A stretch of DNA of 64,000 nucleotides, taken from Mycobacterium sp. EPa45. Lineage in GTDB: Bacteria; Actinomycetota; Actinomycetes; Mycobacteriales; Mycobacteriaceae. A program made the translations under genes and the position numbers. The notes under the pieces were generated by a model. That model was not told the DNA's origin. It saw nothing but the letters and a program-made list of their open reading frames with translations, and made no database searches. The stretch is taken from positions 4,898,001 to 4,962,000 of the forward strand of contig NZ_CP011773.1 in the NCBI RefSeq assembly GCF_001021385.1, read 5' to 3'. This document shows, in pieces, positions 1 to 64,000 of this stretch (positions are counted from its first letter, which is position 1; each line of letters begins with the position of its first letter).

Positions 1-173
1 TGTATCTCGGCGCGTTGCTGCGGTTGCCGCGATGGCTCATCGACGCATCGCCGGTTGGCCGAACCACCGCTCCGGCATCGGTCTCCGTTGTGGCGTTGAG
101 CGTGATGGTGGCGACGGCGGTCGTGCTAACGCTCATCGCGGGAGCCCTCTACCGCCGCCGCGACGTCGTCTAG
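1..173 (+). CDS. ABC-2 type exporter permease, C-terminal fragment
   Basis: Only the last 56 codons lie in the window; the reading frame enters at base 3 and stops with TAG at 171-173. The fragment has a motif-like LLRLPRW followed by DASPVGRT, then one hydrophobic helix and a basic tail (YRRRDVV). This resembles the C-terminus of large actinobacterial ABC permeases annotated as polyketide or tetronasin-type exporters. The ATPase partner would lie upstream. The next gene starts 7 bases after the stop, so the two may be cotranscribed. The family call rests on a short stretch and is tentative; a multipass membrane protein is secure. Confidence 0.55.
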   Translation, partial: YLGALLRLPRWLIDASPVGRTTAPASVSVVALSVMVATAVVLTLIAGALYRRRDVV

Positions 174-180
174 GAGAGGG

Positions 181-855
181 ATGAATACGTCAATTCGTAC
201 TGCGGTCACATCCGTCCTGGGCATCGCCGCGTTCGCCGTGTTGCTCTTCGTGCCCGCAGGCACCGTGAACTATTGGCAGGGCTGGGCTCTCCTCGCAGTG
301 TTCAGCACGGCCACTCTCGTCCCCACGTTGTACCTCGCCCGAAAGTATCCGGATGCCGTCGAGCGACGTACCCACGCCGGCCCCCAGGCCGAGAGCCGGC
401 CCATCCAGAAGGTGGTCATGACCGGGACGTTCATCGCGTTCGCTGCGATGCTGGTGGTGCCGGCGTTGGACTATCGGTTCGGCTGGTCGCATGTGCCGGC
501 GTGGCTGTCGATCGTCGGCGACGTGCTGGTGGCCGCCGGACTGGGGTTGGCGATGGCGGTCGTCGCGCAGAATCAGTACGCCTCGGCGAACATCACCATC
601 GAAAAGGGCCAGCCGCTGGCGAGCACCGGACTGTACGGCGTTGTGCGGCACCCGATGTATTCCGGCAATGTGATCCTCATGATCGGAATCGCGCTGGCGC
701 TCGGCTCGTACTGGGCGCTGCTGATCGTGGTCGCGGGAACCCTTCTCATGGTCGTCCGGATCCTCGACGAGGAGAAGCTGCTCTCCGAGCAACTGGAAGG
801 CTACCGGCAATACCTGGAGAAGGTACGCTACCGGCTGGTGCCGCTGGTCTGGTGA
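181..855 (+). CDS. Isoprenylcysteine carboxylmethyltransferase-like membrane methyltransferase
   Basis: This 224-residue protein is mostly hydrophobic, with about five membrane segments. The C-terminal half carries the ICMT/PEMT-type signature: GLYGVVRHPMYSGN (about residues 151-164), then a helix and a DEEKLL-x-GYRQY segment near the end. In this family the RHPxY and E/Y region binds S-adenosylmethionine at the membrane face. The substrate cannot be told from sequence; bacterial members methylate lipids or small hydrophobic molecules. The ATG follows GAGAGGG closely, and the stop is 24 bases before the next gene, so it sits in a short plus-strand operon with the NTF2-like gene. Confidence 0.8.
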   Translation: MNTSIRTAVTSVLGIAAFAVLLFVPAGTVNYWQGWALLAVFSTATLVPTLYLARKYPDAVERRTHAGPQAESRPIQKVVMTGTFIAFAAMLVVPALDYRFGWSHVPAWLSIVGDVLVAAGLGLAMAVVAQNQYASANITIEKGQPLASTGLYGVVRHPMYSGNVILMIGIALALGSYWALLIVVAGTLLMVVRILDEEKLLSEQLEGYRQYLEKVRYRLVPLVW

Positions 856-879
856 GACCATCCGACGAAGGGGAACGCA

Positions 880-1260
880 TTGAGCCAAAACATCATTCGG
901 TTGATGCAGGAGAACCTCCTCGCGGTGTTCAACGAGCGAGACGCCCAGCGGCGGCTGGAAGTGGTTCGGCGCAACTACGCGCAGGACGTCCGCTGGTCTG
1001 ATGCCGAAGAGACCGTGATCGGACACGACCGGCTGCACGAGAAGGCTCAGGCACTGCTCGACGGCCCGCTTGCGGGCTTGAGTTTCGTCGAGAACGGCCC
1101 CGTCCACCAGGTGGCCAACATGGGGTATCTGGCATTCAACGTCTTCGCCCCGGGCAGTGCCGCTTCAGACCCGCTGATCTCCGGCTTCGATGTCGCGATT
1201 GTCGAGAACGACCGTATTGCGCAGCTGTTCACGGTGGTGACGAAGCAGCCCGGTGCCTGA
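880..1260 (+). CDS. NTF2/SnoaL-like protein
   Basis: A 126-residue protein starting at TTG, preceded by GAAGGGGAACGCA. The pattern of a helical N-terminus (MQENLLAVFNERDAQRRL), a YAQDVRWSDAEE loop and beta-rich C-terminus ending in FTVVTKQ fits the NTF2-like/SnoaL fold, which forms a cone-shaped pocket used by small-molecule isomerases, cyclases or binding proteins. No catalytic residue set identifies a reaction. Its last 32 bases overlap the 3' end of the convergent TetR gene, so transcription of the two may interfere. Function unknown. Confidence 0.75.
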   Translation: MSQNIIRLMQENLLAVFNERDAQRRLEVVRRNYAQDVRWSDAEETVIGHDRLHEKAQALLDGPLAGLSFVENGPVHQVANMGYLAFNVFAPGSAASDPLISGFDVAIVENDRIAQLFTVVTKQPGA

Positions 1261-1801
1261 CCCGCTCAGGCCAGGCAGTGAGCGCAAGATCGGCGGCGGC
1301 TCGTAGTTGCCTGCGGCTGGCACCATCTCGCGCCTTGGCCGACAGCCCCCGCAAGACCGTGTCGATGTAATCGGTCAGCGCCTCGACGTCCACCCCGCCG
1401 TCGAGGTCACCGGCCCGCTGAGAACGGCGCAGCCGCTCGGCGATGGCCGTGCGTCCAGACGCCCTGCGCTGTTTGAGCACTGGGTCGGCGATGACGAAGC
1501 AGCCACGTGGATGACCGGGCCTGGTGTACAACGTCACCGCCCGGTCCAGCATCGCCTCGAAAGCCCCACGTGCGGTGGCCTCTTCAAGCGCGGGCGGCAC
1601 AACGGCGGTCAGTTCGTAGAGATCGACCGCCGCCTCATAGAGCGCCTGCTTGTCCCCGAACGCGGCATACAGGCTCGGCGCCGAGATCCCCATGGCATCG
1701 GTGAGATCGTTGACAGATGTGCCCTCGAACCCGCGCTCCCAGAACAGGTGCATGGCACAACGCAGCGCCTCCGCACGATCGAACTTGGGCGGCCGAGCCA
1801 T
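1229..1801 (-). CDS. TetR/AcrR family transcriptional regulator
   Basis: The 190-residue product has a classic TetR N-terminal helix-turn-helix: FDRAEALRCAMHLFWERGF followed by TSVNDLTDAMGISAPSLYAAFGDK (about residues 6-50). The rest is a helical ligand-binding domain with no recognisable ligand. It is divergent from the NADP-binding oxidoreductase gene that starts 90 bases away, the usual arrangement for a local repressor that senses a substrate of its neighbour. The shared intergenic region holds a near-perfect direct repeat (AACGTCC and AACGACC, 19 bases apart). Its 3' end overlaps the convergent NTF2-like gene. Confidence 0.88.
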   Translation of the reverse strand: MARPPKFDRAEALRCAMHLFWERGFEGTSVNDLTDAMGISAPSLYAAFGDKQALYEAAVDLYELTAVVPPALEEATARGAFEAMLDRAVTLYTRPGHPRGCFVIADPVLKQRRASGRTAIAERLRRSQRAGDLDGGVDVEALTDYIDTVLRGLSAKARDGASRRQLRAAADLALTAWPERVRHRAASSPP

Positions 1802-1890
1802 GTGTAGATCCTAGGCGCCGCGTGTCACCAGGTTCTGCTAACGTCCAAAAATAACTTTAACGACCACTACAAAACTATGGGGATGCTGAC
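1802..1890. promoter_or_regulatory. Divergent promoter region of the TetR gene and reductase gene
   Basis: An 89-base region between divergent genes. It is AT-richer than its flanks around 1838-1885. Direct repeats AACGTCC (1840-1846) and AACGACC (1859-1865) flank an A/T run and could be operator half-sites. The palindromes CCTAGG and GGCGCC lie at 1810-1819. GGGGA before the ATG at 1891 can serve as ribosome binding site. No clear -35/-10 pair can be assigned. Confidence 0.35.
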
Positions 1891-2532
1891 ATGACGTACG
1901 CCATCATCGGTTCCGGCAATATCGGATCTGCGGTCGCGGGCCACTTCGCGCGGATCGGCCTCGATGTCGCGGTCGCCGCGTCGCGGGGGCCGGCCGGAGT
2001 CGCACCGCTGGCCGACAAACTGGGCTCCCACATCGTGCCCACCGAAGTGTCCGAGGCTCTGCTGGCCGACGTCGTCGTCCTGGCCGTGCCGTTCGATGCC
2101 GTCAAGGCCCTTGTCGCGCAGGTGCCGGACTGGGGCGGCCGCGTCATCGTCGATGCCACGAATGCCATTGACTACAGCAACTTTTCACCGGCCAACCTGG
2201 GCGGCCGCGCGTCCTCCGATCTGGTCGGAGAGTGGTCGAACAACGCCCGGGTGGTCAAGGCGTTCGGACACACCTGGGCCAAGGTGCTCGCCCACGAACC
2301 CGGTGACGGACACGGCGGCCGGCGGGTGCTGTTCGTGAGCGGCAATGACGCCGGCGCCAACAGCGAGGTGGCGGACTTGATCGCGCGGTTCGGTTTCGAG
2401 CCGATCGACCTGGGCCGCAACGATCAGGGCGGTCTGCTGCAGCAGTTCGGCGGCCCACTGACCACCCGAAGCTTCATCTCCCAACCCATCGCTGGAGCCA
2501 ACCCGGCGGAAATGGATCTCGCCGACGCCTGA
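1891..2532 (+). CDS. NADP-binding, F420-dependent NADP reductase-like protein
   Basis: A 213-residue protein with an N-terminal Rossmann fold: AIIGSGNIGSAVAGHFAR (residues 4-21) is the GxGxxG dinucleotide loop, and AASRG after the second strand fits NADP(H) phosphate binding. VVVLAVPFDAV and RVIVDATNAID follow the NADPH:F420 oxidoreductase (Fno)/NADP_oxidored_F420 pattern. F420 is made by this organism (fbiC at 41-44 kb). Actinobacterial homologues are often annotated this way without biochemical proof, and the true hydride partner may differ. It probably responds to the divergent TetR regulator. Confidence 0.78.
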   Translation: MTYAIIGSGNIGSAVAGHFARIGLDVAVAASRGPAGVAPLADKLGSHIVPTEVSEALLADVVVLAVPFDAVKALVAQVPDWGGRVIVDATNAIDYSNFSPANLGGRASSDLVGEWSNNARVVKAFGHTWAKVLAHEPGDGHGGRRVLFVSGNDAGANSEVADLIARFGFEPIDLGRNDQGGLLQQFGGPLTTRSFISQPIAGANPAEMDLADA

Positions 2533-2538
2533 CAGCTC

Positions 2539-2574
2539 GGGCGGTGACGCGTCATCCTGGATGCGACACCGCCC
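2539..2574 (+). terminator. Hairpin after the reductase gene
   Basis: Arms GGGCGGTG (2539-2546) and CACCGCCC (2567-2574) pair perfectly, and the enclosed bases add short CGC/GCG and CATC/GATG stems. It begins 6 bases after the stop codon. There is no U-tract, as is common for mycobacterial terminators. The next gene's ribosome site follows directly, so termination may be partial. Confidence 0.55.
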
Positions 2575-2589
2575 TGCCGAAGGAGGCGC

Positions 2590-3183
2590 ATGGAGCTGAT
2601 GACCGGCTTCGGGCTGGCCACCGCCGCCGGCCTCAACGCCTACATCCCGCTGCTCTCGCTGGGACTGCTCGCCCGGTTCACCGACCTGGTGGCCCTGCCG
2701 CACGGATGGTCGTGGTTGGAAAACGGTTGGGTGATCACGATTGTCGCGGTCCTGTTGGCGGTGGAGATCGTCGCCGACAAGATCCCGGCGCTGGACTCGG
2801 TCAACGACGCAGTGCAGACGTTCATCCGCCCGACCGCCGGTGGCATCGTGTTCGGCTCCGGCACCGCCGCACAGACCGCCGCGGTCGCCGACCCCGGTGA
2901 GTTCGCCCGAACCGGGCAGTGGGTTCCGGTCGCGATCGGTGTCGTCACCGCGCTGATTGTCCATCTGACGAAGACGGCTGTTCGCCCCGCGGCCAATGTC
3001 GCCTCGGCCGGCACGGCAGCACCCGTGCTGAGCACGATCGAGGACATCACCAGCGCCGCGCTGGTGTTCATCGCGATCCTGATCCCCGCGCTGGTCCTCG
3101 TGGTGATGATCGCTCTGGTGTGGGCGGCCGTCGCGCTGTGGCGCCGCCGACGACGGCGCAGGACGCAGCGGCGACCGGTTTAG
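2590..3183 (+). CDS. DUF4126 family membrane protein
   Basis: A 197-residue integral membrane protein. The N-terminus (TGFGLATAAGLNAYIPLLSL) and the following VEIVADKIPALDSVNDAVQT and RPTAGGIVFGS segments are hallmarks of DUF4126. There are about five hydrophobic stretches and a very basic C-terminus (WRRRRRRRTQRRP). A strong AAGGAGG lies 5 bases before the ATG. No function is established for the family. The following lipoprotein gene begins 30 bases after the stop, so cotranscription is possible. Confidence 0.85.
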   Translation: MELMTGFGLATAAGLNAYIPLLSLGLLARFTDLVALPHGWSWLENGWVITIVAVLLAVEIVADKIPALDSVNDAVQTFIRPTAGGIVFGSGTAAQTAAVADPGEFARTGQWVPVAIGVVTALIVHLTKTAVRPAANVASAGTAAPVLSTIEDITSAALVFIAILIPALVLVVMIALVWAAVALWRRRRRRRTQRRPV

Positions 3184-3212
3184 CCGGTACCGGGGCGGGG
3201 CACTGAGCGCAC

Positions 3213-4256
3213 GTGGAGCGCCACCTTTCAACCGCCATGTGCATCCTGGCAGTCGGATGTGGTCTGACCGCCGGATGCGCCGGCCGGTCGGCGCCGGTCG
3301 CAATAACGCACGCACCGCCCGCCGAGCCCGCGGCAGCGGGGCCGCCCACCGCGACGCCGGTCGGCTCCATCGTCCGGCTCGGCAACGCACCAGAAGGCAT
3401 CGTCGTGGGGACGTCGGGAATAGCGGCCGTCGCCGCGCGGAATCCGAATGAGGTGGTTCTCTTCGATGCCACCACCGGCGCGCAACGCCAGCGGATCCCG
3501 ACCCCCAGTGCCGCACGCCACCTCAGCCTGGCGGCGCCGGATGGGCCCGTCCTGATCCCCTTGGAGGGATCCGACGAGTTGCTCGAGATGACCCTCGCCG
3601 ACGGGCGCATCACGGCAACGGCCACCGGCGTCGGGCGCCAGCCGCACGACGCGGCGGCAACAACGTCCGGAACGATCGTGGTCACCAACGAAGGCGGCGG
3701 TGGCGTCGTATTCGTGCGCGACGGACGGGTCCTCGCCTCGCTTCCCGCAGGCCCTCCGCAACCCGGCGGGGCCGCGGCCGTCGGCAACTACGCGGCCGTT
3801 GCCGACGTGCAGGGCAACGGGGTATGGGTCTACGACGGCTCGACAAACCAACAGGTTGCCCAAGCCCCGGTCGGAACCAAGCTCACCCATGCGATCTCGT
3901 TGTCGGGTGACCTGGCCGCCTTCGCCGACACCGACGGCGGCGCCGTCTATGTCGAACGCATTGATCCTGGCGTGCGCCAGGTGGCCAGAATCGACGCGCC
4001 GGGCAAGCCTTACGGGTTGGCCTACGACGCCCGCCGCCACCGCCTCTACATCACGTTGACCGAGCGCAACGCCGTGCGGGTGGTCGATGTCGCGAACCCG
4101 GCAGCCAGCCGGGCACTCACCGATTTGGCTACCGTGCGCCAGCCCAACTCCGTTGCGGTCGAGCCGAATTCAGGCGCGGTACTGGTGACCGGTAGCGACC
4201 CGGACGGCAGCAGTAGCGTCCAGATCATCGGCCCCGAACTGCTTCCGCCCAGCTAG
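3213..4256 (+). CDS. Secreted beta-propeller (YncE-like) lipoprotein
   Basis: The 347-residue product starts at GTG and has a short hydrophobic signal ending in the lipobox LTAGC (about residues 18-22), predicting acylation of Cys22. After a Pro/Ala linker come repeated units of the form [38 protein letters not shown] and [19 protein letters not shown], typical of seven-bladed YVTN/NHL-type propellers. Such proteins act outside the membrane as binding platforms; ligand unknown. The stop overlaps that of glgC by 4 bases in convergent orientation. A later start at ATG 3237 would also keep the lipobox. Confidence 0.75.
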
Positions 4257-5467
4257 ATCCAGACGCCCTTCCCGACGGCCACCACGCCGCCGGCGCTGAG
4301 CGCGAACCGCTCACGGTCCTTCTCCAGATCGACGCCGACCATCTCACCGGGACCCACGACGACGTTCTTGTCCAAGATCGCGTGCCGCACCACGGCACCG
4401 CGGCCCACCCGCACGCCGGGCATCAGCACACTGCCCTCGACGATGGCGCCGTCCTCGATCACGACATTGCTCGACAACACCGAGTTACGAACCGAGGCCG
4501 CCGAGATGATGCTGCCGGCGCCGACCACCGACTCCTGCGCCGAGCCGCCGTTGACGAACTTGGCCGGTGCCAGGTTCTCCGACTCCCCGCGGATCGGCCA
4601 GCGCTTGTTGTAGAGGTTGAACACCGGATGCACGGACACCAGATCCATGTGGGCGTCGTAGAACGCGTCCAGCGTCCCGACGTCACGCCAGTAGCCGTGG
4701 TCGCGCTCGGTGGCGCCGGGCACCTCGTTGTTACTGAAGTCGTAGACCGCCGCCATGCCGTCGGACACCAGTCTCGGGATGATGTCGCCGCCCATATCGT
4801 GGTCGGAATTGTCGTCGTCGGCGTCGGCGCGGATCGCATCGATGAGCACCTTGGTGGTGAAGATGTAGTTGCCCATCGACACAAAGGTTTGCTCGGGATC
4901 GTCGGGCGTACCCGGCGGATCGGCCGGCTTCTCGATGAACTCGCGAATACGGCCGGATTCGTCGGCGTCGACGCAACCGAACGCGTGCGCTTCGGCGCGC
5001 GGGACCCGGATACCGGCGACAGTGGCACCGGCGCCGCTCTCGATGTGGAACTTGACCATCTGCTCGGGGTCCATCCGGTACACGTGGTCGGCACCGAAAA
5101 CCACGATGTAGTCCGGATCCTCGTCGTAGATCAGGTTCAGCGACTGGTAGATCGCGTCGGCCGAACCCGTGTACCAGCGCGGACCGAGCCGCTGCTGGGC
5201 GGGAACCGGCGTGATGTACTCACCGGCCAGGCCGCTCAATCGCCAGTTCTGCGAGATGTGCCGGTCGAGCGAATGCGACTTGTACTGGGTGAGCACACAG
5301 ATGCGCAAATAACGTGCGTTGACCAGATTCGACAGCACGAAGTCGATCAGCCGGTACGCGCCGCCGAAGGGAACAGCCGGCTTGGCCCGGTCTGCGGTCA
5401 GCGGATATAGCCGTTTGCCCTCTCCGCCGGCCAGGACGATGCCCAGCACATGTGGCAATTCCCTCAT
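4253..5467 (-). CDS. glgC: Glucose-1-phosphate adenylyltransferase (ADP-glucose synthase)
   Basis: The enzyme makes ADP-glucose from ATP and glucose-1-phosphate. The 404-residue length is standard. The N-terminus holds [19 protein letters not shown] (about residues 9-27), the nucleotide-binding and catalytic loop, followed by KPAVPFGG and the FVLSNLVNA region. The C-terminus is the left-handed beta-helix regulatory domain. It is divergent from glgM, which uses its product, matching the Rv1213/Rv1212c pair of M. tuberculosis. ADP-glucose feeds maltose-1-phosphate and then cytosolic and capsular alpha-glucan through the GlgE route. Confidence 0.95.
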
Positions 5468-5646
5468 CCTGCAAACCTATCGGCACACGCAACCGACGGC
5501 TAGACCAACGCCGCTATTGCAGGTCGCGGTGTCGCGCCCGAGGCGACTTGGGGTCGGGCACAACCACGTTGACCCACAAGGTCGGGGCGAGCGAAGCGAC
5601 GGGATGGGGGATGCGTCGCGCAGCGCGGGCCACTACCGTCGGGCGT

Positions 5647-6810
5647 ATGCGGGTGGCGATGATGACTCGGGAGTACCCACCCGAGGTTTACGGCGGGGCG
5701 GGCGTGCACGTGACAGAACTCGTCGCCCAGTTGCGGCGCCTGTGCGAAGTCGACGTGCATTGCATGGGCGCCCCGCGCTCCGGCGCCTTCGTTCACCAGC
5801 CCGACCCCGCACTCAAGGGGGCCAACCCGGCGCTGTCGACGCTGTCGGCGGATCTGGTGATGGCCAACGCGGCCGCCGAGGCGACGGTTGTGCACTCGCA
5901 CACCTGGTACACCGGGATGGCCGGTCACCTCGCGGCGCTGCTCTACGGCGTCCCGCACGTGCTCACCGCGCACTCTCTCGAACCGTTACGACCGTGGAAG
6001 GCTGAACAGCTCGGTGGCGGCTACCGGGTGTCGCTGTGGGTCGAGCGGACCGCGATCGAAGCCGCCGACGCGGTGATCGCGGTCAGTTCCGGTATGCGCG
6101 AGGACGTCTTGTCGGTCTATCCCGCATTGGACCCCAACCGCGTTCACGTCGTGAAGAACGGCATCGACACCGACGTCTGGTATCCGACGCCGCCCGAGCG
6201 GGGCGAATCGGTGCTCGCCGAACTCGGCGTCGACCCGTCGCGGCCGATGGTGGCGTTCGTCGGCCGGATCACCCGGCAGAAAGGTGTCCCCCACCTGATT
6301 GCCGCGGCCCACCGGTTCGACCCGGAAATTCAGGTGGTTTTGTGCGCCGGCGCGCCCGATACACCCGAGATCGCCGCTGAGGTGAGCTCGGCGGTGCAGG
6401 AACTGGCCGGGCGGCGCAGCGGCGTGTTCTGGGTGCAGGAGTTTCTGCCCATCGGCAAGATCCGCGAAATACTCTCGGCTGCAACAGCTTTCGTATGCCC
6501 GTCGGTGTACGAGCCGCTGGGGATCGTGAATCTGGAAGCGATGGCCTGCGGGACGGCCGTGGTGGCCTCCGACGTCGGCGGCATACCCGAGGTGGTCGAC
6601 AACGGCGTGACGGGCACTCTTGTGCACTACGAGTCGAGCGACCCGGCGGGCTTCGAGACCAGACTGGCCGACGCGGTCAATGCACTCGTGGGCGATCCGG
6701 AGAAGGCACGCCGCTTCGGGGCGGCCGGACGGCAACGCTGTATCGACGAGTTCTCCTGGGCGCACATCGCCGAGCAGACGCTGGAGATTTATCGCAACGT
6801 GTCGGCGTAG
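5647..6810 (+). CDS. glgM: GT4 glycosyltransferase, maltose-1-phosphate synthase / glycogen synthase
   Basis: The start at ATG 5647 gives 387 residues beginning [17 protein letters not shown], the length I recall for Rv1212c; upstream in-frame codons are leader. [11 protein letters not shown] is the N-terminal donor/acceptor loop. [10 protein letters not shown] opens the second Rossmann domain, and [18 protein letters not shown] near residue 290 is the E-x7-E motif of GT4 enzymes. In M. tuberculosis this enzyme joins ADP-glucose to glucose-1-phosphate to form maltose-1-phosphate, the GlgE substrate. It is divergent from glgC and is followed by a strong hairpin at 6826-6850. Confidence 0.92.
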
Positions 6811-6825
6811 ACCCACCGCAGAGGA

Positions 6826-6850
6826 GAAACCCCGCGGGTTGCGGGGTTTC
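6826..6850. terminator. Bidirectional terminator between glgM and the DUF3117 gene
   Basis: A perfect 10-bp stem GAAACCCCGC / GCGGGGTTTC with a 5-base loop lies 15 bases after glgM and 13 bases beyond the 3' end of the convergent DUF3117 gene. The outer A/T pairs give each strand a short T-run at the end of the stem, so it can work in both directions. Confidence 0.85.
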
Positions 6851-6863
6851 GAAGATGGATCAG

Positions 6864-7031
6864 TTAGCTGGTGACGTTCTTGAGTTCGTCACCGAGGGCG
6901 GCCGCCTCGTCGGGCGTCAACTCGACAACCAGCCGTCCACCGCCTTCCAGCGGTACCCGCATCACGATGCCGCGCCCCTCCTTGGTTGCTTCCAACGGAC
7001 CGTCACCAGTCCGGGGCTTCATCGCCGCCAT
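6864..7031 (-). CDS. DUF3117 small protein (Rv1211-like)
   Basis: A 55-residue protein starting MAAMKPRTGDG and containing GPLEATKEGRGIVMRVPLEG and VVELTPDEAAALGDELK, the whole of the DUF3117 domain. The ATG at 7031 is preceded by GGAGGG at good spacing (8 bases), so the longer upstream reading frame is not used. The protein is small, soluble and highly conserved across mycobacteria; its function is unknown. A minus-strand TAGAAT box at 7132-7137 suggests a promoter of its own with a leader of about 95 bases. Confidence 0.88.
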   Translation of the reverse strand: MAAMKPRTGDGPLEATKEGRGIVMRVPLEGGGRLVVELTPDEAAALGDELKNVTS

Positions 7032-7131
7032 CGAGTGCTCCCTCCAGATTCGAGCCGGCCCGTGTTCACGGACCCGGTCCGGCGCCGGGGCACTGTGGCT
7101 GGTGCGTCCGGCACTGAACTGCTTGTTTTCG

Positions 7132-7137
7132 ATTCTA
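7132..7137 (-). promoter_or_regulatory. -10 box upstream of the DUF3117 gene
   Basis: On the minus strand this reads TAGAAT, fitting the mycobacterial TANNNT consensus, in a locally AT-rich patch (7129-7145) between two GC-rich genes. The start of transcription would be near 7125. No convincing -35 element is visible, which is common in mycobacteria. Confidence 0.45.
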
Positions 7138-7198
7138 TTGTTCCCTATCGGCGAGCATGGGTGTGAAAGGCCCGATTGAGGGGGTCCGATTTGGGCTC

Positions 7199-7780
7199 TC
7201 AGGCGACGGCTGTGGGGCGCGGCACCCAGCACGAAGCGAGGTGATCGTCGACCATGCCCGTGGCCTGCATGAGCGCATACGCGGTGGTGGGGCCGACGAA
7301 GCGGAAGCCCCGCTTCTTGAGGTCCTTGGCCATGGCTTGCGACTCCGGCGTGATCGCGGGCACCTCGGCCATGGTCTTGGGGCGTGGGCGCGGCGGCGGG
7401 GCGTAGGACCAGAGCAGGTCGGACAGGTCGACATCGAGGTCGGCGACAGCCCTGGCGTTGGCGATGGTGGCCTCGATCTTGGCGCGGTTTCGCACGATGC
7501 CCTCGTCGGCCATCAACCGGGCGATGTCGCGCTCGGTGAACCGGGCGACCTTCTCGATGTCGAAGCTCTTGAACGCCTTCCGGAAGTTGTCGCGTTTGCG
7601 CAGGATGATCAGCCAGGACAGACCGCTCTGGAATGCCTCGAGGCTCATCCGCTCGAACAGCGGCACCCGGCCGCGCAGCACCCGGCCCCATTCGTCGTCG
7701 TGGTAGTCGCGGTACAGCACCGACTGGCCCTGCGCCCAGCCGCAGCGGGTGCGGCCGTCATCGGGGGCTAGCTCGGTCAC
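7199..7780 (-). CDS. tagA: DNA-3-methyladenine glycosylase I
   Basis: This base-excision repair enzyme removes 3-methyladenine from alkylated DNA. The 193-residue protein has the family signature RCGWAQGQSVLYRDYHDDEWG-like N-terminus (the YHDxEWG motif near residues 25-32), then FERMSLEAFQSGLSWLIIL and the helix-hairpin-helix-like core RDNFRKAFKSFDIEKVA. YALMQATGMVDDH near the C-terminus carries the last conserved His. It starts at GTG, overlapping the upstream DivIVA-like gene by 4 bases (GTGA), so it is translationally coupled to it. It corresponds to Rv1210. Confidence 0.93.
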   Translation of the reverse strand: MTELAPDDGRTRCGWAQGQSVLYRDYHDDEWGRVLRGRVPLFERMSLEAFQSGLSWLIILRKRDNFRKAFKSFDIEKVARFTERDIARLMADEGIVRNRAKIEATIANARAVADLDVDLSDLLWSYAPPPRPRPKTMAEVPAITPESQAMAKDLKKRGFRFVGPTTAYALMQATGMVDDHLASCWVPRPTAVA

Positions 7781-8127
7781 GTCGGGTCCTCGTCGGCGCC
7801 CGGCGCGGCGTGGTGGGTGACCACCTTCTCGTCCAGCCCCGCGGCCGCCCGCACCGCGGACAGCTCGCCGCGCAGCTGGTCCAGTTCGGCACCGAGGCGG
7901 TCCAGCACCCAGTCCACCTCACTGGTCTTGTAGCCGCGCAGCACCTGGGTGAACTTGACGGCGTCGACGTCCTCGCCGGTGACGCCGGAGGCCGGCAGCA
8001 CGGTGGCCGTCGTCGCCCGCGGCAGCGGCGGCAGGTCCTCGCCCCGCCCGAAGACCAGGCTGGCCACCCCGAACAGAACGATGCCGATCAGGATCAGCAC
8101 CACCAGGTACAGCAGGATCAACGTCAC
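7777..8127 (-). CDS. Membrane-anchored DivIVA-domain protein (Rv1209-like)
   Basis: From the GTG at 8127 the product is 116 residues: one N-terminal membrane helix (LILLYLVVLILIGIVLFG), a linker, then VDAVKFTQVLRGYKTSEVDWVLDRL, the short DivIVA/Wag31-type motif around FxxxLRGYxxxEVDxxL, and a coiled stretch ELDQLRGELSAVR. Such proteins usually sense membrane curvature or bind polar scaffold proteins. Residues upstream of this GTG lie in a repeated intergenic element and do not look coding. It overlaps tagA by 4 bases. The envelope-sugar genes beside it suggest, without proof, a role in polar growth. Confidence 0.82.
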   Translation of the reverse strand: MTLILLYLVVLILIGIVLFGVASLVFGRGEDLPPLPRATTATVLPASGVTGEDVDAVKFTQVLRGYKTSEVDWVLDRLGAELDQLRGELSAVRAAAGLDEKVVTHHAAPGADEDPT

Positions 8128-8168
8128 GTCAGAAGATATTGCCCTAGCCGGCCGACAACCTGCGTGCC

Positions 8169-8228
8169 GAGATCGACGTTTTGCAGGCTTCCACTCGCAG
8201 TTTCGCTGCGAAATGTCGGTTTGGGCGG
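8169..8228. repeat. Dispersed intergenic repeat, copy A
   Basis: This 60-base block aligns to 10076-10135 at about 80 percent identity; it starts with GAGATCGACG and ends in GTTTGGGCG in both copies. It contains a small hairpin (CGCAG TTTCG CTGCG). It lies 15 bases beyond the gpgS stop codon, in the gap before the DivIVA-like gene, so it would be transcribed within the operon. Confidence 0.7.
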
Positions 8229-8243
8229 GAGAGGCGGCCAAAC

Positions 8244-9179
8244 TCAGCGCAGGGTGTTCATCGGCGGGCGGTCGGCCAGCGAGACCTTGGTGGTCCGCGG
8301 CAGATACCCGTCGTGCCCGTCGGGCAGGAACTGAGTCAGGCCGATCCCGGAGTCGGTGATGCCGCAGCGCGACAGCAGGGTGGCGATCACCTGACGGCTC
8401 ATCGCGCCCAGCTCGATCAGCGGCCGGTTGCGGTGACTACGTACACCCAGGTTGACCTGCGCGATCGCACCCAACCCCAGCCGGTCGTAGGTGTCGACCA
8501 GCAGGCCGATCTCCACGCCGTAGCCCGGCGCGAACGGCACTGACGTCAGCAGCTCGCGGGTGCCGGCGTACTCACCGCCCAGCGGCTGCAGCACGCAGCC
8601 CAGTTCGGGCCGCAGCGCGGCCAGCAGCGGGCGGGCGACCAACTCGGTGACCCGGCCGCCGCCGTTGGCGTCCTCGCCCTTGCCGACCTTGAGCGGCCGG
8701 CGGTAGAAGCCCTTGACCAGGTGGATCCCGTCGCCGGTCAGCAGCGGGCCGACCAGCCGCGGCACGAACATCGGATCCGGGTCGATGAGATCGGAGTCGA
8801 CGAACACGATGATGTCGCCGCGGGTGGCGGCCAGCGAGCGCCACAGCACCTCGCCCTTGCCCGGCTGCGGCTCGACCTCGGGCACCGCCTGCTCGCGGGT
8901 GACCACGCGGGCGCCGGCGGCGATGGCTTCGATCTCGGTGTCGTCGGTGGAGCCGGAATCGAGCACGATCAGCTCGTCGACCAGGCCACCGAGCAGCGGA
9001 CGGACGCTCTCGATGACCGAACCGACCGTTTCCTCCTCGTTGAGCGCAGGCAGGACGACGGAGATCGTGCGGCCGCGCTTGGCGGCCACGAGTTCGTCGA
9101 TGGTCCAGGTCGGCCGGCTCCAGCTGTGGTCAGACAGCCAGGTGTCGCCGGGAAGTGTGTCGTTGGCGAGTTCGGTCAT
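8244..9179 (-). CDS. gpgS: Glucosyl-3-phosphoglycerate synthase
   Basis: This GT81 enzyme transfers glucose from a nucleotide sugar to 3-phosphoglycerate, the first step of 6-O-methylglucose lipopolysaccharide synthesis. The 311-residue protein has ISVVLPALNEEETVGSVIES (residues 39-58), IVLDSGSTDDT and the metal-binding DSD at 128-130 in VFVDSDLIDPDP. GGEYAGTRELL and the C-terminal VRSHRNRPL also match the family. The ATG at 9179 overlaps the folP2 stop (ATGA), so translation is coupled. It corresponds to Rv1208. Confidence 0.95.
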   Translation of the reverse strand: MTELANDTLPGDTWLSDHSWSRPTWTIDELVAAKRGRTISVVLPALNEEETVGSVIESVRPLLGGLVDELIVLDSGSTDDTEIEAIAAGARVVTREQAVPEVEPQPGKGEVLWRSLAATRGDIIVFVDSDLIDPDPMFVPRLVGPLLTGDGIHLVKGFYRRPLKVGKGEDANGGGRVTELVARPLLAALRPELGCVLQPLGGEYAGTRELLTSVPFAPGYGVEIGLLVDTYDRLGLGAIAQVNLGVRSHRNRPLIELGAMSRQVIATLLSRCGITDSGIGLTQFLPDGHDGYLPRTTKVSLADRPPMNTLR

Positions 9180-10051
9180 GCCAGGCCCCTCACCGTCCGC
9201 GCAGGCGGACGCTCCCCACGGATCGACGCGACCATTTCCAGTACGCGCCGAGTGGGTCCCACCTCGTGCACCCGGAACATCCGGGCTCCGTCGGCAGCGG
9301 CCAAAGCCGTCGCCGCCAGCGTGCCCTCGAGGCGTTGGGTGAGCTCCACACCCAAAGTCTCCCCGACGAAATCTTTGTTGCTGAGCGCCATCAGGACGGG
9401 CCATCCGGTATTAACAAGATCTTTTACGTGGCGCAACAAAGTAAGACCGTGATGAGTGTTTTTGCCGAAATCGTGGGTGGGATCGATCAGGATCGCGTCC
9501 CTGGCCACACCAAGCGCGACGGCGCGTTCGGCCGCCGACGTGACCTCGGCGATGACGTCGTCGACCACTCCGGTGACCGTCGTGCCGTAGTTGACCCGGA
9601 ACGGGCGGGTGCGCGGCGTCGCGCCCCCGGTGTGTGAGCACACCAACCCGGCGCCGAACTCGGCGGCGACCTCGGGCAGCGCGGGATCGGCACCGGCCCA
9701 GGTGTCGTTGATCAGGTCCGCTCCAGCTGCGCAGGCCTGCTTGGCCACGGCCGAACGCCAGGTGTCGACGCTGATCAGCTGGTCGGGGTATTCGCTACGC
9801 AGCCACTCGATGAACGGCACCACGCGGGCGATTTCCTCGTCGGCGTCGACGGTGGAACCCGGCCCGGCCTTGACTCCCCCGACGTCGACGACGTCGGCGC
9901 CCTCGGCGACGACTCGGTGGGCGGCGTCCTTGGCGGCCTCGTCAGTGAACGTCGCGCCCCGGTCGTAGAACGAGTCGGGCGTGCGGTTGACGATCGCCAT
10001 GATCAGCGCGCGATCACCGGCCACCGGCCGGCCGCAGAACGTCGGCTTCAC
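9176..10051 (-). CDS. folP2: Dihydropteroate synthase-like protein FolP2
   Basis: A 291-residue TIM-barrel protein of the DHPS superfamily. The DHPS landmarks are present but altered: NRTPDSF instead of NVTPDSF, DVGGVKAGPGS where active enzymes have GGESTRPG, NDTWAG for NDVTGG, and ALSNKDF where the catalytic SRK motif belongs; DPTHDFGKN and RVHEVG remain. As I recall, the M. tuberculosis counterpart (Rv1207) lacks DHPS activity, and this sequence fits that. Its tight overlap with gpgS suggests a job in glucosylglycerate or methylglucose lipopolysaccharide metabolism, which is inference. Confidence 0.88.
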   Translation of the reverse strand: MKPTFCGRPVAGDRALIMAIVNRTPDSFYDRGATFTDEAAKDAAHRVVAEGADVVDVGGVKAGPGSTVDADEEIARVVPFIEWLRSEYPDQLISVDTWRSAVAKQACAAGADLINDTWAGADPALPEVAAEFGAGLVCSHTGGATPRTRPFRVNYGTTVTGVVDDVIAEVTSAAERAVALGVARDAILIDPTHDFGKNTHHGLTLLRHVKDLVNTGWPVLMALSNKDFVGETLGVELTQRLEGTLAATALAAADGARMFRVHEVGPTRRVLEMVASIRGERPPARTVRGLA

Positions 10052-10075
10052 CCCACCATGGTGCCTGGTCGCGTC

Positions 10076-10135
10076 GAGATCGACGAAATGCGGACTTCCA
10101 CTCGCACTTCTTCGGCGAAATGGCGGTTTGGGCGA
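10076..10135. repeat. Dispersed intergenic repeat, copy B
   Basis: Second copy of the 60-base element at 8169-8228, sharing GAGATCGACG, CTTCCACTCGC and CGAAATG-CGGTTTGGGCG with about 12 mismatches overall. It lies 7 bases past the fadD6 stop in the gap before folP2, the same position relative to its upstream gene as copy A. Confidence 0.7.
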
Positions 10136-10142
10136 ACCTGGC

Positions 10143-11966
10143 CTAGCCCTTGGGGCGGGAGCCGGACGCCACTTCCTCCGGGTATTCGTCGTAGAACGGG
10201 ACGTAGCCCTCGTCGCGGCCCTTCAGCACGTAGAGCGGGTCCTCGATCTTCTCGTCGTCGGTGCCGTAGCCCTGCTTGCGCAGGTCGACTTTGCGGCTCT
10301 TGAACGTCGACGTGGTCTCCAGCGACTCCACGATCCGGATGAACAATGGCACGGCATAACCGGGCAGGTTGCTGTAGACCGTCTCGGCCAGCGCCTTGCC
10401 GTCGAACTCCACCCCGTCGCGCAGCTTGATCGCCGCCATGCCGGCCCGCCCGCCGGTGTCGGGCACCTCGACGCCGAACACCGTGGACTCCTCGACGTTC
10501 TTGTCCTGGCCCAGCGCTGCCTCGACCTGGGTGGTGGCGACGTTCTCGCCCTTCCACCGGAAGGTGTCGCCGAGCCGATCGGCGAAGGCGGCGTGCCGCA
10601 TACCCTGCGGGCTCATCACGTCACCGGTGTTGAACCAGACGTCGCCTTCTTTGAAAGCGTTGCGCACCAACTTCTTTTCGCTGGCTTCCTTGTCGGTGTA
10701 GCCGTCGAAGGGCGAGAGCTTGTTCACCGGACTGATCAGCAGGCCCGGCTGACCGGGCGGCACCTTGCGGACGCGGCCGTTCTCGTCGCGCGCCGGCTCA
10801 CCGGTCTCCGCGTCGTACTCCACATAGGCCAGCGGCGTCGGGCTGATGCCGGTGGTCTTGGGAATGTTGAAGATGTTGATGAACGCGGTGTTGCCCTCGC
10901 TGGCGGCATAGAACTCTGCCACCCGGCCGATGTTGAACCGCTTGGTGAACTCGTCCCAGATCTCCGGGCGCAGCCCGTTGCCCGCGATCACCCGGATCTT
11001 GTGCCGCTGGTCGGTGTCCTTGGGCGGCTGGTTCAGCAGATAGCGGCAGACCTCGCCGATGTAGATGAACGCGGTGGCTTCCATTTGGATGACGTCGTCC
11101 CAGAACCGCGACGCTGAGAACGACTTGCCCAACGCCAGGGTGCCGCCCGCGTTGATCACCGAGGACACCGCGACTGTGAGCGCGTTGTTGTGGTAGAGCG
11201 GCAGCGGGCAGTACAGGGTGTCGTTGCTGTTGAGCCGCAATCCCAATCCGCCGAAAGCGGCCAGCGCACGCAGCCACCGATGGTGCGTCATCACGCTGGC
11301 CTTGGGGTGCCCGGTGGTGCCCGAGGTGAAGATGTAGAAGGCGGTGTCCTTGGCCTGGACCTCCGACGCCGACGCAGGATTGTCCGTCGGCTTGCCTTTG
11401 GCCTGCTCCTCGACATCGTCGATCGTCACCAGTTCGGCGACTTCGGCTCCGCTCTCCTTGATCGGGTCGATCAGGTCGGACTCGGCGATGACGACGGTGG
11501 CATCCAGCAGACCGATGCTGTGCGACAACACATCTCCGCGCTGGTGGTAGTTCAGCATGCCGGCGACCGCGCCGCATTTGACCGCCGCGAGCATCAGCAG
11601 AACGGCGTTGGGTGAGTTGCGCAGCATGATGCCGACGACGTCGCCGCGGCCAACTCCCTTGTCGGCCAACACCGCCGCGAAGCGGTTGGCGGTCTCGTTG
11701 GCTTCGCGGTAGGTGATCTTGTCGTCGCCCATCCGGATGAACACCTTGTCGGCATACTTCGCGGCGCGCTCCTGGAACACCTTTCCGATCGACGTCTTCG
11801 TGGTCGGCAGGGCCAGCAGGCCGGTCAGCGCACCACGCAGAATCACGGGCGCATCCATCACCACCGACGGCAGCCTGGTGGCAAGATCCAGCAGACCGAC
11901 CGAGTGCTTGGCACCCGAGTCTTTCGAACCGGATTCGCCGGATTCGTCAGAACTATTGCTGGCCAT
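10143..11966 (-). CDS. fadD6: Long-chain fatty acyl-CoA synthetase FadD6
   Basis: The enzyme adenylates a fatty acid and transfers it to CoA. The ATG at 11966 is preceded by GGGAGGT, giving 607 residues with a Ser/Asp-rich N-terminal tail (SNSSDESGESGSKDSG). FTSGTTGHPKAS near residue 215 is the AMP-binding P-loop motif; EFYAASEGN, WFNTGD and RFRWKGENVATTQVE-like segments are the later A-motifs. The absence of a clear signal and the LPTTKTSIGKVFQERA start match FadD6/FACS-type enzymes (Rv1206). It opens the folP2-gpgS-DivIVA-like-tagA run, though the LOG gene upstream may share the promoter. Confidence 0.92.
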   Translation of the reverse strand: MASNSSDESGESGSKDSGAKHSVGLLDLATRLPSVVMDAPVILRGALTGLLALPTTKTSIGKVFQERAAKYADKVFIRMGDDKITYREANETANRFAAVLADKGVGRGDVVGIMLRNSPNAVLLMLAAVKCGAVAGMLNYHQRGDVLSHSIGLLDATVVIAESDLIDPIKESGAEVAELVTIDDVEEQAKGKPTDNPASASEVQAKDTAFYIFTSGTTGHPKASVMTHHRWLRALAAFGGLGLRLNSNDTLYCPLPLYHNNALTVAVSSVINAGGTLALGKSFSASRFWDDVIQMEATAFIYIGEVCRYLLNQPPKDTDQRHKIRVIAGNGLRPEIWDEFTKRFNIGRVAEFYAASEGNTAFINIFNIPKTTGISPTPLAYVEYDAETGEPARDENGRVRKVPPGQPGLLISPVNKLSPFDGYTDKEASEKKLVRNAFKEGDVWFNTGDVMSPQGMRHAAFADRLGDTFRWKGENVATTQVEAALGQDKNVEESTVFGVEVPDTGGRAGMAAIKLRDGVEFDGKALAETVYSNLPGYAVPLFIRIVESLETTSTFKSRKVDLRKQGYGTDDEKIEDPLYVLKGRDEGYVPFYDEYPEEVASGSRPKG

Positions 11967-12016
11967 CGGTGCCACCTCCCGTATCTCGCCCGTCCCGCGG
12001 GTCAGCGTAACCCCGG

Positions 12017-12580
12017 TCACGTCCGGGGTGTGCAGGCGTCGAGTGCGGCCTCGACGTCCCTGGCGACCACCAGCCGGTCCAGTGCGGCCGCAGCGACGAA
12101 GCCGGATCCGACGAGAGTTCCCAGCCAGGTGCGCAGACCGTCGTAGTGGCCGCCGGGATCGAGCAACACCACCGGCTTTGCATGCATACCCAGGTACCCC
12201 GCGGTCCAAGTTTCGAAAAGTTCCTCCAGCGTGCCGATCCCGCCCGGAAGTGTGAGGAAGGCGTCGCTGCGGTCTTCCATGACTTGTTTGCGCTGCCGCA
12301 TGGTGTCGGTGACGATCAGCTCGTCGGCCTCGACGTCGGCCAGCTCACGGTGCACCAGAGCCTTCGGGATGACACCGACGGTCCGGCCGCCGTGCGATCG
12401 TGCGCCCTCGGCCACGGACCCCATCGCCGAGACGTTGCCGCCACCGGACACCAGCGTCCAGCCGCGATCCGCGATCGCCTCGCCCACCCGGCGGGCGAGG
12501 TCGAGCAGGTCGGGGTGGCGCGGTCCGGATGCGCAGTAGACGCACACGGCCCACTCGTCGTCGCGGTTCTCCGGTTCCAC
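12017..12580 (-). CDS. LOG family cytokinin riboside 5'-monophosphate phosphoribohydrolase-like protein
   Basis: A 187-residue protein of the LOG/TIGR00730 family, starting at GTG. Key motifs are SGGGN (45-49), MRQRK (94-98) and PGGIGTLEE (112-120), which form the nucleotide-monophosphate phosphoribohydrolase site. These enzymes release a free base from N6-modified AMP. The M. tuberculosis counterpart (Rv1205) was linked to cytokinin production, from memory. It lies 50 bases upstream of fadD6 on the same strand. Confidence 0.9.
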   Translation of the reverse strand: MEPENRDDEWAVCVYCASGPRHPDLLDLARRVGEAIADRGWTLVSGGGNVSAMGSVAEGARSHGGRTVGVIPKALVHRELADVEADELIVTDTMRQRKQVMEDRSDAFLTLPGGIGTLEELFETWTAGYLGMHAKPVVLLDPGGHYDGLRTWLGTLVGSGFVAAAALDRLVVARDVEAALDACTPRT

Positions 12581-12639
12581 ACCGGCAAACCTAACGCAGC
12601 CGATTTGCGGCTATTGCCGTGCCGGTGCGGCCCGGCAAA

Positions 12640-12645
12640 TAAAGT
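12640..12645 (+). promoter_or_regulatory. -10 box for a likely leaderless transcript
   Basis: TAAAGT fits the TANNNT -10 consensus. It lies 6 bases before the ATG at 12652, so transcription would begin at the start codon itself. The absence of a purine-rich ribosome site before this gene agrees with a leaderless mRNA, which is frequent in mycobacteria. Confidence 0.5.
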
Positions 12646-12651
12646 CCGGCT

Positions 12652-14721
12652 ATGCCGAATCGGTGGCCTCTCGTGCCGCGCCAGTCCCTGGATGACGCGA
12701 TCGAACTGCTCGAGAGCCATCGCGGTCTGGCCTTGGTCGGCGCCGACGGGACCGGGAAGACGACGCTCGCCGGCCACATCGCCGAGCGACTCGGCGAGAA
12801 GAACCCGGTCCGGGTGAAAGCCACCGCGACGCAGGCCGCAGTGCCGTTCGGAGCGTTCGGCCCACTGGTCGAGGTCCACGAGGTAGGCAAACCGGCGGCG
12901 CTGATCCACTCGGCACTGGAATCCCTACTCGCTCAAGCCGAGAGCACGCTGATCATCGTCGACGACGCCCAGCTGCTCGACCCGCTGTCGGCCAGTCTGG
13001 TCTACCACTTGGCGCGGCACGACTCGGCGCGGCTGATCGTCACGGTGCGGGCGGGCGCGACAGTGCAATCGGCAGTGACCGCGCTGTGGGCGGACGCCCT
13101 GCTGGCCATGCTCGACATCGGCCCGTTCGACGAGGACGAAACACGTTCTGTGCTAGCCGAATTGGGCCAGACCCTGGGTGACGAGTACCGCCGCACCGGT
13201 GGCAATCCACTGGAATTGCGACTGCACCTACAGACCCGCTCGGCGGCAACGTCGCTGGAGCCCCTCGTCGACGCGTTTTTGGCCGAGCTGCCGGTCGCGG
13301 CGCGTACCGCCCTGGGCTACTTGGCCGTGCATGAGCCGCTCTCCCGCGACGATCTGGTCGCGCTCACTTCTGCCGAGGCCGTCGATCAGGCCGAAAATAC
13401 CGGAGCCGCGGAGCTATTCGAATCGGCGGTGTATGCCGGACACCCACTGTTCGTCGAGCGGGTGGCACTGGAGACTGACCCGACCGATGCCCGGCGGTTG
13501 CGCACCGAGATCCTGGGCCAGCTCGCCACCCAGCCCTACCGCCACCTGGGTGACCGCCTCGGCCGCGCCGTGCTGGCGCTGGACAGCGACTCCCCCGAGT
13601 CTGTGGACGATGTGGTGACCTCGGCTCAACAGGCGTTGCGGCTCGGGGATCTCGTCCTGAGCGAACGGCTCGCCGGCGCAGCGCTGCAGCGCTGCGAACG
13701 CTTCGATGCGCGACTTGCGCTGAGCTACGCGCTGGCTTGGCAGGGCCGCGGCCGGGAAGCGGATTCCGTTCTGGCCGAAGTGGAGGCCGCCGGATTGTCC
13801 GAAGCCGAGGTGATGGCGTGGGCGCTGCCGCGGGCGGCCAATCAGTTCTGGATGCTGTCCGAACCCGAGCGCGCGACCGCATTCCTGCAGAACACCCGCA
13901 AACAGATCAGCACGACGGCGGCCCGACTGACGCTGGATGCACTCTCCGCCACCTTCGCGATGAACGCCGGCAACGTGGCGCGCGCGCTCGAGATCGCGGG
14001 CGGGGTACTGGCCGACCCGGAAGCCGAAGACATGGCGGTCGCATGGGCCGCCAGCGCGTCGGCGCTGTGCTCGGCGCGGATGGGCCGCTTCGATCAGGTG
14101 GACGCACTGGTACAGCGGGCGCTGGACGCCGAGCATCCCGGGCTGCTGCGATTCACCGTCGGCCTGGCGCAGACGACGAAGCTGCTGATGACCGGGCAGG
14201 CCGACGCTGCGCTGGAGGTTGCAGGTGAGTTCACCGACTTCGCCGAGCTGGCGCAGCCGGGGCGCTCGATCGGTGAGGTGCTGTTGGCGCAGGTGCTGAT
14301 CGCGCAGAACGATCCGGCGGGTGCAGTACGGCTACTGGTCCCGGCCGCGGCGACGCTGGAGCGCACCGGTTACTCGTGGGGTCCGCTGTCGCTGATGTAC
14401 CTGACCACCGCGCTGGCCCAGCAGGGCGAGATCGCCGAGTCGGCCAAGGTGCTCAGCCGCGCCGACGCGAGGCATGGCACCAAGTCGGCGTTGTTCGCTC
14501 CCGAGCTCGGCGTGGCGCGCGCGTGGCGGCTGGCCACCGTGGGCGACGGCACGCACGGGGCGATCGACGCTGCGCGCGAAGCCGCCCGCGCCGCCGAGCG
14601 CAGCGGTCAGCTGGGGGTTGCGGTGTGGGCATGGAACGAGGCGGCGCGACTCGGCGATACGCAGGCCGCCGGCGCGATCTCGAAGCTGGCGGAGACGGTG
14701 GACTGCGCGTTCACCCGGTGA
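12652..14721 (+). CDS. STAND-type AAA ATPase without DNA-binding domain (Rv1204c-like)
   Basis: The 689-residue protein has a Walker A loop GADGTGKTT (residues 30-38) and Walker [11 protein letters not shown] (100-109), followed by sensor-like and winged regions and a long alpha-helical repeat domain from about residue 270 rich in ALxxA pairs. This layout matches LuxR/MalT-like signal-transduction ATPases, but the protein ends at [11 protein letters not shown] with no LuxR helix-turn-helix. It probably switches by nucleotide exchange; its partner and target are unknown. Its 3' end overlaps the convergent dapE by 11 bases. Confidence 0.78.
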
Positions 14722-15775
14722 GGTAGCGCCGCAGCGTCTTGGTGACGGCGGTGATCTGAGCCAGTGCCACCCGTTCGTCGCGCTTATGGGCCAGGTTGGG
14801 ATCGCCGGGGCCGTAGTTCACCGCGGGGATGCCCAGCGCGGCGAACCGGGCGACGTCGGTCCAGCCGTACTTGGCCCGCACCATTCCGTCGGCGGCCGTC
14901 ACCAGCGCCGCCGCGGCGGGGTGGTTCAGACCGGGCAGCGCACCGGCGGCCACATCGGTCTGTTCCAGGCGCACGTCGAGTCCGTCGAACACCTCGCGCA
15001 CGTGGGCGAGGGCCTGTTCCGGTGAGCGGTCGGGGGCGAAGCGGAAGTTGACGGTCAGGTCGGCCGCGTCGGGAATGACGTTGCCGGCGACGCCGCCCTC
15101 GATCCGCACCGCCGACAGGCCTTCGCGGTAGGTGCAGCCGTCGATGTCGACGATGCGGGCATCGTAGGCCGCGAGCCGGTCGAGCACCGCGCCCAGTTTG
15201 TGAATTGCGTTGTCGCCCAGCCAAGAACGGGCCGAGTGCGCCCGGGTTCCGGTCGCCGAGATCACCACCCGCAGGGTGCCCTGGCAACCGGCCTCGATGT
15301 AACCGCCGGAGGGCTCGCCCAGAATCGCGACGTCGGCCTGCAGCCAGTCCGGGAGGTCACGCTCGATGCGGTTCAGTCCGTTGGCGGAGGCCTCGATCTC
15401 CTCGCAGTCGTACATGATCAGGGTGATGTCGTGGGCCGGCTCGGCGATCGTGGCGGCCAGGTGCAGGAACACCGCATCACCGGACTTCATGTCCGATGTG
15501 CCGCAGCCGTACAGGTGGTCACCGTCGAACACCGACGGCACGTTGTCGGCGATCGGGACGGTGTCGAGGTGGCCGGCCAGCACCACCCGGGACGGCAGGC
15601 CGAAGTTCGTGCGCGCCAGCACCGCGTCGCCGTTGCGGATGACTTCGTAGCCTCTCGCCTGCTCGCGCAGCGCGGACTCGACCTCGTCGGCGATCCGCGC
15701 CTCATCGCGCGACACGCTCGGGATGTCGACGAGGGCGGCGGTCAGCGCGATCGGGTCGGCGCTCAGGTCTAACAC
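14711..15775 (-). CDS. dapE: Succinyl-diaminopimelate desuccinylase
   Basis: This zinc enzyme removes succinate from N-succinyl-LL-diaminopimelate in the lysine/DAP pathway. From the GTG at 15775 it is 354 residues beginning [20 protein letters not shown], matching the length of the M. tuberculosis enzyme (Rv1202). Metal ligands are visible: H69 and D71 in GHLDTVP, D95-region in GTSDMKSGD, and the EE pair 125-126 in YDCEEIEA. The peptidase dimerisation domain lies in the middle. It is divergent from dapD, which makes the succinylated precursor. Confidence 0.94.
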
Positions 15776-15822
15776 AACTGACCAGGCTAGCGGGCAAGCG
15801 CGATGCATTACCGTGGAGCACC

Positions 15823-16767
15823 GTGACTTCTGCTGCCGGCGTCGGATTGGCCACCATCACCGAGGACGGAACCGTCCTCGACACCTGGTTCCCGGATCCC
15901 GAACTGGGTGCCTACAGCCCGTCGGGCAGCGTCCGGCTCTCGGTCGCCGAGGTGCCCGATGACCTGGCCGCCGTGGCCGGCCCCGATGCCGCGCGCGGAG
16001 TCGAGACGATCGTCGTGCGCACGGTGATCGAGGACCTGGGCGACAAGCCGCTCGACACGTATGACGCCTACCTGAGGCTGCACCTGCTGTCGCATCGGCT
16101 CGTCGAGCCGCACGGGCTCAACCTCGACGGCATCTTCGGCGTGTTGACCAACGTGGTGTGGACGAACTTCGGGCCGTGCCAGATCGAGGGCTTCGAGGAT
16201 GTCCGGCTGCGGCTGCGCAGTCGCGGCACCGTGACGGTCTTCGGCGTCGACAAGTTCCCGCGCATGGTCGACTACGTGATGCCGACCGGAGTGCGGATCG
16301 CCGACGCCGACCGGGTGCGCCTCGGTGCGCACCTGGCGCCCGGCACCACGGTCATGCACGAGGGGTTCGTGAACTTCAACGCCGGCACGCTGGGCGCGTC
16401 GATGGTGGAGGGCCGCATCTCGGCCGGTGTGGTGGTCGGCGACGGCTCCGACGTCGGCGGCGGCGCATCGATCATGGGCACGTTGTCCGGCGGTGGCACG
16501 CAGGTGATCTCGGTGGGCAAGCGCTGCCTGCTCGGCGCCAATGCGGGTCTGGGCATCTCGCTGGGCGACGACTGCATCATCGAGGCCGGCCTCTACGTGA
16601 CGGCGGGCACCAAGGTCACCACCCCGGACGGGACGACGGTCAAGGCCCGCGAACTGTCCGGCGCGAACAACCTTCTGTTCCGGCGCAATTCGGTGACCGG
16701 TGCGGTCGAGGTGGTGGCTCGGGACGGTCAGGGCATCGCGCTGAACGAGGCCCTGCACGCCAACTAG
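15823..16767 (+). CDS. dapD: Tetrahydrodipicolinate N-succinyltransferase
   Basis: The enzyme succinylates tetrahydrodipicolinate with succinyl-CoA. The 314-residue protein starts at GTG, 4 bases after GGAG. The C-terminal half is a left-handed beta-helix: [34 protein letters not shown] and [16 protein letters not shown], with [20 protein letters not shown]. It is the actinobacterial type of DapD (Rv1201c). A minus-strand partner, dapE, starts 47 bases away, so a short divergent promoter controls two steps of the same pathway. Confidence 0.94.
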
Positions 16768-16871
16768 CTCGTCGACCGCGCTCGACTGTGCGGTTTCATC
16801 CGCGACTCGCCGCTCATCGGGTATGACGACGCACGTTCGTCGCGCCCGCGTGTGAAACATCACCGCTCGGG

Positions 16872-16877
16872 TATAGG
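16872..16877 (+). promoter_or_regulatory. Probable -10 box of malQ, leaderless
   Basis: TATAGG lies 6 bases before the GTG start of malQ at 16884. This spacing puts the transcription start at or next to the start codon, and no ribosome binding site is visible in the six bases between. The last base deviates from the TANNNT consensus. Confidence 0.4.
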
Positions 16878-16883
16878 TGCAGC

Positions 16884-18848
16884 GTGTTTCCGGAGGAGTT
16901 GCGGCAGCTGGCCGCCGCGCACGGGGTGGCCACGTCCTATCGCAACGAACGCCGGGAGCCGGTGGGTGTCGACGCCGAGGTGGTGATCCGCGTTCTCGGA
17001 TTGCTGGACGTCGACGCCGGCACCGAGGCCGGCAGGCGTGCCGAGCTGGCCAAGCTGGCCGAGCGCGACCGCGCGGGCCGGTTACCGCCCACTGTCGCGG
17101 TGCGCCTGGACGGTAACCCGCGTGCGATGCCCGGGGCCGAGCTCCTGGTCGGTGAGGACGGCAGCCGCATCGAGGTGGCTGACGAGGTGCCCGCGGACCT
17201 GGCGCCGGGCTGGTACCGGCTGCACACCCGCGACGGCCAGCAGATCACGTTGGTGGCGGCTCCAGCGCAGGTGCCGCAGACACCGAACACCTGGGGCTGG
17301 ATGGTGCAGCTCTACGCACTGCGATCGGCGCGCTCGTGGGGTATCGGCGATTTCGGCGATCTGCGCGAGTTCATCGAGTGGACGGCCGCAGAGCACGGCG
17401 CCGGGGCGGTGCTGCTCAACCCGTTGAGCGCGCCCGGCCCGACGCATCCGGTGCAACCGTCGCCCTACACCCCGTCGAGCCGGCGGTTCGCCAACCCGCT
17501 GGCGCTGCGCATCGAGGATCTCGACGCCTATCAGGCGGCAAGCCCGGACACCCGCAGCGAGGTGGACGCGCTCCGGGTTTCGTCGAGTACTGAGCGGATC
17601 GATCACGACCTGGTGTGGGCGGCGAAACGTTCTGCGCTGGAGGCACTCTGGCGATCGTCCGGCAGGCCTGACCCGCTCGAAGGGTTACCGGAGCCGGGCG
17701 GTCTGTCCGACTGGGCGACCTATTGCGCGCTCGCCGAACGTCACGGTGGGCGGTGGAGCCGCTGGCCGCACGAACTCCGCGATGTCCACGGTCGGGGTGT
17801 CGCTGGGGCGCGCCGGGAGCTGTTGCCCCGGATCGCATTTCACGCGTGGGTCCAGCAGCAGTGTGCCGAGCAGCTGGCGGCGGTGCGTGCGGCCGGACGA
17901 AACACCGGTATGGCTGTGGGTGTGCTGCACGACCTGCCCGTCGGTGTGGACGCCGACGGGGCCGACGCCTGGGCACTGGCTGATGTACTGGCCGGCGGCG
18001 TGAGCGTCGGGGCGCCCCCGGACAACTTCACCCCCCGCGGCCAGGACTGGGGGCTGCCACCGTGGCGTCCCGACCGGCTGGCGGCCACCGGCTACGCGGC
18101 ACTGCGAGACATGTTGCGCGCCATCCTGTCCCATGCGGATGGATTGCGGATCGACCATGTCGCCGGCCTGTGGCGACTGTGGTGGATCCCGCCGGGCGAC
18201 ACCCCCGACCGCGGCACCTACGTGCACTATGACGCCGAGGTCATGCTCGCGGTTCTCGCCCTGGAGGCACACCGGGCCGGGGCTGTCGTCGTCGGTGAAG
18301 ACTTGGGCACCGTCGAACCCGAGGTCACCGCGGCGTTGGCCGCCAACGAGATGCTGGGCTCGGCGGTCTCCTGGTTCACCCGCGACGAGTCCCAACCCGA
18401 CCAGCCGCTGCTGGCGTCAAAGGCATGGCCGTCGCGCGCCGCCGCGAGCCTGTCCACCCACGATCTGCCCACCGCCGCAGGGTTTCTCCGGGGCGAGCAC
18501 GTACGCGCACGCGCCGAGCTGGGATTGCTCGACGATGTACCGGCAGAGCAGACCAACGCGGACAAGGAGCGCGCCGAATGGCTGGCTTTGCTTCGCTCCG
18601 AAGGCCTTCTGGATGAGACCGAGTCCGACGAGGCCTCGATCATCGTTGCGATGCACCGCTTTCTGGCATCGACGCCGAGCCGGCTGAAGCTGATCTCGCC
18701 CTACGACGTGATCGGCGAGCCGCGGCAACCCAATCTGCCGGGCACGATCGACGAGTATCCGAACTGGCGACTACCCCTTGCGGAAACCCTCGAACAGCTA
18801 CGCGCAGATCCGCGCGTCACCGAGATCACCGCGGCCTTCCGGTCGTGA
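16884..18848 (+). CDS. malQ: 4-alpha-glucanotransferase
   Basis: This GH77 enzyme transfers alpha-1,4-glucan segments between maltodextrins in the cytosol. The 654-residue protein has an N-terminal extra domain typical of mycobacterial MalQ, then WGWMVQLYALRSARSWGIGDFGDL, the sugar-binding PLSAPGPTHPVQPSPYTPSS region, and the catalytic sequences ADGLRIDHVAGLWR (nucleophile Asp region), VVGEDLGTVEPEV (acid/base Glu) and STHDLPT. It starts at GTG. It sits in a window that also has glgC and glgM, so it likely helps remodel glycogen-type glucan. In M. tuberculosis the gene (Rv1781c) is elsewhere. Confidence 0.93.
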   Translation: MFPEELRQLAAAHGVATSYRNERREPVGVDAEVVIRVLGLLDVDAGTEAGRRAELAKLAERDRAGRLPPTVAVRLDGNPRAMPGAELLVGEDGSRIEVADEVPADLAPGWYRLHTRDGQQITLVAAPAQVPQTPNTWGWMVQLYALRSARSWGIGDFGDLREFIEWTAAEHGAGAVLLNPLSAPGPTHPVQPSPYTPSSRRFANPLALRIEDLDAYQAASPDTRSEVDALRVSSSTERIDHDLVWAAKRSALEALWRSSGRPDPLEGLPEPGGLSDWATYCALAERHGGRWSRWPHELRDVHGRGVAGARRELLPRIAFHAWVQQQCAEQLAAVRAAGRNTGMAVGVLHDLPVGVDADGADAWALADVLAGGVSVGAPPDNFTPRGQDWGLPPWRPDRLAATGYAALRDMLRAILSHADGLRIDHVAGLWRLWWIPPGDTPDRGTYVHYDAEVMLAVLALEAHRAGAVVVGEDLGTVEPEVTAALAANEMLGSAVSWFTRDESQPDQPLLASKAWPSRAAASLSTHDLPTAAGFLRGEHVRARAELGLLDDVPAEQTNADKERAEWLALLRSEGLLDETESDEASIIVAMHRFLASTPSRLKLISPYDVIGEPRQPNLPGTIDEYPNWRLPLAETLEQLRADPRVTEITAAFRS

Positions 18849-18852
18849 GCCG

Positions 18853-19200
18853 CTATTTCGCCGACAGGATGCAGAACTCGTTGCCCTCCGGGTCGGCCAG
18901 CACCACCCAACTCTGAGCGCCCTGGCCGATATCCACGTGGCGGGCTCCCAGCCCAACCACCCGATCGACTTCGGCCTGCTGATCGTCGGGGGTGAAGTCG
19001 AAGTGGATGCGGTTCTTGACGACCTTGTCCTCGGGCACGGTCAGGAACAGCCAGTCGGGCCCGCCACCGGCGGGGGCCCGCAGGACCACGTCGCCGTCCT
19101 CGGTGGCCTCGGCAGGCCAGCCCAGCACCGTCGACCACCACGACGACAGCGCATGGATGTCGCGGGCGTCGATGCAGACATCGCTGAACCGCAGCGTCAT
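18853..19200 (-). CDS. VOC/glyoxalase-like protein
   Basis: A 115-residue protein with the paired beta-alpha-beta-beta-beta layout of the vicinal oxygen chelate superfamily: DVCIDARDIHALSSWWSTVLGW, then NRIHFDFTPDDQQAEVDRVVGLGA and VVLADPEGNEFCIL. HFDF and the final EFCIL give plausible metal-ligand positions. Substrate unknown. Its ATG overlaps the fadD36 stop by 4 bases, so the two are coupled in one operon. Confidence 0.85.
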   Translation of the reverse strand: MTLRFSDVCIDARDIHALSSWWSTVLGWPAEATEDGDVVLRAPAGGGPDWLFLTVPEDKVVKNRIHFDFTPDDQQAEVDRVVGLGARHVDIGQGAQSWVVLADPEGNEFCILSAK

Positions 19201-20597
19201 TTCATCAGCTCCTTCTTGACGACTTTGCCCATCGCGTTGCGCGGCAGCGAATCGACCAGCCGCACCTCACGGGGGCGCTTGTGCACCGAAAGCTGTTCGG
19301 CGACAAAGGCAATCAGATCTTCTGGCCTGGCGTCACCGACAACGAACGCCACGATCCGCTGACCGAGGTCGGGGTCGGGCAGGCCCACCACCGCGACCTC
19401 CTCGACCCCGGGATGGCCGAGCAGCACCGTCTCGACCTCGCCGGCCCCCACCCGGAAGCCACCGGACTTGATCAGGTCCACCGATTCGCGGCCGACGATG
19501 CGGTGCATGCCACCCTCGTCGATGACGGCGGCGTCGCCAGTGCGGTACCACCCGTCGGGATCGAAGGCATCGGTGGTGGCATCCGGCCGGTTGAGGTAAC
19601 CGTCGAACACCGTCGGGGCCTTGAGCTGAAGGCTGCCGATGGTTTCGCCGTCGTGCTGACCGACCGAACCGTCTTCGTGCACCAACCGCGTATGAACCCC
19701 GTTGAGCGGCAACCCGACCCAGCCCGGCCGGCGCTCCCCGTCGGCCCGCGTGCTGATCGTGATCAGCGACTCGGTGCTGCCGTAGCGCTCGACGGGCGGC
19801 TGACCGGTCAGCTCGGTCAGCCGGGTGAACACCGGCACCGGCAGCGGCGCGCTGCCTGACACCAACAGCCGTGCCGAGGCCAGCGCGGCGGCGGCTGCAG
19901 GGTCGGCCGCCACGCGCGACCACACCGTGGGCACCCCGAAGTACAGGGTGCCGCCGGCAGCGGCGTACGCCGCAGGGGTGGGCTTTCCGGTGTGCACGAA
20001 CCGATTTCCCACGCGCAGCGAGCCCAGCAGTCCCAGGATCAGGCCGTGCACATGGAACAGCGGCAGCCCGTGCACCAGGGTGTCGTCGGGGGTCCACTGC
20101 CAGGCCTGCACCAGCGCGTCGATTTGAGCGGCGATCGCGCGCCGGCTGATCAGCACGCCCTTGGGCAGCCCGGTGGTGCCGGAGGTGTACATCACCATCG
20201 CGGTGCTCCGCGGCGCCGGCTCGGGGTAGCGGTGCCACGATCGCGCGTGCAGCCGGACCGGGACATGCGGCAGGTCGCCGAGGTCGGCGGGTGACTCCCC
20301 CAGCCAGGCCTGCGCTCCGGAGTCGGTAAGGATGTGCGCGCGTTCGGCGACCCCGACGTCGGCGGGCACCGGAACGAACGGGACGCCGGCGATCAGGCAG
20401 CCCGTGACAGCCAACACGGTGGCGGCGGTGGGGGTGGCCAGCACGGCGACTTGCCGGGCACCGCCGACCCGCTCGGCCACGGACGTGGCCGCCCCGACGA
20501 GATCACTGCGGGACAGGACGGCGCCGTCGATGCGCACGGCGTCACCGATGTCGGCTCCGGCGGCGACGGCAGCGGGATTCAGGGAGGCCAGCAGCAC
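19197..20597 (-). CDS. fadD36: Acyl-CoA synthetase FadD36-like
   Basis: A compact 466-residue ANL-superfamily enzyme starting at GTG. It shows MVMYTSGTTGLPKGVLISRR (P-loop), LPLFHVHGLILGLLG, ERYGSTESL, GWYRTGD and the C-terminal lysine motif PRNAMGKVVKKEL. The short length and HVHGL segment match malonyl/methylmalonyl-CoA-type synthetases, the group to which FadD36 (Rv1193) belongs. It would activate a short or branched dicarboxylic or fatty acid. It is divergent from the Nudix gene, whose start is only about 30 bases away. Confidence 0.85.
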   Translation of the reverse strand: MLLASLNPAAVAAGADIGDAVRIDGAVLSRSDLVGAATSVAERVGGARQVAVLATPTAATVLAVTGCLIAGVPFVPVPADVGVAERAHILTDSGAQAWLGESPADLGDLPHVPVRLHARSWHRYPEPAPRSTAMVMYTSGTTGLPKGVLISRRAIAAQIDALVQAWQWTPDDTLVHGLPLFHVHGLILGLLGSLRVGNRFVHTGKPTPAAYAAAGGTLYFGVPTVWSRVAADPAAAAALASARLLVSGSAPLPVPVFTRLTELTGQPPVERYGSTESLITISTRADGERRPGWVGLPLNGVHTRLVHEDGSVGQHDGETIGSLQLKAPTVFDGYLNRPDATTDAFDPDGWYRTGDAAVIDEGGMHRIVGRESVDLIKSGGFRVGAGEVETVLLGHPGVEEVAVVGLPDPDLGQRIVAFVVGDARPEDLIAFVAEQLSVHKRPREVRLVDSLPRNAMGKVVKKELMK

Positions 20598-20627
20598 GTC
20601 GCCGACGGTACCGAAGATACTGGCCTG

Positions 20628-21173
20628 GTGAAGCCGACCACCCAGCTCTCGTCACGCGAGGTGTACCGCAACAACTGGATGACGGTGCGTGAGGACATCA
20701 TTGAGCGGCCGGACGGGTCCACCGGTATCTACGGCGTCGTCGACAAGCCCGACTACGCGTTGATCATCGCGGTCGACACCGGCCGGGTGGCATTGGTCGA
20801 GCAGTACCGCTACCCGCTCGGTGAGCGCCGCTGGGAGTTCCCACAGGGCACCGCCCCGAACCGGGCCGCGGTGAACCCGGCGGAGCTCGCCGCCCAGGAG
20901 TTGCGTGAGGAGACCGGGCTGACCGCCGGTGCGTACGCCGTCCTGGGCAGCCTCGACATCGCTGCGGGCATGAGCAGTCAGCGGGGCTGGGTGTTCCTGG
21001 CCACCGACATCACCGAGGGCGAACCCGACCGCGAGCACGAAGAGCAGGACATGCATTTCGAGTGGTTCGAGCGCAGCCGGTTCGAGGAGATGATCCGCAC
21101 AGGCGCGATCACCGACGCCCAGTCGATCGCCGCCTACGCGCTTTTGCTGCTCAGGGAGCGTTTCGAGGCCTAA
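20628..21173 (+). CDS. Nudix hydrolase, ADP-ribose pyrophosphatase-like
   Basis: The GTG at 20628 gives 181 residues; the reading frame runs on upstream only as antisense of fadD36. WEFPQGTAPNRA and QELREETGL (residues 90-98) form the Nudix box, with Q replacing the usual R at the REUxEExGU core and a longer spacer before it. PDYALIIAVDTGRVALVEQYRYPL is typical of ADP-ribose hydrolases, and the Glu-rich EPDREHEEQDMHFEW tail carries the extra acidic residues. It would cleave a nucleoside diphosphate sugar to a phosphosugar and AMP. Confidence 0.85.
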   Translation: MKPTTQLSSREVYRNNWMTVREDIIERPDGSTGIYGVVDKPDYALIIAVDTGRVALVEQYRYPLGERRWEFPQGTAPNRAAVNPAELAAQELREETGLTAGAYAVLGSLDIAAGMSSQRGWVFLATDITEGEPDREHEEQDMHFEWFERSRFEEMIRTGAITDAQSIAAYALLLLRERFEA

Positions 21174-21259
21174 TCGTGACCGGCACGCGTGGGGCAGATG
21201 TGACGGATGAGGTTTTCTGACGGCTACGCTGATAACTCGCAACAACGTTCCGAGGAGTC

Positions 21260-21763
21260 ATGAGCCGCCACAGTTGGGGTGCCACGCTGGTGGCCGCCGC
21301 GACGATCTGCGCCGCGGGACTGCTGTCCCCCGCCTCGGCGCACGGTCAGCCGCCGGCCTGGGACGGGCGCTACCAGATGATCACGTACGCCTCCCAGAAG
21401 GCTGGCACCAGTCCGGCCACCCGCCAGAAGGAGAACGACTTCGGCGCGGTCTTCACTCTGGCGACCGCATGTTCTGGCGGCAGGTGTGTCGCCACCGTCG
21501 TCGATGGTCCCGCGCCGAGTAACCCGACCATCCCGCAGCCGACCAAATACACCTGGAACGGCGCCGAGTGGGCCACCACCTACGACTGGGTGTGGGACTG
21601 TTTCCTCGGCGACGGCTACCAGAAGCAGTGGAGCCCGGCCACCTCGTGGGCCTTCTACACGCCACAGCCGGACGGGTCGCTGCGCGGCACATGGCATACC
21701 GACATCGCACAGGGGCCCTGCCGCGGTAGCGTCGTCATGCCCGTCGCAGCGATGCCGGCCTAG
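21260..21763 (+). CDS. Small secreted protein with cysteine pairs, unknown function
   Basis: A 167-residue protein with a clear signal peptide (WGATLVAAATICAAGLLSPASAHG, cleavage probably after SAHG or SASAHG). The mature part has four cysteines (in ATACSGGRC, WDCF and GPCRGS) that could form two disulphides, and many aromatic residues (KYTWNGAEWATTYDWVWDC), giving a beta-rich extracellular domain. I recognise it as a type of conserved mycobacterial exported protein but cannot assign a function. GAGGAG precedes the ATG. It is convergent with and overlaps the BcsB-like gene by 4 bases. Confidence 0.75.
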   Translation: MSRHSWGATLVAAATICAAGLLSPASAHGQPPAWDGRYQMITYASQKAGTSPATRQKENDFGAVFTLATACSGGRCVATVVDGPAPSNPTIPQPTKYTWNGAEWATTYDWVWDCFLGDGYQKQWSPATSWAFYTPQPDGSLRGTWHTDIAQGPCRGSVVMPVAAMPA

Positions 21764-23733
21764 TCATTGCTCCGTGCGGCGGGCTGACCACTGCGGCGGC
21801 GCAGCCACAACCACGCCGCGAACACGCCGAGGACGAATGCGCCGAGTATTCCGAAAACCACGCTCAGCGGCGGCGTCGACGAACCCCGAGAGGACGCCGG
21901 GGCGATTCTGTTGTCACGAATCGACATGTCGGCGGGAATCCCCTGCGCACCTGCGGCCAGGGTGTCGCCCGTCAGTTGCGACCAGCCGTCCGGCAGCTGC
22001 TCGATGTAACCGAACAGCGGTTCCACCAGTTGCCAGGCCGCGGTGGTGGTGACCAGGAGGACCGTGCGGTCGCGCGGCGGGTCGGCGAAGGCCTGAATCG
22101 AGCCCAGACCCGACCCGACGTCGGCCCGCAGCACCGTGGGTAGATCGAGGCTGATCGAGGATTGGTCCCCACTGACTGGCGGATTCAGCGTCGTCTGCTT
22201 GAGCGTTGTCGAGTTGGCGACGATCAGGGCTCCGAGCTTCGACTCGAGCGCCGACTTGAGGTCGACGACGCGCGGCGTCAGCTCAGCACTAGTGACTCGC
22301 GCCATGTCGACGACGAGCCGAGCGGCATAACTGAGTTGACCGGGACCGCTACCGTCCAGCGCCACCACGAAATGCGGGCTGAATTCGGAAGGCAAGGAAC
22401 GAAATCCACCAACCGCTAGCCCGCCGCGATGGACAGTGAGTGTCGATCGCGGATCGAGTTGGAAGGTGATCGGCGCGATCATCGGCGAACAGATCATCCG
22501 CGGGGTATAAGTCAACGCGAAATTCAGGACGATCCGTTCGGTGAGTACTTGTGCGGGCAGATCGAAGGTGGCGTCCAATCGGCCGCTGTCGTTGAGCGCT
22601 GAGGTGAACACAACGGTGCTGCCGGCGCGGACCATCACCGTCGCGCTGTCTTCTTTTGCCACCGGGGTGTAATCGGCGAGCAGGTGCACCCGAATGTTGT
22701 CGATCCGGCCGTCACTGAGCGCCGCGCGGTCGGCTCCGACCGTGAGGGTGGCCGTCCGCAGCACGTCCGCCTTGCCGGTCATCTGCAGCTGATCGAACGT
22801 CATCGTGTCGGTGGTGGCGCCGCGTCGCGAGCCCGCCTGGTCGACTCGGGCTCGCGGTGTCTGCGCCAGGTCCTGCACTCTATTGGCAAGCACGGATACC
22901 TGCGTCACAAGTTGGTCGTCCCGCCCGGATACTCGGAGCAGGGCCTCCGGAGTCCCGGCTCCAGCGATCTCGAGGCCGGCGGCGCCTCGCTCGACGAGAA
23001 CGGCTCGCGCCAACGGCCCGGCTGGCGGCGGTGTCGCTCCCCGGGGCTGTTCGGCAACAGTGATCACGACCGTTTGCGGCCGGTAGGCACGGGTCAGCGC
23101 TGCCGCCAGCGTCAGTACCGCCTGCTGCTCGGAACTGTCCGCATCGGTCGGTGCATACAGGACGACCCGCTGAAGCACCGAAGGAAAGAACGTCGCGATC
23201 GACGTCGGCGCGGGCTCGGCCCCGGCGAAGACGGTCGCAAGGTCGGTGATGCTCAACGTCTGCTGCGGGCCGCAATTCTCGTATGGCGCATTGGTATGGC
23301 GGACGGTGAAGGACAGCCCGACCGTGGAGTCGCCGGTGTGCGCGGCCGCGATGTCGATATCGAAGGGCACGACGACCTGATCCGCTGTCTGCGCCGCAGG
23401 GAAGTTCACCGCGCCGAGGAAGGCACCCCGGTCGTCATCGATCTCGAGATAGCCACCAGATATGTTGACAGGGGCATGAATCAGACCCCGTAAACGGTTG
23501 GGTCGGAAACCTGTCGGCAGCGGGACAGCAAAGTCTTGATTGACGTTGGTAGTGGGAAAATCGACACCTCTCGGTAAGCCGAGCTGCACCCAGCTAAGTG
23601 TCAACTCGCCAGGTGTCGCCAGCAACGTGGCATCGGGATCGGCTTGGGCCGAAGTAGGTTCGGCCAGCATAACCGCTGCGGGCGCGATCAGCAGCCAGAT
23701 TCCCAAGAGCGCCATCATCGTCCACCGACGCAT
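21760..23733 (-). CDS. BcsB-like exported membrane-anchored protein
   Basis: From the ATG at 23733 (GCGAGG 6 bases upstream) the product is 657 residues with a signal peptide MRRWTMMALLGIWLLIAPAA...TSAQA, a large extracellular part of repeated beta-sandwich and alpha/beta units, and one C-terminal helix (LSVVFGILGAFVLGVFAAWLW) before a basic tail. LGLPRGVDFPTTNVNQDFAVPLP and RLRGLIHAPVN resemble the N-terminal carbohydrate-binding repeat of cellulose synthase subunit BcsB. A longer start at TTG 23829 adds 32 residues. No BcsA partner is encoded in the window. It is divergent from the polymer-assembly genes. Confidence 0.65.
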   Translation of the reverse strand: MRRWTMMALLGIWLLIAPAAVMLAEPTSAQADPDATLLATPGELTLSWVQLGLPRGVDFPTTNVNQDFAVPLPTGFRPNRLRGLIHAPVNISGGYLEIDDDRGAFLGAVNFPAAQTADQVVVPFDIDIAAAHTGDSTVGLSFTVRHTNAPYENCGPQQTLSITDLATVFAGAEPAPTSIATFFPSVLQRVVLYAPTDADSSEQQAVLTLAAALTRAYRPQTVVITVAEQPRGATPPPAGPLARAVLVERGAAGLEIAGAGTPEALLRVSGRDDQLVTQVSVLANRVQDLAQTPRARVDQAGSRRGATTDTMTFDQLQMTGKADVLRTATLTVGADRAALSDGRIDNIRVHLLADYTPVAKEDSATVMVRAGSTVVFTSALNDSGRLDATFDLPAQVLTERIVLNFALTYTPRMICSPMIAPITFQLDPRSTLTVHRGGLAVGGFRSLPSEFSPHFVVALDGSGPGQLSYAARLVVDMARVTSAELTPRVVDLKSALESKLGALIVANSTTLKQTTLNPPVSGDQSSISLDLPTVLRADVGSGLGSIQAFADPPRDRTVLLVTTTAAWQLVEPLFGYIEQLPDGWSQLTGDTLAAGAQGIPADMSIRDNRIAPASSRGSSTPPLSVVFGILGAFVLGVFAAWLWLRRRSGQPAARSND

Positions 23734-24042
23734 CAGAAACCTCGCCGAGGGCAGGCTCGCAGCTCCACGCAATTCCACTTCCGTCGTGGTGGTTTCGACC
23801 GAATCGTGGGTTGGACGATACCGCGGCAAGATCCCGCCGATGTGTTATCGGAGACCGAACCCGCCGTCGGTGCCAACTTTTCGAGCACATTTCGACAGCG
23901 AATCAGTGTCGGCAGTGCAAAGTGGAAGTCATCGAAGTACAAAGGTGCAAATCTGGAGATTCGAGGGTTGATCCGTCGCTCTCGGTGAGTACGTCTCGGA
24001 CGACGTGGGATGGATCGCATTGCGAATTGAGGATGAAGCACC
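23734..24042. promoter_or_regulatory. Divergent control region of the polysaccharide locus
   Basis: A 309-base region without a credible gene separates the BcsB-like gene (minus) and the Wzz-like gene (plus). Bases 23865-23990 are visibly less GC-rich than the genes around. It must hold the promoters of both transcription units. GAGGATGAAGCACC before the GTG at 24043 is a ribosome site. I could not assign -35/-10 boxes or operators. Confidence 0.4.
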
Positions 24043-25401
24043 GTGACCGTGCCCGGCAGCACCCCTCGCGCGCCGGCGTCGTCACCGATTACCCCGTCGG
24101 CGCTCGAACGCCGCTCGTGGACAGCACGTCTCCTCACCGCAGCCGCTGTCGGCATCGTCATCGGAGCGATTGCCGGCGGCTTGACGCTGACGTTGTTGAG
24201 CGCGAAGACCACCGCGACCGCGCTGATCCGGATCGTTCAGCCTGCTGATCTGACCGCGATCGCCAGCGGCGCAACCCAGACCACGCCGAACACCCAGGAC
24301 AACCTCGATCGATACGTCGCCGGTGAGGTCGCCTACCTTTCTGGCGACGCGTTCGCCAAGTCGGTGGCCGAGAAGACCGGCAAGACCCGTCCCGCCGAAC
24401 TCACAGTCGACCAGAACGGGCGGTCCTCGGTGATAAGTATCAGCACCACCGCGTCGAACAGCGATGCCGCAATCCGGACCGTGCAGACCGCCATCGACCT
24501 CTACAGTCAGCAGTTGGCGGCGCGAGCCGACCGAGAGCTCCGCACCCTGCTTCCGACGCTGTCCCAGTGGGAGCAGACCAGCGCCACCGACGGACCACGG
24601 CTGGAACAGATTCAGCGACTGCGGGAGAGCGTCGTGCTGCTGGCGGGTCAATCGAGCGTGGTTCCCATCGTGCAGCCACCGACGGCCGACACCAACAGTG
24701 CGCATCCTGGATTGCTGGGAGCAGCGATCGGTGCATTCCTCGGCGGCTCAGCACTGCCGCTGTTGGTAATGGCTCACCGCCGCCGATCCGCGCGACTATG
24801 GTCGGTCACAAATCTGACGGACGCCGTTGACGCCGTGCTGGTTCCAGTGGTGGAACTGCGCGAACCACCGCTGCGCCCGTCGGTCCGAGAGCAGAGAGCC
24901 CGCCTGGCCCGAACGTTGTACGCGCAGTGTTGCTCGGCGGGAACGACGCAGACGATCCTCGTGATTGGCGCATCGCCCACCTCAGGTGCCGGCGTTGTGT
25001 CGTCACTTCTGGAAACCGCCGCTGCAGAGGCAGGTTCGGTTCAGTTGGTGACACTGAATCCCGAACAGGTGGACATTCCCGGCCTGGCTCGGACCGACAG
25101 CCGACAGACGTTGATCATCAACGCCGGCGCAGTCGGTGCCTCACCGTTGATGCCCGAAGCGGTCGAACGGGCGACGACGGTCGTCCTCACGGCCCGGCTG
25201 GAAGCCGACACCATGGCGCAAGTCCGTACCGTCTGTGCTGCAACCGAATTCAGCAGTGCGCGGCGGCTCGCCGCGGTCACCTATAGACCTTGGTGGCCGT
25301 CATGGTTCGCCCAGCGGGTTAAGCCGCACGGGCGACGTGGAGCCGGCCGGACCGGGACGAAGGTTGACCACGAGGGTGAGGGTGCTCATGACCAAGCCTG
25401 A
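24043..25401 (+). CDS. Wzz-like chain-length / co-polymerase protein with degenerate kinase domain
   Basis: The 452-residue protein has the polysaccharide co-polymerase layout: cytosolic start, membrane helix (about 30-53), an extracytoplasmic helical region with a coiled stretch (about 140-200), a second helix (223-244) and a cytosolic domain. That last domain follows the fold order of a BY-kinase/CpsD ATPase, but where Walker A should be there is GASPTSGAGVVSSLL (309-323), with no GK[ST]. TLIINAGAV and VVLTARLEADTM follow like the Walker B and later strands. It likely sets polymer length without ATP hydrolysis. It overlaps the next gene by 14 bases. Confidence 0.72.
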   Translation: MTVPGSTPRAPASSPITPSALERRSWTARLLTAAAVGIVIGAIAGGLTLTLLSAKTTATALIRIVQPADLTAIASGATQTTPNTQDNLDRYVAGEVAYLSGDAFAKSVAEKTGKTRPAELTVDQNGRSSVISISTTASNSDAAIRTVQTAIDLYSQQLAARADRELRTLLPTLSQWEQTSATDGPRLEQIQRLRESVVLLAGQSSVVPIVQPPTADTNSAHPGLLGAAIGAFLGGSALPLLVMAHRRRSARLWSVTNLTDAVDAVLVPVVELREPPLRPSVREQRARLARTLYAQCCSAGTTQTILVIGASPTSGAGVVSSLLETAAAEAGSVQLVTLNPEQVDIPGLARTDSRQTLIINAGAVGASPLMPEAVERATTVVLTARLEADTMAQVRTVCAATEFSSARRLAAVTYRPWWPSWFAQRVKPHGRRGAGRTGTKVDHEGEGAHDQA

Positions 25402-26536
25402 AGAGCGCGGCGCCGCCCCACGCATGGCGATCGTTCATGAACGACTCACTGAAATCGCAGGATCCGAATTCGTCACCGAACAGCTGGCGTACGAATGGCC
25501 AACCGCATCGATTCGCATCCCGATAGTGGATCCGAGGGCCCGCATCAGCTTCGCAGACCGCGTCGAGACCGGCGGCCTTTCGACCGCCTATCGCCTCTTG
25601 GGATATCGGACCTATGCGCCGCTGCTGCCGCTGGTTCCGCGGTGGCTCCGCCGGCTCGACTTCGCCAGTGCGGATGCGGTCATCATCAGTCACCACGCCT
25701 TCGCGATCGGTGCGGCACGGGCCGCCGGAACGCGACCGACGATCGCCTACGTCCACTCGCCAGCACGTTGGGCCTGGGACTCGACGATGCGCGAAGCCGA
25801 GGCCGATTCGTTGCCCGGTAAGGCCGCATTGAACGTGCTGTCGAGACAGGCGATCAAGAACGAGCTCCAGTCTTGCGGCAAGCTCACCACTGTCGTCGCA
25901 AACAGCAGGGCGGTCGCCGAGCGGATCGCTCGAAACTGGGGCCGGGAGGCCACCGTCGTCCACCCTCCGGTTGACACGGAGTTCTACACGCCGGATGCCG
26001 ACGAGCCGGTCGGCGACTTCTTTTTGTTGGCCGGCCGCCTGGTGCCGTACAAACGCCCCGAGATAGCGATCAAGGCCGCCGCGGCCGCCAAGGTGAGGCT
26101 CATCGTGGCCGGCGGCAGCCGAAAGTTCGACCATTACAGGCAGATTGCCGGTGATACTGATATCACGTTCTTGGGTAGGGTGTCCGATGACGAACTGCGC
26201 AGCCTGCAGCGGCGTGCTCTGGCTTGCCTGCTGCCGGGTGAAGAGGACTTCGGCATCGTTCCTGTCGAAGCCATGGCGTGCGGCACACCGGTTGTGGCGC
26301 TGGGTGTCGGTGGTGCGTGCGACAGCGTCGTCGACGGTGTGACCGGAGTGCTGGTCCGCGGCGACGACGACGCGTCGGTCATCGACGCGTTCGCCAGTAC
26401 TCTGGCCGAATTCGACCGCAAGTCATTCGACTCGGCAGAGATCCGTCGGCATGCCGAGGGCTTTTCACGCGCCGAGTTCCGGCGCAAGATGCGCGAGGTC
26501 GTCGACCGAACCCTGACCGCATATCAGGGAAGCTGA
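25388..26536 (+). CDS. GT4 family glycosyltransferase
   Basis: The ATG at 25388 is 7 bases after GAGGGTGAGG and gives 382 residues; it lies inside the end of the Wzz-like gene. MAIVHERLTEIAGSEFVTEQ opens the first Rossmann domain. AYVHSPARWAWDS is the acceptor-side motif common in GT4 mannosyltransferases of O-antigen clusters, LLAGRLVPYKRPEIAIKAAA starts the donor domain, and GEEDFGIVPVEAMACGTPVV holds the E-x7-E nucleotide-sugar motif. The donor sugar cannot be read from sequence. It acts on the cytosolic face on a lipid-linked sugar. The flippase-like gene follows after 7 bases. Confidence 0.88.
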   Translation: MTKPEERGAAPRMAIVHERLTEIAGSEFVTEQLAYEWPTASIRIPIVDPRARISFADRVETGGLSTAYRLLGYRTYAPLLPLVPRWLRRLDFASADAVIISHHAFAIGAARAAGTRPTIAYVHSPARWAWDSTMREAEADSLPGKAALNVLSRQAIKNELQSCGKLTTVVANSRAVAERIARNWGREATVVHPPVDTEFYTPDADEPVGDFFLLAGRLVPYKRPEIAIKAAAAAKVRLIVAGGSRKFDHYRQIAGDTDITFLGRVSDDELRSLQRRALACLLPGEEDFGIVPVEAMACGTPVVALGVGGACDSVVDGVTGVLVRGDDDASVIDAFASTLAEFDRKSFDSAEIRRHAEGFSRAEFRRKMREVVDRTLTAYQGS

Positions 26537-26543
26537 CACCGGA

Positions 26544-27698
26544 ATGCCCAATCGCAAACACGTGCAGGCCGTGGTCCAAGTGATGGCGGGCCTGGCCCTC
26601 AATGTGTTTCCCGCAATGTTCATCGCGGTCTACGCGCGGATGGCGCCGATCGAAAACCAGGGGTTCCTCGCGGTGGCTCTCGCCGTCGGCGTTTACGTGG
26701 CGCAGCTGTTCAACGCCTTCATCGTGGAAGGCAGACTGGCGACTCCCGAGGCAGATCACGATCTGTGCCTTCCGAACTGGACGGCCGCTCTGGCCCTCGT
26801 GTCGGGCGGCCTGCTGATATTCGGGCCGCCGGTCGCCCATCCCGCGGTGCTGATGCTCAGCTCGATCGGCATCATGACGGGCCTGCTTATGTCGCGGTCC
26901 ATCGGCGTGGTCACCGGTCGCTGGCAGACGGAGGCGCTCTCGGCCGGACTCTTGAGCGTGGCCAGCTTGGCCGCTCTCTATCTAGCCCAGATCCACAATG
27001 ACAACTGTGTTCGGGTCCTTGCACTCGGCGCGGTTGTCGCCATCGGAATTCGCTATTGGCCCCGTACCGCCCTACAGGGTCTCATGCTGCCCTCGGATGT
27101 TCGCCGGGCGAGCTGGGTCACCGGCGAGACCGCCGTGGTCGGCGCGGTTCAACCGGCCATCACCTCGGTCGTGCTAGTTCTGCTGGGACCCGCTGCGTCC
27201 GTGGCATTCCGCGTCATCTCAACCATGTCCGGGGCCCTCGAGCCGATCCTGGCCTATGGGAGGTATCGACTGCTGGCCCACGGGCACAAGGGTGAAGTAG
27301 CGATTGTCGCCGTCATCTTCTCGGCGGGTCTCGCCGCCGTCCTCGCGGTCGCGTTCTCCGGCCTGGGCCAGCTGGTGTTCGGCACGGCGTGGGCCAACGT
27401 GGGTGCCGTTGCGTTGCTCCTCGCCTGCGTGTGGAAGGGCTTCATGCTGCTGTCGACCGTGCCGTTCGCGGCCCTCCGCAAGGCCGGCGAGACGGCGCAG
27501 GTCTTCTGGATTCGCGCGACCAGCACCGTGATCTACCTGATCATCGGTCTGACAGCGGTCGTCATCTGGCGGTCCAACACCGCGATCTTCCTGGGCTTCG
27601 CTCTTGCCGAGATGGCAACGGCCGTGGTCTATCACCGGGCCGCAGTCCGCGGTGCGCCCGACTACCAGGTTCGGCTTCGTCGGCCGCAGCGCCGATGA
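26544..27698 (+). CDS. Wzx-like polysaccharide flippase
   Basis: A 384-residue integral membrane protein with about ten to twelve hydrophobic segments and few charged residues between them. Features such as an early Arg/Glu pair (IEGRLATPEADHD), the SVAFRVISTMSGALEPILAYGR segment and the basic tail fit MOP/oligosaccharide flippases, although it is shorter than most. It would turn the lipid-linked repeat unit across the membrane. The call leans on position: GT4 upstream, polymerase downstream, with an ATGA overlap to the latter. It could alternatively be another polysaccharide transporter. Confidence 0.6.
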   Translation: MPNRKHVQAVVQVMAGLALNVFPAMFIAVYARMAPIENQGFLAVALAVGVYVAQLFNAFIVEGRLATPEADHDLCLPNWTAALALVSGGLLIFGPPVAHPAVLMLSSIGIMTGLLMSRSIGVVTGRWQTEALSAGLLSVASLAALYLAQIHNDNCVRVLALGAVVAIGIRYWPRTALQGLMLPSDVRRASWVTGETAVVGAVQPAITSVVLVLLGPAASVAFRVISTMSGALEPILAYGRYRLLAHGHKGEVAIVAVIFSAGLAAVLAVAFSGLGQLVFGTAWANVGAVALLLACVWKGFMLLSTVPFAALRKAGETAQVFWIRATSTVIYLIIGLTAVVIWRSNTAIFLGFALAEMATAVVYHRAAVRGAPDYQVRLRRPQRR

Positions 27699-29032
27699 TC
27701 GACACCACCGCGCCCGCCCCGCCCGCCGGCGTGGGCTACTCCTATGCACCCGTTGTGGCTCGATGGTGGTTCAACCCGGCGGTCTTTGCGCTCGCCCCAT
27801 TCCTCGCGGGACTTGTGGGATGGTCAGTTTCGTTAGGGTGGCGTCACATCCATTCCGGACCAGCGTCCTGGGACAAACTGCTGGGCTTCGCCGTCCCCGC
27901 CCGGGTGACACCCGGTGGCGTCACGCTGCTTCTGTTGTGGTGGGCCGCGGTGATCTCGATCTCGATGCTCGGCTGGCGACTCGGCTCAGCGGGCGGGCGG
28001 TCCAGGGCCGGCTGGCTCAGCCTCACGACGCCGGACATGGAACGCCGATACTTCGTGTTGGTCACCGCGGTTGCAGGGCTTGGCATCGCGTACACCATCT
28101 ACCAAGTTGGCGGACCCACTTCGATTTTGGCGTCGTTGGCCAGTCAATCCGCCAATGACGTCTCCAACGCGATGTCCCAAACTGCCGGGGGACAAACCCT
28201 GCGATTCGCCACCATCCTGGCCGCACCGATCGGTGTTCACCTCTGGCGCCAGAAAGTCATTCCGTTTTTCTACATGGTGATCGCGGTTGGTCTGCTGCTC
28301 ACCAGCGCAATGATCTCCTCCCGATTGTCTTTGCTGATGGCGGGATTCGTCTACCTCGCGATCTTTGCCCGCAACCGCCCAGTACCGGTACGCGATGCCG
28401 GCGATACGGCCAAGCGGATCGGCATCATCATCGGAATCCTGGTCATCGGAGTCGGGCTCCTCACCGCCATGAACTACTTCCGCAACGCGAACTACTACCG
28501 CGAGGCCGGCGTGACCAATCCACTGGTGATGAACCTCTATCAGACGGGCGCGTATTTGACTGTCCCCACACAGGTTTCGCTGGGCGTGTCCACCGCGATC
28601 ATGAACAGCGACTGGCAGAATCCCGGCGATCCGATCACCTCGTCGGACGCCATCAAGCCCACCTTCCTGCAGTTCAAGAAGATCACCAAGGACAACAGCT
28701 GGAAAGATGCCAACGAGTACCACTATGCAGTGAACTTCGAACCCAACTTCTTCACCAATTCGGTGTTCGCCGACACCTACGCCGACTTCGGGATGTGGGG
28801 GTGGTTCTACACATTTCTCATCTACGGTTTCGCCGGGTTTCTCTTCGCCCGGCTGATCCGGTATGGCCCCGTGATCGCCGGCTCCGGGGGCGTACTGGCG
28901 TACTGCTTCTCCGAGATCTGGCGCATCCAGATCTTGAGCTACGGCATAGTGATCTTCTTGATGCTGCTCACGGTGGGGTGCTCGGTGTTGACCGTAGCAA
29001 TGACCAAGCGGCACAACGCACCGAAGGCGTAG
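27695..29032 (+). CDS. Wzy-like polysaccharide repeat-unit polymerase
   Basis: The ATG at 27695 overlaps the flippase stop (ATGA) and gives 445 residues with about ten membrane helices. A large extracytoplasmic loop, about residues 265-365 (from NYFRNANYYREAG to VFADTYADFGMWG), sits between the helices, as in O-antigen polymerases and ligases. RLSLLMAGFVYLAIFARNR resembles the region before that loop. Wzy proteins join repeat units at the outer face of the membrane. The stop is 3 bases from that of the convergent beta-helix gene. Confidence 0.72.
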   Translation: MIDTTAPAPPAGVGYSYAPVVARWWFNPAVFALAPFLAGLVGWSVSLGWRHIHSGPASWDKLLGFAVPARVTPGGVTLLLLWWAAVISISMLGWRLGSAGGRSRAGWLSLTTPDMERRYFVLVTAVAGLGIAYTIYQVGGPTSILASLASQSANDVSNAMSQTAGGQTLRFATILAAPIGVHLWRQKVIPFFYMVIAVGLLLTSAMISSRLSLLMAGFVYLAIFARNRPVPVRDAGDTAKRIGIIIGILVIGVGLLTAMNYFRNANYYREAGVTNPLVMNLYQTGAYLTVPTQVSLGVSTAIMNSDWQNPGDPITSSDAIKPTFLQFKKITKDNSWKDANEYHYAVNFEPNFFTNSVFADTYADFGMWGWFYTFLIYGFAGFLFARLIRYGPVIAGSGGVLAYCFSEIWRIQILSYGIVIFLMLLTVGCSVLTVAMTKRHNAPKA

Positions 29033-29035
29033 ACC

Positions 29036-30535
29036 CTAGCCGCGCCGAATGGTCATGCGCACGGACTGCCCGACTCCCGAAGCGCCGGTGAGATGCACTG
29101 GCGCCCATGCGGTAGGTGCACTGTCCCAGGTGATTCGGAGACCGTCGACTACCCCGTCACAGTTTTCGAAACCCGTGCACGGTCCCGGCTTGTCCGGTGG
29201 GTCACCGTCGGTGATCGTGACAGCCAGCCGATCGACAGCGAGATCGCCAACGTCGTTGGCCGCGAACGCCAATACCGCCCGGCTGTGCCGAATCGACAGC
29301 GCATTCAGTCGGCTGTGACTGGTATTGGCCAGGCCCACACCGCCGTTGCCGCCAGCCGACGACGACGCCTCGACAGCGCACGACCGCAGGTCGAACCCAG
29401 TCGCGCGTTGGTCGGTCAGCGATTCCGCACGTAACGACCAATTTTTGCAGTCGCGGATCGCCGCATCCTCGATCGCGACGTCGAAGTGAGTGAACCGAGG
29501 ATCGACGGCATCGTCGGGGCGGGCCAAGAGGTGGATGCCGGTCTCGCAGGAATCGATCGCCACGTCCGACATGTGCACGCCGCGTGACGCCACATAGTGC
29601 CATCCGACATCATTGCCCGGCGCGGCCGAATCGATCATCACCGCAGCACCGGAGTCGACTCCCCCGATGGCCAGCCCCGTGAGAGTCACCCCGCGGGCGC
29701 CGGCCAACCGAACGCCGTTGGCCTTCCCACCATCGATGGTCACATTGCTGACGGCGAACGAGTCGTTGGACCATTCGGTCAAGTCCGGGAACGAAAAGGT
29801 CTGCGCGGCAGAGTCAATCACCCGCTTGGGAGCGTAGTAGGTGACCAGAGCCAGTCCGTCGTCACCGGCGCCGACGGCGGTGTAACCGTCGACCCGGCCC
29901 CGCCTGCAGGCATTGAAGTGCAAGCCATCCGCCCGGGTGTTCTCCGTCCTCAGGCCGTCGACGCGGATGTCAGACGTCCCGATCATGATCACTCCGGCCT
30001 GTGGGCTGCCCCGAACCGAGCAGTGCGACAGCGCAACTCGGCTTACCGGGCCGTGACGCCAGCCACGGGAGAAGGGGTCGCCCACGATGCGGATGCCATC
30101 CCCCATCGAACGGATCGCGGGTCGCGCCCAGCGGATCGCGACATTACGCAACTCCACGTCCTCGGCCGGCCCGTGGACGAGAATGCCGTGGCCGGTGCCC
30201 GTGCCAGCGGCCCGATCGAGGTTGTCCATCAACAGCTCTGCACCGGCGTCGAATTCGACGGTCACTCTGGACAGGCCGCCGATGACGATGGCGGCGTCAG
30301 CCGTCGGATGGAGCTCAGCGAATCGATATGTGCCACTTGGGAAATACAGCGTGCTGTTGGTCCGCAGCGCGGCGACAGCTCGGCGAATCGCCGCCGAGTC
30401 GTCGGTGACCCCGTCCCCCTTGGCGCCGTGGTGACGGACGTTGACCGTGCGATGCACCTCGTGGCGCGCGAACGCGACGACCACTCCCAGTGCAGGCACA
30501 CCTAGCAGCAGGTGCCGCCTCGATACTCGCGCCAT
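29036..30535 (-). CDS. Tat-exported right-handed beta-helix (pectin lyase-like) protein
   Basis: A 499-residue protein beginning MARVSRRHLLLGVPALGVVV, a twin-arginine signal (SRRHLLL). The mature part opens with VNVRHHGAKGDGVTDDSAAI, the signature of Pectate_lyase_3/GH28-like beta-helices, and goes on with many short repeats such as ISHCSVRG-like and VSNVTIDGGKANGVRLAGA. Such proteins are lyases, hydrolases or C5-epimerases of polysaccharides. Beside a polymerase and glycosyltransferases it may trim or modify the exported polymer. The ATG overlaps the stop of the upstream GT4 gene by one base (TGATG). Confidence 0.78.
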   Translation of the reverse strand: MARVSRRHLLLGVPALGVVVAFARHEVHRTVNVRHHGAKGDGVTDDSAAIRRAVAALRTNSTLYFPSGTYRFAELHPTADAAIVIGGLSRVTVEFDAGAELLMDNLDRAAGTGTGHGILVHGPAEDVELRNVAIRWARPAIRSMGDGIRIVGDPFSRGWRHGPVSRVALSHCSVRGSPQAGVIMIGTSDIRVDGLRTENTRADGLHFNACRRGRVDGYTAVGAGDDGLALVTYYAPKRVIDSAAQTFSFPDLTEWSNDSFAVSNVTIDGGKANGVRLAGARGVTLTGLAIGGVDSGAAVMIDSAAPGNDVGWHYVASRGVHMSDVAIDSCETGIHLLARPDDAVDPRFTHFDVAIEDAAIRDCKNWSLRAESLTDQRATGFDLRSCAVEASSSAGGNGGVGLANTSHSRLNALSIRHSRAVLAFAANDVGDLAVDRLAVTITDGDPPDKPGPCTGFENCDGVVDGLRITWDSAPTAWAPVHLTGASGVGQSVRMTIRRG

Positions 30536-31644
30536 CAAGTCTGCAACTCCATAACGATTGTGTCCACGGCCGCGGTGAACGGTGCTTCCGACTGCCGACG
30601 ATTGACATACGACCAGCCTCTGGCCGCCAACTCGGCGCGGGCGGCATCATCGCCGCAGTACTTGCGCAGCAGCGCCGTCAGGCCCGGGATGTCCGTGGGA
30701 TCGAAGTATTCCGCCCCCACCCCGCAGGTTTCTTTGACTGCCGGGATGTCAGAGGCCACGACAGCGGTGCGTGAGGCCATCGCCTCCAGCGGTGGCAGCC
30801 CGGCCCCTTCACACAGCGACGGCATCACCAGCAGCTCGGCGCCCGCGACGAGTGAGCGCAACGCCTCAAACTCGAGCCGTCCGGCCAGGACCACCCGGTC
30901 GCCAAGACCGGCGGCAACCTGCTGCACGCGCTCGTCGAGCGTCCGCAAGGACTCCCCGCCACCGGCAATCACCAACTTGTGTGGAATCGAGCCGGCGACG
31001 TCGGCGAATGCCTGCAGCAGCATCGGCAGATTCTTGTGGCGCTTCACGTTTCCGACGTAGAGCAGGTACCTCCCCTGCACCGGCGACAGCGCAGGATCGA
31101 CGCCGGCGAACCACTCTTCGCCGACCGGAATCGGAGAGACGATCGGCGCGCACCGGGCCACCTGGCGAAGCGCGTGGGCGGTCGCCCTGGACGGCGTGAA
31201 AATTGCCCGACATTTGCGGGCATCGACGGTGAACATCGTGCGCGCGTAGGCGCGCTTCACCCAATTCTGGTCGCTGATTTCTGGGGGCAGTAGCTGAATT
31301 GTGTCGTGGACCGTGACGAAAGCGGCAATATCGTGGTTCCCGGGCTTCAACAGGGCGAACGGATAGGGATATTGCGGCAGCCAGATCGCCCTAGGCCGGC
31401 ACTGCTTGAGCGCGTTGTTCCAAACCCGCTGTTCATCGAGGGAATACATAGGTGCATTCGCCGGCTGAGTCACCACCACCTCGGTGTTTGCATCGACTCG
31501 AGGGATGGAATCCGCGTCGGCCAAAACCGCGAGTTTCAGGCCATTGCGCGGCAGAATTTCCGCCAGGTGTGGCAACTGCATTCGGATATATGTCCCAATG
31601 CCACTGGAGTTGATGTGGCGGATGTCGAACAATAAATCTGCCAT
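30535..31644 (-). CDS. GT4 family glycosyltransferase, second of the locus
   Basis: The ATG at 31644 is preceded by AAGGAG at 5 bases and gives 369 residues starting MADLLFDIRHINSSGIGTYIR, whose GIGTY loop is typical of GT4 enzymes. FVTVHDTIQLLPPE, FTPSRATAHALRQ, LLYVGNVKRHKNLPMLLQA and MPSLCEGAGLPPLEAMASRT (E-x7-E type motif) complete the fold. It resembles mannosyl- or rhamnosyltransferases of O-antigen loci. It is coupled to the beta-helix gene and divergent from the acyltransferase. An upstream TTG at 31668 is less likely. Confidence 0.87.
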   Translation of the reverse strand: MADLLFDIRHINSSGIGTYIRMQLPHLAEILPRNGLKLAVLADADSIPRVDANTEVVVTQPANAPMYSLDEQRVWNNALKQCRPRAIWLPQYPYPFALLKPGNHDIAAFVTVHDTIQLLPPEISDQNWVKRAYARTMFTVDARKCRAIFTPSRATAHALRQVARCAPIVSPIPVGEEWFAGVDPALSPVQGRYLLYVGNVKRHKNLPMLLQAFADVAGSIPHKLVIAGGGESLRTLDERVQQVAAGLGDRVVLAGRLEFEALRSLVAGAELLVMPSLCEGAGLPPLEAMASRTAVVASDIPAVKETCGVGAEYFDPTDIPGLTALLRKYCGDDAARAELAARGWSYVNRRQSEAPFTAAVDTIVMELQT

Positions 31645-31745
31645 ATCTCCTTCAACCCCTCGTGCCAACGCCTCGACTCAGATTACCGCCGCAGCGAGCA
31701 AACATTGCCAGTGACGTCCTACCAACCCGGTAACGGAAGGCCACA

Positions 31746-33056
31746 ATGGACTACGTGACCGACTATGCGACCAGTACTGCCGTGCGTAACCACGCCGTGG
31801 ACCTGTACCGGGTGGGCGCCCTGCTGTTCGTCGTCGTCGGGCATTGGATCGCGGCGTCGCTGACCTTCTCCGACGGATCGTTCTGGCGAGACAACCCCCT
31901 CGTCGACCTGCCCTGGACCCAGTGGCTGACATGGATCTTCCAAGTCGTCCCGGTGTTCTTCGTGGTGGCGGGCTATGCCAGCGCGGTGTCGTGGACCCAC
32001 CGAGACCCGGGTGAGTCGCGGCAGGCCTGGCTGCGTCGGCGGCTGGTCCGCCCGATCGGGCCGACGGCGGTGTACGTCGCGTTCGCGTTGGTGGTTGTGG
32101 CGGTGCTGAGCCGCATCGGGGTGACCGGTTCGGAGCTCGACTTCGGCGCCTGGGCGGTGGCCATGCATCTGTGGTTCCTGGGCATCTACGTGCTGGTGGT
32201 CGCGCTGACACCGGTCGCGGTCGCCGCGCATCAGCGCTGGGGCAAGTGGGTGCCGTTCATCATCACGCTCGCGGTCGCGGCGGTAGACCTGGCGACCATC
32301 GGTGCCGACGTGCCCTACATCGGCTGGCTGAATTATCTGCTGGTGTGGTGGGTGCTCTATCAGCTCGGCATTGCCTGGCACGACGGCACACTGTGCCGGC
32401 GCGCGGCGATCGCGCTGGCGGTGCTTTCGGCGATCGTGTTGGCTCTGCTCGTCACGGTCGGGCCGTACCCGGTCAGCATGATCGGCGTACCGGGCGCGAC
32501 CGTGAACAACACCGGTCCGCCCAACCTGGCGCTTCTGGCCCTCGGCGGCGTGCAGGCCGGCGTGGCGCTGGCGATCGCCCCGGCGGTCGACCGAATGGTG
32601 AAATCGGTTCGCGCTCGACGCATTCTGGCGGTCGCCAACGACAATGTGATGGCGCTCTATCTGTGGCACATGATTCCGGTCGTGATCGTGGCCCTCGCCG
32701 GGTATCCGACCGGTCTGCTGCCGCAACCGGAGCTGGGCTCGGCGGCCTGGTGGTGGTTCCGGCTGGAGTGGGTGGCGATCCTTGCCGTCGTCGCCGCCGT
32801 CGAGCTGGTGTTGTTGTGGTGGGGCCGCAGGTTGTTCTCCGCGCCGCTGCCGACATTTGGAGTCGCCATCCCGCCATCGCTGGGCGAGGTGCTGTTGTTC
32901 GCGGGCACCATCACGATCGCGGCGACGATCACGGTCTTCGCCACCCTCGGCTTCGCCCCGGCCGGGCGTGTCCCGGTCGCAGCGAGTGTCGGGTTCGCGG
33001 TGGGTGTGGCGCTGGTGGCGCTGGCGCCCGTCAATACGCGTCGAACCCGAGTTTGA
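31746..33056 (+). CDS. Acyltransferase 3 family membrane protein
   Basis: A 436-residue protein with about ten membrane helices. The N-terminus RNHAVDLYRVGALLFVVVGHW has the conserved Arg and catalytic-type His of acyltransferase 3 (OafA-like) enzymes, and VFFVVAGYASAVSW and LYLWHMIP are further family marks. These proteins move acyl groups, often acetyl, from the cytosol to sugars outside. Next to the polysaccharide genes it may O-acylate the repeat unit, though mycobacteria also carry such proteins for other glycolipids. It overlaps the convergent TauE gene by 26 bases. Confidence 0.8.
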   Translation: MDYVTDYATSTAVRNHAVDLYRVGALLFVVVGHWIAASLTFSDGSFWRDNPLVDLPWTQWLTWIFQVVPVFFVVAGYASAVSWTHRDPGESRQAWLRRRLVRPIGPTAVYVAFALVVVAVLSRIGVTGSELDFGAWAVAMHLWFLGIYVLVVALTPVAVAAHQRWGKWVPFIITLAVAAVDLATIGADVPYIGWLNYLLVWWVLYQLGIAWHDGTLCRRAAIALAVLSAIVLALLVTVGPYPVSMIGVPGATVNNTGPPNLALLALGGVQAGVALAIAPAVDRMVKSVRARRILAVANDNVMALYLWHMIPVVIVALAGYPTGLLPQPELGSAAWWWFRLEWVAILAVVAAVELVLLWWGRRLFSAPLPTFGVAIPPSLGEVLLFAGTITIAATITVFATLGFAPAGRVPVAASVGFAVGVALVALAPVNTRRTRV

Positions 33057-33753
33057 CCGCCAGCACCAGCCCGGCGGCACCGATGAGGATCCGCAGCGGG
33101 GTGCCTGGAGCGTGCCGCACGACGATCGGCCCCAGCCGTGAACCGATCAGGCAGCCCGCACCCAGTGGGATCACCGCGAGCCAGTGCACCGGCGCGAAGA
33201 CCGCGAACACCACTGCCGCGACGCAGTTCGCCAGGCCGAGCAGGATGTTCTTGGCGGCGTTGGCGTGGGCCAGGCTGTCGGCGCCGGCGTTGAGGAGCAA
33301 CGCCAGGAACAGCACACCGGCCGCGGCACCGAAATAGCCTCCGTAGAGCGCGATTCCGAAGATCGCGAGCGCCTCGGCCACCAGCACAGCACGGCGCCTG
33401 CGCCCGGGCTGGGGCGTACCGAGCGGCGCCACGATGGCCAGCGAGGCCACGCCGAGCAGTACCGGAACGACTTTTTCGAAGGCGTCCGCCGGGGTGGTCA
33501 GCAGCAGCACCGCACCGGTTGCACCGCCCGCGACGGTCAGCGGCGCCATCCGGGCGATGAAACGGCCCTGACCGACCAGTTCGGGCCTGGAGCCCCACGC
33601 CGAACCGATGCCGTTGAACACCAGCGCCACCGTGTTGGTCACATTCGCCGTGACCGGCGGCAGCCCGATCGCCAGCAGGGCCGGATAGGTCGCCACTGAC
33701 GCCAACCCGGCGATACTGCCCGTCAGCCCACCGAGCACACCAGCGATCAGCAA
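33031..33753 (-). CDS. TauE/SafE family permease
   Basis: A 240-residue membrane protein with seven to eight helices and the duplicated motif of the TauE/SafE family: GGLTGSIAGLASVATYPALLAIGLPPVTANVTN and later GGYFGAAAGVLFLALLL...AHANAAKN. The family exports or takes up organosulphur anions, sulphite or similar. The TTG at 33753 is the first usual start; a CTG at 33777, 6 bases after GGAGGA, would add LSALDAVT and has the better ribosome site, so the true start is uncertain. Confidence 0.85.
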   Translation of the reverse strand: MLIAGVLGGLTGSIAGLASVATYPALLAIGLPPVTANVTNTVALVFNGIGSAWGSRPELVGQGRFIARMAPLTVAGGATGAVLLLTTPADAFEKVVPVLLGVASLAIVAPLGTPQPGRRRRAVLVAEALAIFGIALYGGYFGAAAGVLFLALLLNAGADSLAHANAAKNILLGLANCVAAVVFAVFAPVHWLAVIPLGAGCLIGSRLGPIVVRHAPGTPLRILIGAAGLVLAVKLGFDAY

Positions 33754-34296
33754 GGTGACGGCGTCGAGTGCACTCAGTGCGGGTCCTCCCTACCGTTACG
33801 GACGGTCGGGCAGGAGTCTACGGATGCACCGCGGGGGTACCGCCGGCGTGGGCCCGGCGCCGATCTTTCCTCGGCGTCTCGTGCCGGACACGATCCGGAA
33901 ACATTCTCGCCCTGGCTTCAATTGAGCATCAGCGACGGAAGCGTTCCCCGATTCCTGCAACGTCCATTCACGTTCGAGGGCAACGGATTAGACAAAGCCG
34001 TTGCTCATCGATGAATCACTGCGGTATGCGGTGCCGGCGGGGTCGGTGACTCAGCCGGTGTACTTCCGGGGTGGGCAACTCCACCGATGAGATGATCTCC
34101 GACGCTCTATTCCGAGACGGAAAATCGATGCGCTGGCCGACGACCGGACAGTGGCGTGCCCGTTGCGCGGTCACACCTTTCGATATGTGTTCCGGCGCAG
34201 CGGCTTCCGGCGCCAAATTGGCGGTACGCAGTTATCCGGTCACCGCAGTGAGAGGTTCGATCCGGATCAGCATGCCGACCGCGTGACCGGATCACG
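33754..34296. other. Gene-poor gap with one degraded coding stretch
   Basis: This 543-base gap holds no intact gene that I can support. Bases 33781-34018 show nothing recognisable apart from a possible start site for the TauE gene on the minus strand. Bases 34019-34136 hold a frameshifted coding remnant, listed separately. The rest to 34296 has mixed base use and no clear reading frame. Confidence 0.5.
34019..34136 (+). pseudogene. Frameshifted gene remnant
   Basis: Two adjacent frames each read like protein: LRYAVPAGSVTQPVYFRGG from 34019, and GNSTDEMISDALFRDGKSMRW from 34074 in a frame one base away. Joined at about 34067-34074 they give one plausible domain, QPVYFR-GNSTDEMISDALFRDG, which I have the impression of having seen in oxidoreductase-linked actinobacterial proteins but cannot name. 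Beyond 34136 the similarity of style is lost. It looks like the 3' part of a decayed gene, with no intact start or stop. Confidence 0.35.
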
Positions 34297-35253
34297 TCAT
34301 CGCTGGGCCAATGCCCGCAGAAAGAACATCAGGTTGGCGGGGCGCTCGGCCAGTCGGCGGACGAAGTACCCGTACCACTGCGTGCCGAACGGAACGTACA
34401 CCCGCACCTGACTGCCTTCGGCCGCCAGGCGGCGCTGCTCATCGTCCCGGATTCCGTACAGCATCTGATATTCGAATCGATCTGTGTCGCGGCCGAATTC
34501 GGCTGCCATTTTGCCGGCCGCGGCGATGACCAGCGGATCGTGGGAGGCGACCATTGGATATCCGGTGCCGGCCATCAGTGTCCGCAGGCAGCGCAGGTAG
34601 GACTCGGTGACCTCACCGGCGTCCCGGTAAGCCACCGACGCCGGCTCGTCGTAGGCACCCTTGCACAGCCGAATCCGCGCCCCGACGGCCGCGAACTCGG
34701 CACAGTCGGCCTCACTGCGCTTGAGGTAGGCCTGCAAAACGGTTCCCAGCCAATCGAACTCGGTGCGCAGTTCGCGCACGATCGCCAGCGTCGAGTCGGT
34801 GGTGGTGTGGTCCTCGGCGTCGACAGTAACCCAGGCGCCGACCTGCTGCGCCCGCTGACAAATCGTGTGCGCGTTCTCGAATGCGATCTTGTCGCCGTCC
34901 TTGGCCAGCGCCTGCCCGAGCGCGGACAGTTTCAGCGACACCTCGAGCGGACGGACGATCGCCGCGTTCTCGGCTCGGGCACCCAGTGCGCCGAGCAGCT
35001 GCAGGTAAGCCTCGACGGTGGCGTCGGCCGCGTCGACGTCGGTGACGTCTTCGCCGAGGTAGTCGATGCTGACCATGCGTTTCGAGTCACGCAGCGCCGC
35101 GACCGCGGTCAAAGCGTCATCGATGCTCTCCCCCGGCACGAACCGGGCCAGCACGTCCCCCGCGAGCGGCAGGTGCTCGACGCTGCGGCGTAACCGGTTC
35201 GAGCGGCTGGCGGCCAGAATGGCCGGCCGCGCAATCTTGGTGAAGGCGCTCAT
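34297..35253 (-). CDS. Proline dehydrogenase
   Basis: This FAD enzyme oxidises proline to pyrroline-5-carboxylate. The ATG at 35253 gives 318 residues. The TIM-barrel PRODH motifs are seen: VSIDYLGEDVTD, EVSLKLSALGQAL, VTVDAEDHTTTDSTL, RIRLCKGAYDEP, MVASHDPLVI, YQMLYGIRDDEQRRL and VYVPFGTQWYGYFVRRLAERP, the last binding substrate and flavin. The start codon overlaps the pruA stop (TGATG), so both steps of proline breakdown are coupled. It corresponds to Rv1188 (pruB). Confidence 0.94.
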   Translation of the reverse strand: MSAFTKIARPAILAASRSNRLRRSVEHLPLAGDVLARFVPGESIDDALTAVAALRDSKRMVSIDYLGEDVTDVDAADATVEAYLQLLGALGARAENAAIVRPLEVSLKLSALGQALAKDGDKIAFENAHTICQRAQQVGAWVTVDAEDHTTTDSTLAIVRELRTEFDWLGTVLQAYLKRSEADCAEFAAVGARIRLCKGAYDEPASVAYRDAGEVTESYLRCLRTLMAGTGYPMVASHDPLVIAAAGKMAAEFGRDTDRFEYQMLYGIRDDEQRRLAAEGSQVRVYVPFGTQWYGYFVRRLAERPANLMFFLRALAQR

Positions 35254-36884
35254 CAGTCCACCGCCATATGCGGGTAGACGTGGCTGGTCGGCGGGACGAA
35301 CGTCTCCTTCATCGAACGCGCCGATGTCCAACGAAGCAGATTCAGCGGCGAGCCGGCTTTGTCGTTGGTGCCCGAGGCCCGCGACCCGCCGAACGGTTGC
35401 TGCCCGACAACGGCACCGGTCGGCTTGTCGTTGATGTAGAAGTTGCCTGCGGCGAACCGCAGCCGCTCGGCGGCCGTCTGGACGGCGGCCCGGTCGTCGG
35501 CGATCACCGCGCCGGTCAGCGCGTAACGTGCGCCGCCGTCGACGACGTCGAGGACGGCGTCGAACTCGTCGTCGGGGTATACGTGCACCGCGAGAATCGG
35601 CCCGAAGTACTCGGTACTGAACGCCTCATCGGTCGGATCGTCGGACAACAGAACAGTGGGACGGACGAAATAGCCTTCGCTGTCGTCACATTCGCCGCCG
35701 ACCGCGATCGTGACACCGGGGGCGCTCTTGGCCCGCTCGATCGCACGCGAGTTCTTGACGAAGGCACGCTCGTCGATGACCGCCCCGCCGTAGTTCGACA
35801 GGTCGGTGACGTCGCCATAGGCCAACGCTTCGGTGGCGGCGAGCAAGTCGTCGCCCATCGTCTGCCACACCGAGCGCGGGACGAACGCCCGCGAGGCGGC
35901 CGAGCACTTCTGCCCCTGATAGTCGAAGGCACCCCGAATCAGCGCGGTCCGCAACACATCTGGGTTCGCCGAGGTGTGTGCGACCACAAAGTCCTTACCG
36001 CCGGTCTCCCCGACCAGTCGCGGGTAGCTGTCGTAGTCGGCGATGCGGGTGCCGACCTCACGCCACAGGTGCTGGAAGGTGGCGGTCGATCCCGTGAAGT
36101 GGATACCGGACAGCCGCCGGTCGGCCAGCAGCACATCGGAGACCGCAAGTCCGTCGCCCGCAACGAGATTGATCACGCCGGGCGGAAGGCCCGCGGCCTC
36201 GAGCAGCTGCATCGTCAGATAGGCCGCGAAGGTCTGGGTGATCGACGGTTTCCACACCACGGTGTTGCCCATCAGCGCCGGTGCGGTCGGCAGGTTGGCG
36301 GCGATCGCGGTGAAGTTGAACGGCGTGATGGCATAGACGAAACCGTCCAGCGGGCGGTAGTCGGTGCGATTCCAGACACCCGGGCCGCTGATCGGCTGCT
36401 GCGCCAGGATCTGCCGGGCGAAGGCGACGTTGAAGCGCCAGAAGTCGACCAGCTCGCAGGGCGCGTCGATCTCGGCTTGATAGGCGGCCTTGGACTGGCC
36501 CAGCATGGTGGCCGCCGCGATCTTTTCCCGCCAGGGGCCGGCCAGCAGGTCGGCGGCACGCAGGAACACCGCGGCCCGTTCGTCGAACGGGGTGGCCGCC
36601 CAGTCATGTTTGGCGGCCATCGCCGCGTCGACCGCGTCCACGGCGTCGGCGGCGGTGCCGTTGGACAGCGTGCCAAGCCGGGCGCTGTGCCGGTGCGGTT
36701 GGACCACGTCGATGCGCTCGCCGTCGCCAACTCGGCGACGGCCGCCGATGACGTGCGGCAGATCGATGGGCTCGGTGGACAGTTCGCGCAGGGCCGCGGT
36801 GAGGCGGGCCCGTTCGGCGGATCCGGGTGCGTAATCGTGTACCGGCTCGTTGGCCGGCGCGGGAACATCGGTGCGGGCGTCCAT
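35253..36884 (-). CDS. pruA: 1-pyrroline-5-carboxylate dehydrogenase
   Basis: The enzyme oxidises glutamate semialdehyde to glutamate with NAD+. The 543-residue protein is a full aldehyde dehydrogenase: FNFTAIAANLPTAPALMGNTVVWKPS (cofactor site), GSTATFQHLWREVG, ETGGKDFVVAH with the general-base Glu, and GQKCSAASRAFVP with the catalytic Cys. QPFGGSRASGTNDKAGSPLN lies near the end. It is the monofunctional class used by actinobacteria (Rv1187), upstream of and coupled to the proline dehydrogenase gene, and divergent from a PucR regulator. Confidence 0.95.
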   Translation of the reverse strand: MDARTDVPAPANEPVHDYAPGSAERARLTAALRELSTEPIDLPHVIGGRRRVGDGERIDVVQPHRHSARLGTLSNGTAADAVDAVDAAMAAKHDWAATPFDERAAVFLRAADLLAGPWREKIAAATMLGQSKAAYQAEIDAPCELVDFWRFNVAFARQILAQQPISGPGVWNRTDYRPLDGFVYAITPFNFTAIAANLPTAPALMGNTVVWKPSITQTFAAYLTMQLLEAAGLPPGVINLVAGDGLAVSDVLLADRRLSGIHFTGSTATFQHLWREVGTRIADYDSYPRLVGETGGKDFVVAHTSANPDVLRTALIRGAFDYQGQKCSAASRAFVPRSVWQTMGDDLLAATEALAYGDVTDLSNYGGAVIDERAFVKNSRAIERAKSAPGVTIAVGGECDDSEGYFVRPTVLLSDDPTDEAFSTEYFGPILAVHVYPDDEFDAVLDVVDGGARYALTGAVIADDRAAVQTAAERLRFAAGNFYINDKPTGAVVGQQPFGGSRASGTNDKAGSPLNLLRWTSARSMKETFVPPTSHVYPHMAVD

Positions 36885-36919
36885 GCAGTTCAGGATGACG
36901 CGCCCGGCCGTCCGATCTG

Positions 36920-36935
36920 TTGGCTGATCGGCTAA
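36920..36935. promoter_or_regulatory. Palindrome between pruA and the PucR regulator, candidate operator
   Basis: TTGGCTGATCGGCTAA is a 16-base near-palindrome (12 of 16 positions symmetric, core GATC) placed mid-way in the 84-base divergent gap. It is well placed for binding by the PucR protein encoded next door. A TAGGAT -10 box for the regulator lies at 36955-36960. Confidence 0.4.
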
Positions 36936-36954
36936 GACTGCACATCGAAACTAG

Positions 36955-36960
36955 TAGGAT
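36955..36960 (+). promoter_or_regulatory. -10 box of the PucR regulator gene
   Basis: TAGGAT fits TANNNT and ends 8 bases before the ATG at 36969. That puts the transcript start within one or two bases of the start codon, suggesting a leaderless or nearly leaderless mRNA. Confidence 0.45.
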
Positions 36961-36968
36961 CGGACAAC

Positions 36969-38531
36969 ATGCGTGAGACCGGCGTCGGCCTGGGTCAGCT
37001 GGTGTTGGCTCTGGATGCGACGCTGGTGCGGCTCGTCGAAGCGCCGCGTGGCCTCGACCGCCCGGTGCGCTCGGCCGCGCTGATCGATTCCGACGACGTG
37101 CGGTTGGGCCTGGCGATCAGCGCCGGCTCGGCCGACGTGTTCTTCCTGCTCGGCATCTCCGACGCCGACGCCGTCCGATGGCTGGACCGGCAGGTCGCCG
37201 CGCACGGCTCCCCCGCGGCGATCTTCGTCAAAGGCCCGTCCGAAGCCGTCGTCGCCCGCGCGGTCGCGGCGGGCACGGCCGTTGTCGCAGTCGAGGACAA
37301 GGCCCGCTGGGAGCGGCTGTATCGCCTGGTCAATCATGTCTTCGACCACCGGCGATCCGACGCGGTCACCGATTCGAGCACCGACCTGTTCGCCTTGGCT
37401 CAGTCGATCGCCGACCGCACCCACGGCATGGTCAGCATCGAGGACGCGCAGTCACATGTGCTCGCCTACTCGGCGTCCAACGACGAAGCCGACGAGCTGC
37501 GGCGGTTGTCGATCCTGGGCCGGGCCGGCCCGCCCGAGCATCTGCGGTGGATCGCCCAGTGGGGCATCTTCGACCGGCTTCGGGCGGGCACCGACGTGGT
37601 GGCCGTCGACGAGCGGCCCGAATTGGGACTGCGGCCGCGGCTGGCGATCGGCATCCATCGCCAAGACCAGCGCCCGGGCTTCGACGGCACGATCTGGGTG
37701 CAGCAGGGTTCGCGACCACTGGCCGACGACGCCGAGGAGGTGTTGCGCGGCGCGGCGGTGCTGGCGGCCAGGATGACGGCCCGCCTGGCCGCGCGGCCGT
37801 CGGCGCATCTGCTGGCCGTGCAGCAGCTGCTCGGGCTGACCGACACCGACGACGCGGACGTGCCCGCCGTGGCGCGGGAACTCCGCATCCCGCTCGACGG
37901 CCGTGCCGCCGTGATCGGCGTCGTCGCCGCCGACGGCGAGGCTCGGCTGTCCGATGTTCTGGCGCTGAGCGCCAGCGCTTTTCGCCCGGATGCCCAGGTC
38001 GCCGCCAACGGCTCCCGGGTCTACGTGGTACTGCCCGACTCCGGGCGCACCGCCGCGGTGGTGTCGTGGATCCGCGGCACCATCAGCACGCTGCGCGCCG
38101 AGCTCGGCCTCGACCTGCGTGCGGTGATCGCGGCCCCGATCGCCGGGCTGGCTGCGGTCGCCGGCGCCCGCCGCGAGATCGACCGAGTCTTCGACAGCGC
38201 GCAGCGCCACCCTGTGTTCGGTCAGGTGACAACGCTGGCCGAGGCGCGCACCACGGTGCTGCTCGATGAGATCGTCACGCTGGTGGCCGCCGACGAAAGG
38301 CTGATCGATCCTCGCGTGCGCGGACTGCGTCACTCCGAGCCCATCCTGGCCGAGACGCTGCAGGTGTATCTCGACTGTTTCGGCGACGTGGCAGCGGCCG
38401 CGGCGGCGCTGCAGGTGCACCCCAACACTGTCCGTTATCGGGTACGCCGCATTGAGCAGGTACTTTCCACTTCACTGAGCGATCCTGACGTCCGGCTACT
38501 ACTCTCACTAAGCCTGCGGGCAACCGCTTGA
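36969..38531 (+). CDS. PucR family transcriptional regulator of proline catabolism
   Basis: The 520-residue protein has an N-terminal PucR sensor region (about 20-150), a central GGDEF-like/CdaR domain (DGRAAVIGVVAADGEARLSDV) and the C-terminal PucR helix-turn-helix: YLDCFGDVAAAAAALQVHPNTVRYRVRRI. It is divergent from the pruA-proline dehydrogenase operon and matches Rv1186c, which I recall as an activator of these genes (called PruC). It probably senses proline or pyrroline-5-carboxylate. A hairpin overlaps its stop codon. Confidence 0.88.
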   Translation: MRETGVGLGQLVLALDATLVRLVEAPRGLDRPVRSAALIDSDDVRLGLAISAGSADVFFLLGISDADAVRWLDRQVAAHGSPAAIFVKGPSEAVVARAVAAGTAVVAVEDKARWERLYRLVNHVFDHRRSDAVTDSSTDLFALAQSIADRTHGMVSIEDAQSHVLAYSASNDEADELRRLSILGRAGPPEHLRWIAQWGIFDRLRAGTDVVAVDERPELGLRPRLAIGIHRQDQRPGFDGTIWVQQGSRPLADDAEEVLRGAAVLAARMTARLAARPSAHLLAVQQLLGLTDTDDADVPAVARELRIPLDGRAAVIGVVAADGEARLSDVLALSASAFRPDAQVAANGSRVYVVLPDSGRTAAVVSWIRGTISTLRAELGLDLRAVIAAPIAGLAAVAGARREIDRVFDSAQRHPVFGQVTTLAEARTTVLLDEIVTLVAADERLIDPRVRGLRHSEPILAETLQVYLDCFGDVAAAAAALQVHPNTVRYRVRRIEQVLSTSLSDPDVRLLLSLSLRATA

Positions 38532-38546
38532 TCGGCACCGTCAAGC
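38526..38546 (+). terminator. Hairpin at the end of the PucR gene
   Basis: GCTTGATCG pairs with CGTCAAGC with one bulged T and a 4-base loop. The left arm includes the TGA stop codon. No U-tract follows. It would separate the regulator from the porin gene. Confidence 0.4.
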
Positions 38547-38716
38547 AGACGCGCCGCGTTCACCGAGAAATTTTTGGTCGAACCTGGTAACAATGTTGCA
38601 TCTGTTGCCGATGAGGCTTTTGTCATGACTGGCTGTGAGGCCCGTCACGGCACCACAAAACCTCGGTGAACCGGGCCCCCCGATCACCGTCGAACCACTG
38701 AGCACAAGGGGTCAGC

Positions 38717-39355
38717 ATGAAATACGTGGGTCGAGTGCTGGTGGCGATGATCGCTGCCGTCGCGGCGCTCTTTGTCGGGACAGGTACCTCGCACGCAGGT
38801 TTGGACAACGAGCTGAGTCTGGTTGACGGCGGTGGCCGCACGATGACTGTTCAGCAGTGGGACACCTTCCTCAATGGTGTGTTCCCCCTGGACCGCAACC
38901 GGCTGACTCGTGAGTGGTTCCACTCCGGCAAGGCCGTCTACAGCGTGGTCGGCCCGGGTGCCGACCAATTCGCGGGCACCTTGGAGCTGGGCTACCAGGT
39001 CGGCTTCCCGTGGTCACTGGGTGTGGGCATCAACTTCAGCTACACCACCCCCAACATCCTGCTCGACGACGCCAATATCTCCCCGACGGGCTTCAACCCG
39101 CTGGGCTCGGTGATCACCCCGAACCTGTTCCCGGGTGTGTCGATCTCCGCCGACCTGGGCAACGGCCCCGGTATCCAGGAAGTCGCCACCTTCTCGGTGG
39201 ACGTCTCGGGCCCCAACGGCTCGGTGGCCGTGGCCAACGCCCACGGCACCGTCACCGGCGCGGCCGGCGGCGTGCTGCTGCGGCCCTTCGCCCGCCTGAT
39301 CTCCAAGGCCGGCGACAGCGTCACCACCTACGGCGAACCCTGGAACATGAACTGA
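38717..39355 (+). CDS. MspA family outer-membrane porin
   Basis: The protein forms the octameric channel through the mycolate outer membrane. It has a 27-residue signal peptide ending TSHA, and a 185-residue mature part starting GLDNELSLVDGG, very close to MspA of M. smegmatis. The pore-constriction aspartates D90 and D91 are present (ILLDDANIS), while D93 of MspA is Asn here. FPWSLGVGINFSYTTPNI and SADLGNGPGIQEVATFSVDV are the conserved barrel and rim strands. AAGGGG precedes the ATG. The 185-base upstream gap probably holds its own promoter. This porin class argues for a rapidly growing mycobacterium. Confidence 0.95.
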   Translation: MKYVGRVLVAMIAAVAALFVGTGTSHAGLDNELSLVDGGGRTMTVQQWDTFLNGVFPLDRNRLTREWFHSGKAVYSVVGPGADQFAGTLELGYQVGFPWSLGVGINFSYTTPNILLDDANISPTGFNPLGSVITPNLFPGVSISADLGNGPGIQEVATFSVDVSGPNGSVAVANAHGTVTGAAGGVLLRPFARLISKAGDSVTTYGEPWNMN

Positions 39356-39375
39356 CGCGTCTCTGACCCCGCTTG

Positions 39376-39408
39376 GGTGGAGCGGCTGGCTAACTCAGCC
39401 GCTCCACC
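39376..39408. terminator. Bidirectional terminator between the porin gene and dapC
   Basis: A perfect 13-bp stem GGTGGAGCGGCTG / CAGCCGCTCCACC with a 7-base loop. Its right arm is formed by the last codons of dapC and the loop covers the dapC stop. It lies 20 bases after the porin gene, and can stop transcripts from both convergent genes. Confidence 0.75.
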
Positions 39409-40520
39409 GCGGCGGCGATACGTTCGTCCGTCGCGGTCAGCGCCACTCGAACGTGCTGGCTGCCCCGCGGTCCGTAGAACTCCCCGGGAGCCACCAGGAT
39501 GCCGCGTTCGGCCAGCCAGGCCAGCGTCGTCCGGCACGGCTCACCGCGAGTGGCCCACAGATACAGACCGGCCTCGGAATGGTCGACGGTGAACCCCGCC
39601 GATCGCATCGCGGCCAGCATCACATCGCGGCGGCGCGCATAGCGCTGCCGCTGTTCGAGTTCGTGGGCGTCGTCGTCGAGCGCGGCGACCATGGCCGCCT
39701 GTACCGGCCCGGGCACCATCATCCCGGCGTGCTTGCGCACCTCGAGCAGCTCGGCGACCACAGCGGGATCGCCGGCGACGAATCCGGCGCGATACCCCGC
39801 CAGCGATGAGCTCTTCGACAGCGAGTGCACGGCCAACAGCCCGGTGTGGTCACCGCCGCTGATCGAGGGATGCAGGACCGACGTCGGCTCTTCTTCCCAC
39901 GCCAGGCCGAGGTAGCACTCGTCGGACACCACGAGCGTGCCGCGTCCGCGGGCCCATTCGACGACCTTGCGGAGATGGTCGCGGCCCAACACCTTGCCGG
40001 TGGGATTGCTCGGCGAGTTGATGAAGAGGACGGCGGGCGACTCCGGACCGAGTTGGGTCACCGAGTCGGCCGGAATGACCCGGGCGTGCGCCAGCCGTGC
40101 TGCCACGTCGTAGGTCGGGTAGGCCAGTTCGGGAACCACGATCAGGTCGTCGGGGCCCAGACCCAGCAGGGTCGGCAGCCACGCGATCAGTTCCTTGGTG
40201 CCGATGACCGGCAGAACCGCCTGCTCGGGTAATCCGGTGATGCCGTAGCGCCGGTGCAGCGCGGCCACTGCGGAGGCCCGCAACGCGCGCGTACCCGCGG
40301 TGGTCGGATAACCCGGTGCCGAGCTGGCCGCGGCCAAGGCCTCCCGGATCACCGGCGCCACCGGATCGACCGGCGTTCCCACCGACAGGTCGACGATGCC
40401 GCCCGGGTGAGCTCGCGCGGTGGCCGTGACGTCGGCGAGGGTGTCCCAGGGGAAAACCGGCAGCTCCGCCGAGCGACGATGCCGAGCGTAGCGAGCAGGA
40501 GGAGCGGGCGAATCAGACAT
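39390..40520 (-). CDS. dapC: Succinyldiaminopimelate aminotransferase
   Basis: This PLP enzyme aminates N-succinyl-2-amino-6-ketopimelate in the DAP pathway, between dapD and dapE, which are also in this window. The 376-residue fold-type I protein has VDLSVGTPVDPV, PGYPTTAGTRALR, LFINSPSNPTGKV, VSDECYLGLAW and the PLP lysine in HSLSKSSSLAGYRAGF. VRVALTATDERI closes the C-terminus. It corresponds to Rv1178. It lies 45 bases downstream of fdxC on the same strand, so they may form one transcript, as in relatives. Confidence 0.9.
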   Translation of the reverse strand: MSDSPAPPARYARHRRSAELPVFPWDTLADVTATARAHPGGIVDLSVGTPVDPVAPVIREALAAASSAPGYPTTAGTRALRASAVAALHRRYGITGLPEQAVLPVIGTKELIAWLPTLLGLGPDDLIVVPELAYPTYDVAARLAHARVIPADSVTQLGPESPAVLFINSPSNPTGKVLGRDHLRKVVEWARGRGTLVVSDECYLGLAWEEEPTSVLHPSISGGDHTGLLAVHSLSKSSSLAGYRAGFVAGDPAVVAELLEVRKHAGMMVPGPVQAAMVAALDDDAHELEQRQRYARRRDVMLAAMRSAGFTVDHSEAGLYLWATRGEPCRTTLAWLAERGILVAPGEFYGPRGSQHVRVALTATDERIAAAVERLS

Positions 40521-40565
40521 CAGCCGAAACCGGGCGACGCTGCGCGCGCAACGGGACGGGAGCCG

Positions 40566-40889
40566 TCAGGCCTCTTCCTTCGGCGGCAGGTCCTTGACCG
40601 CCTGCGGGTCGTTGTCGGTCTGGCCGACCTTGGAGGCCCCGCCCGGCGAGCCCAGCTCCGCGAAGAAGTCAGCGTTGATCTGCGTGTACTGGGACCACTG
40701 GTCCGGAACGTCGTCCTCGTAGTAGATGGCCTCGACGGGGCAGACCGGCTCACACGCACCGCAGTCCACGCACTCGTCGGGGTGGATGTACAGCATGCGT
40801 GCGCCCTCATAGATGCAGTCGACCGGGCATTCCTCGATGCATGCCTTGTCTTTGATGTCGACGCAGGGTTCAGCAATCGTGTAGGTCAC
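40566..40889 (-). CDS. fdxC: 7Fe ferredoxin
   Basis: A 107-residue electron carrier starting at GTG, with GGAGAA 7 bases upstream. CIEECPVDC and CVDCGACEPVCPVEAI are the ligand clusters for one [3Fe-4S] and one [4Fe-4S] cluster; the C-terminal extension (YTQINADFFAELGSPGGASKVG) is typical of actinobacterial FdxC (Rv1177). It probably serves several redox partners. The region upstream holds an inverted repeat and a longer gap where relatives carry a PadR-type gene. Confidence 0.93.
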   Translation of the reverse strand: MTYTIAEPCVDIKDKACIEECPVDCIYEGARMLYIHPDECVDCGACEPVCPVEAIYYEDDVPDQWSQYTQINADFFAELGSPGGASKVGQTDNDPQAVKDLPPKEEA

Positions 40890-40948
40890 TGAGGTTCTCC
40901 TCGGTCTGCTCTATTCGGTGTGGCTGTGTGTCTCACGGGGCAACTGGG

Positions 40949-40961
40949 AACGCCTAGTATC
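40949..40961. promoter_or_regulatory. Operator-like half of a spaced inverted repeat upstream of fdxC
   Basis: AACGCCTAGTATC is repeated in inverted form at 41052-41064 (GATACTAGACGTT) with one mismatch in 13. On the fdxC strand it reads GATACTAGGCGTT. It also overlaps TATCCG-N11-CGGATA (40958-40980). The position, 60 bases above fdxC, suits an operator or promoter element. Confidence 0.4.
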
Positions 40962-41052
40962 CGATGCCGGTTACCGGATAGCCGACTCAGTGTGCCCTAA
41001 CTTGTCGCCCATCGGAGCACCGGTCCGCACATGGTGTTCCGCGCGGTTACTG

Positions 41053-41070
41053 ATACTAGACGTTTCGTAT
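41053..41070. promoter_or_regulatory. 18-base palindrome, candidate regulator binding site
   Basis: ATACTAGACGTTTCGTAT is symmetric at 14 of 18 positions, with arms ATAC and GTAT around an ACG-CGT-like centre. It sits in the fdxC-fbiC gap in an AT-rich patch (GTATATTAG follows). It shares the GATACTAG motif with the element at 40949. The form fits a TetR- or PadR-type operator, but no such gene is present next to it. Confidence 0.45.
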
Positions 41071-41140
41071 ATTAGCGAGCTACACCGGCAGTGTCCTTGC
41101 CGACACCGTCGGCGGGTCACCAGCGGCAGTACGTCGGCTT

Positions 41141-43765
41141 TCAGGCCGCAAGATCGGCGTAGGTCGTGGTGCGCTGCCGCGCCGGGCGGCCGATGCTCGC
41201 GGCGATGGCCACCAACTCCTCCGCGGACTTCGCCGAGCCGTTCTCCGAGCCCGCCATCCGGGAGATCGTCTCCTCCATCAGCGTGCCGCCCAGGTCATTG
41301 GCTCCGCCCTGCAGCATCACCTGGGTGCGCTCGACCCCCAACTTCACCCACGACGTCTGGATGTGGGAGATCCTGCCGTGCAGCATGATCCGTGCCAGCG
41401 CGTGCACCGCCCGGTTGTCCCGGTGCGTCGGGCCCGGACGCGCGCCACCGGCCAGATACAGCGGTGAGGACTGGTGCACGAACGGCAGCGGCACAAACTC
41501 GGTGAAGCCACCGGTGCGGTCCTGGATACCGCGCAGCACGTTGAGGTGCCCCACCCAGTGTTTCGGGGTGTCGACATGGCCGTACATCATCGTCGAGCTC
41601 GACCGCAGTCCCACCTCGTGCGCGGTGGTCACCACGTCGATCCATTCCGAGGTGGGTAGCTTGCCCTTGGTCAGCACCCAGCGCACCTCGTCGTCGAGAA
41701 TCTCCGCCGCGGTGCCGGGGATGGACCCGAGGCCGGCCTCGCGCAGCGAGGTCAGCCATTCGCGTACCGACAGCCCGCTGCGGGTCACGCCGTTGGCGAT
41801 CTCCATCGGCGAGAAGGCGTGCACGTGCATCGACGGCACCCGCGCTTTGACCGCCCGCACCAGATCGGCGTAGCCCGTGACCGGCAGTTCGGGATCGATC
41901 CCGCCCTGCATGCAGACCTCGGTCGCCCCGGCGACATGCGCTTCCCAGGCACGGTCGGCGACCTCGGCGGTGGACAGCGAGTACGCGTCGGCGTCGCCCT
42001 TGCGTTGCGCGAACGCACAGAATCGGCAGCCGGTGTAGCAGATATTGGTGAAGTTGATATTGCGGTTCACCACATACGTGACGTCGTCGCCAACGGCCTC
42101 CCGCCGCAGCGAATCAGCAAGAGCGGCAATGGCATCCAGGGCCGGACCGTCAGCGGTGGCCAAAGCCAGGTATTCGTCGTCGCTGCAGCCGCCCGGGTTG
42201 CGCTCGGCCGACCGCAGGGCCGCCAGCACATCGGTGTCGATCCGCTCGGGCGCACGGGCAGCCAACTCGGAGACCTTCTCCCGGATCGACTCCCAGTCGC
42301 CGAAGGCGCTACCGAGATCGCTGCGCGTCTCGGTCAGCCTGCCCTCGGTGTCGATGGCCGAGTGGAGGTCGGTGCGTCCCAACGACTCTGATGCCTCGTC
42401 GGGCTCCTGCCAGGGCCGGCCGACCGGCTTGGTGTCGAGAGCCCACCCGGTGTCCGGGTCAGCCAGGGCATCGACGTGCCCGCGCACCCGCGGATCGATC
42501 CAGGCCGCACCCGCCTGCACATACGACGGCTGGGCGGTAAGTCGTTCCACCAGTTCGTAACCCGCCGCGGCGGTCACCTCGGCCAGGTCGTCCAGCGCCG
42601 GCCACGGCCGTTCCGGGTTGACGTGATCGGGGGTCAGTGGAGAAACCCCACCCCAGTCATCGACGCCTGCAGCGACCAGCGCCAGGCATTCCTCCCGGGA
42701 GACCAGATTCGGTGGCGCCTGGATACGCATCTTCGGGCCGAGCACCAAGCGGCTCACCGCGATGGTGGCCAGGAATTCGTCGATCCCGGCATCGGGCACC
42801 GCGGCCATCGCGGTGTGATCCTTGGCCCGGAAGTTCTGCACGATCACTTCCTGAACGTGCCCGAACTCCTTGTGAGAGCGGCGGATCGCATGCATGGTTT
42901 CGGCGCGCTCAGTCAGGGTCTCGCCGATGCCGACCAGCAGCCCGGTGGTGAACGGAATCGACAACCGGCCCGCGTCATCGAGGGTGCGCAGCCGCACCAC
43001 CGGATCCTTGTCCGGGCTGCCGTGATGCGCCAGACCCTTCGTTTCGTACAGGCGCCGCGAGGTGGTCTCCAGCATCATGCCCATCGACGGGGCCACCGGC
43101 TTGAGCCTCGACAGCTCCGTCCAGCTCATCACGCCGGGATTCAGGTGCGGCAGCAGGCCGGTCTCTTCGAGCACCCGGATCGCCATGGCACGCACGTAAT
43201 CCAGGGTCGAGTCATAGCCGCGCTCGTCCAGCCACTGCTTGGCCTCGTCCCAGCGGGCCTCCGGCCGATCACCGAGGGTGAAAAGCGCTTCCTTACAACC
43301 CAACTCCGCGCCGCGCCTGGCGACGTCGAGGATCTCGTCGGGTTCCATGAACATGCCCTTGCCCTCGGCGCGCAGCTTGCCGGGCACGGTGACGAAGGTG
43401 CAGTAGTGGCAGGTGTCGCGGCACAGATGGGTCACCGGGATGAACACCTTGCGCGAATACGTCACCGGTAGCCGCCCACCCTTGCCCCGTCGGCCGGCCG
43501 AGTCCAAGCCGGCGTCGCGCACCCGGGCCGCGCTGGCGCACAGGTCGACGAGGTCGTCACCGCGGGCGGTCATCGCGATCGCCGCTTCGTCGACGTTGAG
43601 CGCGACACCGTCTCTGGCGCGACGCAGGACACGTCTGAGCGCCGCAGATGACGGAGCATCAGTCCGCGGCGGAACCACCGGCGTTGGCAGCGGACTACTT
43701 GGCTGCGAGTTCAGGGCCACTCCCCGGTAACCGTCGGCAGCAGAGAAATCATCCGCGCGTCTCAC
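41141..43765 (-). CDS. fbiC: F0 synthase FbiC (CofG-CofH fusion)
   Basis: The enzyme makes the deazaflavin F0 of coenzyme F420 from a tyrosine and 5-amino-6-ribitylaminouracil by two radical-SAM steps. The 874-residue protein joins a CofG domain with [12 protein letters not shown] (CxxxCxxC) and a CofH domain with [20 protein letters not shown] and the [16 protein letters not shown] region are conserved. The GTG at 43765 is used here; GTG 43720 (start [10 protein letters not shown]) would give a length closer to relatives. It corresponds to Rv1173. F420 is needed by proteins such as the reductase-like gene at 1.9 kb. Confidence 0.95.
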
Positions 43766-43938
43766 AATCTGAAACTCGGGCGACGGGCATAGGCCACACA
43801 GTAGTCCTCACGCTTGGCTGCGCGGCCCCACCCGCCGGTCCCTCTCGGTCATCGGGACACGGCCGAGAAATCTGTACCACTGACGCGCGCGCAACGTAGA
43901 TTGTCGGTGTTAGCTGTGTTCGAAGCAGGGAGTTCGTC

Positions 43939-44889
43939 ATGACCGTGTCCGTCCGTTCATATCTGACCGCCGGCGTGGCGGCAGCAGTCGTCGGCGCCAT
44001 GGCGTTCGCACCCGTGCAGCCATCGACCCCTACCGTGCTCTCGGTTGACGCGCTCCGGCTCGCCGGCGCGGTGGAGCCGCTGGTCAAACAGGTCAACAAC
44101 GCCGCAGCGACGTTGGGCCAGGCCGACCCGGGCACGGCGCCTCAGCAACCCCTGGCTGCGGCCTCGGCGACCGCCAACAACAACGCGTCGGACGCTATCG
44201 ACGCGGCCTACAACGTGATCATGTACTGGGCCGACTACTGGGCCAACGACTTGGGCCCATATTTACTGGGGTGGGTTCCGTTCGGCTATCTCATCAGCGA
44301 CCAGATCCAGATCTGGTACAACACCTTCACCGTGCCGGTGTCCGCCAGCTTCGTCTACGACTTTCTCGACCCGGTGGTCAACGACTTCTGGAACCCCGCG
44401 GTGTGGAGTGCCGGCCTGACAGCGCTCGCCCAGACCACCTTCAACAGCTTCGGCGCCACGGTGAACCAGGAGATCGCCTACGTCATCAGCTTGCAGTGGT
44501 TCCCGATCCCCCTGCCGCCCCTACCGCCGCTGCCGTTCGCCGCACTGAAGACGCCCGCCGCGGCGGCGAGTGCTGAGACAGCCGTCGCGAAGACCACCGA
44601 CACGCCGAGCGCCAAGTCGGGCACGGGTCATTCCGGCCGGCCGCAGGTGGCCAAGCAGACGACCGACGCAGTTGACGACACGACCGTCGCCGAAACGGTC
44701 ACCGGGACAACCGCATCGCCGGACTCCACTCTGAAGGCCGCCGCAGCCACGAAGTCGGCCAAAGACGACAACGCCGCGAACTCGGGCAAGACCGGTTCGG
44801 CCAAGTCCGGCGCCGACACCGGGAAAAAGAAGTCGACGGCGGGCTCGGCGCGCAGTCACGGCGCCACATCGGCAAAGGGTGACGGCTAG
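43939..44889 (+). CDS. Secreted protein with Lys/Ser/Ala-rich tail, member 1
   Basis: A 316-residue protein with a signal-like hydrophobic start (YLTAGVAAAVVGAMAFAPVQP), an aromatic-rich middle (NVIMYWADYWANDLGPYLLGW, IWYNTFTVPVSASFVYDFL) and a Pro-rich hinge (PIPLPPLPPLPF), followed by a low-complexity tail of about 110 residues ending GKKKSTAGSARSHGATSAKG. It shares this plan with the genes at 48967 and 50113. Such proteins are common in rapidly growing mycobacteria; none has a known function that I can state. The basic tail could bind acidic cell-wall polymers. Confidence 0.7.
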   Translation: MTVSVRSYLTAGVAAAVVGAMAFAPVQPSTPTVLSVDALRLAGAVEPLVKQVNNAAATLGQADPGTAPQQPLAAASATANNNASDAIDAAYNVIMYWADYWANDLGPYLLGWVPFGYLISDQIQIWYNTFTVPVSASFVYDFLDPVVNDFWNPAVWSAGLTALAQTTFNSFGATVNQEIAYVISLQWFPIPLPPLPPLPFAALKTPAAAASAETAVAKTTDTPSAKSGTGHSGRPQVAKQTTDAVDDTTVAETVTGTTASPDSTLKAAAATKSAKDDNAANSGKTGSAKSGADTGKKKSTAGSARSHGATSAKGDG

Positions 44890-44892
44890 GAA

Positions 44893-45309
44893 TTACGGTT
44901 CCCGGGTGCGTCGCCAAAGGAAGAGCGCCGGCGGGGCTGCGCCCAGGGCCAGAAAGAACAGCACGGAGTAGGCCATCACCCCTGGGCCGCCGAACACGAT
45001 GTCACCGCCCGGCCCGCCCAGCGTCAGCCCCGCAACGGTGACCAGCCACGTCAGCAGCGGCAGCGCGGCAAGCCGGGGGGACTCCGTCCAGTGCCCGGCC
45101 GCCCACACCAGGGCCAGGTTCACCAATCCACTGACCAGCGCGCTGATCGGAACGGGAAAACCTCCGACATAGAACGGCAGCAGCAGAGCGCCGGCGACAG
45201 CGGAGATCACGCCGTCGACGGCCAGCAGCGCGAGCACCACGCCGCGGACGGCCGGGGCGGTCGCGCCCGGGTCCTGCGTGACCTCGACGGAACGTTTGGT
45301 GGCGGTCAG
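44893..45309 (-). CDS. Small membrane protein (Rv1171-like)
   Basis: The frame encodes four hydrophobic helices: VRGVVLALLAVDGVISAVAGALLLP, ISALVSGLVNLALVWAAG, LAALPLLTWLVTVAGLTLGG and MAYSVLFFLALGAAPPALFLW, and a basic end (RRTREP). Conservation of length with Rv1171 suggests translation from about 45309, where only CTG is available, overlapping the stop of the small ORF before it; GTG 45240 is the first standard codon within the first helix. The start is unsure. It lies downstream of mshB and the 35-residue ORF, in the same direction. Function unknown. Confidence 0.65.
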   Translation of the reverse strand: MTATKRSVEVTQDPGATAPAVRGVVLALLAVDGVISAVAGALLLPFYVGGFPVPISALVSGLVNLALVWAAGHWTESPRLAALPLLTWLVTVAGLTLGGPGGDIVFGGPGVMAYSVLFFLALGAAPPALFLWRRTREP

Positions 45310-45413
45310 GTCGGGATGCTGTCGAGCAGCGACACCAGCGAGCCGACCACCCATTGGAAATTGTCGGCCCGGTCCTGCCAGTGCTGCAGGTTGGGATCGA
45401 GGTCGGGGTCCAT
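45306..45413 (-). CDS. 35-residue small protein between mshB and the Rv1171-like gene
   Basis: ATG 45413 follows GAAGGGA at 6 bases and opens 35 codons ending at TGA 45306-45308: it begins MDPDLDPNLQHWQDRADNFQ and ends VSLLDSIPT. Third codon positions are almost all G or C, as in the neighbouring genes, which supports coding. The peptide is acidic at the start and amphipathic (WQDRADNFQWVVGSLVSLL). It fills the space between mshB (57 bases upstream) and the membrane protein. I do not recognise a family. Confidence 0.55.
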   Translation of the reverse strand: MDPDLDPNLQHWQDRADNFQWVVGSLVSLLDSIPT

Positions 45414-45469
45414 GGCCGTCCCTTCGTCGCGCGTGCACCGAAGCCTACCCCGTGCGGACGTGCTTCAAC

Positions 45470-46336
45470 CTACTGCCCGAGATCGAGCCCGCCCAGAAGG
45501 TCGGTCTCCCAACCTCGCTCGTTGGTTGGGCCCACCACGCCGTCGACGAGCACGTAGTGTTCGGCGGCCAGCACGGGCAGCACAAGTTTGTTGGACAGCG
45601 TGAACGCCCGCCGGGTGGGGCCGACCAGCATCTGTGTGGCGTGTGCGGCGACGGCGTCGACCTTGGCCTCGACATGCTCGGGCGCCTCAACGATCGCGGT
45701 GACCTTGTCGTCGGGAAAGCCGAATTCGACGTCGGGGGGCGGCATGATCCAGTCGGCCAGCACATCCTCGGGCCCGAGTGCATTGACGCCGTCGCGAAAA
45801 GCGCTGGCGCAGATGACACCCCAGTAGAACTTCGGCACCTTCCACGTCGCGGCGGCGACCGCGGCGGTGGTGATCTTGTGGGTCTGCACATGGTCCGGGT
45901 GGCCGTAGCCGCCGCCGGGGTCATAGGTGGCGACGACGTGCGGCCGCAGTTCGTCGATGACCTCGACCAGGAGGGCGACGGCTTCGTCGAAGTCGGCGTC
46001 GACGAACTTGGTCTGGTTGCGTGCGGGAGTGCCCGGCATGCCGGAATCGCGCCACTTGCCGGCCCCGCCCAGGAACCGCGGGCCGGAGACGCCCAGCGCC
46101 GCAAGCGCGGCCGTCAGTTCGCCGATCCGGTAGCCACCCAGTTGGTCGGCTTCGTCGACCCCGAGGCGCAGCCACCGCTCGTCGATGATCTCGCCCTCTT
46201 CACCGAGGGTGCAGGTGAGCACGGTGACATCGGCGCCGCGTTCTACGTAGCGCGCGATGGTGACGGCGTTGTTCATCGTCTCGTCGTCGGGGTGGGCGTG
46301 CACGAACAACAACCGCGGAGTCTCCTGCTCAGCCAC
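45470..46336 (-). CDS. mshB: Mycothiol biosynthesis deacetylase
   Basis: The zinc enzyme deacetylates N-acetylglucosaminyl-inositol to GlcN-Ins, the second step of mycothiol synthesis. The protein from GTG 46336 is 288 residues. FVHAHPDDE (residues 11-19) carries the metal ligand His13 and catalytic Asp15-type HPDD motif, and [13 protein letters not shown] holds the second His site. [14 protein letters not shown] and [16 protein letters not shown] are family sequences. It corresponds to Rv1170. GTG 46345 is an alternative start. It is divergent from the ClC channel gene. Confidence 0.92.
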
Positions 46337-46376
46337 GTGCGACACCCTACCGCCGCCAGTGACATAGATTCGGCCC

Positions 46377-47657
46377 GTGAACCGGCGCGACCTGGAGTTC
46401 GGCTGTGCGGTCCTGGCGATCGGGCTGCTGGCCGGGCTTGCGGGCGCCGCGACCACGCTGTTGCTGCACGCCGTCGAACACCTCACCTTCCACTACAGCT
46501 TCGGGACACTTCTTGAGGGCGTCACCGGGTCGAGCCCGGTGCGCCGCGCGGTCGGCCCGACGGTCGGCGGTGCGCTGGCCGGTTTGGGCTGGTGGCTGCT
46601 GCGGCGCCGGACCCGGGTGCCGTCACTCTCGGAAGCCATCAGTGCCCGCGGGCCGTTGCCGCGGCTGGCGTTGTCGCTCGACGCCGGCCTGCAAGTTCTG
46701 CTGGTGGGCACCGGTGCCTCGCTGGGTCGGGAAGGAGCACCGCGGCAGTTCGCCGCGGCGCTCGGCGATCTGGGCACGTCGAGGTGGGCGCTCACTGCCA
46801 GTGACCGTCGAATTCTGTTGGGCTGTGCGGCCGGAGCGGGCCTGGCAGCGGTGTACTCCGTGCCGATGGGCGGCGCCCTGTTCGCGATCCAGATCGCGCT
46901 GCCCGGAGCCGCCGGGCCGGCGACATCAGGCGGAAGCTGGAGCCTGCGCGCGGTGGGGACCGCGATGATCACCTCGAGCATCGCGGTGGCGGTGGCCGCC
47001 CCGGTCACTCACCTCGAGGTGCCGCTGCATTGGCCCGATCCCGAGCTGTCGTATTTGCTGACCGGATTCGCCGTCCTGATCTCACCGCTGGCGCTGGCAG
47101 TCGGCCGCGGCTTCAACCGGTTGATGGCCTACACCAAAGGCCATCGGGTCGGTGACTCATGGCTGCTGATACCGGCGATCGCGGCCGCCGGGCTGTTGGT
47201 CGGCGTGCTGTCGCATTGGTGGCCCGAACTGCCGGGCAACGGCAAAAGCGTGCTGACAGTCAGCGTCGCGTCCGGCCTGACCCTGGCCTCGGCCGGCGTC
47301 ATCCTGCTTCTCAAGCCGCTGGTGACAGCGGTGTTCCTGCGCGCGGGCGCGGTCGGCGGCATGCTCACTCCCGCGTTGGCGACCGGCGCGGCGATGGGGT
47401 CGGTGGTGGCCGTGGTGGTGAATACCTGGACGCCGATGACGGTCAGCGTGCCGGCGGTGTCACTCGCCTGTGCCGCGGGGGTGCTGGCAATCACGCAGGG
47501 CGCCCCGGCCTGGGCAGCGCTGTTCGTGTGGGAGCTGGCCCGCCCGCCGTGGTGGCTGCTGATCGTCTTCGCCGCCGCCGCGTACGCCGCGAGTCTGCTC
47601 GACGGATTCCTGCGGCGCCGCCGAGAAATTCAGTTGAACTCCCCAGCGCGCCACTGA
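46377..47657 (+). CDS. ClC family chloride channel/antiporter
   Basis: A 426-residue protein with about ten membrane helices and the ClC sequence [21 protein letters not shown] (GREGP motif, Pro here shifted to GREGAP), and [18 protein letters not shown], the GxFxP-type region. The GSGIP motif of canonical transporters is not evident ([15 protein letters not shown] stands in its place), so anion selectivity or gating may differ. Start GTG at 46377 is about 40 bases from the mshB start. Such transporters exchange chloride for protons across the inner membrane. Confidence 0.83.
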
Positions 47658-47689
47658 CAACTGCGGCCGCATCGGGTAGAAGGACTCAG

Positions 47690-48745
47690 GTGGAGAACTT
47701 GCCGCTTCCCCCGACCGCAGGCTCATCGATTCAACGCGCCATGGAACGCCGGCTGCTCCGGCGTTCGATCGCCAGCGGTGAGATCACCATGCCCGCCGTG
47801 CCAGGCATGCTCGAGGCGTATGTGACCATGTGCGCCAACCTTTTCGGGACACTGGGCAGCGAATTCAGCGCCGAGCAGATCGACGAACTCCGCGGCATCC
47901 TGCATGCCCAGTTGACCGAAGCGTTCACCGCCTCCCCGCGTTCGGAGATCGTCATCTCCTACAGCGCCCCCGTCGGAACGGTGTTGAGCTACCACGTGAA
48001 AAGCCGGTGGTGGACGGTTGAAGGCGCGTACGAGAACTGGATCGCCACCCGCGAACCGCCGCTGTTCGGTTCGGAGCCGGACGCGCGGGTGTGGGCACTG
48101 GCCACCGAGGCGGCCGATCCCCCCTCCTTCCCGATCCTGGATCTGGGTGCCGGAACCGGACGCAACGCACTCGCCCTGGCGCGGCGCGGCCATGCCGTCG
48201 ACGTGGTGGAGCTGACGGCCTCGTTCGCCGAAAGCATCCGCGCGGCCGCCCAGAGCGAGTCGCTCGCCGTTCGCGTGTTGCAACGCGACATCTTCGCGAC
48301 GGCCGACGACCTCCGCCGCGACTACCAATTGATTTTGCTGTCGGAGGTCGTGTCGGACTTCCGGTCCACCGATCAGCTGCGCGGGATCTTCGACTTGGCC
48401 TCGCGGTGCCTGGCCCCCGGCGGCCGCCTGGTGTTCAACGCGTTCGTCGCGCACCGCGACTACATCCCCGATGACGGGGCACTTCAGCTGGGCCAGCAGT
48501 GCTACACCACGATCTTCACGCAACACCAGATGGCCGATGCATTGGCCGGGTTTCCGCTGACCCTGGTGTCGGACATGTCGGTCTATGACTACGAGAGGGA
48601 CCATCTGCCGGCCGGGACCTGGCCGCCGACCAGCTGGTACGCCGAATGGGTCAGCGGGCAGGACGTGTTCGACGTCCCCCGCGACGAACGTCCGGTCGAG
48701 ATGCGCTGGCTGGTGTACGAGAAGTCGAGCACACCACCTACGTGA
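47690..48745 (+). CDS. Class I SAM-dependent methyltransferase
   Basis: From the GTG at 47690 (AAGGA upstream) the product is 351 residues. ILDLGAGTGRNALALARRGHAVDVVEL is motif I with its acidic loop for S-adenosylmethionine. LILLSEVVSDFRSTDQLRG and LAPGGRLVFNAFV are motifs post-II and III. The N-terminal 130 residues form an extra helical domain, and the tail holds SWYAEWVSGQDVFD. The overall style resembles tellurite-resistance/TehB-like and small-molecule methyltransferases. Substrate unknown. It lies 33 bases after the ClC gene. Confidence 0.82.
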   Translation: MENLPLPPTAGSSIQRAMERRLLRRSIASGEITMPAVPGMLEAYVTMCANLFGTLGSEFSAEQIDELRGILHAQLTEAFTASPRSEIVISYSAPVGTVLSYHVKSRWWTVEGAYENWIATREPPLFGSEPDARVWALATEAADPPSFPILDLGAGTGRNALALARRGHAVDVVELTASFAESIRAAAQSESLAVRVLQRDIFATADDLRRDYQLILLSEVVSDFRSTDQLRGIFDLASRCLAPGGRLVFNAFVAHRDYIPDDGALQLGQQCYTTIFTQHQMADALAGFPLTLVSDMSVYDYERDHLPAGTWPPTSWYAEWVSGQDVFDVPRDERPVEMRWLVYEKSSTPPT

Positions 48746-48966
48746 CGCACCGAAATTAGCCGGTTTGTGCGTATTCAAACTCCCTTAGCCGCCCTTAAGG
48801 TTTCCGGGAGAACTAATTGGGTTGGCTCCCAAGGATTTTGTGCCCTCACCTCGGTGAATGAGGGTTCTCGGGCAAAAAAATTCTCAGGCGGAGTCTTTAC
48901 CCTTATCAGCCTTTTCTCAGGTATCGTTCTTGTAGCCGGTGCCGCAAACATGGATAGGGAGACGGC
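48746..48966 (+). promoter_or_regulatory. Leader with alternative hairpins before a secreted protein gene
   Basis: This 221-base region is distinctly AT-richer than its flanks. CTCCC (48780-48784), GGGAG (48806-48810) and CTCCC (48826-48830) allow the middle arm to pair with either side, and CCCTCA/TGAGGG form a third stem near 48850-48871, followed by a run of seven A at 48878. The gene at 48967 has GGGAGA 5 bases before its ATG. It is a plausible 5' UTR with regulation, but no known riboswitch class fits. Confidence 0.35.
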
Positions 48967-49983
48967 ATGCGACGGGCGTTGGGGCCAGTCCTTACTACAG
49001 GAGTGGCACTCGTGGCGGCGACTGTGGTCGTGGCCAACCCCCTCGCGCCTCCGTCCAGGGACATGCAGATTTCGACCACCCAGTTGTCGACCAGCCCTGA
49101 TCTGCTCAGCCCGTCGGACAAATCCCTGCTCAGCGCGTTGACTCCCAAGGTGGCCGTGTCCGATATCGGCCCGGCGCTTGCGCAGATTCTGGCCGCCCTC
49201 GCCGCCGACGCCGACCGGATCAGCCGCGAGGTCAGCTCGGCGATCAACCCGGAGCCGGTCGTAATTTCGGCGCTGCCCGAGCAAACCGCGTATCGGCCCG
49301 AACCCGTCGTTCCGGCCTTCGTCGAGTCGGCGAATGCCACTCCTGCGGCGCCCACCAGCTTCGCCTCCGCGGTCGTCAGCTCTGAGGTCGTAAAGGCACT
49401 GAACGGCCTGGTCCTGGACACCTCCGTTCTCAGCGGGAAGGTGGTCGAGGCTGCCTATGCCGTCGTCGACGTGATCTTGCGGGTGCCTCAGTACGTCATG
49501 ACCGCCGCTCTGGACGTCCTCAAAGGTGATATCGCCGGCGCGCTGGACACCGTCAAAGCCGCACTCAACGCGATCTGGGCTCCCGGGCTGACCATTCTCG
49601 ACGGCATCCGGGACTTCTTGTACGGCCGAGCCCCTGCGCCCATCCCGCCGCCCGCAGCATTCAAGACTGTCGCCGCATCGGCCACTGTGAGCTCCGGCAT
49701 CGACACCACGCAGACCGAGAGTGACCCGTCGCCCAGCACCGGCACCGCGACGACGTCGTCGTCCGGCCGCGACAAGGCTGACTCCGCGCGCAAACGCGAC
49801 ACGGCGCCGTCGGCCGCGAGCCTGAAGCCGAGCGCGACGAAGTCGGCCGACACAGGCACGGACATCGGTACCTCCACCAAAGAGCCCGGCAGCAGCAAGC
49901 CGGCGACAGGCACAACACGCTCCACCGCCGGGTCGGGCCGGGCCTCGAAGAACTCCGCGAGCGCCAGGTCGTCGTCCGACTGA
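48967..49983 (+). CDS. Secreted protein with Lys/Ser/Thr-rich tail, member 2
   Basis: The 338-residue protein starts MRRALGPVLTTGVALVAATV with a signal-like helix and VVANPLAPPSRD after it. The middle has helical segments (PALAQILAALAADADRI and YAVVDVILRVPQYVMTAALDVLKGDIAGA). A Pro-rich hinge (APAPIPPPAAF) leads into a tail of about 110 residues, very rich in Ser, Thr, Lys, Arg and Asp. The design equals that of the genes at 43939 and 50113. It has an unusually long leader upstream. Function unknown; localisation in the envelope is inferred. Confidence 0.72.
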   Translation: MRRALGPVLTTGVALVAATVVVANPLAPPSRDMQISTTQLSTSPDLLSPSDKSLLSALTPKVAVSDIGPALAQILAALAADADRISREVSSAINPEPVVISALPEQTAYRPEPVVPAFVESANATPAAPTSFASAVVSSEVVKALNGLVLDTSVLSGKVVEAAYAVVDVILRVPQYVMTAALDVLKGDIAGALDTVKAALNAIWAPGLTILDGIRDFLYGRAPAPIPPPAAFKTVAASATVSSGIDTTQTESDPSPSTGTATTSSSGRDKADSARKRDTAPSAASLKPSATKSADTGTDIGTSTKEPGSSKPATGTTRSTAGSGRASKNSASARSSSD

Positions 49984-50112
49984 GCCGCCCGGCGCCGGGC
50001 GAAGTGGTTCACCGCTCAACCAACCCGCGCCAGATGTCCGCAACTCGCCGCTTATCAATTTGCTGTCGGGTAGGTTTTGCCTGGTCGGTACACCTTGGCG
50101 AAGGAGCCAGAA

Positions 50113-51072
50113 ATGCCTGCCGCTGTCAACGCGTTCTATCGGACCACCATCGCGCTCGCCGGGGCGAGCGTCGTCGCCGCCAGCCCGCTGATCCCCAGCC
50201 ACACCGCGCCCATCGCATCGGTGCAGCTCCCCCAGATCCAGCTCACCGACCTGAGCGTTCCGGCGCTCGGCGCCATCCCCTATCAGATCGGCATCAACAT
50301 GCTCGGCGACTTCATCGCCGCAGCGCCGATCCTGCTCGGCAGCACCCAGCAGTGCGCGACCGTCTGCCTCGGGCCGAATACCCCGGCGCCGGACCCGAAC
50401 TACGCCCCCTTCACCGGCTGGGGTCTCGTGGGTCTCGGCAACGGGCTGATCACCAGCCCGGCCGCATTCTTCGCCGCGCTGCAAGCCGGCCAGAATGCCG
50501 CCCAGGCAGTGGGCGTGGCACTGCTCGCCATCCAGGTGCCGATCGCCAACACATTCAGCCTGCTTCTCGCGCCGCGCATCCCGGCCGGGGGCTTCGAGTT
50601 GCGGGCCACGCTGGACCGTGCGTTCGCGGCCTACAAACACGCCGTCGACTACGGGGTCAACATCGCCGCCCAGGCCTTCGTGACCGGCCCGCTGACGGTT
50701 TTGGCCGGCGCGGTCGAGGGGACGACGGTGTTCGCCGGAACCCTGGCCCAGACCGGTGACGTCGCGGCCGCTTTCGCCGCCGGCCGCATCCCGTTCCAGA
50801 ACTCGATCCGGACTGCCACCACCGACCTGGTCAACGAGATCAACGAGGGCCGTACGACCATCTACGCCGACCTCACCGCGGGACCCGGAGCAACCACCCG
50901 GCCGATACCCACGGTGACACCGCCGGCCGGGGCGGCCCTGCGGCCGGCCAACAAGACCACCTCGGTGAAGGCGAGCCCGGCCGACGCCACCGCCGGCAAC
51001 GGCAAGTCCGCTGCCAAGAGCAGCGGCGTCGCGGGGTCCAAGCGAGCACACAAGGCCGCCGCCGGCGGGTAG
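50113..51072 (+). CDS. Secreted protein with Lys/Ala-rich tail, member 3
   Basis: ATG 50113 is 7 bases after AAGGAG, giving 319 residues with a signal-like start MPAAVNAFYRTTIALAGASV and VAASPLIPSHTAP. The middle is apolar and rich in Gly/Ala (LGSTQQCATVCLGPNTPAPD has a Cys pair; GWGLVGLGNGLITSPAAFFAALQAG). The C-terminus from about 255 is a short Lys/Ala/Ser tail ending KRAHKAAAGG. It follows member 2 by 130 bases on the same strand, a tandem arrangement. It ends 3 bases from the convergent lpqW. Function unknown. Confidence 0.72.
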   Translation: MPAAVNAFYRTTIALAGASVVAASPLIPSHTAPIASVQLPQIQLTDLSVPALGAIPYQIGINMLGDFIAAAPILLGSTQQCATVCLGPNTPAPDPNYAPFTGWGLVGLGNGLITSPAAFFAALQAGQNAAQAVGVALLAIQVPIANTFSLLLAPRIPAGGFELRATLDRAFAAYKHAVDYGVNIAAQAFVTGPLTVLAGAVEGTTVFAGTLAQTGDVAAAFAAGRIPFQNSIRTATTDLVNEINEGRTTIYADLTAGPGATTRPIPTVTPPAGAALRPANKTTSVKASPADATAGNGKSAAKSSGVAGSKRAHKAAAGG

Positions 51073-51074
51073 GC

Positions 51075-52982
51075 CTACTGCGCGGCTTTGGCCCAACGGC
51101 CGGCGTCACCGACGATGCCGACCGGCACCGCCCCGCTCAGGCTGACGTTCTGCACGCTTGGGCCGACAGCGACGATCGTGGTGTCCTGCAGAATCGGCAA
51201 CACTGCCGATAGGTTCCACAACCGAGGTTCGACCAGATCGATGACGTCGCCGATCTTGGCCGAACCATCAAGCGCCGCTTCAATATTGGGCTGAATGCTG
51301 CGATCGCAGATGCCGGTGAGGTTGGACGGCGCCTGCACCAGCGCACCGGATTCCGGGGCGGGCGGCGGCGGGCTCGTCGGCGTCATAGTGGTCGTGCTGG
51401 GCGACGGAGTCGTCGACGGCGTTGGCGATGTGCTGGCCGTCGTGCTGGTCGGGGCGGCCGTCGACACCGCCGTCGCCTCCAACGCGGGGCAGCCGTAGCG
51501 GGAGGCCAGCGCGGTGGCCAGGTCACCGCCTGCAGCGTGCCAGCCGACGATGGCGTCGACCCGGTTGTTCACCAGCGCGTCCCCGTAGAGCACGGGCGGA
51601 TCCAGCGGCAGCACCGTCGCGGCGATCCCGACACTGCGCAGCTGATCGGCCGCGGTGTTGGCCACCGCCACCGCCGTCGGGTCGTTGGCCGCCACACCGA
51701 TCACCAATGACAGGATCTCGCCGTCCTTGCTGACCCGCCCCCGGGTGAGCTCCGGCGGCCCGGGCTGCGGTGTCGGGGTGCGCGAGCCGGCCGACGGCGG
51801 CGACGGCACCGGAGATTCGGTGGGTGTGCGGTCGATCTGGAAGCCGACCTGTTCGAGTAGTTCCAGGGAGCGCTGCTTGCCAAGCGCCGGCGGCGCGGTG
51901 GGTACATAACCCGGATCGCTCGGGGCGCGCACCTGGGCCTGGGCCAGGGTGACGGTGTTGTCGCTGCCCGCGCCCACGGCGGCCAGCAGGTCGACGTCCA
52001 GCAGACCCAGAATCGCTTTGCGCACAGCAGGATCCGCCAGTTTGGGCTCGCTCGCCCGCAAGGTCATCTGCATGACGCGCGGGGTGACGATCCGCGCGGT
52101 GCGCACGTCGGGGATCGCCGACAGCTGGGCGAATGCCGCGGCGCCGCCGTGGACCTGCGCCACCTGAGTGTCGCCGTTGCGGATCGAATCGGCCAGCGCG
52201 GCGGGCGCGCCTGCGCGGCGGAACAGAATCTGGTCGGGGTGGGCCGGCGGTCCCCAGAACCTGTCGTTGCGCGCCAGCAGGATCTCGTCGCGTTGCGGGT
52301 CGATGTTGTCCACCCGGAACTGGCCCGCCGTCACCGGCATCGCGCGGGCCAGGCCGGCCGGGAAACCACCCGGCACATCCTTGACGATGTGGGCGGGCAG
52401 CAGGTCATTGAACAGTTCTCGCCACGCCGGGTACGGCTGGGCGAACGTCACCACCGCGGTCTTGCCGCCCTCGATCGACTGGACGCCAGTGATCAGGTCG
52501 TAGCCGGCAGGGTCGACCACGCCGGGCTGGCTGACCATCTGGCGCCAGAGGTACCAGAAGTCGTCGGCGGCGATCGGGGCGTTGTCGGTCCACGACGCTT
52601 CGGGCCGGATCTTGTAGGTGACGGTGAACGGGTTCTGGTTGGTCACCTCCGCCGAGACCAGCAGCGTCGGATCCATCTCCCAGCGGGAGCCGGTCGGCGT
52701 CGCGGGATCCGGGATCGGGCGGAACGAACTGGGCAGCACCAGCGCGCTGATGGCGGCGTTCACCGGGGATTGATCCGACAGCAGGTGCGGATTGAACCCG
52801 GCGCCGATCGAGTCGATGCCCATGATGATCTGGGTGGCCCGGGCCGGTGGCGGGGGCGGCGAATTCGTCGTCTCGGTGCTTTGCGGCGCGGGCGGCGGAC
52901 TGACCGTACAGGCCGCCGTGACCAGCACGGACAGCAGTACAGCCAGGGCTTGCAGGCTGCGCAGTCCGGTCGGCACGCCCAT
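51075..52982 (-). CDS. lpqW: LpqW lipoprotein, substrate-binding-protein fold
   Basis: A 635-residue lipoprotein with signal [20 protein letters not shown] and lipobox TAAC (about 22-25). The long mature part follows the oligopeptide-binding (SBP_bac_5) fold: [55 protein letters not shown] and [15 protein letters not shown]. No permease is next to it. In mycobacteria LpqW (Rv1166) influences the balance between phosphatidylinositol mannosides and lipoarabinomannan. It stands apart from an ABC transporter and acts on the periplasmic side. A Thr/Ser/Pro-rich insert (about 510-545) is unusual and probably a linker. Confidence 0.9.
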
Positions 52983-53004
52983 CAGAGTAGCGATAGGTCG
53001 CAGG

Positions 53005-54903
53005 TCAGCCCCTGGCCTTGGCCCGAGCCTTCGCGCGCGCCCGGAGGGTGGCGTCGAGTTCGACCTTGCGGACCCGGACGATCTCCGGGGTCACCTCGAC
53101 GCACTCGTCCTCGGCGCAGAACTCCATCGCCTGCTCGAGGCCGAGTTCCAGCGGTCGGGCCAGCGTCTCCATCACATCAGCGGTGGACGAGCGCATATTG
53201 GTGAGCTTTTTTTCGCGGGTGATGTTGATGTCGAGGTCCTCGGCCCGCGGGTTGATCCCCACGACCTGGCCCTCGTAGGTCTCCTGGCCGGGCTCGACGA
53301 AGAACTGCCCGCGGTCGGCGAGCTGGATCATCGCGAACGGGGTGATCTGGCCGGTGCGGTCGGACACCAGCGAGCCGGTGTGCCGGGCCCGGATCTCCCC
53401 CGCCCACGGGCGGTAACCGTCGAACACCGCGTTCGCGATGCCCGTGCCGCGCGTGAGCGTCAAGAAGTCGGTGCGGAACCCGATCAGCCCGCGGCTGGGC
53501 ACGATGAAATCCATTCGTACCCAACCGGCGGCGTGGTTGGTCATCTCTTCCATGCGGCCCTTGCGCGCGGCCATCAACTGGGTGATGGCGCCGACGAATT
53601 CCTCGGGGCAGTCGATCGTCATCGCCTCGAACGGCTCGTGCAGCTTGCCGTCGATGGTGCGGGTCACCACCTGCGGCTTGCCGACCGTCAGCTCGAAGCC
53701 TTCGCGGCGCATCTGCTCGACGAGCACCGCCAGGGCCAGCTCACCGCGGCCCTGGACTTCCCAGGCATCCGGGCGCCCGATGTCGACGACCTTGATGGAC
53801 ACGTTGCCGACCAGTTCGGAATCCAAGCGGGACTTGACCATTCGCGCGGTCAGCTTGTGCCCGGACACCTTGCCGGCCAGCGGCGAGGTGTTGGTGCCGA
53901 CGGTCACCGAGATCGCGGGCTCGTCGACGTGGATGCGCGGCAGCGCGTGGGCGTGCTCGGTGTCGGCGAGGGTGTCGCCGATCATGATCTCGGGAATGCC
54001 GGCGACCGCGACGATGTCACCGGCGATCGCCTCGTCCGTCGGGGTGCGTTCCACGCCCTCGGTGACCAGCAGCTCGGTGATCTTGGCGTTCGTGATGACG
54101 GGGTGCCCGTCGACGTCACGCATCCAGGCGACCTGCTGGCCCTTCTTGATGCGGCCCTTGTAGATCCGGATCAGCGCGAGCCGGCCCAGGAACGCCGACG
54201 CGTCCAGGTTGGTCACCAGGGCCTGCAGCGGCGCCTCGGGATCGCCCTGCGGCGGCGGGATGTGCTCGAGCAGGACGTCGAACAACGGGTCGAGGTTCTC
54301 TCCGTCAGGGTTCTCGCCGTTGGCCGGTTGGGTGGTGCTGGCGATGCCCGCGCGGCCGGAGGCGTACAGCGTCGGCAGGTCCAGTGCCTTCTCGGCGGCG
54401 GCCTGTGCCTCCTCGTCGAGATCGGATGCGACGTCGAGCAACAGGTCGTGGCTCTCCTCGACGACCTCGGCGATGCGAGCATCGGGCCGGTCGGTCTTGT
54501 TGACCACCAGGATCACCGGCAGGTGGGCGGCCAGCGCCTTGCGCAGCACGAACCGGGTCTGCGGCAGCGGGCCCTCCGAGGCGTCGACCAGCAACAGCAC
54601 CCCGTCGACCATGGACAACCCGCGCTCCACCTCGCCGCCGAAGTCGGCGTGACCGGGGGTGTCTATGACGTTGATCACTGTCATCGAACCATCGGGGTGA
54701 TGACGGTGCACGGCGGTGTTTTTCGCCAGGATCGTGATGCCTTTTTCCTTCTCCAGATCACCGGAGTCCATCAGGCGTTCGATCGCGTCGTCGCCGCGGT
54801 GCGTCAGGGCACCGGACTGCCGCAACATGGCGTCCACCAGCGTGGTCTTGCCGTGGTCGACGTGCGCCACAATGGCGACATTGCGGAAGTCTTGGTTGGT
54901 CAC
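53005..54903 (-). CDS. typA: Ribosome-associated GTPase TypA/BipA
   Basis: A translational GTPase of the EF-G family that assists ribosome assembly and stress responses. From GTG 54903 the product is 632 residues with [15 protein letters not shown] (P-loop), [15 protein letters not shown] (G3) and [11 protein letters not shown] (G4). The C-terminus has [19 protein letters not shown] and the TypA-specific end ([27 protein letters not shown]). ATG 54912 overlaps the stop of the upstream YrhK-like gene (ATGA), so either start is possible and coupling is likely. It corresponds to Rv1165. Confidence 0.95.
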
Positions 54904-54908
54904 GTGCC

Positions 54909-55538
54909 TCATTCTCGCAGCGCAGGTGCCCTTTTGCGAAAACGAGGCAGCACCAGTAGGGCCGCACCGAGGAAACACAGTGCACCGAGGAAGGTGCCCA
55001 GGTTGGCCGCCAGCTCGTCCTCGGTGATCCCGGTGCGCCGCACGAAGGCACCCACCGCCGAGACCCCGAAGGCGATCGAGCCGACCATGTTGATCCATTC
55101 GGCCTGCCAGTCCCGCGAGCCCAGCGCGATGATGCCGACCGCGATCGTGGCCGCCGCGACACCCAGGGCAGCGCTCACCAGAAACGCGACCGACCCCAGG
55201 GCGTCCGGGGCCCACACATAGTGGCGACGAACCCCGGTCGCGTGCGCCCACACCGCGGCGCCGGTACTGATGTTGAACAGCACTGTCCCGGCGAATTGAA
55301 TTGCTGCCGAGAGCCATTCGAGCTTGCTCGCCGGCTTGGCCAGCATCAGCTGCATGCCGGCCGCCGCGGTGAAGAACCAGGAGCCGACGAAGCAGAGCCA
55401 GTTGGCGGCGCCCGCACCGGCGACGGCCGAGAAGCCGGGGACCGTGGCCGAGGCGAAGAAGGCCGAACCGACCGCGAACAGCCAGCATTGCCGCGAAAGT
55501 GTCGCCAGCGTGCCCATCCTGGGCATTCCAACAGGCAT
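54909..55538 (-). CDS. YrhK-domain membrane protein
   Basis: The 209-residue product has about five membrane helices. QCWLFAVGSAFFASATVPGF and NWLCFVGSWFFTAAAGMQLM are the first YrhK-like hairpins, followed by LEWLSAAIQFAGTVLFNISTG, and WINMVGSIAFGVSAVGAF and LGALCFLGAALLVLPRFRKR. The W-x2-x-GS-FF pattern is typical. Function unknown. It is upstream of and overlaps typA, so the two are probably cotranscribed. Confidence 0.78.
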   Translation of the reverse strand: MPVGMPRMGTLATLSRQCWLFAVGSAFFASATVPGFSAVAGAGAANWLCFVGSWFFTAAAGMQLMLAKPASKLEWLSAAIQFAGTVLFNISTGAAVWAHATGVRRHYVWAPDALGSVAFLVSAALGVAAATIAVGIIALGSRDWQAEWINMVGSIAFGVSAVGAFVRRTGITEDELAANLGTFLGALCFLGAALLVLPRFRKRAPALRE

Positions 55539-55600
55539 TCCACACCATTCGCAAACCTGGCGGGGCTACCGTGAATCAGTACCGTCAAAGGAGGTTCGAT

Positions 55601-55873
55601 ATGACGGTCTATGAGGTTCTCACCGTCGCAGTCATCGTCGTGCTCGGGACGGCGGCGACCGCCGCCATCTACCTCGGGCTGCTCAACTGGATCGGCGCGG
55701 CTTATGTCGTGCGTTGCGCGGGTTGCCGCCACCTGACGGTCGCCGCAGACCGCCAGCAGCCTCAGACATGCGCACACTGCCGCCATCCGGTGCTCATGCA
55801 TCCGGTGCACGCCGCGCACCACCCGCGACAGTTCGCCGACGTGCGGGTTGTGCGCGACCGGTTGAAGTACTAG
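55601..55873 (+). CDS. Small membrane protein with zinc-ribbon-like Cys pairs
   Basis: ATG 55601 is preceded by AAAGGAGG, a complete anti-Shine-Dalgarno match, 6 bases away. The 90-residue product has one membrane helix (VLTVAVIVVLGTAATAAIYLGLLNWI), then CAGCRHLT and CAHCRHPVLMHPVHAAHH, two C-x2-C pairs with several His, which suit a small zinc or metal ribbon on the cytosolic side. No family is recognised with confidence. It is convergent with the ESX-4 genes and separated from them by a hairpin. Confidence 0.72.
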   Translation: MTVYEVLTVAVIVVLGTAATAAIYLGLLNWIGAAYVVRCAGCRHLTVAADRQQPQTCAHCRHPVLMHPVHAAHHPRQFADVRVVRDRLKY

Positions 55874-55877
55874 GAAT

Positions 55878-55920
55878 CCGCCCCGACGCCATGGTGGGGA
55901 TTGCCATGACGCCGGGGCGG
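55878..55920. terminator. Terminator hairpin between the small membrane protein gene and esxT
   Basis: Arms of 17 bases (55878-55894 and 55904-55920; CCGCCCCG / CGGGGCGG at the ends) pair at 15 of 17 positions around a 9-base loop. It begins 4 bases after the plus-strand stop and lies about 90 bases beyond esxT. The strong stem suits convergent genes. Confidence 0.75.
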
Positions 55921-56008
55921 TGCACGCGCCGGGGGTAGCGCGCGAGTGGATGCTGTGCGGCCCCGTTGGCTCTCCTCCGCGGGGGCCGCACAGAGATCGA
56001 GGTGGCGG

Positions 56009-56308
56009 TCAGCCCCACATTCCGGCGGCACGACGGTCGGCATCCGCTACGTCGGCCGCCCCGTCCCGTACCGCGACACCCAGGCGCACCAGGATGTCCC
56101 GCAGCGCCGATGCGGACTGCTGCCACTGCACCTGTTCGGCCTGATACGCGGCCGCGGCATCTCTGGTCCACACCTGCTGAAGCGGCGCGATCTGGCGGCT
56201 CAGATCGTCCAAGGCCGCGCCGAGGCGCGCCGACGTGCCCTGGATGTCGGCAAGGACGGCCGCGTCGATCTCGGCGAAATCGTAGGAAAGGATGGGGTCC
56301 ACAGTCAT
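56009..56308 (-). CDS. esxT: WXG100 protein of ESX-4, EsxT-like
   Basis: A 99-residue WXG100 protein with two predicted helices. It starts MTVDPILSYDFAEIDAAVLA. The turn that is W-x-G in most members is WTR (47-49, in APLQQVWTRDAAAAYQAEQ), as in M. tuberculosis EsxT (Rv3444c). AGMWG ends the protein. It is exported as a dimer with the neighbouring EsxU. It starts 9 bases after esxU on the same strand, the normal tandem order of the ESX-4 locus. Confidence 0.9.
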   Translation of the reverse strand: MTVDPILSYDFAEIDAAVLADIQGTSARLGAALDDLSRQIAPLQQVWTRDAAAAYQAEQVQWQQSASALRDILVRLGVAVRDGAADVADADRRAAGMWG

Positions 56309-56317
56309 GCTCCTTCG

Positions 56318-56626
56318 CTAGAGATCGGCGGTAACGGCGGCGATGCGCTGCGCATGAAGTTGCGTGGCCTCCCGCAGTTGATGTTCGTTGTTGCGAATCG
56401 TGTCGGCGATCCCGGCCAACGCTTGTGACAGCTTGGCCGACTCGTCATTCCAGTGCGCGACGACGGTCCTGAATCGGGCGGCGGCCACGCCGCCCCACAC
56501 TGTCGGCGGTACAGCCTCCATCCTGGTGATGAAGCCCTGCAACAGAACCCGTATCTCGTCATTGCGGGTATCGGCGGCCGCAGCGACGGAGCGCATCAGA
56601 TCGAAGTCGGTGCTCAGAGTCGTCAC
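56318..56626 (-). CDS. esxU: WXG100 protein of ESX-4, EsxU-like
   Basis: The GTG at 56626 is 6 bases after AAGGATC and gives 102 residues beginning [20 protein letters not shown]. The helix-turn-helix has a true WGG (44-46, in [13 protein letters not shown]). An in-frame GTG at 56677 would add 17 residues and overlap the upstream stop, but that stretch is AT-rich and lacks coding character. It matches Rv3445c (EsxU), the partner of EsxT. Both are upstream of nothing on this strand but the terminator. Confidence 0.88.
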
Positions 56627-56673
56627 GATGATCCTTAGAGTCGAGTTGTGCAGTCTTACAATAGATTCGACGC

Positions 56674-57852
56674 TCACGAGGCGCGATTGGTTCCATCCAC
56701 TTCGCGCGCCGTTTCGATCGCCTGCTCGCAGGCCCGGGCGACCGTATCGGGCCGACCAGGTTCGCTTTGGCAGCCGATGCTTATTCGGGTCGAGCCGTCC
56801 AGAATGACCGCCCAGCGGATCTCACGGGAGATCCGAAGTTCCCGGTAGGTGACAGCCGGGCGTCCGCCACGCCGGTCCGCGGGGTTGAAGTCGACGAACA
56901 CTTCCCCGGACTGCACGTTCACCGCCTTGCTCAACACCTCGGCGGCTCGTGCCAAAGTATCTCCGGGAGAATAGGATTGGGTGACGTGCAGGGCGACGTT
57001 CGATTCGGTCAGCGAGCTGGCCTGGACGCGGCGCGAGCCGGGGCCGGCCGTGATCCGGGTGACCACCCAATCAGATGGGATCCGCACAGCGATGCGGCCT
57101 TCGACGATGAGAACAGCGTTGGAGGTCGGCGCCGGGGTCCGATTTCGTGCGACGGTGACTCCAATTGCACAGAGGGTCAGTGCCATCCCGGCCGCCACGA
57201 GTAACGGTCCCCGCCAGCGTCGTCGCGGGGCCGAAGCGACGGTGGACCGGGCTCCCGGCAGCGGCGTCGCCGGACCGCGGATGCGTACCATCCGGGCGTC
57301 GACGCCACGGTGCCGCAGGACGGCACGCAGGCCGCGGGCATACTCCCCCGACCCGGGCACGGTCGGTGGGGCATCGATGAGAACCGCAGTGCCAGGCCGC
57401 GTCTCGATGATCGCGGCCACGTCCGCCGGAGTATCCGTGCGAGTCTGTATCACCGGTGTGAGCCCACCGGCGCTGATCGCGATGAGATCATCGGCGATCT
57501 CGACCACGGTGGCCACTTCACCGTCGGCGAGCACCGCCGATCGTGGCCGCGCATGGACCTCGGCGGCAACCGTCGCGGCTGCATCGACGATCTTGGCGAC
57601 CCGGTCTTCGGTCCACCAGGTCGGATGCACAACAGTCATTGATTCGCAGTGCCTTTCGGCACTCGACGCGATGATTCTGCGCCAAAGGTCGGCGACGGCG
57701 ACGGGCCGTTCGCGAAAGAGCACCACCGTGTCGTCGATGCCGGCCAGTGCGACGGCGACCAACTCTGCCTCCACCGGTGATCGCGAACGTGGCGAAAGTC
57801 GTGTCACCGCCGACGGGCCGACCTCCAGAACCATGTCGGTCACAGTGGACAC
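56674..57852 (-). CDS. Type VII secretion-associated protein (Rv3446c-like)
   Basis: A 392-residue protein between eccC4 and esxU, the position of Rv3446c. The N-terminal ~205 residues form an actin/Hsp70-like pseudo-ATPase fold (VLEVGPSAV...[13 protein letters not shown]...[14 protein letters not shown]). One membrane helix ([21 protein letters not shown], about 219-239) follows, then an extracytoplasmic domain of about 150 residues. It belongs to the ESX type VII-associated family (TIGR03931-type), whose role in the machine is not settled. It starts at GTG and overlaps eccC4 by 13 bases. Confidence 0.82.
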
Positions 57853-60800
57853 CAGCCAACCTGGATCAGCTGCGCACCCGCCCGGGCCACCAGCAGACCG
57901 CGTCCGGGCGGCTGTGCAGCGGCGCGGTGGGGTCCGATCAGTGGGCTGTCTTCGGGGCTTCCGTCCATCAACAGCACGCCGCCGCCACTGTCACGCAGAT
58001 GCATGAGCAGCGGTTCGAACATCGCCCGTGCGGATCCCGCGCACCGCCGCGCGACGACCATGTGTAAACCGATGTCGGTAGCATGTGGCAGCAGGGCGAG
58101 CAGCGGATTCAGCGCATCCGGTGAGGTGGCGGCGACGACGTCGTAGTCGTCGACCACGACGAAGATTTCCGGTCCGCTCCACCACGATCTGGCCCTTAGC
58201 TGCTCGAGTGGAGTGTCGGCGGAGGGAATCCTGCTCTGCAGCAACGAGATCAGGCTGGAGAGTCGATCAGCGAGTCCACGTTCGGAGAACGTGTAGTCGA
58301 GCACGTGCGGCGAATCGGCGAGGCCGAGCAGGTCACGTCGGTAGTCGACGACGAACAACTGCGCGGGCCGTGCCGTCACACGACGGATGATCTCACCGCA
58401 CAGTGTTCTCAGTGCCGCGGTCTTACCGCATCCGCGCTCGCCCAGAATCAGAAGGTGCGCCTCTCGGCTGAAATCAATAGCCACCGGCGCGAAGTCGGCT
58501 TCCCCGAGTCCGAGCAGGATCCGGTCCGAGTCCTCGCCGGCCAACTCGATCACCTCGGTGAGGTCGACGAGTGCGGGTAGCAACCGGACCCTCGGAGCCC
58601 GCCACGACCCGGTCGAGTCGACGTGGACTCCGTCGGGCATGGCGATCAGGAAATGGTTGCCTTCGCGGGTGATGCCACGCCCGGGCACACCGATCGGAAC
58701 CAGTGCCGCCTGCTTGCGGTCCATCTCGGAGTCGATCGGATCCCCCAGCCGCAGTTCGATTCTGGTACCGATCTGGTCCCTGAGAGCGGGTCGGATGTCG
58801 GCCCAGCGGCCGGCCGTGAGGATCAGATGGATTCCGAACGACAGACCGCGAGCGGCGATGCCGCCGAGCATCGTCTCGAGATCGGGATACTCCTCTCGCA
58901 GGGTTGACCAACCGTCGACGACGAGGAAGACGTCGCCGTACTCGTCGTCGCCGGTGCCAGATTCGCGCGCGGACAGGATCGCCGCCACATGGCTGAGCGT
59001 CCGGCGGACCAGCGCGGTCTCACGTCGGCCTGCCACCGTGCCCACATGCGGAAGCCGCCGGAGTATCTCCAGCGCACCGCCACCGAAATCGATGCAATAG
59101 AACTGAATCCGGCGAGGTTCGGTGCCGACAGCCAGCGCGGTGATCAGCGTGCGCACCGTGGTGGACTTGCCGCTTTGTGGCGCGCCGATCACTGCGACGT
59201 GACCGGCGGCACCCGCGAGGTGGACCACCATCGGCGCCTGTCGCTGCTCGAACGGCAGGTCGATGATGCCGATCGCAGCTGTGAGGTCGCCGGCTGAGAC
59301 AGGCGCCAGTTCGGCAAGGTTCGCAGACCCACTCAGCGGAGGCAACCACAGTCGGTGCGCCGGATTGCCCAGTCCTTCGTACCGGTCGACGATCGCAGCC
59401 AGGGCGGTCGGGTGTGTCGCCGCCTCCCTGTCCGGCACCGGTGGCGGACTGTCGGAGGTGAACAGCGGGACGGTGGCGGACGACGGGGTGGTGCGGGCGC
59501 GGTGTGGCGCCGGGCCACCGAGGTACATTGCCTGGAACCGCACCAGCCGCCCGTCGCCGGTACGCAGCAGGGCAGCTCCAGGGGCGGCCGGAAGCTCGGC
59601 GGCGTCCGCGACACCGAGCACCGCCCGAGACTCGGCTGCCGTCGCGGTCTTCATGCAGATGCGGTACGACAGATGCGATTCGAGGCCGCGCAGGCGTCCC
59701 TCGTCGAGCCGCTGACTCGCCAGCAGCAGGTGCACGCCCAGTGAGCGGCCGACCCGCCCGATCATGGTGAAGAGATCGGCGAAGTCCGGCTGTTGAGCCA
59801 GCAGTTCGGCGAACTCGTCGACGACGACGAACAGAGCCGGCAGCACCGGTAGGCTCGGATCGGTGCTCCGGTGTCGCTGGTAGGCGGCGAGGTTGACCGC
59901 ATTGGCGGCCCGGCGCAGAAGCTGTTGGCGGCGGTGGATCTCGCCACCGAGCGCGTCCTTGGCACGAGCGACCATCGGCGCGGCGTCGGCGAGATTGGTG
60001 ATGACGGCCGAAACATGATTCAGGCTGTCCAAACCGAGAAACGTCGCGCCGCCCTTGAAGTCGATGAGGACGAGGTTCAGGTCGTCGGGTGAGTGGCGGG
60101 CGATCAGCCCGGCCACGATCGTGCGCAACAATTCGGACTTCCCCGAGCCGGTCGCACCGACGCACAACCCGTGCGGGCCATGTCCGCCATCGGCAGCTTC
60201 CTTGATGTCGAGGTCGACCCGTTCACCGGCCGTCGTGGTACCCAATGCCACCCGCAATCGTTGCGGTCCGGGCAGCGGACACCAACTCGGTTCCGCATCA
60301 GACCATTTCGCGGTGAGGTCGGTGTCGGTATCCCGGTGCCGCGCCAATCGGCGTGCGCACACCCGCGCCTGCACGGTCGTCATACCGTCGACGGTCGCGA
60401 ACTCCTCGACCATCTCAGCGCCGCGCACCGCGAGTGTGTCGCCGTCGACCCGCAAGCACAGGGCGTCTGCGGCGAGCCCCACGTCCCCGACCGCGATGAC
60501 CGTTGCACCGGGCCCGACGTGTGCTCGGTGATCGACGCCGTCGACGACCACGACCCGGTGGCGGCCACGAGCATCGACATCGACGTTGTGCGGCAACCAC
60601 TTCAGCCAATCCCACTCGTGCCGATGGCCGGCGTCCGCATGCGCCGACATCACCACGATCTGCGGGCTGTGCAACGTCGCCAGCTGACAGACCATCGCGC
60701 GGACCAGGGATCGCGCACCTGTCGAATCGCCGGCGACGACGAGCACGCCCACCCCGCGCAGCGCCACCGCGACCGGCAGGTCGTCAAGCGTGGCGTGGTT

Positions 60801-61358
60801 GCGGACGAGGTGCCGCAGCGCATCGGCCGTCACCGGGTCCAGCTCGTCCACGGGGCCGACCGGCGGCAGCACCATGCGGCGCGCCAGCCGCTGTCGGCCC
60901 GCGCCGACGCGGACATGACAGAAGTCCGAATCGGTATCGCGGCGCTCCCACATCCGCGGCCCACCCACCAGCGTCCACAACGTCGCCGGCGCCGGATGAA
61001 CCCACTGCAATGCTGCGTACTGGCGTTGCGCTGCCTCCTCCAGCTGCTCACCGAGCCGGTCGAGGTGACCCAGATAGCGTCTGCGGTGCTGATCGAGACT
61101 GGCGCCGGATCGCCGACTACCCGCGTGCAGTGCCATGCCGATGGCCGACACCAGCATCATGGCCGGCATCAGGACCGGCGCCGCGCCACGGGAGGCCATA
61201 CCCGACCCCCACACCACCGCGCCGACGGCCACCATCGCAGCGACGCCGATCACCGGCGCGAACCACGAGATGGCCGACGGTGATTCGATCCGCGGCAACG
61301 CGCCGACGACCAGATCGTCGGTCGGGAACTCCGGCGCCAACCGGGCGGGCCGATCCAT
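57840..61358 (-). CDS. eccC4: ESX-4 FtsK/SpoIIIE ATPase EccC4
   Basis: The motor ATPase of type VII secretion. ATG 61358 gives 1172 residues: two membrane helices (about 31-50 and 60-79), a DUF-like domain, then three ATPase domains with P-loops GATGSGKSE (401-409), GAPQSGKST (725-733) and GERGCGKT (973-980). Walker B in the first is VLIDFKGG (430-437), with VVVDEFAELL after it. All three loops retain the GK[ST] core. It reads as a single unsplit EccC, as in ESX-4 (Rv3447c). It is divergent from eccD4. Confidence 0.95.
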   Translation of the reverse strand: MDRPARLAPEFPTDDLVVGALPRIESPSAISWFAPVIGVAAMVAVGAVVWGSGMASRGAAPVLMPAMMLVSAIGMALHAGSRRSGASLDQHRRRYLGHLDRLGEQLEEAAQRQYAALQWVHPAPATLWTLVGGPRMWERRDTDSDFCHVRVGAGRQRLARRMVLPPVGPVDELDPVTADALRHLVRNHATLDDLPVAVALRGVGVLVVAGDSTGARSLVRAMVCQLATLHSPQIVVMSAHADAGHRHEWDWLKWLPHNVDVDARGRHRVVVVDGVDHRAHVGPGATVIAVGDVGLAADALCLRVDGDTLAVRGAEMVEEFATVDGMTTVQARVCARRLARHRDTDTDLTAKWSDAEPSWCPLPGPQRLRVALGTTTAGERVDLDIKEAADGGHGPHGLCVGATGSGKSELLRTIVAGLIARHSPDDLNLVLIDFKGGATFLGLDSLNHVSAVITNLADAAPMVARAKDALGGEIHRRQQLLRRAANAVNLAAYQRHRSTDPSLPVLPALFVVVDEFAELLAQQPDFADLFTMIGRVGRSLGVHLLLASQRLDEGRLRGLESHLSYRICMKTATAAESRAVLGVADAAELPAAPGAALLRTGDGRLVRFQAMYLGGPAPHRARTTPSSATVPLFTSDSPPPVPDREAATHPTALAAIVDRYEGLGNPAHRLWLPPLSGSANLAELAPVSAGDLTAAIGIIDLPFEQRQAPMVVHLAGAAGHVAVIGAPQSGKSTTVRTLITALAVGTEPRRIQFYCIDFGGGALEILRRLPHVGTVAGRRETALVRRTLSHVAAILSARESGTGDDEYGDVFLVVDGWSTLREEYPDLETMLGGIAARGLSFGIHLILTAGRWADIRPALRDQIGTRIELRLGDPIDSEMDRKQAALVPIGVPGRGITREGNHFLIAMPDGVHVDSTGSWRAPRVRLLPALVDLTEVIELAGEDSDRILLGLGEADFAPVAIDFSREAHLLILGERGCGKTAALRTLCGEIIRRVTARPAQLFVVDYRRDLLGLADSPHVLDYTFSERGLADRLSSLISLLQSRIPSADTPLEQLRARSWWSGPEIFVVVDDYDVVAATSPDALNPLLALLPHATDIGLHMVVARRCAGSARAMFEPLLMHLRDSGGGVLLMDGSPEDSPLIGPHRAAAQPPGRGLLVARAGAQLIQVGWCPL

Positions 61359-61450
61359 GCACGGACGGTAGACACCGCCGGTAGGTGCGGGCAATTCACC
61401 TGTGGACAGCGGAGTTCGACAACTCTGCTGGATCGCTACCGTCCGCTGTC

Positions 61451-62776
61451 ATGGCTGCCACCGACCAGACGTGCCGGGTGTCGATCCGCACCACCGACCG
61501 CGAAGCCGACGTCGAGCTGCCCGCCCAGATCCCGATCGGCGAACTGATGCCCGCGCTGGTCGACCTGCTCGGCGCAGACCAGTTCGGGGGCGGCGATCCT
61601 CATCTCACCCGGGTGTGTGGGGGGCGGCTCGACCCGGCAGCGACACTCGCCCGATACGCGATTCCCGACGGCGAGCTGTTGATCCTCGCGACGGAGGTTC
61701 GGCCGCTGCCGATCACTCGTGTCGATCCCAGCGACATCGTCGAGGGCGAGATAACGGCCATGGCGCAACCGATGTGGCGACTCACCCGGAGCACAGCAGG
61801 ATGGTGTGCGCTGGGATGGGTGGCCGCGGTGCTGCTGGTGTTTCTCGGGCAACCGATCCTGGATCCGGAAGCACGTCGGCATCCCGTGATCGGTGCACTG
61901 GCCGCGCTTCTCATGCTCGCGGGTGCGGTCGCCGTACATCGAGGCGCACCAACGCGGGCGGGCGCGGTGAGCTTGGGCGTGCTGGCCGCGGCATTCGCCG
62001 GCGTGACGGCGGCGCTGGCTCACCCGGGACGGCCCGGTATGCCGGCATTTCTGCTGGCGATGGCCGGGATCGCGTCGGCGTCGATGTTCGCGTGGCGCAT
62101 ATTGAGCTGCGCTCCTTCAGTTTTCGTGTCCATCGCCGCGACTGCGATGGCGTGTTCGAGTGCCACGGTGGGCGCGGTGATGGGATGGTGGCCAACGGCC
62201 ACCGTAGGGCCGATGCTCGCGGCCGCATCGCTGGCCGTCCTGGCGGTGTCGGCGCGACTGGCGGTGCACAGTTCCGGCCTGGCGAGGGCCGGTCTGGCTG
62301 ACGTGGACCTCGCCGCCCGGGCGCGAGCCGCTCACCGCCGGCTGGCCGTGGTCGTGGTGTCCGCGGCTGCGACGGCAGCCCTGGGCGCTGCGCTCACCGC
62401 AGTGACCACCGCGTATCCCGTCATCGCGGGAACCTTCATCGCGATCGTCGCGGCCGATCTACTCATCCGGGCTTCCCGGCAGGTCGGCTCGTACGCCGTT
62501 GCAGCGCAGATGATTTCCGCGGCCGTGGCGGTGACGGTGCTGGTCGGCCTGTGCATTGCTGAATGGCCGCCGAGTGCGCCGTGGCTGTGCGGCGTCCTTC
62601 TGCTCATCGCGGCGGGCGCGATCGGGGTCGCGCAGCGTACGCCGGGGCGGCCCTCCGCTGCGATGAGCCGGGCGATCTCGGCGCTGGAGCTTCTTCTCGG
62701 CGCGGCGATCGTGCCCGCTGCGGTCGCGGCGGCCGGAGCTTTCGGCGGTCTCACCCAGATCGGATTGCCTCGATGA
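61451..62776 (+). CDS. eccD4: ESX-4 membrane pore component EccD4
   Basis: ATG 61451 gives 441 residues. The N-terminal ~100 residues are a ubiquitin-like YukD domain (CRVSIRTTDREADVELPAQI to VDLLGADQF...GELLILA). About eleven membrane helices follow. EccD forms the large lipid-filled ring of the secretion channel. It is divergent from eccC4 by 92 bases and its stop overlaps the mycP4 start by 4 bases (ATGA). It corresponds to Rv3448. Confidence 0.93.
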   Translation: MAATDQTCRVSIRTTDREADVELPAQIPIGELMPALVDLLGADQFGGGDPHLTRVCGGRLDPAATLARYAIPDGELLILATEVRPLPITRVDPSDIVEGEITAMAQPMWRLTRSTAGWCALGWVAAVLLVFLGQPILDPEARRHPVIGALAALLMLAGAVAVHRGAPTRAGAVSLGVLAAAFAGVTAALAHPGRPGMPAFLLAMAGIASASMFAWRILSCAPSVFVSIAATAMACSSATVGAVMGWWPTATVGPMLAAASLAVLAVSARLAVHSSGLARAGLADVDLAARARAAHRRLAVVVVSAAATAALGAALTAVTTAYPVIAGTFIAIVAADLLIRASRQVGSYAVAAQMISAAVAVTVLVGLCIAEWPPSAPWLCGVLLLIAAGAIGVAQRTPGRPSAAMSRAISALELLLGAAIVPAAVAAAGAFGGLTQIGLPR

Positions 62777-64000
62777 ACTTCATTTTCCGCATCGCGACGG
62801 TACTCGGCGCGGTGCTGCTCGTCTCGGCGCACTGCGCGCCACCGGCGTTGGCAGTCACTCCACCACCGATCGACAATTCCCTGCTGCCGCCACCCGCGCC
62901 GCCCGCTCCACCGCAGCCGACCGAACGGCGTCAGGCGTGCACGGTGCCACCTCCCATCACGAAATCCGGCGTATCGGCAACGCAGCTGGCACGTTTCGAC
63001 ATGGCAGCACTGTGGCGGCTGACGCGCGGGGCCGGCCAGCGGGTGGCTGTGATCGACACCGGGATCGCGCCACATCCCCGGTTGTCCGGTGTCGTCGCCG
63101 GTGGCGACTATGTCTCGACCGGCGACGGCCGACAGGACTGCGACGGGCACGGGACCGTGGTGGCGGGAATCATCGCAGCGGAACCCGACCCGGCGGATGC
63201 GACCGGGTTCACCGGGATCGCGCCGGAGGCAACCCTGATCACGATTCGGCAGTCCAGCAACAAGTTCGGCCCGCTGGCGAATCCCTCCGAACGCGGCGTC
63301 GGCGATGTCGGCACGCTGGCCATGGCGGTGCGCACCGCCGCCGACATGGGTGCGTCGGTGATCAACATCTCGTCGGTGGCCTGCGCCGAGTCGGTTCTGG
63401 ACGACCGCGCCCTCGGTGCTGCGCTGTCGTACGCTGTCGACGTCAAGGATTCGGTCGTGGTCGTCGCCGCGGGCAACGTCGGTGGCGACGGTCAGTGCCC
63501 GGGTCAGAACACCACCGCCGCGCCCACCGAGATCGCCAGCCCCGCTTGGTACGACGACTACGTCCTGGCCGTCGCCTCGGTGAGCGCCCGCGGCGCACCG
63601 TCGGAGTTCAGCCTCCACGGGCCGTGGGTCGATGTCGCGGCGCCTGGCGAAAACGTCGTGTCCCTGGATCCGGACGGCGACGGCGTGATCGACGCGATGC
63701 CCACGCCGGCAGGCCAGTCGGCGATGTCGGGGACGAGCTATGCGGCACCGGTGGTCGCCGGCTTGGTGGCCCTGGTGCGCTCACGTTTCCCTCGGCTCTC
63801 GGCGCGACAGGTGATGACACGCATCGAGACCACCGCACACCACCCGGCCGACGGGTGGAACGCCACAGTGGGCAACGGTGTCGTCGACCCCATGGCCGCA
63901 CTGAGCGACCAAACCGCCGCACCTCCTCAGCCCGCACCACGGCCGTCCACGCCGCCCGCGTCGGCCGGCTCTGACATCCACCACGGGTACGCGGTCGTGG
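62773..64000 (+). CDS. mycP4: Mycosin MycP4, ESX-4 subtilisin-like protease (3' end outside the window)
   Basis: A membrane-anchored serine protease needed for type VII secretion. The reading frame is open to the end of the window (409 codons shown), so the C-terminal helix is missing here. It starts MNFIFRIATVLGAVLLVSAH with a signal peptide, followed by a Pro-rich linker (PPIDNSLLPPPAPPAPP). The catalytic triad is D95 (VIDTGIAP), H126 (DGHGTVVAG) and S322 (SGTSYAAP), with the oxyanion Asn235 (AAGN). It corresponds to Rv3449. It overlaps eccD4 by 4 bases. Confidence 0.95.
   Translation, partial: MNFIFRIATVLGAVLLVSAHCAPPALAVTPPPIDNSLLPPPAPPAPPQPTERRQACTVPPPITKSGVSATQLARFDMAALWRLTRGAGQRVAVIDTGIAPHPRLSGVVAGGDYVSTGDGRQDCDGHGTVVAGIIAAEPDPADATGFTGIAPEATLITIRQSSNKFGPLANPSERGVGDVGTLAMAVRTAADMGASVINISSVACAESVLDDRALGAALSYAVDVKDSVVVVAAGNVGGDGQCPGQNTTAAPTEIASPAWYDDYVLAVASVSARGAPSEFSLHGPWVDVAAPGENVVSLDPDGDGVIDAMPTPAGQSAMSGTSYAAPVVAGLVALVRSRFPRLSARQVMTRIETTAHHPADGWNATVGNGVVDPMAALSDQTAAPPQPAPRPSTPPASAGSDIHHGYAVV

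Follow-up and report, generated by a model that had tools for sequence, protein, structure and literature searches.

Among the closest described systems are two gene clusters of Actinoplanes missouriensis, wps and imp, for which the main text of PMC13390465 describes a flippase, a polymerase, a co-polymerase, glycosyltransferases and a bacterial sugar transferase; according to the same text, the imp cluster makes the sporangium matrix, which is cut by the glycoside hydrolases GimA and GimB. For mycobacterial biofilms, passages of PMC12167362 and PMC6364259 report cellulose and other polymers and say that the synthesis machinery is unknown. These passages also give BcsA/BcsB as missing from M. 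tuberculosis, and in M. neoaurum and M. cosmeticum PMC6364259 mentions genes for putative components of a cellulose synthase.

In the environmental Mycobacterium sp. EPa45, positions 21760-31668 of the window (the whole stretch of 64,000 nucleotides analysed) hold a seven-gene cassette that looks like a set for the assembly and export of a sugar polymer. Like the Actinoplanes clusters, it has candidates for a flippase, a polymerase, a co-polymerase and glycosyltransferases; its candidate initiating transferase, however, is unlinked, and its members include a relative of BcsB as well as a beta-helix protein exported through Tat, whereas the term BcsB is absent from the main text of PMC13390465. 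No description of the cassette was found in the literature among the matches listed. A concrete polymer gene set that can be tested is now available in environmental mycobacteria, in which a BcsB-labelled protein is tied to flippase and polymerase genes and for which the missing initiating step now has a candidate enzyme.

We consider it likely that the cassette serves to build a polysaccharide of repeat units and to export it along a Wzx/Wzy-dependent pathway, with the steps given below. An orphan sugar-phosphate transferase encoded elsewhere (5331560-5333041) would put the first sugar onto polyprenyl phosphate, and the repeat unit would be finished by both GT4 enzymes, probably aided by further enzymes of the same genome. 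The MOP flippase would move this unit to the outer face, where the Wzy-like enzyme would polymerise it under the control of a two-helix co-polymerase; the membrane-anchored BcsB relative would bind the growing chain and lead it through the periplasm, and the Tat-exported beta-helix hydrolase would trim or free the polymer. Gene content, the predicted folds of the flippase and the BcsB relative, a conserved aspartate triad, co-inheritance and empty sites were computed, and we infer the sequence of steps, the role of the BcsB relative, the initiating role of the orphan and the product made.

All eight open reading frames that the first-pass annotation had placed at 21760..33056 are present there, and the seven of the cassette can be taken as genuine genes because all seven proteins are conserved across the loci of relatives, the BcsB-like protein and the flippase also by database search. 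The BcsB-like gene (21760..23829, minus strand) and the co-polymerase gene (24043..25401, plus strand) are divergent, an order recurring in many relatives, and the intergenic region (23830..24042) is a likely promoter region. The close packing that had been described is real: the co-polymerase gene overlaps the first GT4 gene (25388..26536, plus strand) by 14 bp, 7 bp separate the latter from the flippase gene (26544..27698, plus strand), and this overlaps the polymerase gene (27695..29032, plus strand) by 4 bp (27695-27698). On the minus strand, the gene for the beta-helix protein (29036..30538) is coupled to a second GT4 gene (30535..31668) with an overlap at 30535-30538. Both glycosyltransferase assignments agree with the Pfam matches, the first enzyme matching PF00534 (E 2e-24) and PF13439 (E 4e-12) and the second PF00534 (E 1.9e-23). 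To the left lies a gene (21260..21763, plus strand) whose stop overlaps that of the BcsB-like gene and which had no Pfam match at E 0.001.

Because profile searches of the flippase and BcsB families against solved structures found nothing, the folds of these two proteins were predicted. Among the best 50 solved-structure matches of the flippase model, 49 are named MATE, MurJ, WzxE or MOP superfamily, the remaining one being named merely "protein A", and the structure search that had been proposed for this protein thus upholds its Wzx-type reading. Identity to Lipid III flippase WzxE, MurJ and MATE proteins is 7-13%, and the Wzx role is assigned from the context. Further down the Foldseek list, after the MOP-superfamily matches, come one peptide transporter and one nucleoside transporter (E ~0.01). 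One of the 54 flippase-family members matched a P5-ATPase model (E 0.0024), which we treated as chance, and no other Pfam model was matched by any of the 54 at E 0.01.

While the flippase part of the proposed Wzx/Wzy pathway is sustained by fold, the polymerase part draws on weak sequence matches. The protein matches TIGR04370 with E 1.9e-6 and 27.1 bits, below the curated cut-off of 40, and PF14296 with E 0.33; among the matches listed, 7 of 120 homologues carry a precomputed PF14296 assignment, and the names given by NCBI to homologues include O-antigen polymerase. Its profile gave one weak and unrelated PDB match (E 0.36) in the search against solved structures. The sequence evidence for a Wzy-type polymerase is thin, but it agrees throughout.

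The co-polymerase has hydrophobic segments at residues 34-52 and 224-242, a layout that fits PCP/Wzz proteins, and its position is occupied in a sister locus by a PF02706 Wzz protein. These two points speak for the Wzz-like identity that had been suggested, but the window protein itself had no significant match in Pfam or NCBIfam. A profile match to PslE of the Psl system (49 positions, E 0.025) is too weak for membership. In the alignment, the C-terminal part appears to resemble a degenerate BY-kinase that lacks the Walker-A lysine.

Distinguishing O-antigen ligases from polymerases by sequence is difficult, and this, together with the below-threshold match to the repeat-unit polymerase family, leaves room for a Wzy-like protein acting as a ligase, by which a short lipid-linked oligosaccharide would be moved to lipid or protein, giving a product of glycolipid or O-glycan type. 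We think this unlikely, as most mycobacterial loci encode a BcsB relative and a protein of co-polymerase type, neither of which is needed by a ligase route, and the sister locus has the PF02706 Wzz.

Returning to the Wzx/Wzy-dependent polysaccharide, the first-pass annotation had located the initiating sugar-phosphate transferase outside the block, and a candidate was indeed found elsewhere in the genome. Three PF02397 genes are present, and one is related to those encoded in the loci of relatives; this is the orphan PHPT at G000:C1:5331560-5333041, part of a matching GAF-PHPT pair, which may serve the cassette as initiator. In many relatives, the locus carries its own initiating transferase with a cis-prenyltransferase beside it, and both are missing from the block here; a close match to that prenyltransferase was found nowhere in the genome. 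These absences would suit a partial or idle copy that makes no product without adjacent initiator and sugar genes, and a polymerase remnant of 74 residues in the genome G171 suggests that such loci do decay. An idle copy nevertheless seems quite improbable to us: all seven frames are open and show 77-92% protein identity to those of L004, L038 and L039, the nearest of the relatives read, suggesting selection, and the matching orphan GAF-PHPT pair exists in the genome. The Wza/OPX exporter PF02563 had no match in this genome, the control search giving matches in 4 of 14 genomes; since Gram-positive versions of the Wzx/Wzy pathway are not known to have this exporter either, its absence excludes only the Gram-negative form.

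The BcsB-like identity of the protein at 21760..23829 was borne out by its predicted fold, which matches the E. coli structures 6YG8, 9FMT and 7L2Z over ~520 residues. It shares with the cellulose synthase subunit BcsB (PF03170) this fold, an N-terminal signal or membrane segment and a C-terminal membrane anchor. Its likely true start is near 23733, and the database version of the protein (P0009) has 657 aa. The window protein has no PF03170 sequence match, and 23 of 62 aligned family members do match (best E 4.4e-7). Eight loci (L070-L077), which entered the comparison only marginally, carry lower-score BcsB classes; they had no match to the flippase or polymerase profiles of the cassette families, and the single membrane protein scanned there belongs to no Pfam family. 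That the gene marks a cellulose-type synthase with accessory neighbours, as the fold and the NCBI name "cellulose biosynthesis cyclic di-GMP-binding regulatory protein BcsB" of several homologues could suggest, is very unlikely, because a search for CelA (TIGR03030, the family to which this exclusion applies) with a threshold of E 0.001 found nothing in this genome, although the same search matched 11 of 14 control genomes (above the cut-off in 1), a Pfam scan of the block gave no BcsA-type gene, and the genes that accompany it are those of a flippase and a polymerase. Given the missing CelA match and the lack of a BcsA-type gene in the block, we file the protein as a BcsB-fold relative and not as a cellulose synthase subunit. 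The BcsB-labelled protein here co-occurs with flippase and polymerase genes and not with any BcsA-type synthase found. A wider idea, possible but doubtful, is that in mycobacteria and their relatives such proteins are general periplasmic Wzx/Wzy partners instead of cellulose synthase subunits, replacing a Wza-type channel in guiding the polymer to the mycomembrane, and that the cis-prenyltransferase belonging to many loci would provide a lipid carrier separate from cell-wall synthesis.

The Tat-exported beta-helix protein has its likely start at the ATG at 30535, and the beta-helix is assigned by Pfam (PF12708, E 6.8e-15). Its RR motif and the aspartates D204, D226 and D227, which are of the GH28/GH49/GH87 type, do not vary across the 21 sequences aligned. 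A profile match to the GH87 alpha-1,3-glucanase 5ZRU covers short stretches, the aspartate-bearing one with a domain E-value of 0.023. In the passages of PMC6814745 on this enzyme (Agl-KA) and on the GH28 and GH49 families, an N-terminal beta-helix motif and three aspartates are likewise described, and the Agl-KA aspartates are given a catalytic role; their spacing is 23 and 1, versus 22 and 1 in the cassette protein. Judging from sequence, the protein probably acts as an inverting glycoside hydrolase, with the polymer as its substrate.

One gene that had been counted in the set, the acyltransferase (31746..33056, plus strand; PF01757, E 1.7e-18), does not belong to it. We compared 11 loci of relatives around the TauE/SafE family gene, which here lies to the right in a conserved neighbourhood (33031..33753, minus strand; PF01925, E 4e-31); the neighbourhood is kept in 8 and TauE alone in 3. 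In all 8 that keep it, the acyltransferase adjoins TauE and the other seven genes are absent, showing it to be an old backbone gene, and at 7 of these 8 empty sites the left boundary gene adjoins the acyltransferase, L104 having no match.

The earlier hint of transfer gains from these empty sites and from the patchy occurrence, which support horizontal transfer of the cassette, and not from GC content. No mobile-element genes were seen among the genes at the cassette junctions as read. In a tree of fadD36, TauE, ProDH and acyltransferase (12 loci), occupied sites fall in two places separated at 100/100, and the tree is therefore compatible with a single insertion followed by losses as well as with multiple exchanges at one site. 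The block was correctly noted as lower in GC than its surroundings (0.647 vs 0.681 in the rest of the window), but this is not unusual for the genome: among 116 overlapping 11.3-kb windows drawn from ~400 kb of the genome and the two window flanks (mean 0.659, sd 0.0215), 28% were equal to or below the block, and GC content was dropped as proof of transfer. GC3 is 0.744-0.816 in the seven cassette genes and 0.814-0.870 in eight neighbours including the acyltransferase.

In the source genome (6.18 Mb, one contig), the eight open reading frames read by the first-pass annotation between fadD36/NUDIX and the proline genes are present in the window (G000:C1:4898001-4962000). Pfam recognises four of the eight products of this block: two of GT4 type, one beta-helix protein (PF12708) and one acyltransferase (PF01757). 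It gave no significant match for the other four, which are the BcsB-like protein, the co-polymerase, the flippase and the polymerase. We delimited the cassette to seven genes at 21760-31668 and assigned the acyltransferase (31746-33056) to the backbone, because NUDIX, acyltransferase, TauE (33031..33753) and ProDH are consecutive and cassette-free in 8 of 11 TauE loci retrieved for comparison (TauE was present in 15 of 19 genomes queried). The gene at 21260-21763 is also retained in seven of these eight, and the remaining three of the 11 keep TauE alone. The acyltransferase, previously counted in the gene set, is thus excluded from it, and GC3 agrees with these limits (0.744-0.816 for the seven genes versus 0.87 for the acyltransferase). 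GC lower than that of the backbone had also been taken as a hint of transfer, but the cassette GC is within the ordinary range of the genome sample. In a tree of flanking proteins, occupied sites fall in two separate places, and therefore the cassette has been repeatedly lost or exchanged.

The modeled flippase (26544..27698; pLDDT 79.9) belongs to the MOP superfamily according to its structure matches, 49 of the 50 listed being named MATE, WzxE, MurJ or MOP and the other carrying just the name "protein A"; these matches establish the superfamily and do not single out Wzx. The polymerase (27695..29032) matched NCBIfam TIGR04370 at E 1.9e-6, under the family cut-off. Thirty genomes have a top-class BcsB with no match to the cassette polymerase, and 12 of their loci were read. 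A protein of another family, c6, adjoins BcsB at the co-polymerase position in 11 of the 12, and a membrane protein, c8, with 7-10 hydrophobic segments in a crude scan, accompanies it in nine. In L063, the single sister locus scanned with Pfam, c6 belongs to PF02706 (Wzz) and has a tail resembling a kinase, c8 belongs to PF04932 (Wzy_C), and a GT2 and a PF13440/PF01943 flippase come next. The roles assigned to the unnamed cassette proteins are supported because sister-locus proteins hold matching positions; eight loci with lower BcsB classes gave no comparable support.

Genes for phosphate acetyltransferase, acetate kinase and/or PknG (each family named from one member) flank differing BcsB-type cassettes in L044, L058, L059, L068, L070 and L072, and lie beside a short polymerase remnant in L033; this neighbourhood is perhaps a common site for such cassettes.

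The best reading is that a repeat-unit polysaccharide would be exported by a Wzx/Wzy-type route, with an initiator unlinked to the cassette, a periplasmic BcsB relative and a hydrolase that trims. The pathway type is known; what is new, as far as our literature searches show, is its coupling to a BcsB relative where no CelA-type synthase was found.

An initiator outside the block had been expected, and a candidate was found among the three PF02397 transferases of the genome: the orphan at 5331560-5333041, adjoining a GAF-domain gene, is 50-55% identical to 12 transferases within relatives' loci, versus 29-37% for the other two. In the tree it groups with locus-encoded transferases of three other-genus loci at 94/89, below the program's mark for firm branches, inside a wider group that is separated from the other two own transferases at 100/100. 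The L080 sequence is on a long branch, and the program warns of long branches meeting; the locus-encoded transferases of L042 and L046 were placed in the other group, away from the orphan. Retention of the orphan also in genomes without the cassette polymerase counts against it as the cassette initiator.

Of 23 relatives' loci compared (L004 and 22 others), 14 contain a transferase; GAF genes accompany it in 12, short cis-prenyltransferases in 11 and FAD enzymes in 10, the family names being taken from one locus, L040. The cis-prenyltransferase adjoins the initiating transferase in L040 (15925-17978) and 10 more loci, mostly with an FAD amine-oxidase-like gene. Of 248 genomes, 44 have a strong match to it; in 33 of these 44 it is at most 3 kb from such a transferase, and in 36 it occurs together with a top-class BcsB. 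It is present in 14 of the 23 genomes that have the polymerase, and has no match in the own genome at E 1e-15. A dedicated lipid carrier is a possible product.

In the beta-helix protein, the Tat-motif RR, D204, G205, H207, G225, D226 and D227 are invariant in all 21 aligned sequences. Its profile matched GH87 alpha-1,3-glucanase 5ZRU at E 1.8e-10 overall, the domain E-value for the aspartate stretch being 0.023; D1067, D1090 and D1091 of 5ZRU are described in PMC6814745 as required for activity and common to GH28 and GH49. Six relatives' loci have a second, more distant copy; the single one that was scanned has a match to the GH28 family PF00295 as well.

Within the genus, 23 of 248 genomes gave a match to the polymerase, which in G171 spans 74 residues; across the family, it was found in 6 of 251 genomes, covering 3 of 31 genera with the own genus counted; Gordonia proteins are named among the listed homologues. 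All seven genes occur together in 13 of the 23 loci (L004, L032, L038, L039, L040, L042, L045, L046, L047, L049, L050, L052 and L055). Of the beta-helix type, L054 has the distant paralogue alone; L041, L043, L044, L056 and L057 show no appreciable match to the first GT4; BcsB is missing from L051; L048 has no first GT4, no flippase and no BcsB nearby, its co-polymerase match being split in two pieces; L053 is on a 5 kb contig; and L033 keeps the polymerase remnant alone. The 15 pattern matches in named records include three that encode a relative, namely M. vinylchloridicum, Mycolicibacterium sp. P1-5 and an uncultured Mycobacterium. All three contigs stop some 9.4 kb downstream from the polymerase, inside the small ORF 38717-39355 (window about 38400-39000), where the sequence is perhaps repeated or hard to assemble.

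Elsewhere in the genome, a second, distant BcsB-like gene (L037 9037-15133; G000:C1 about 1.230-1.236 Mb) adjoins genes for a sulfatase (PF00884) and a sulfatase-modifying enzyme (PF03781), with no glycosyltransferase among the four scanned genes after it. A separate polysaccharide-like locus, L035 (G000:C1:815900-835800), carries a PF02397 transferase, Wzy_C (PF04932), glycosyltransferases and a two-component system.
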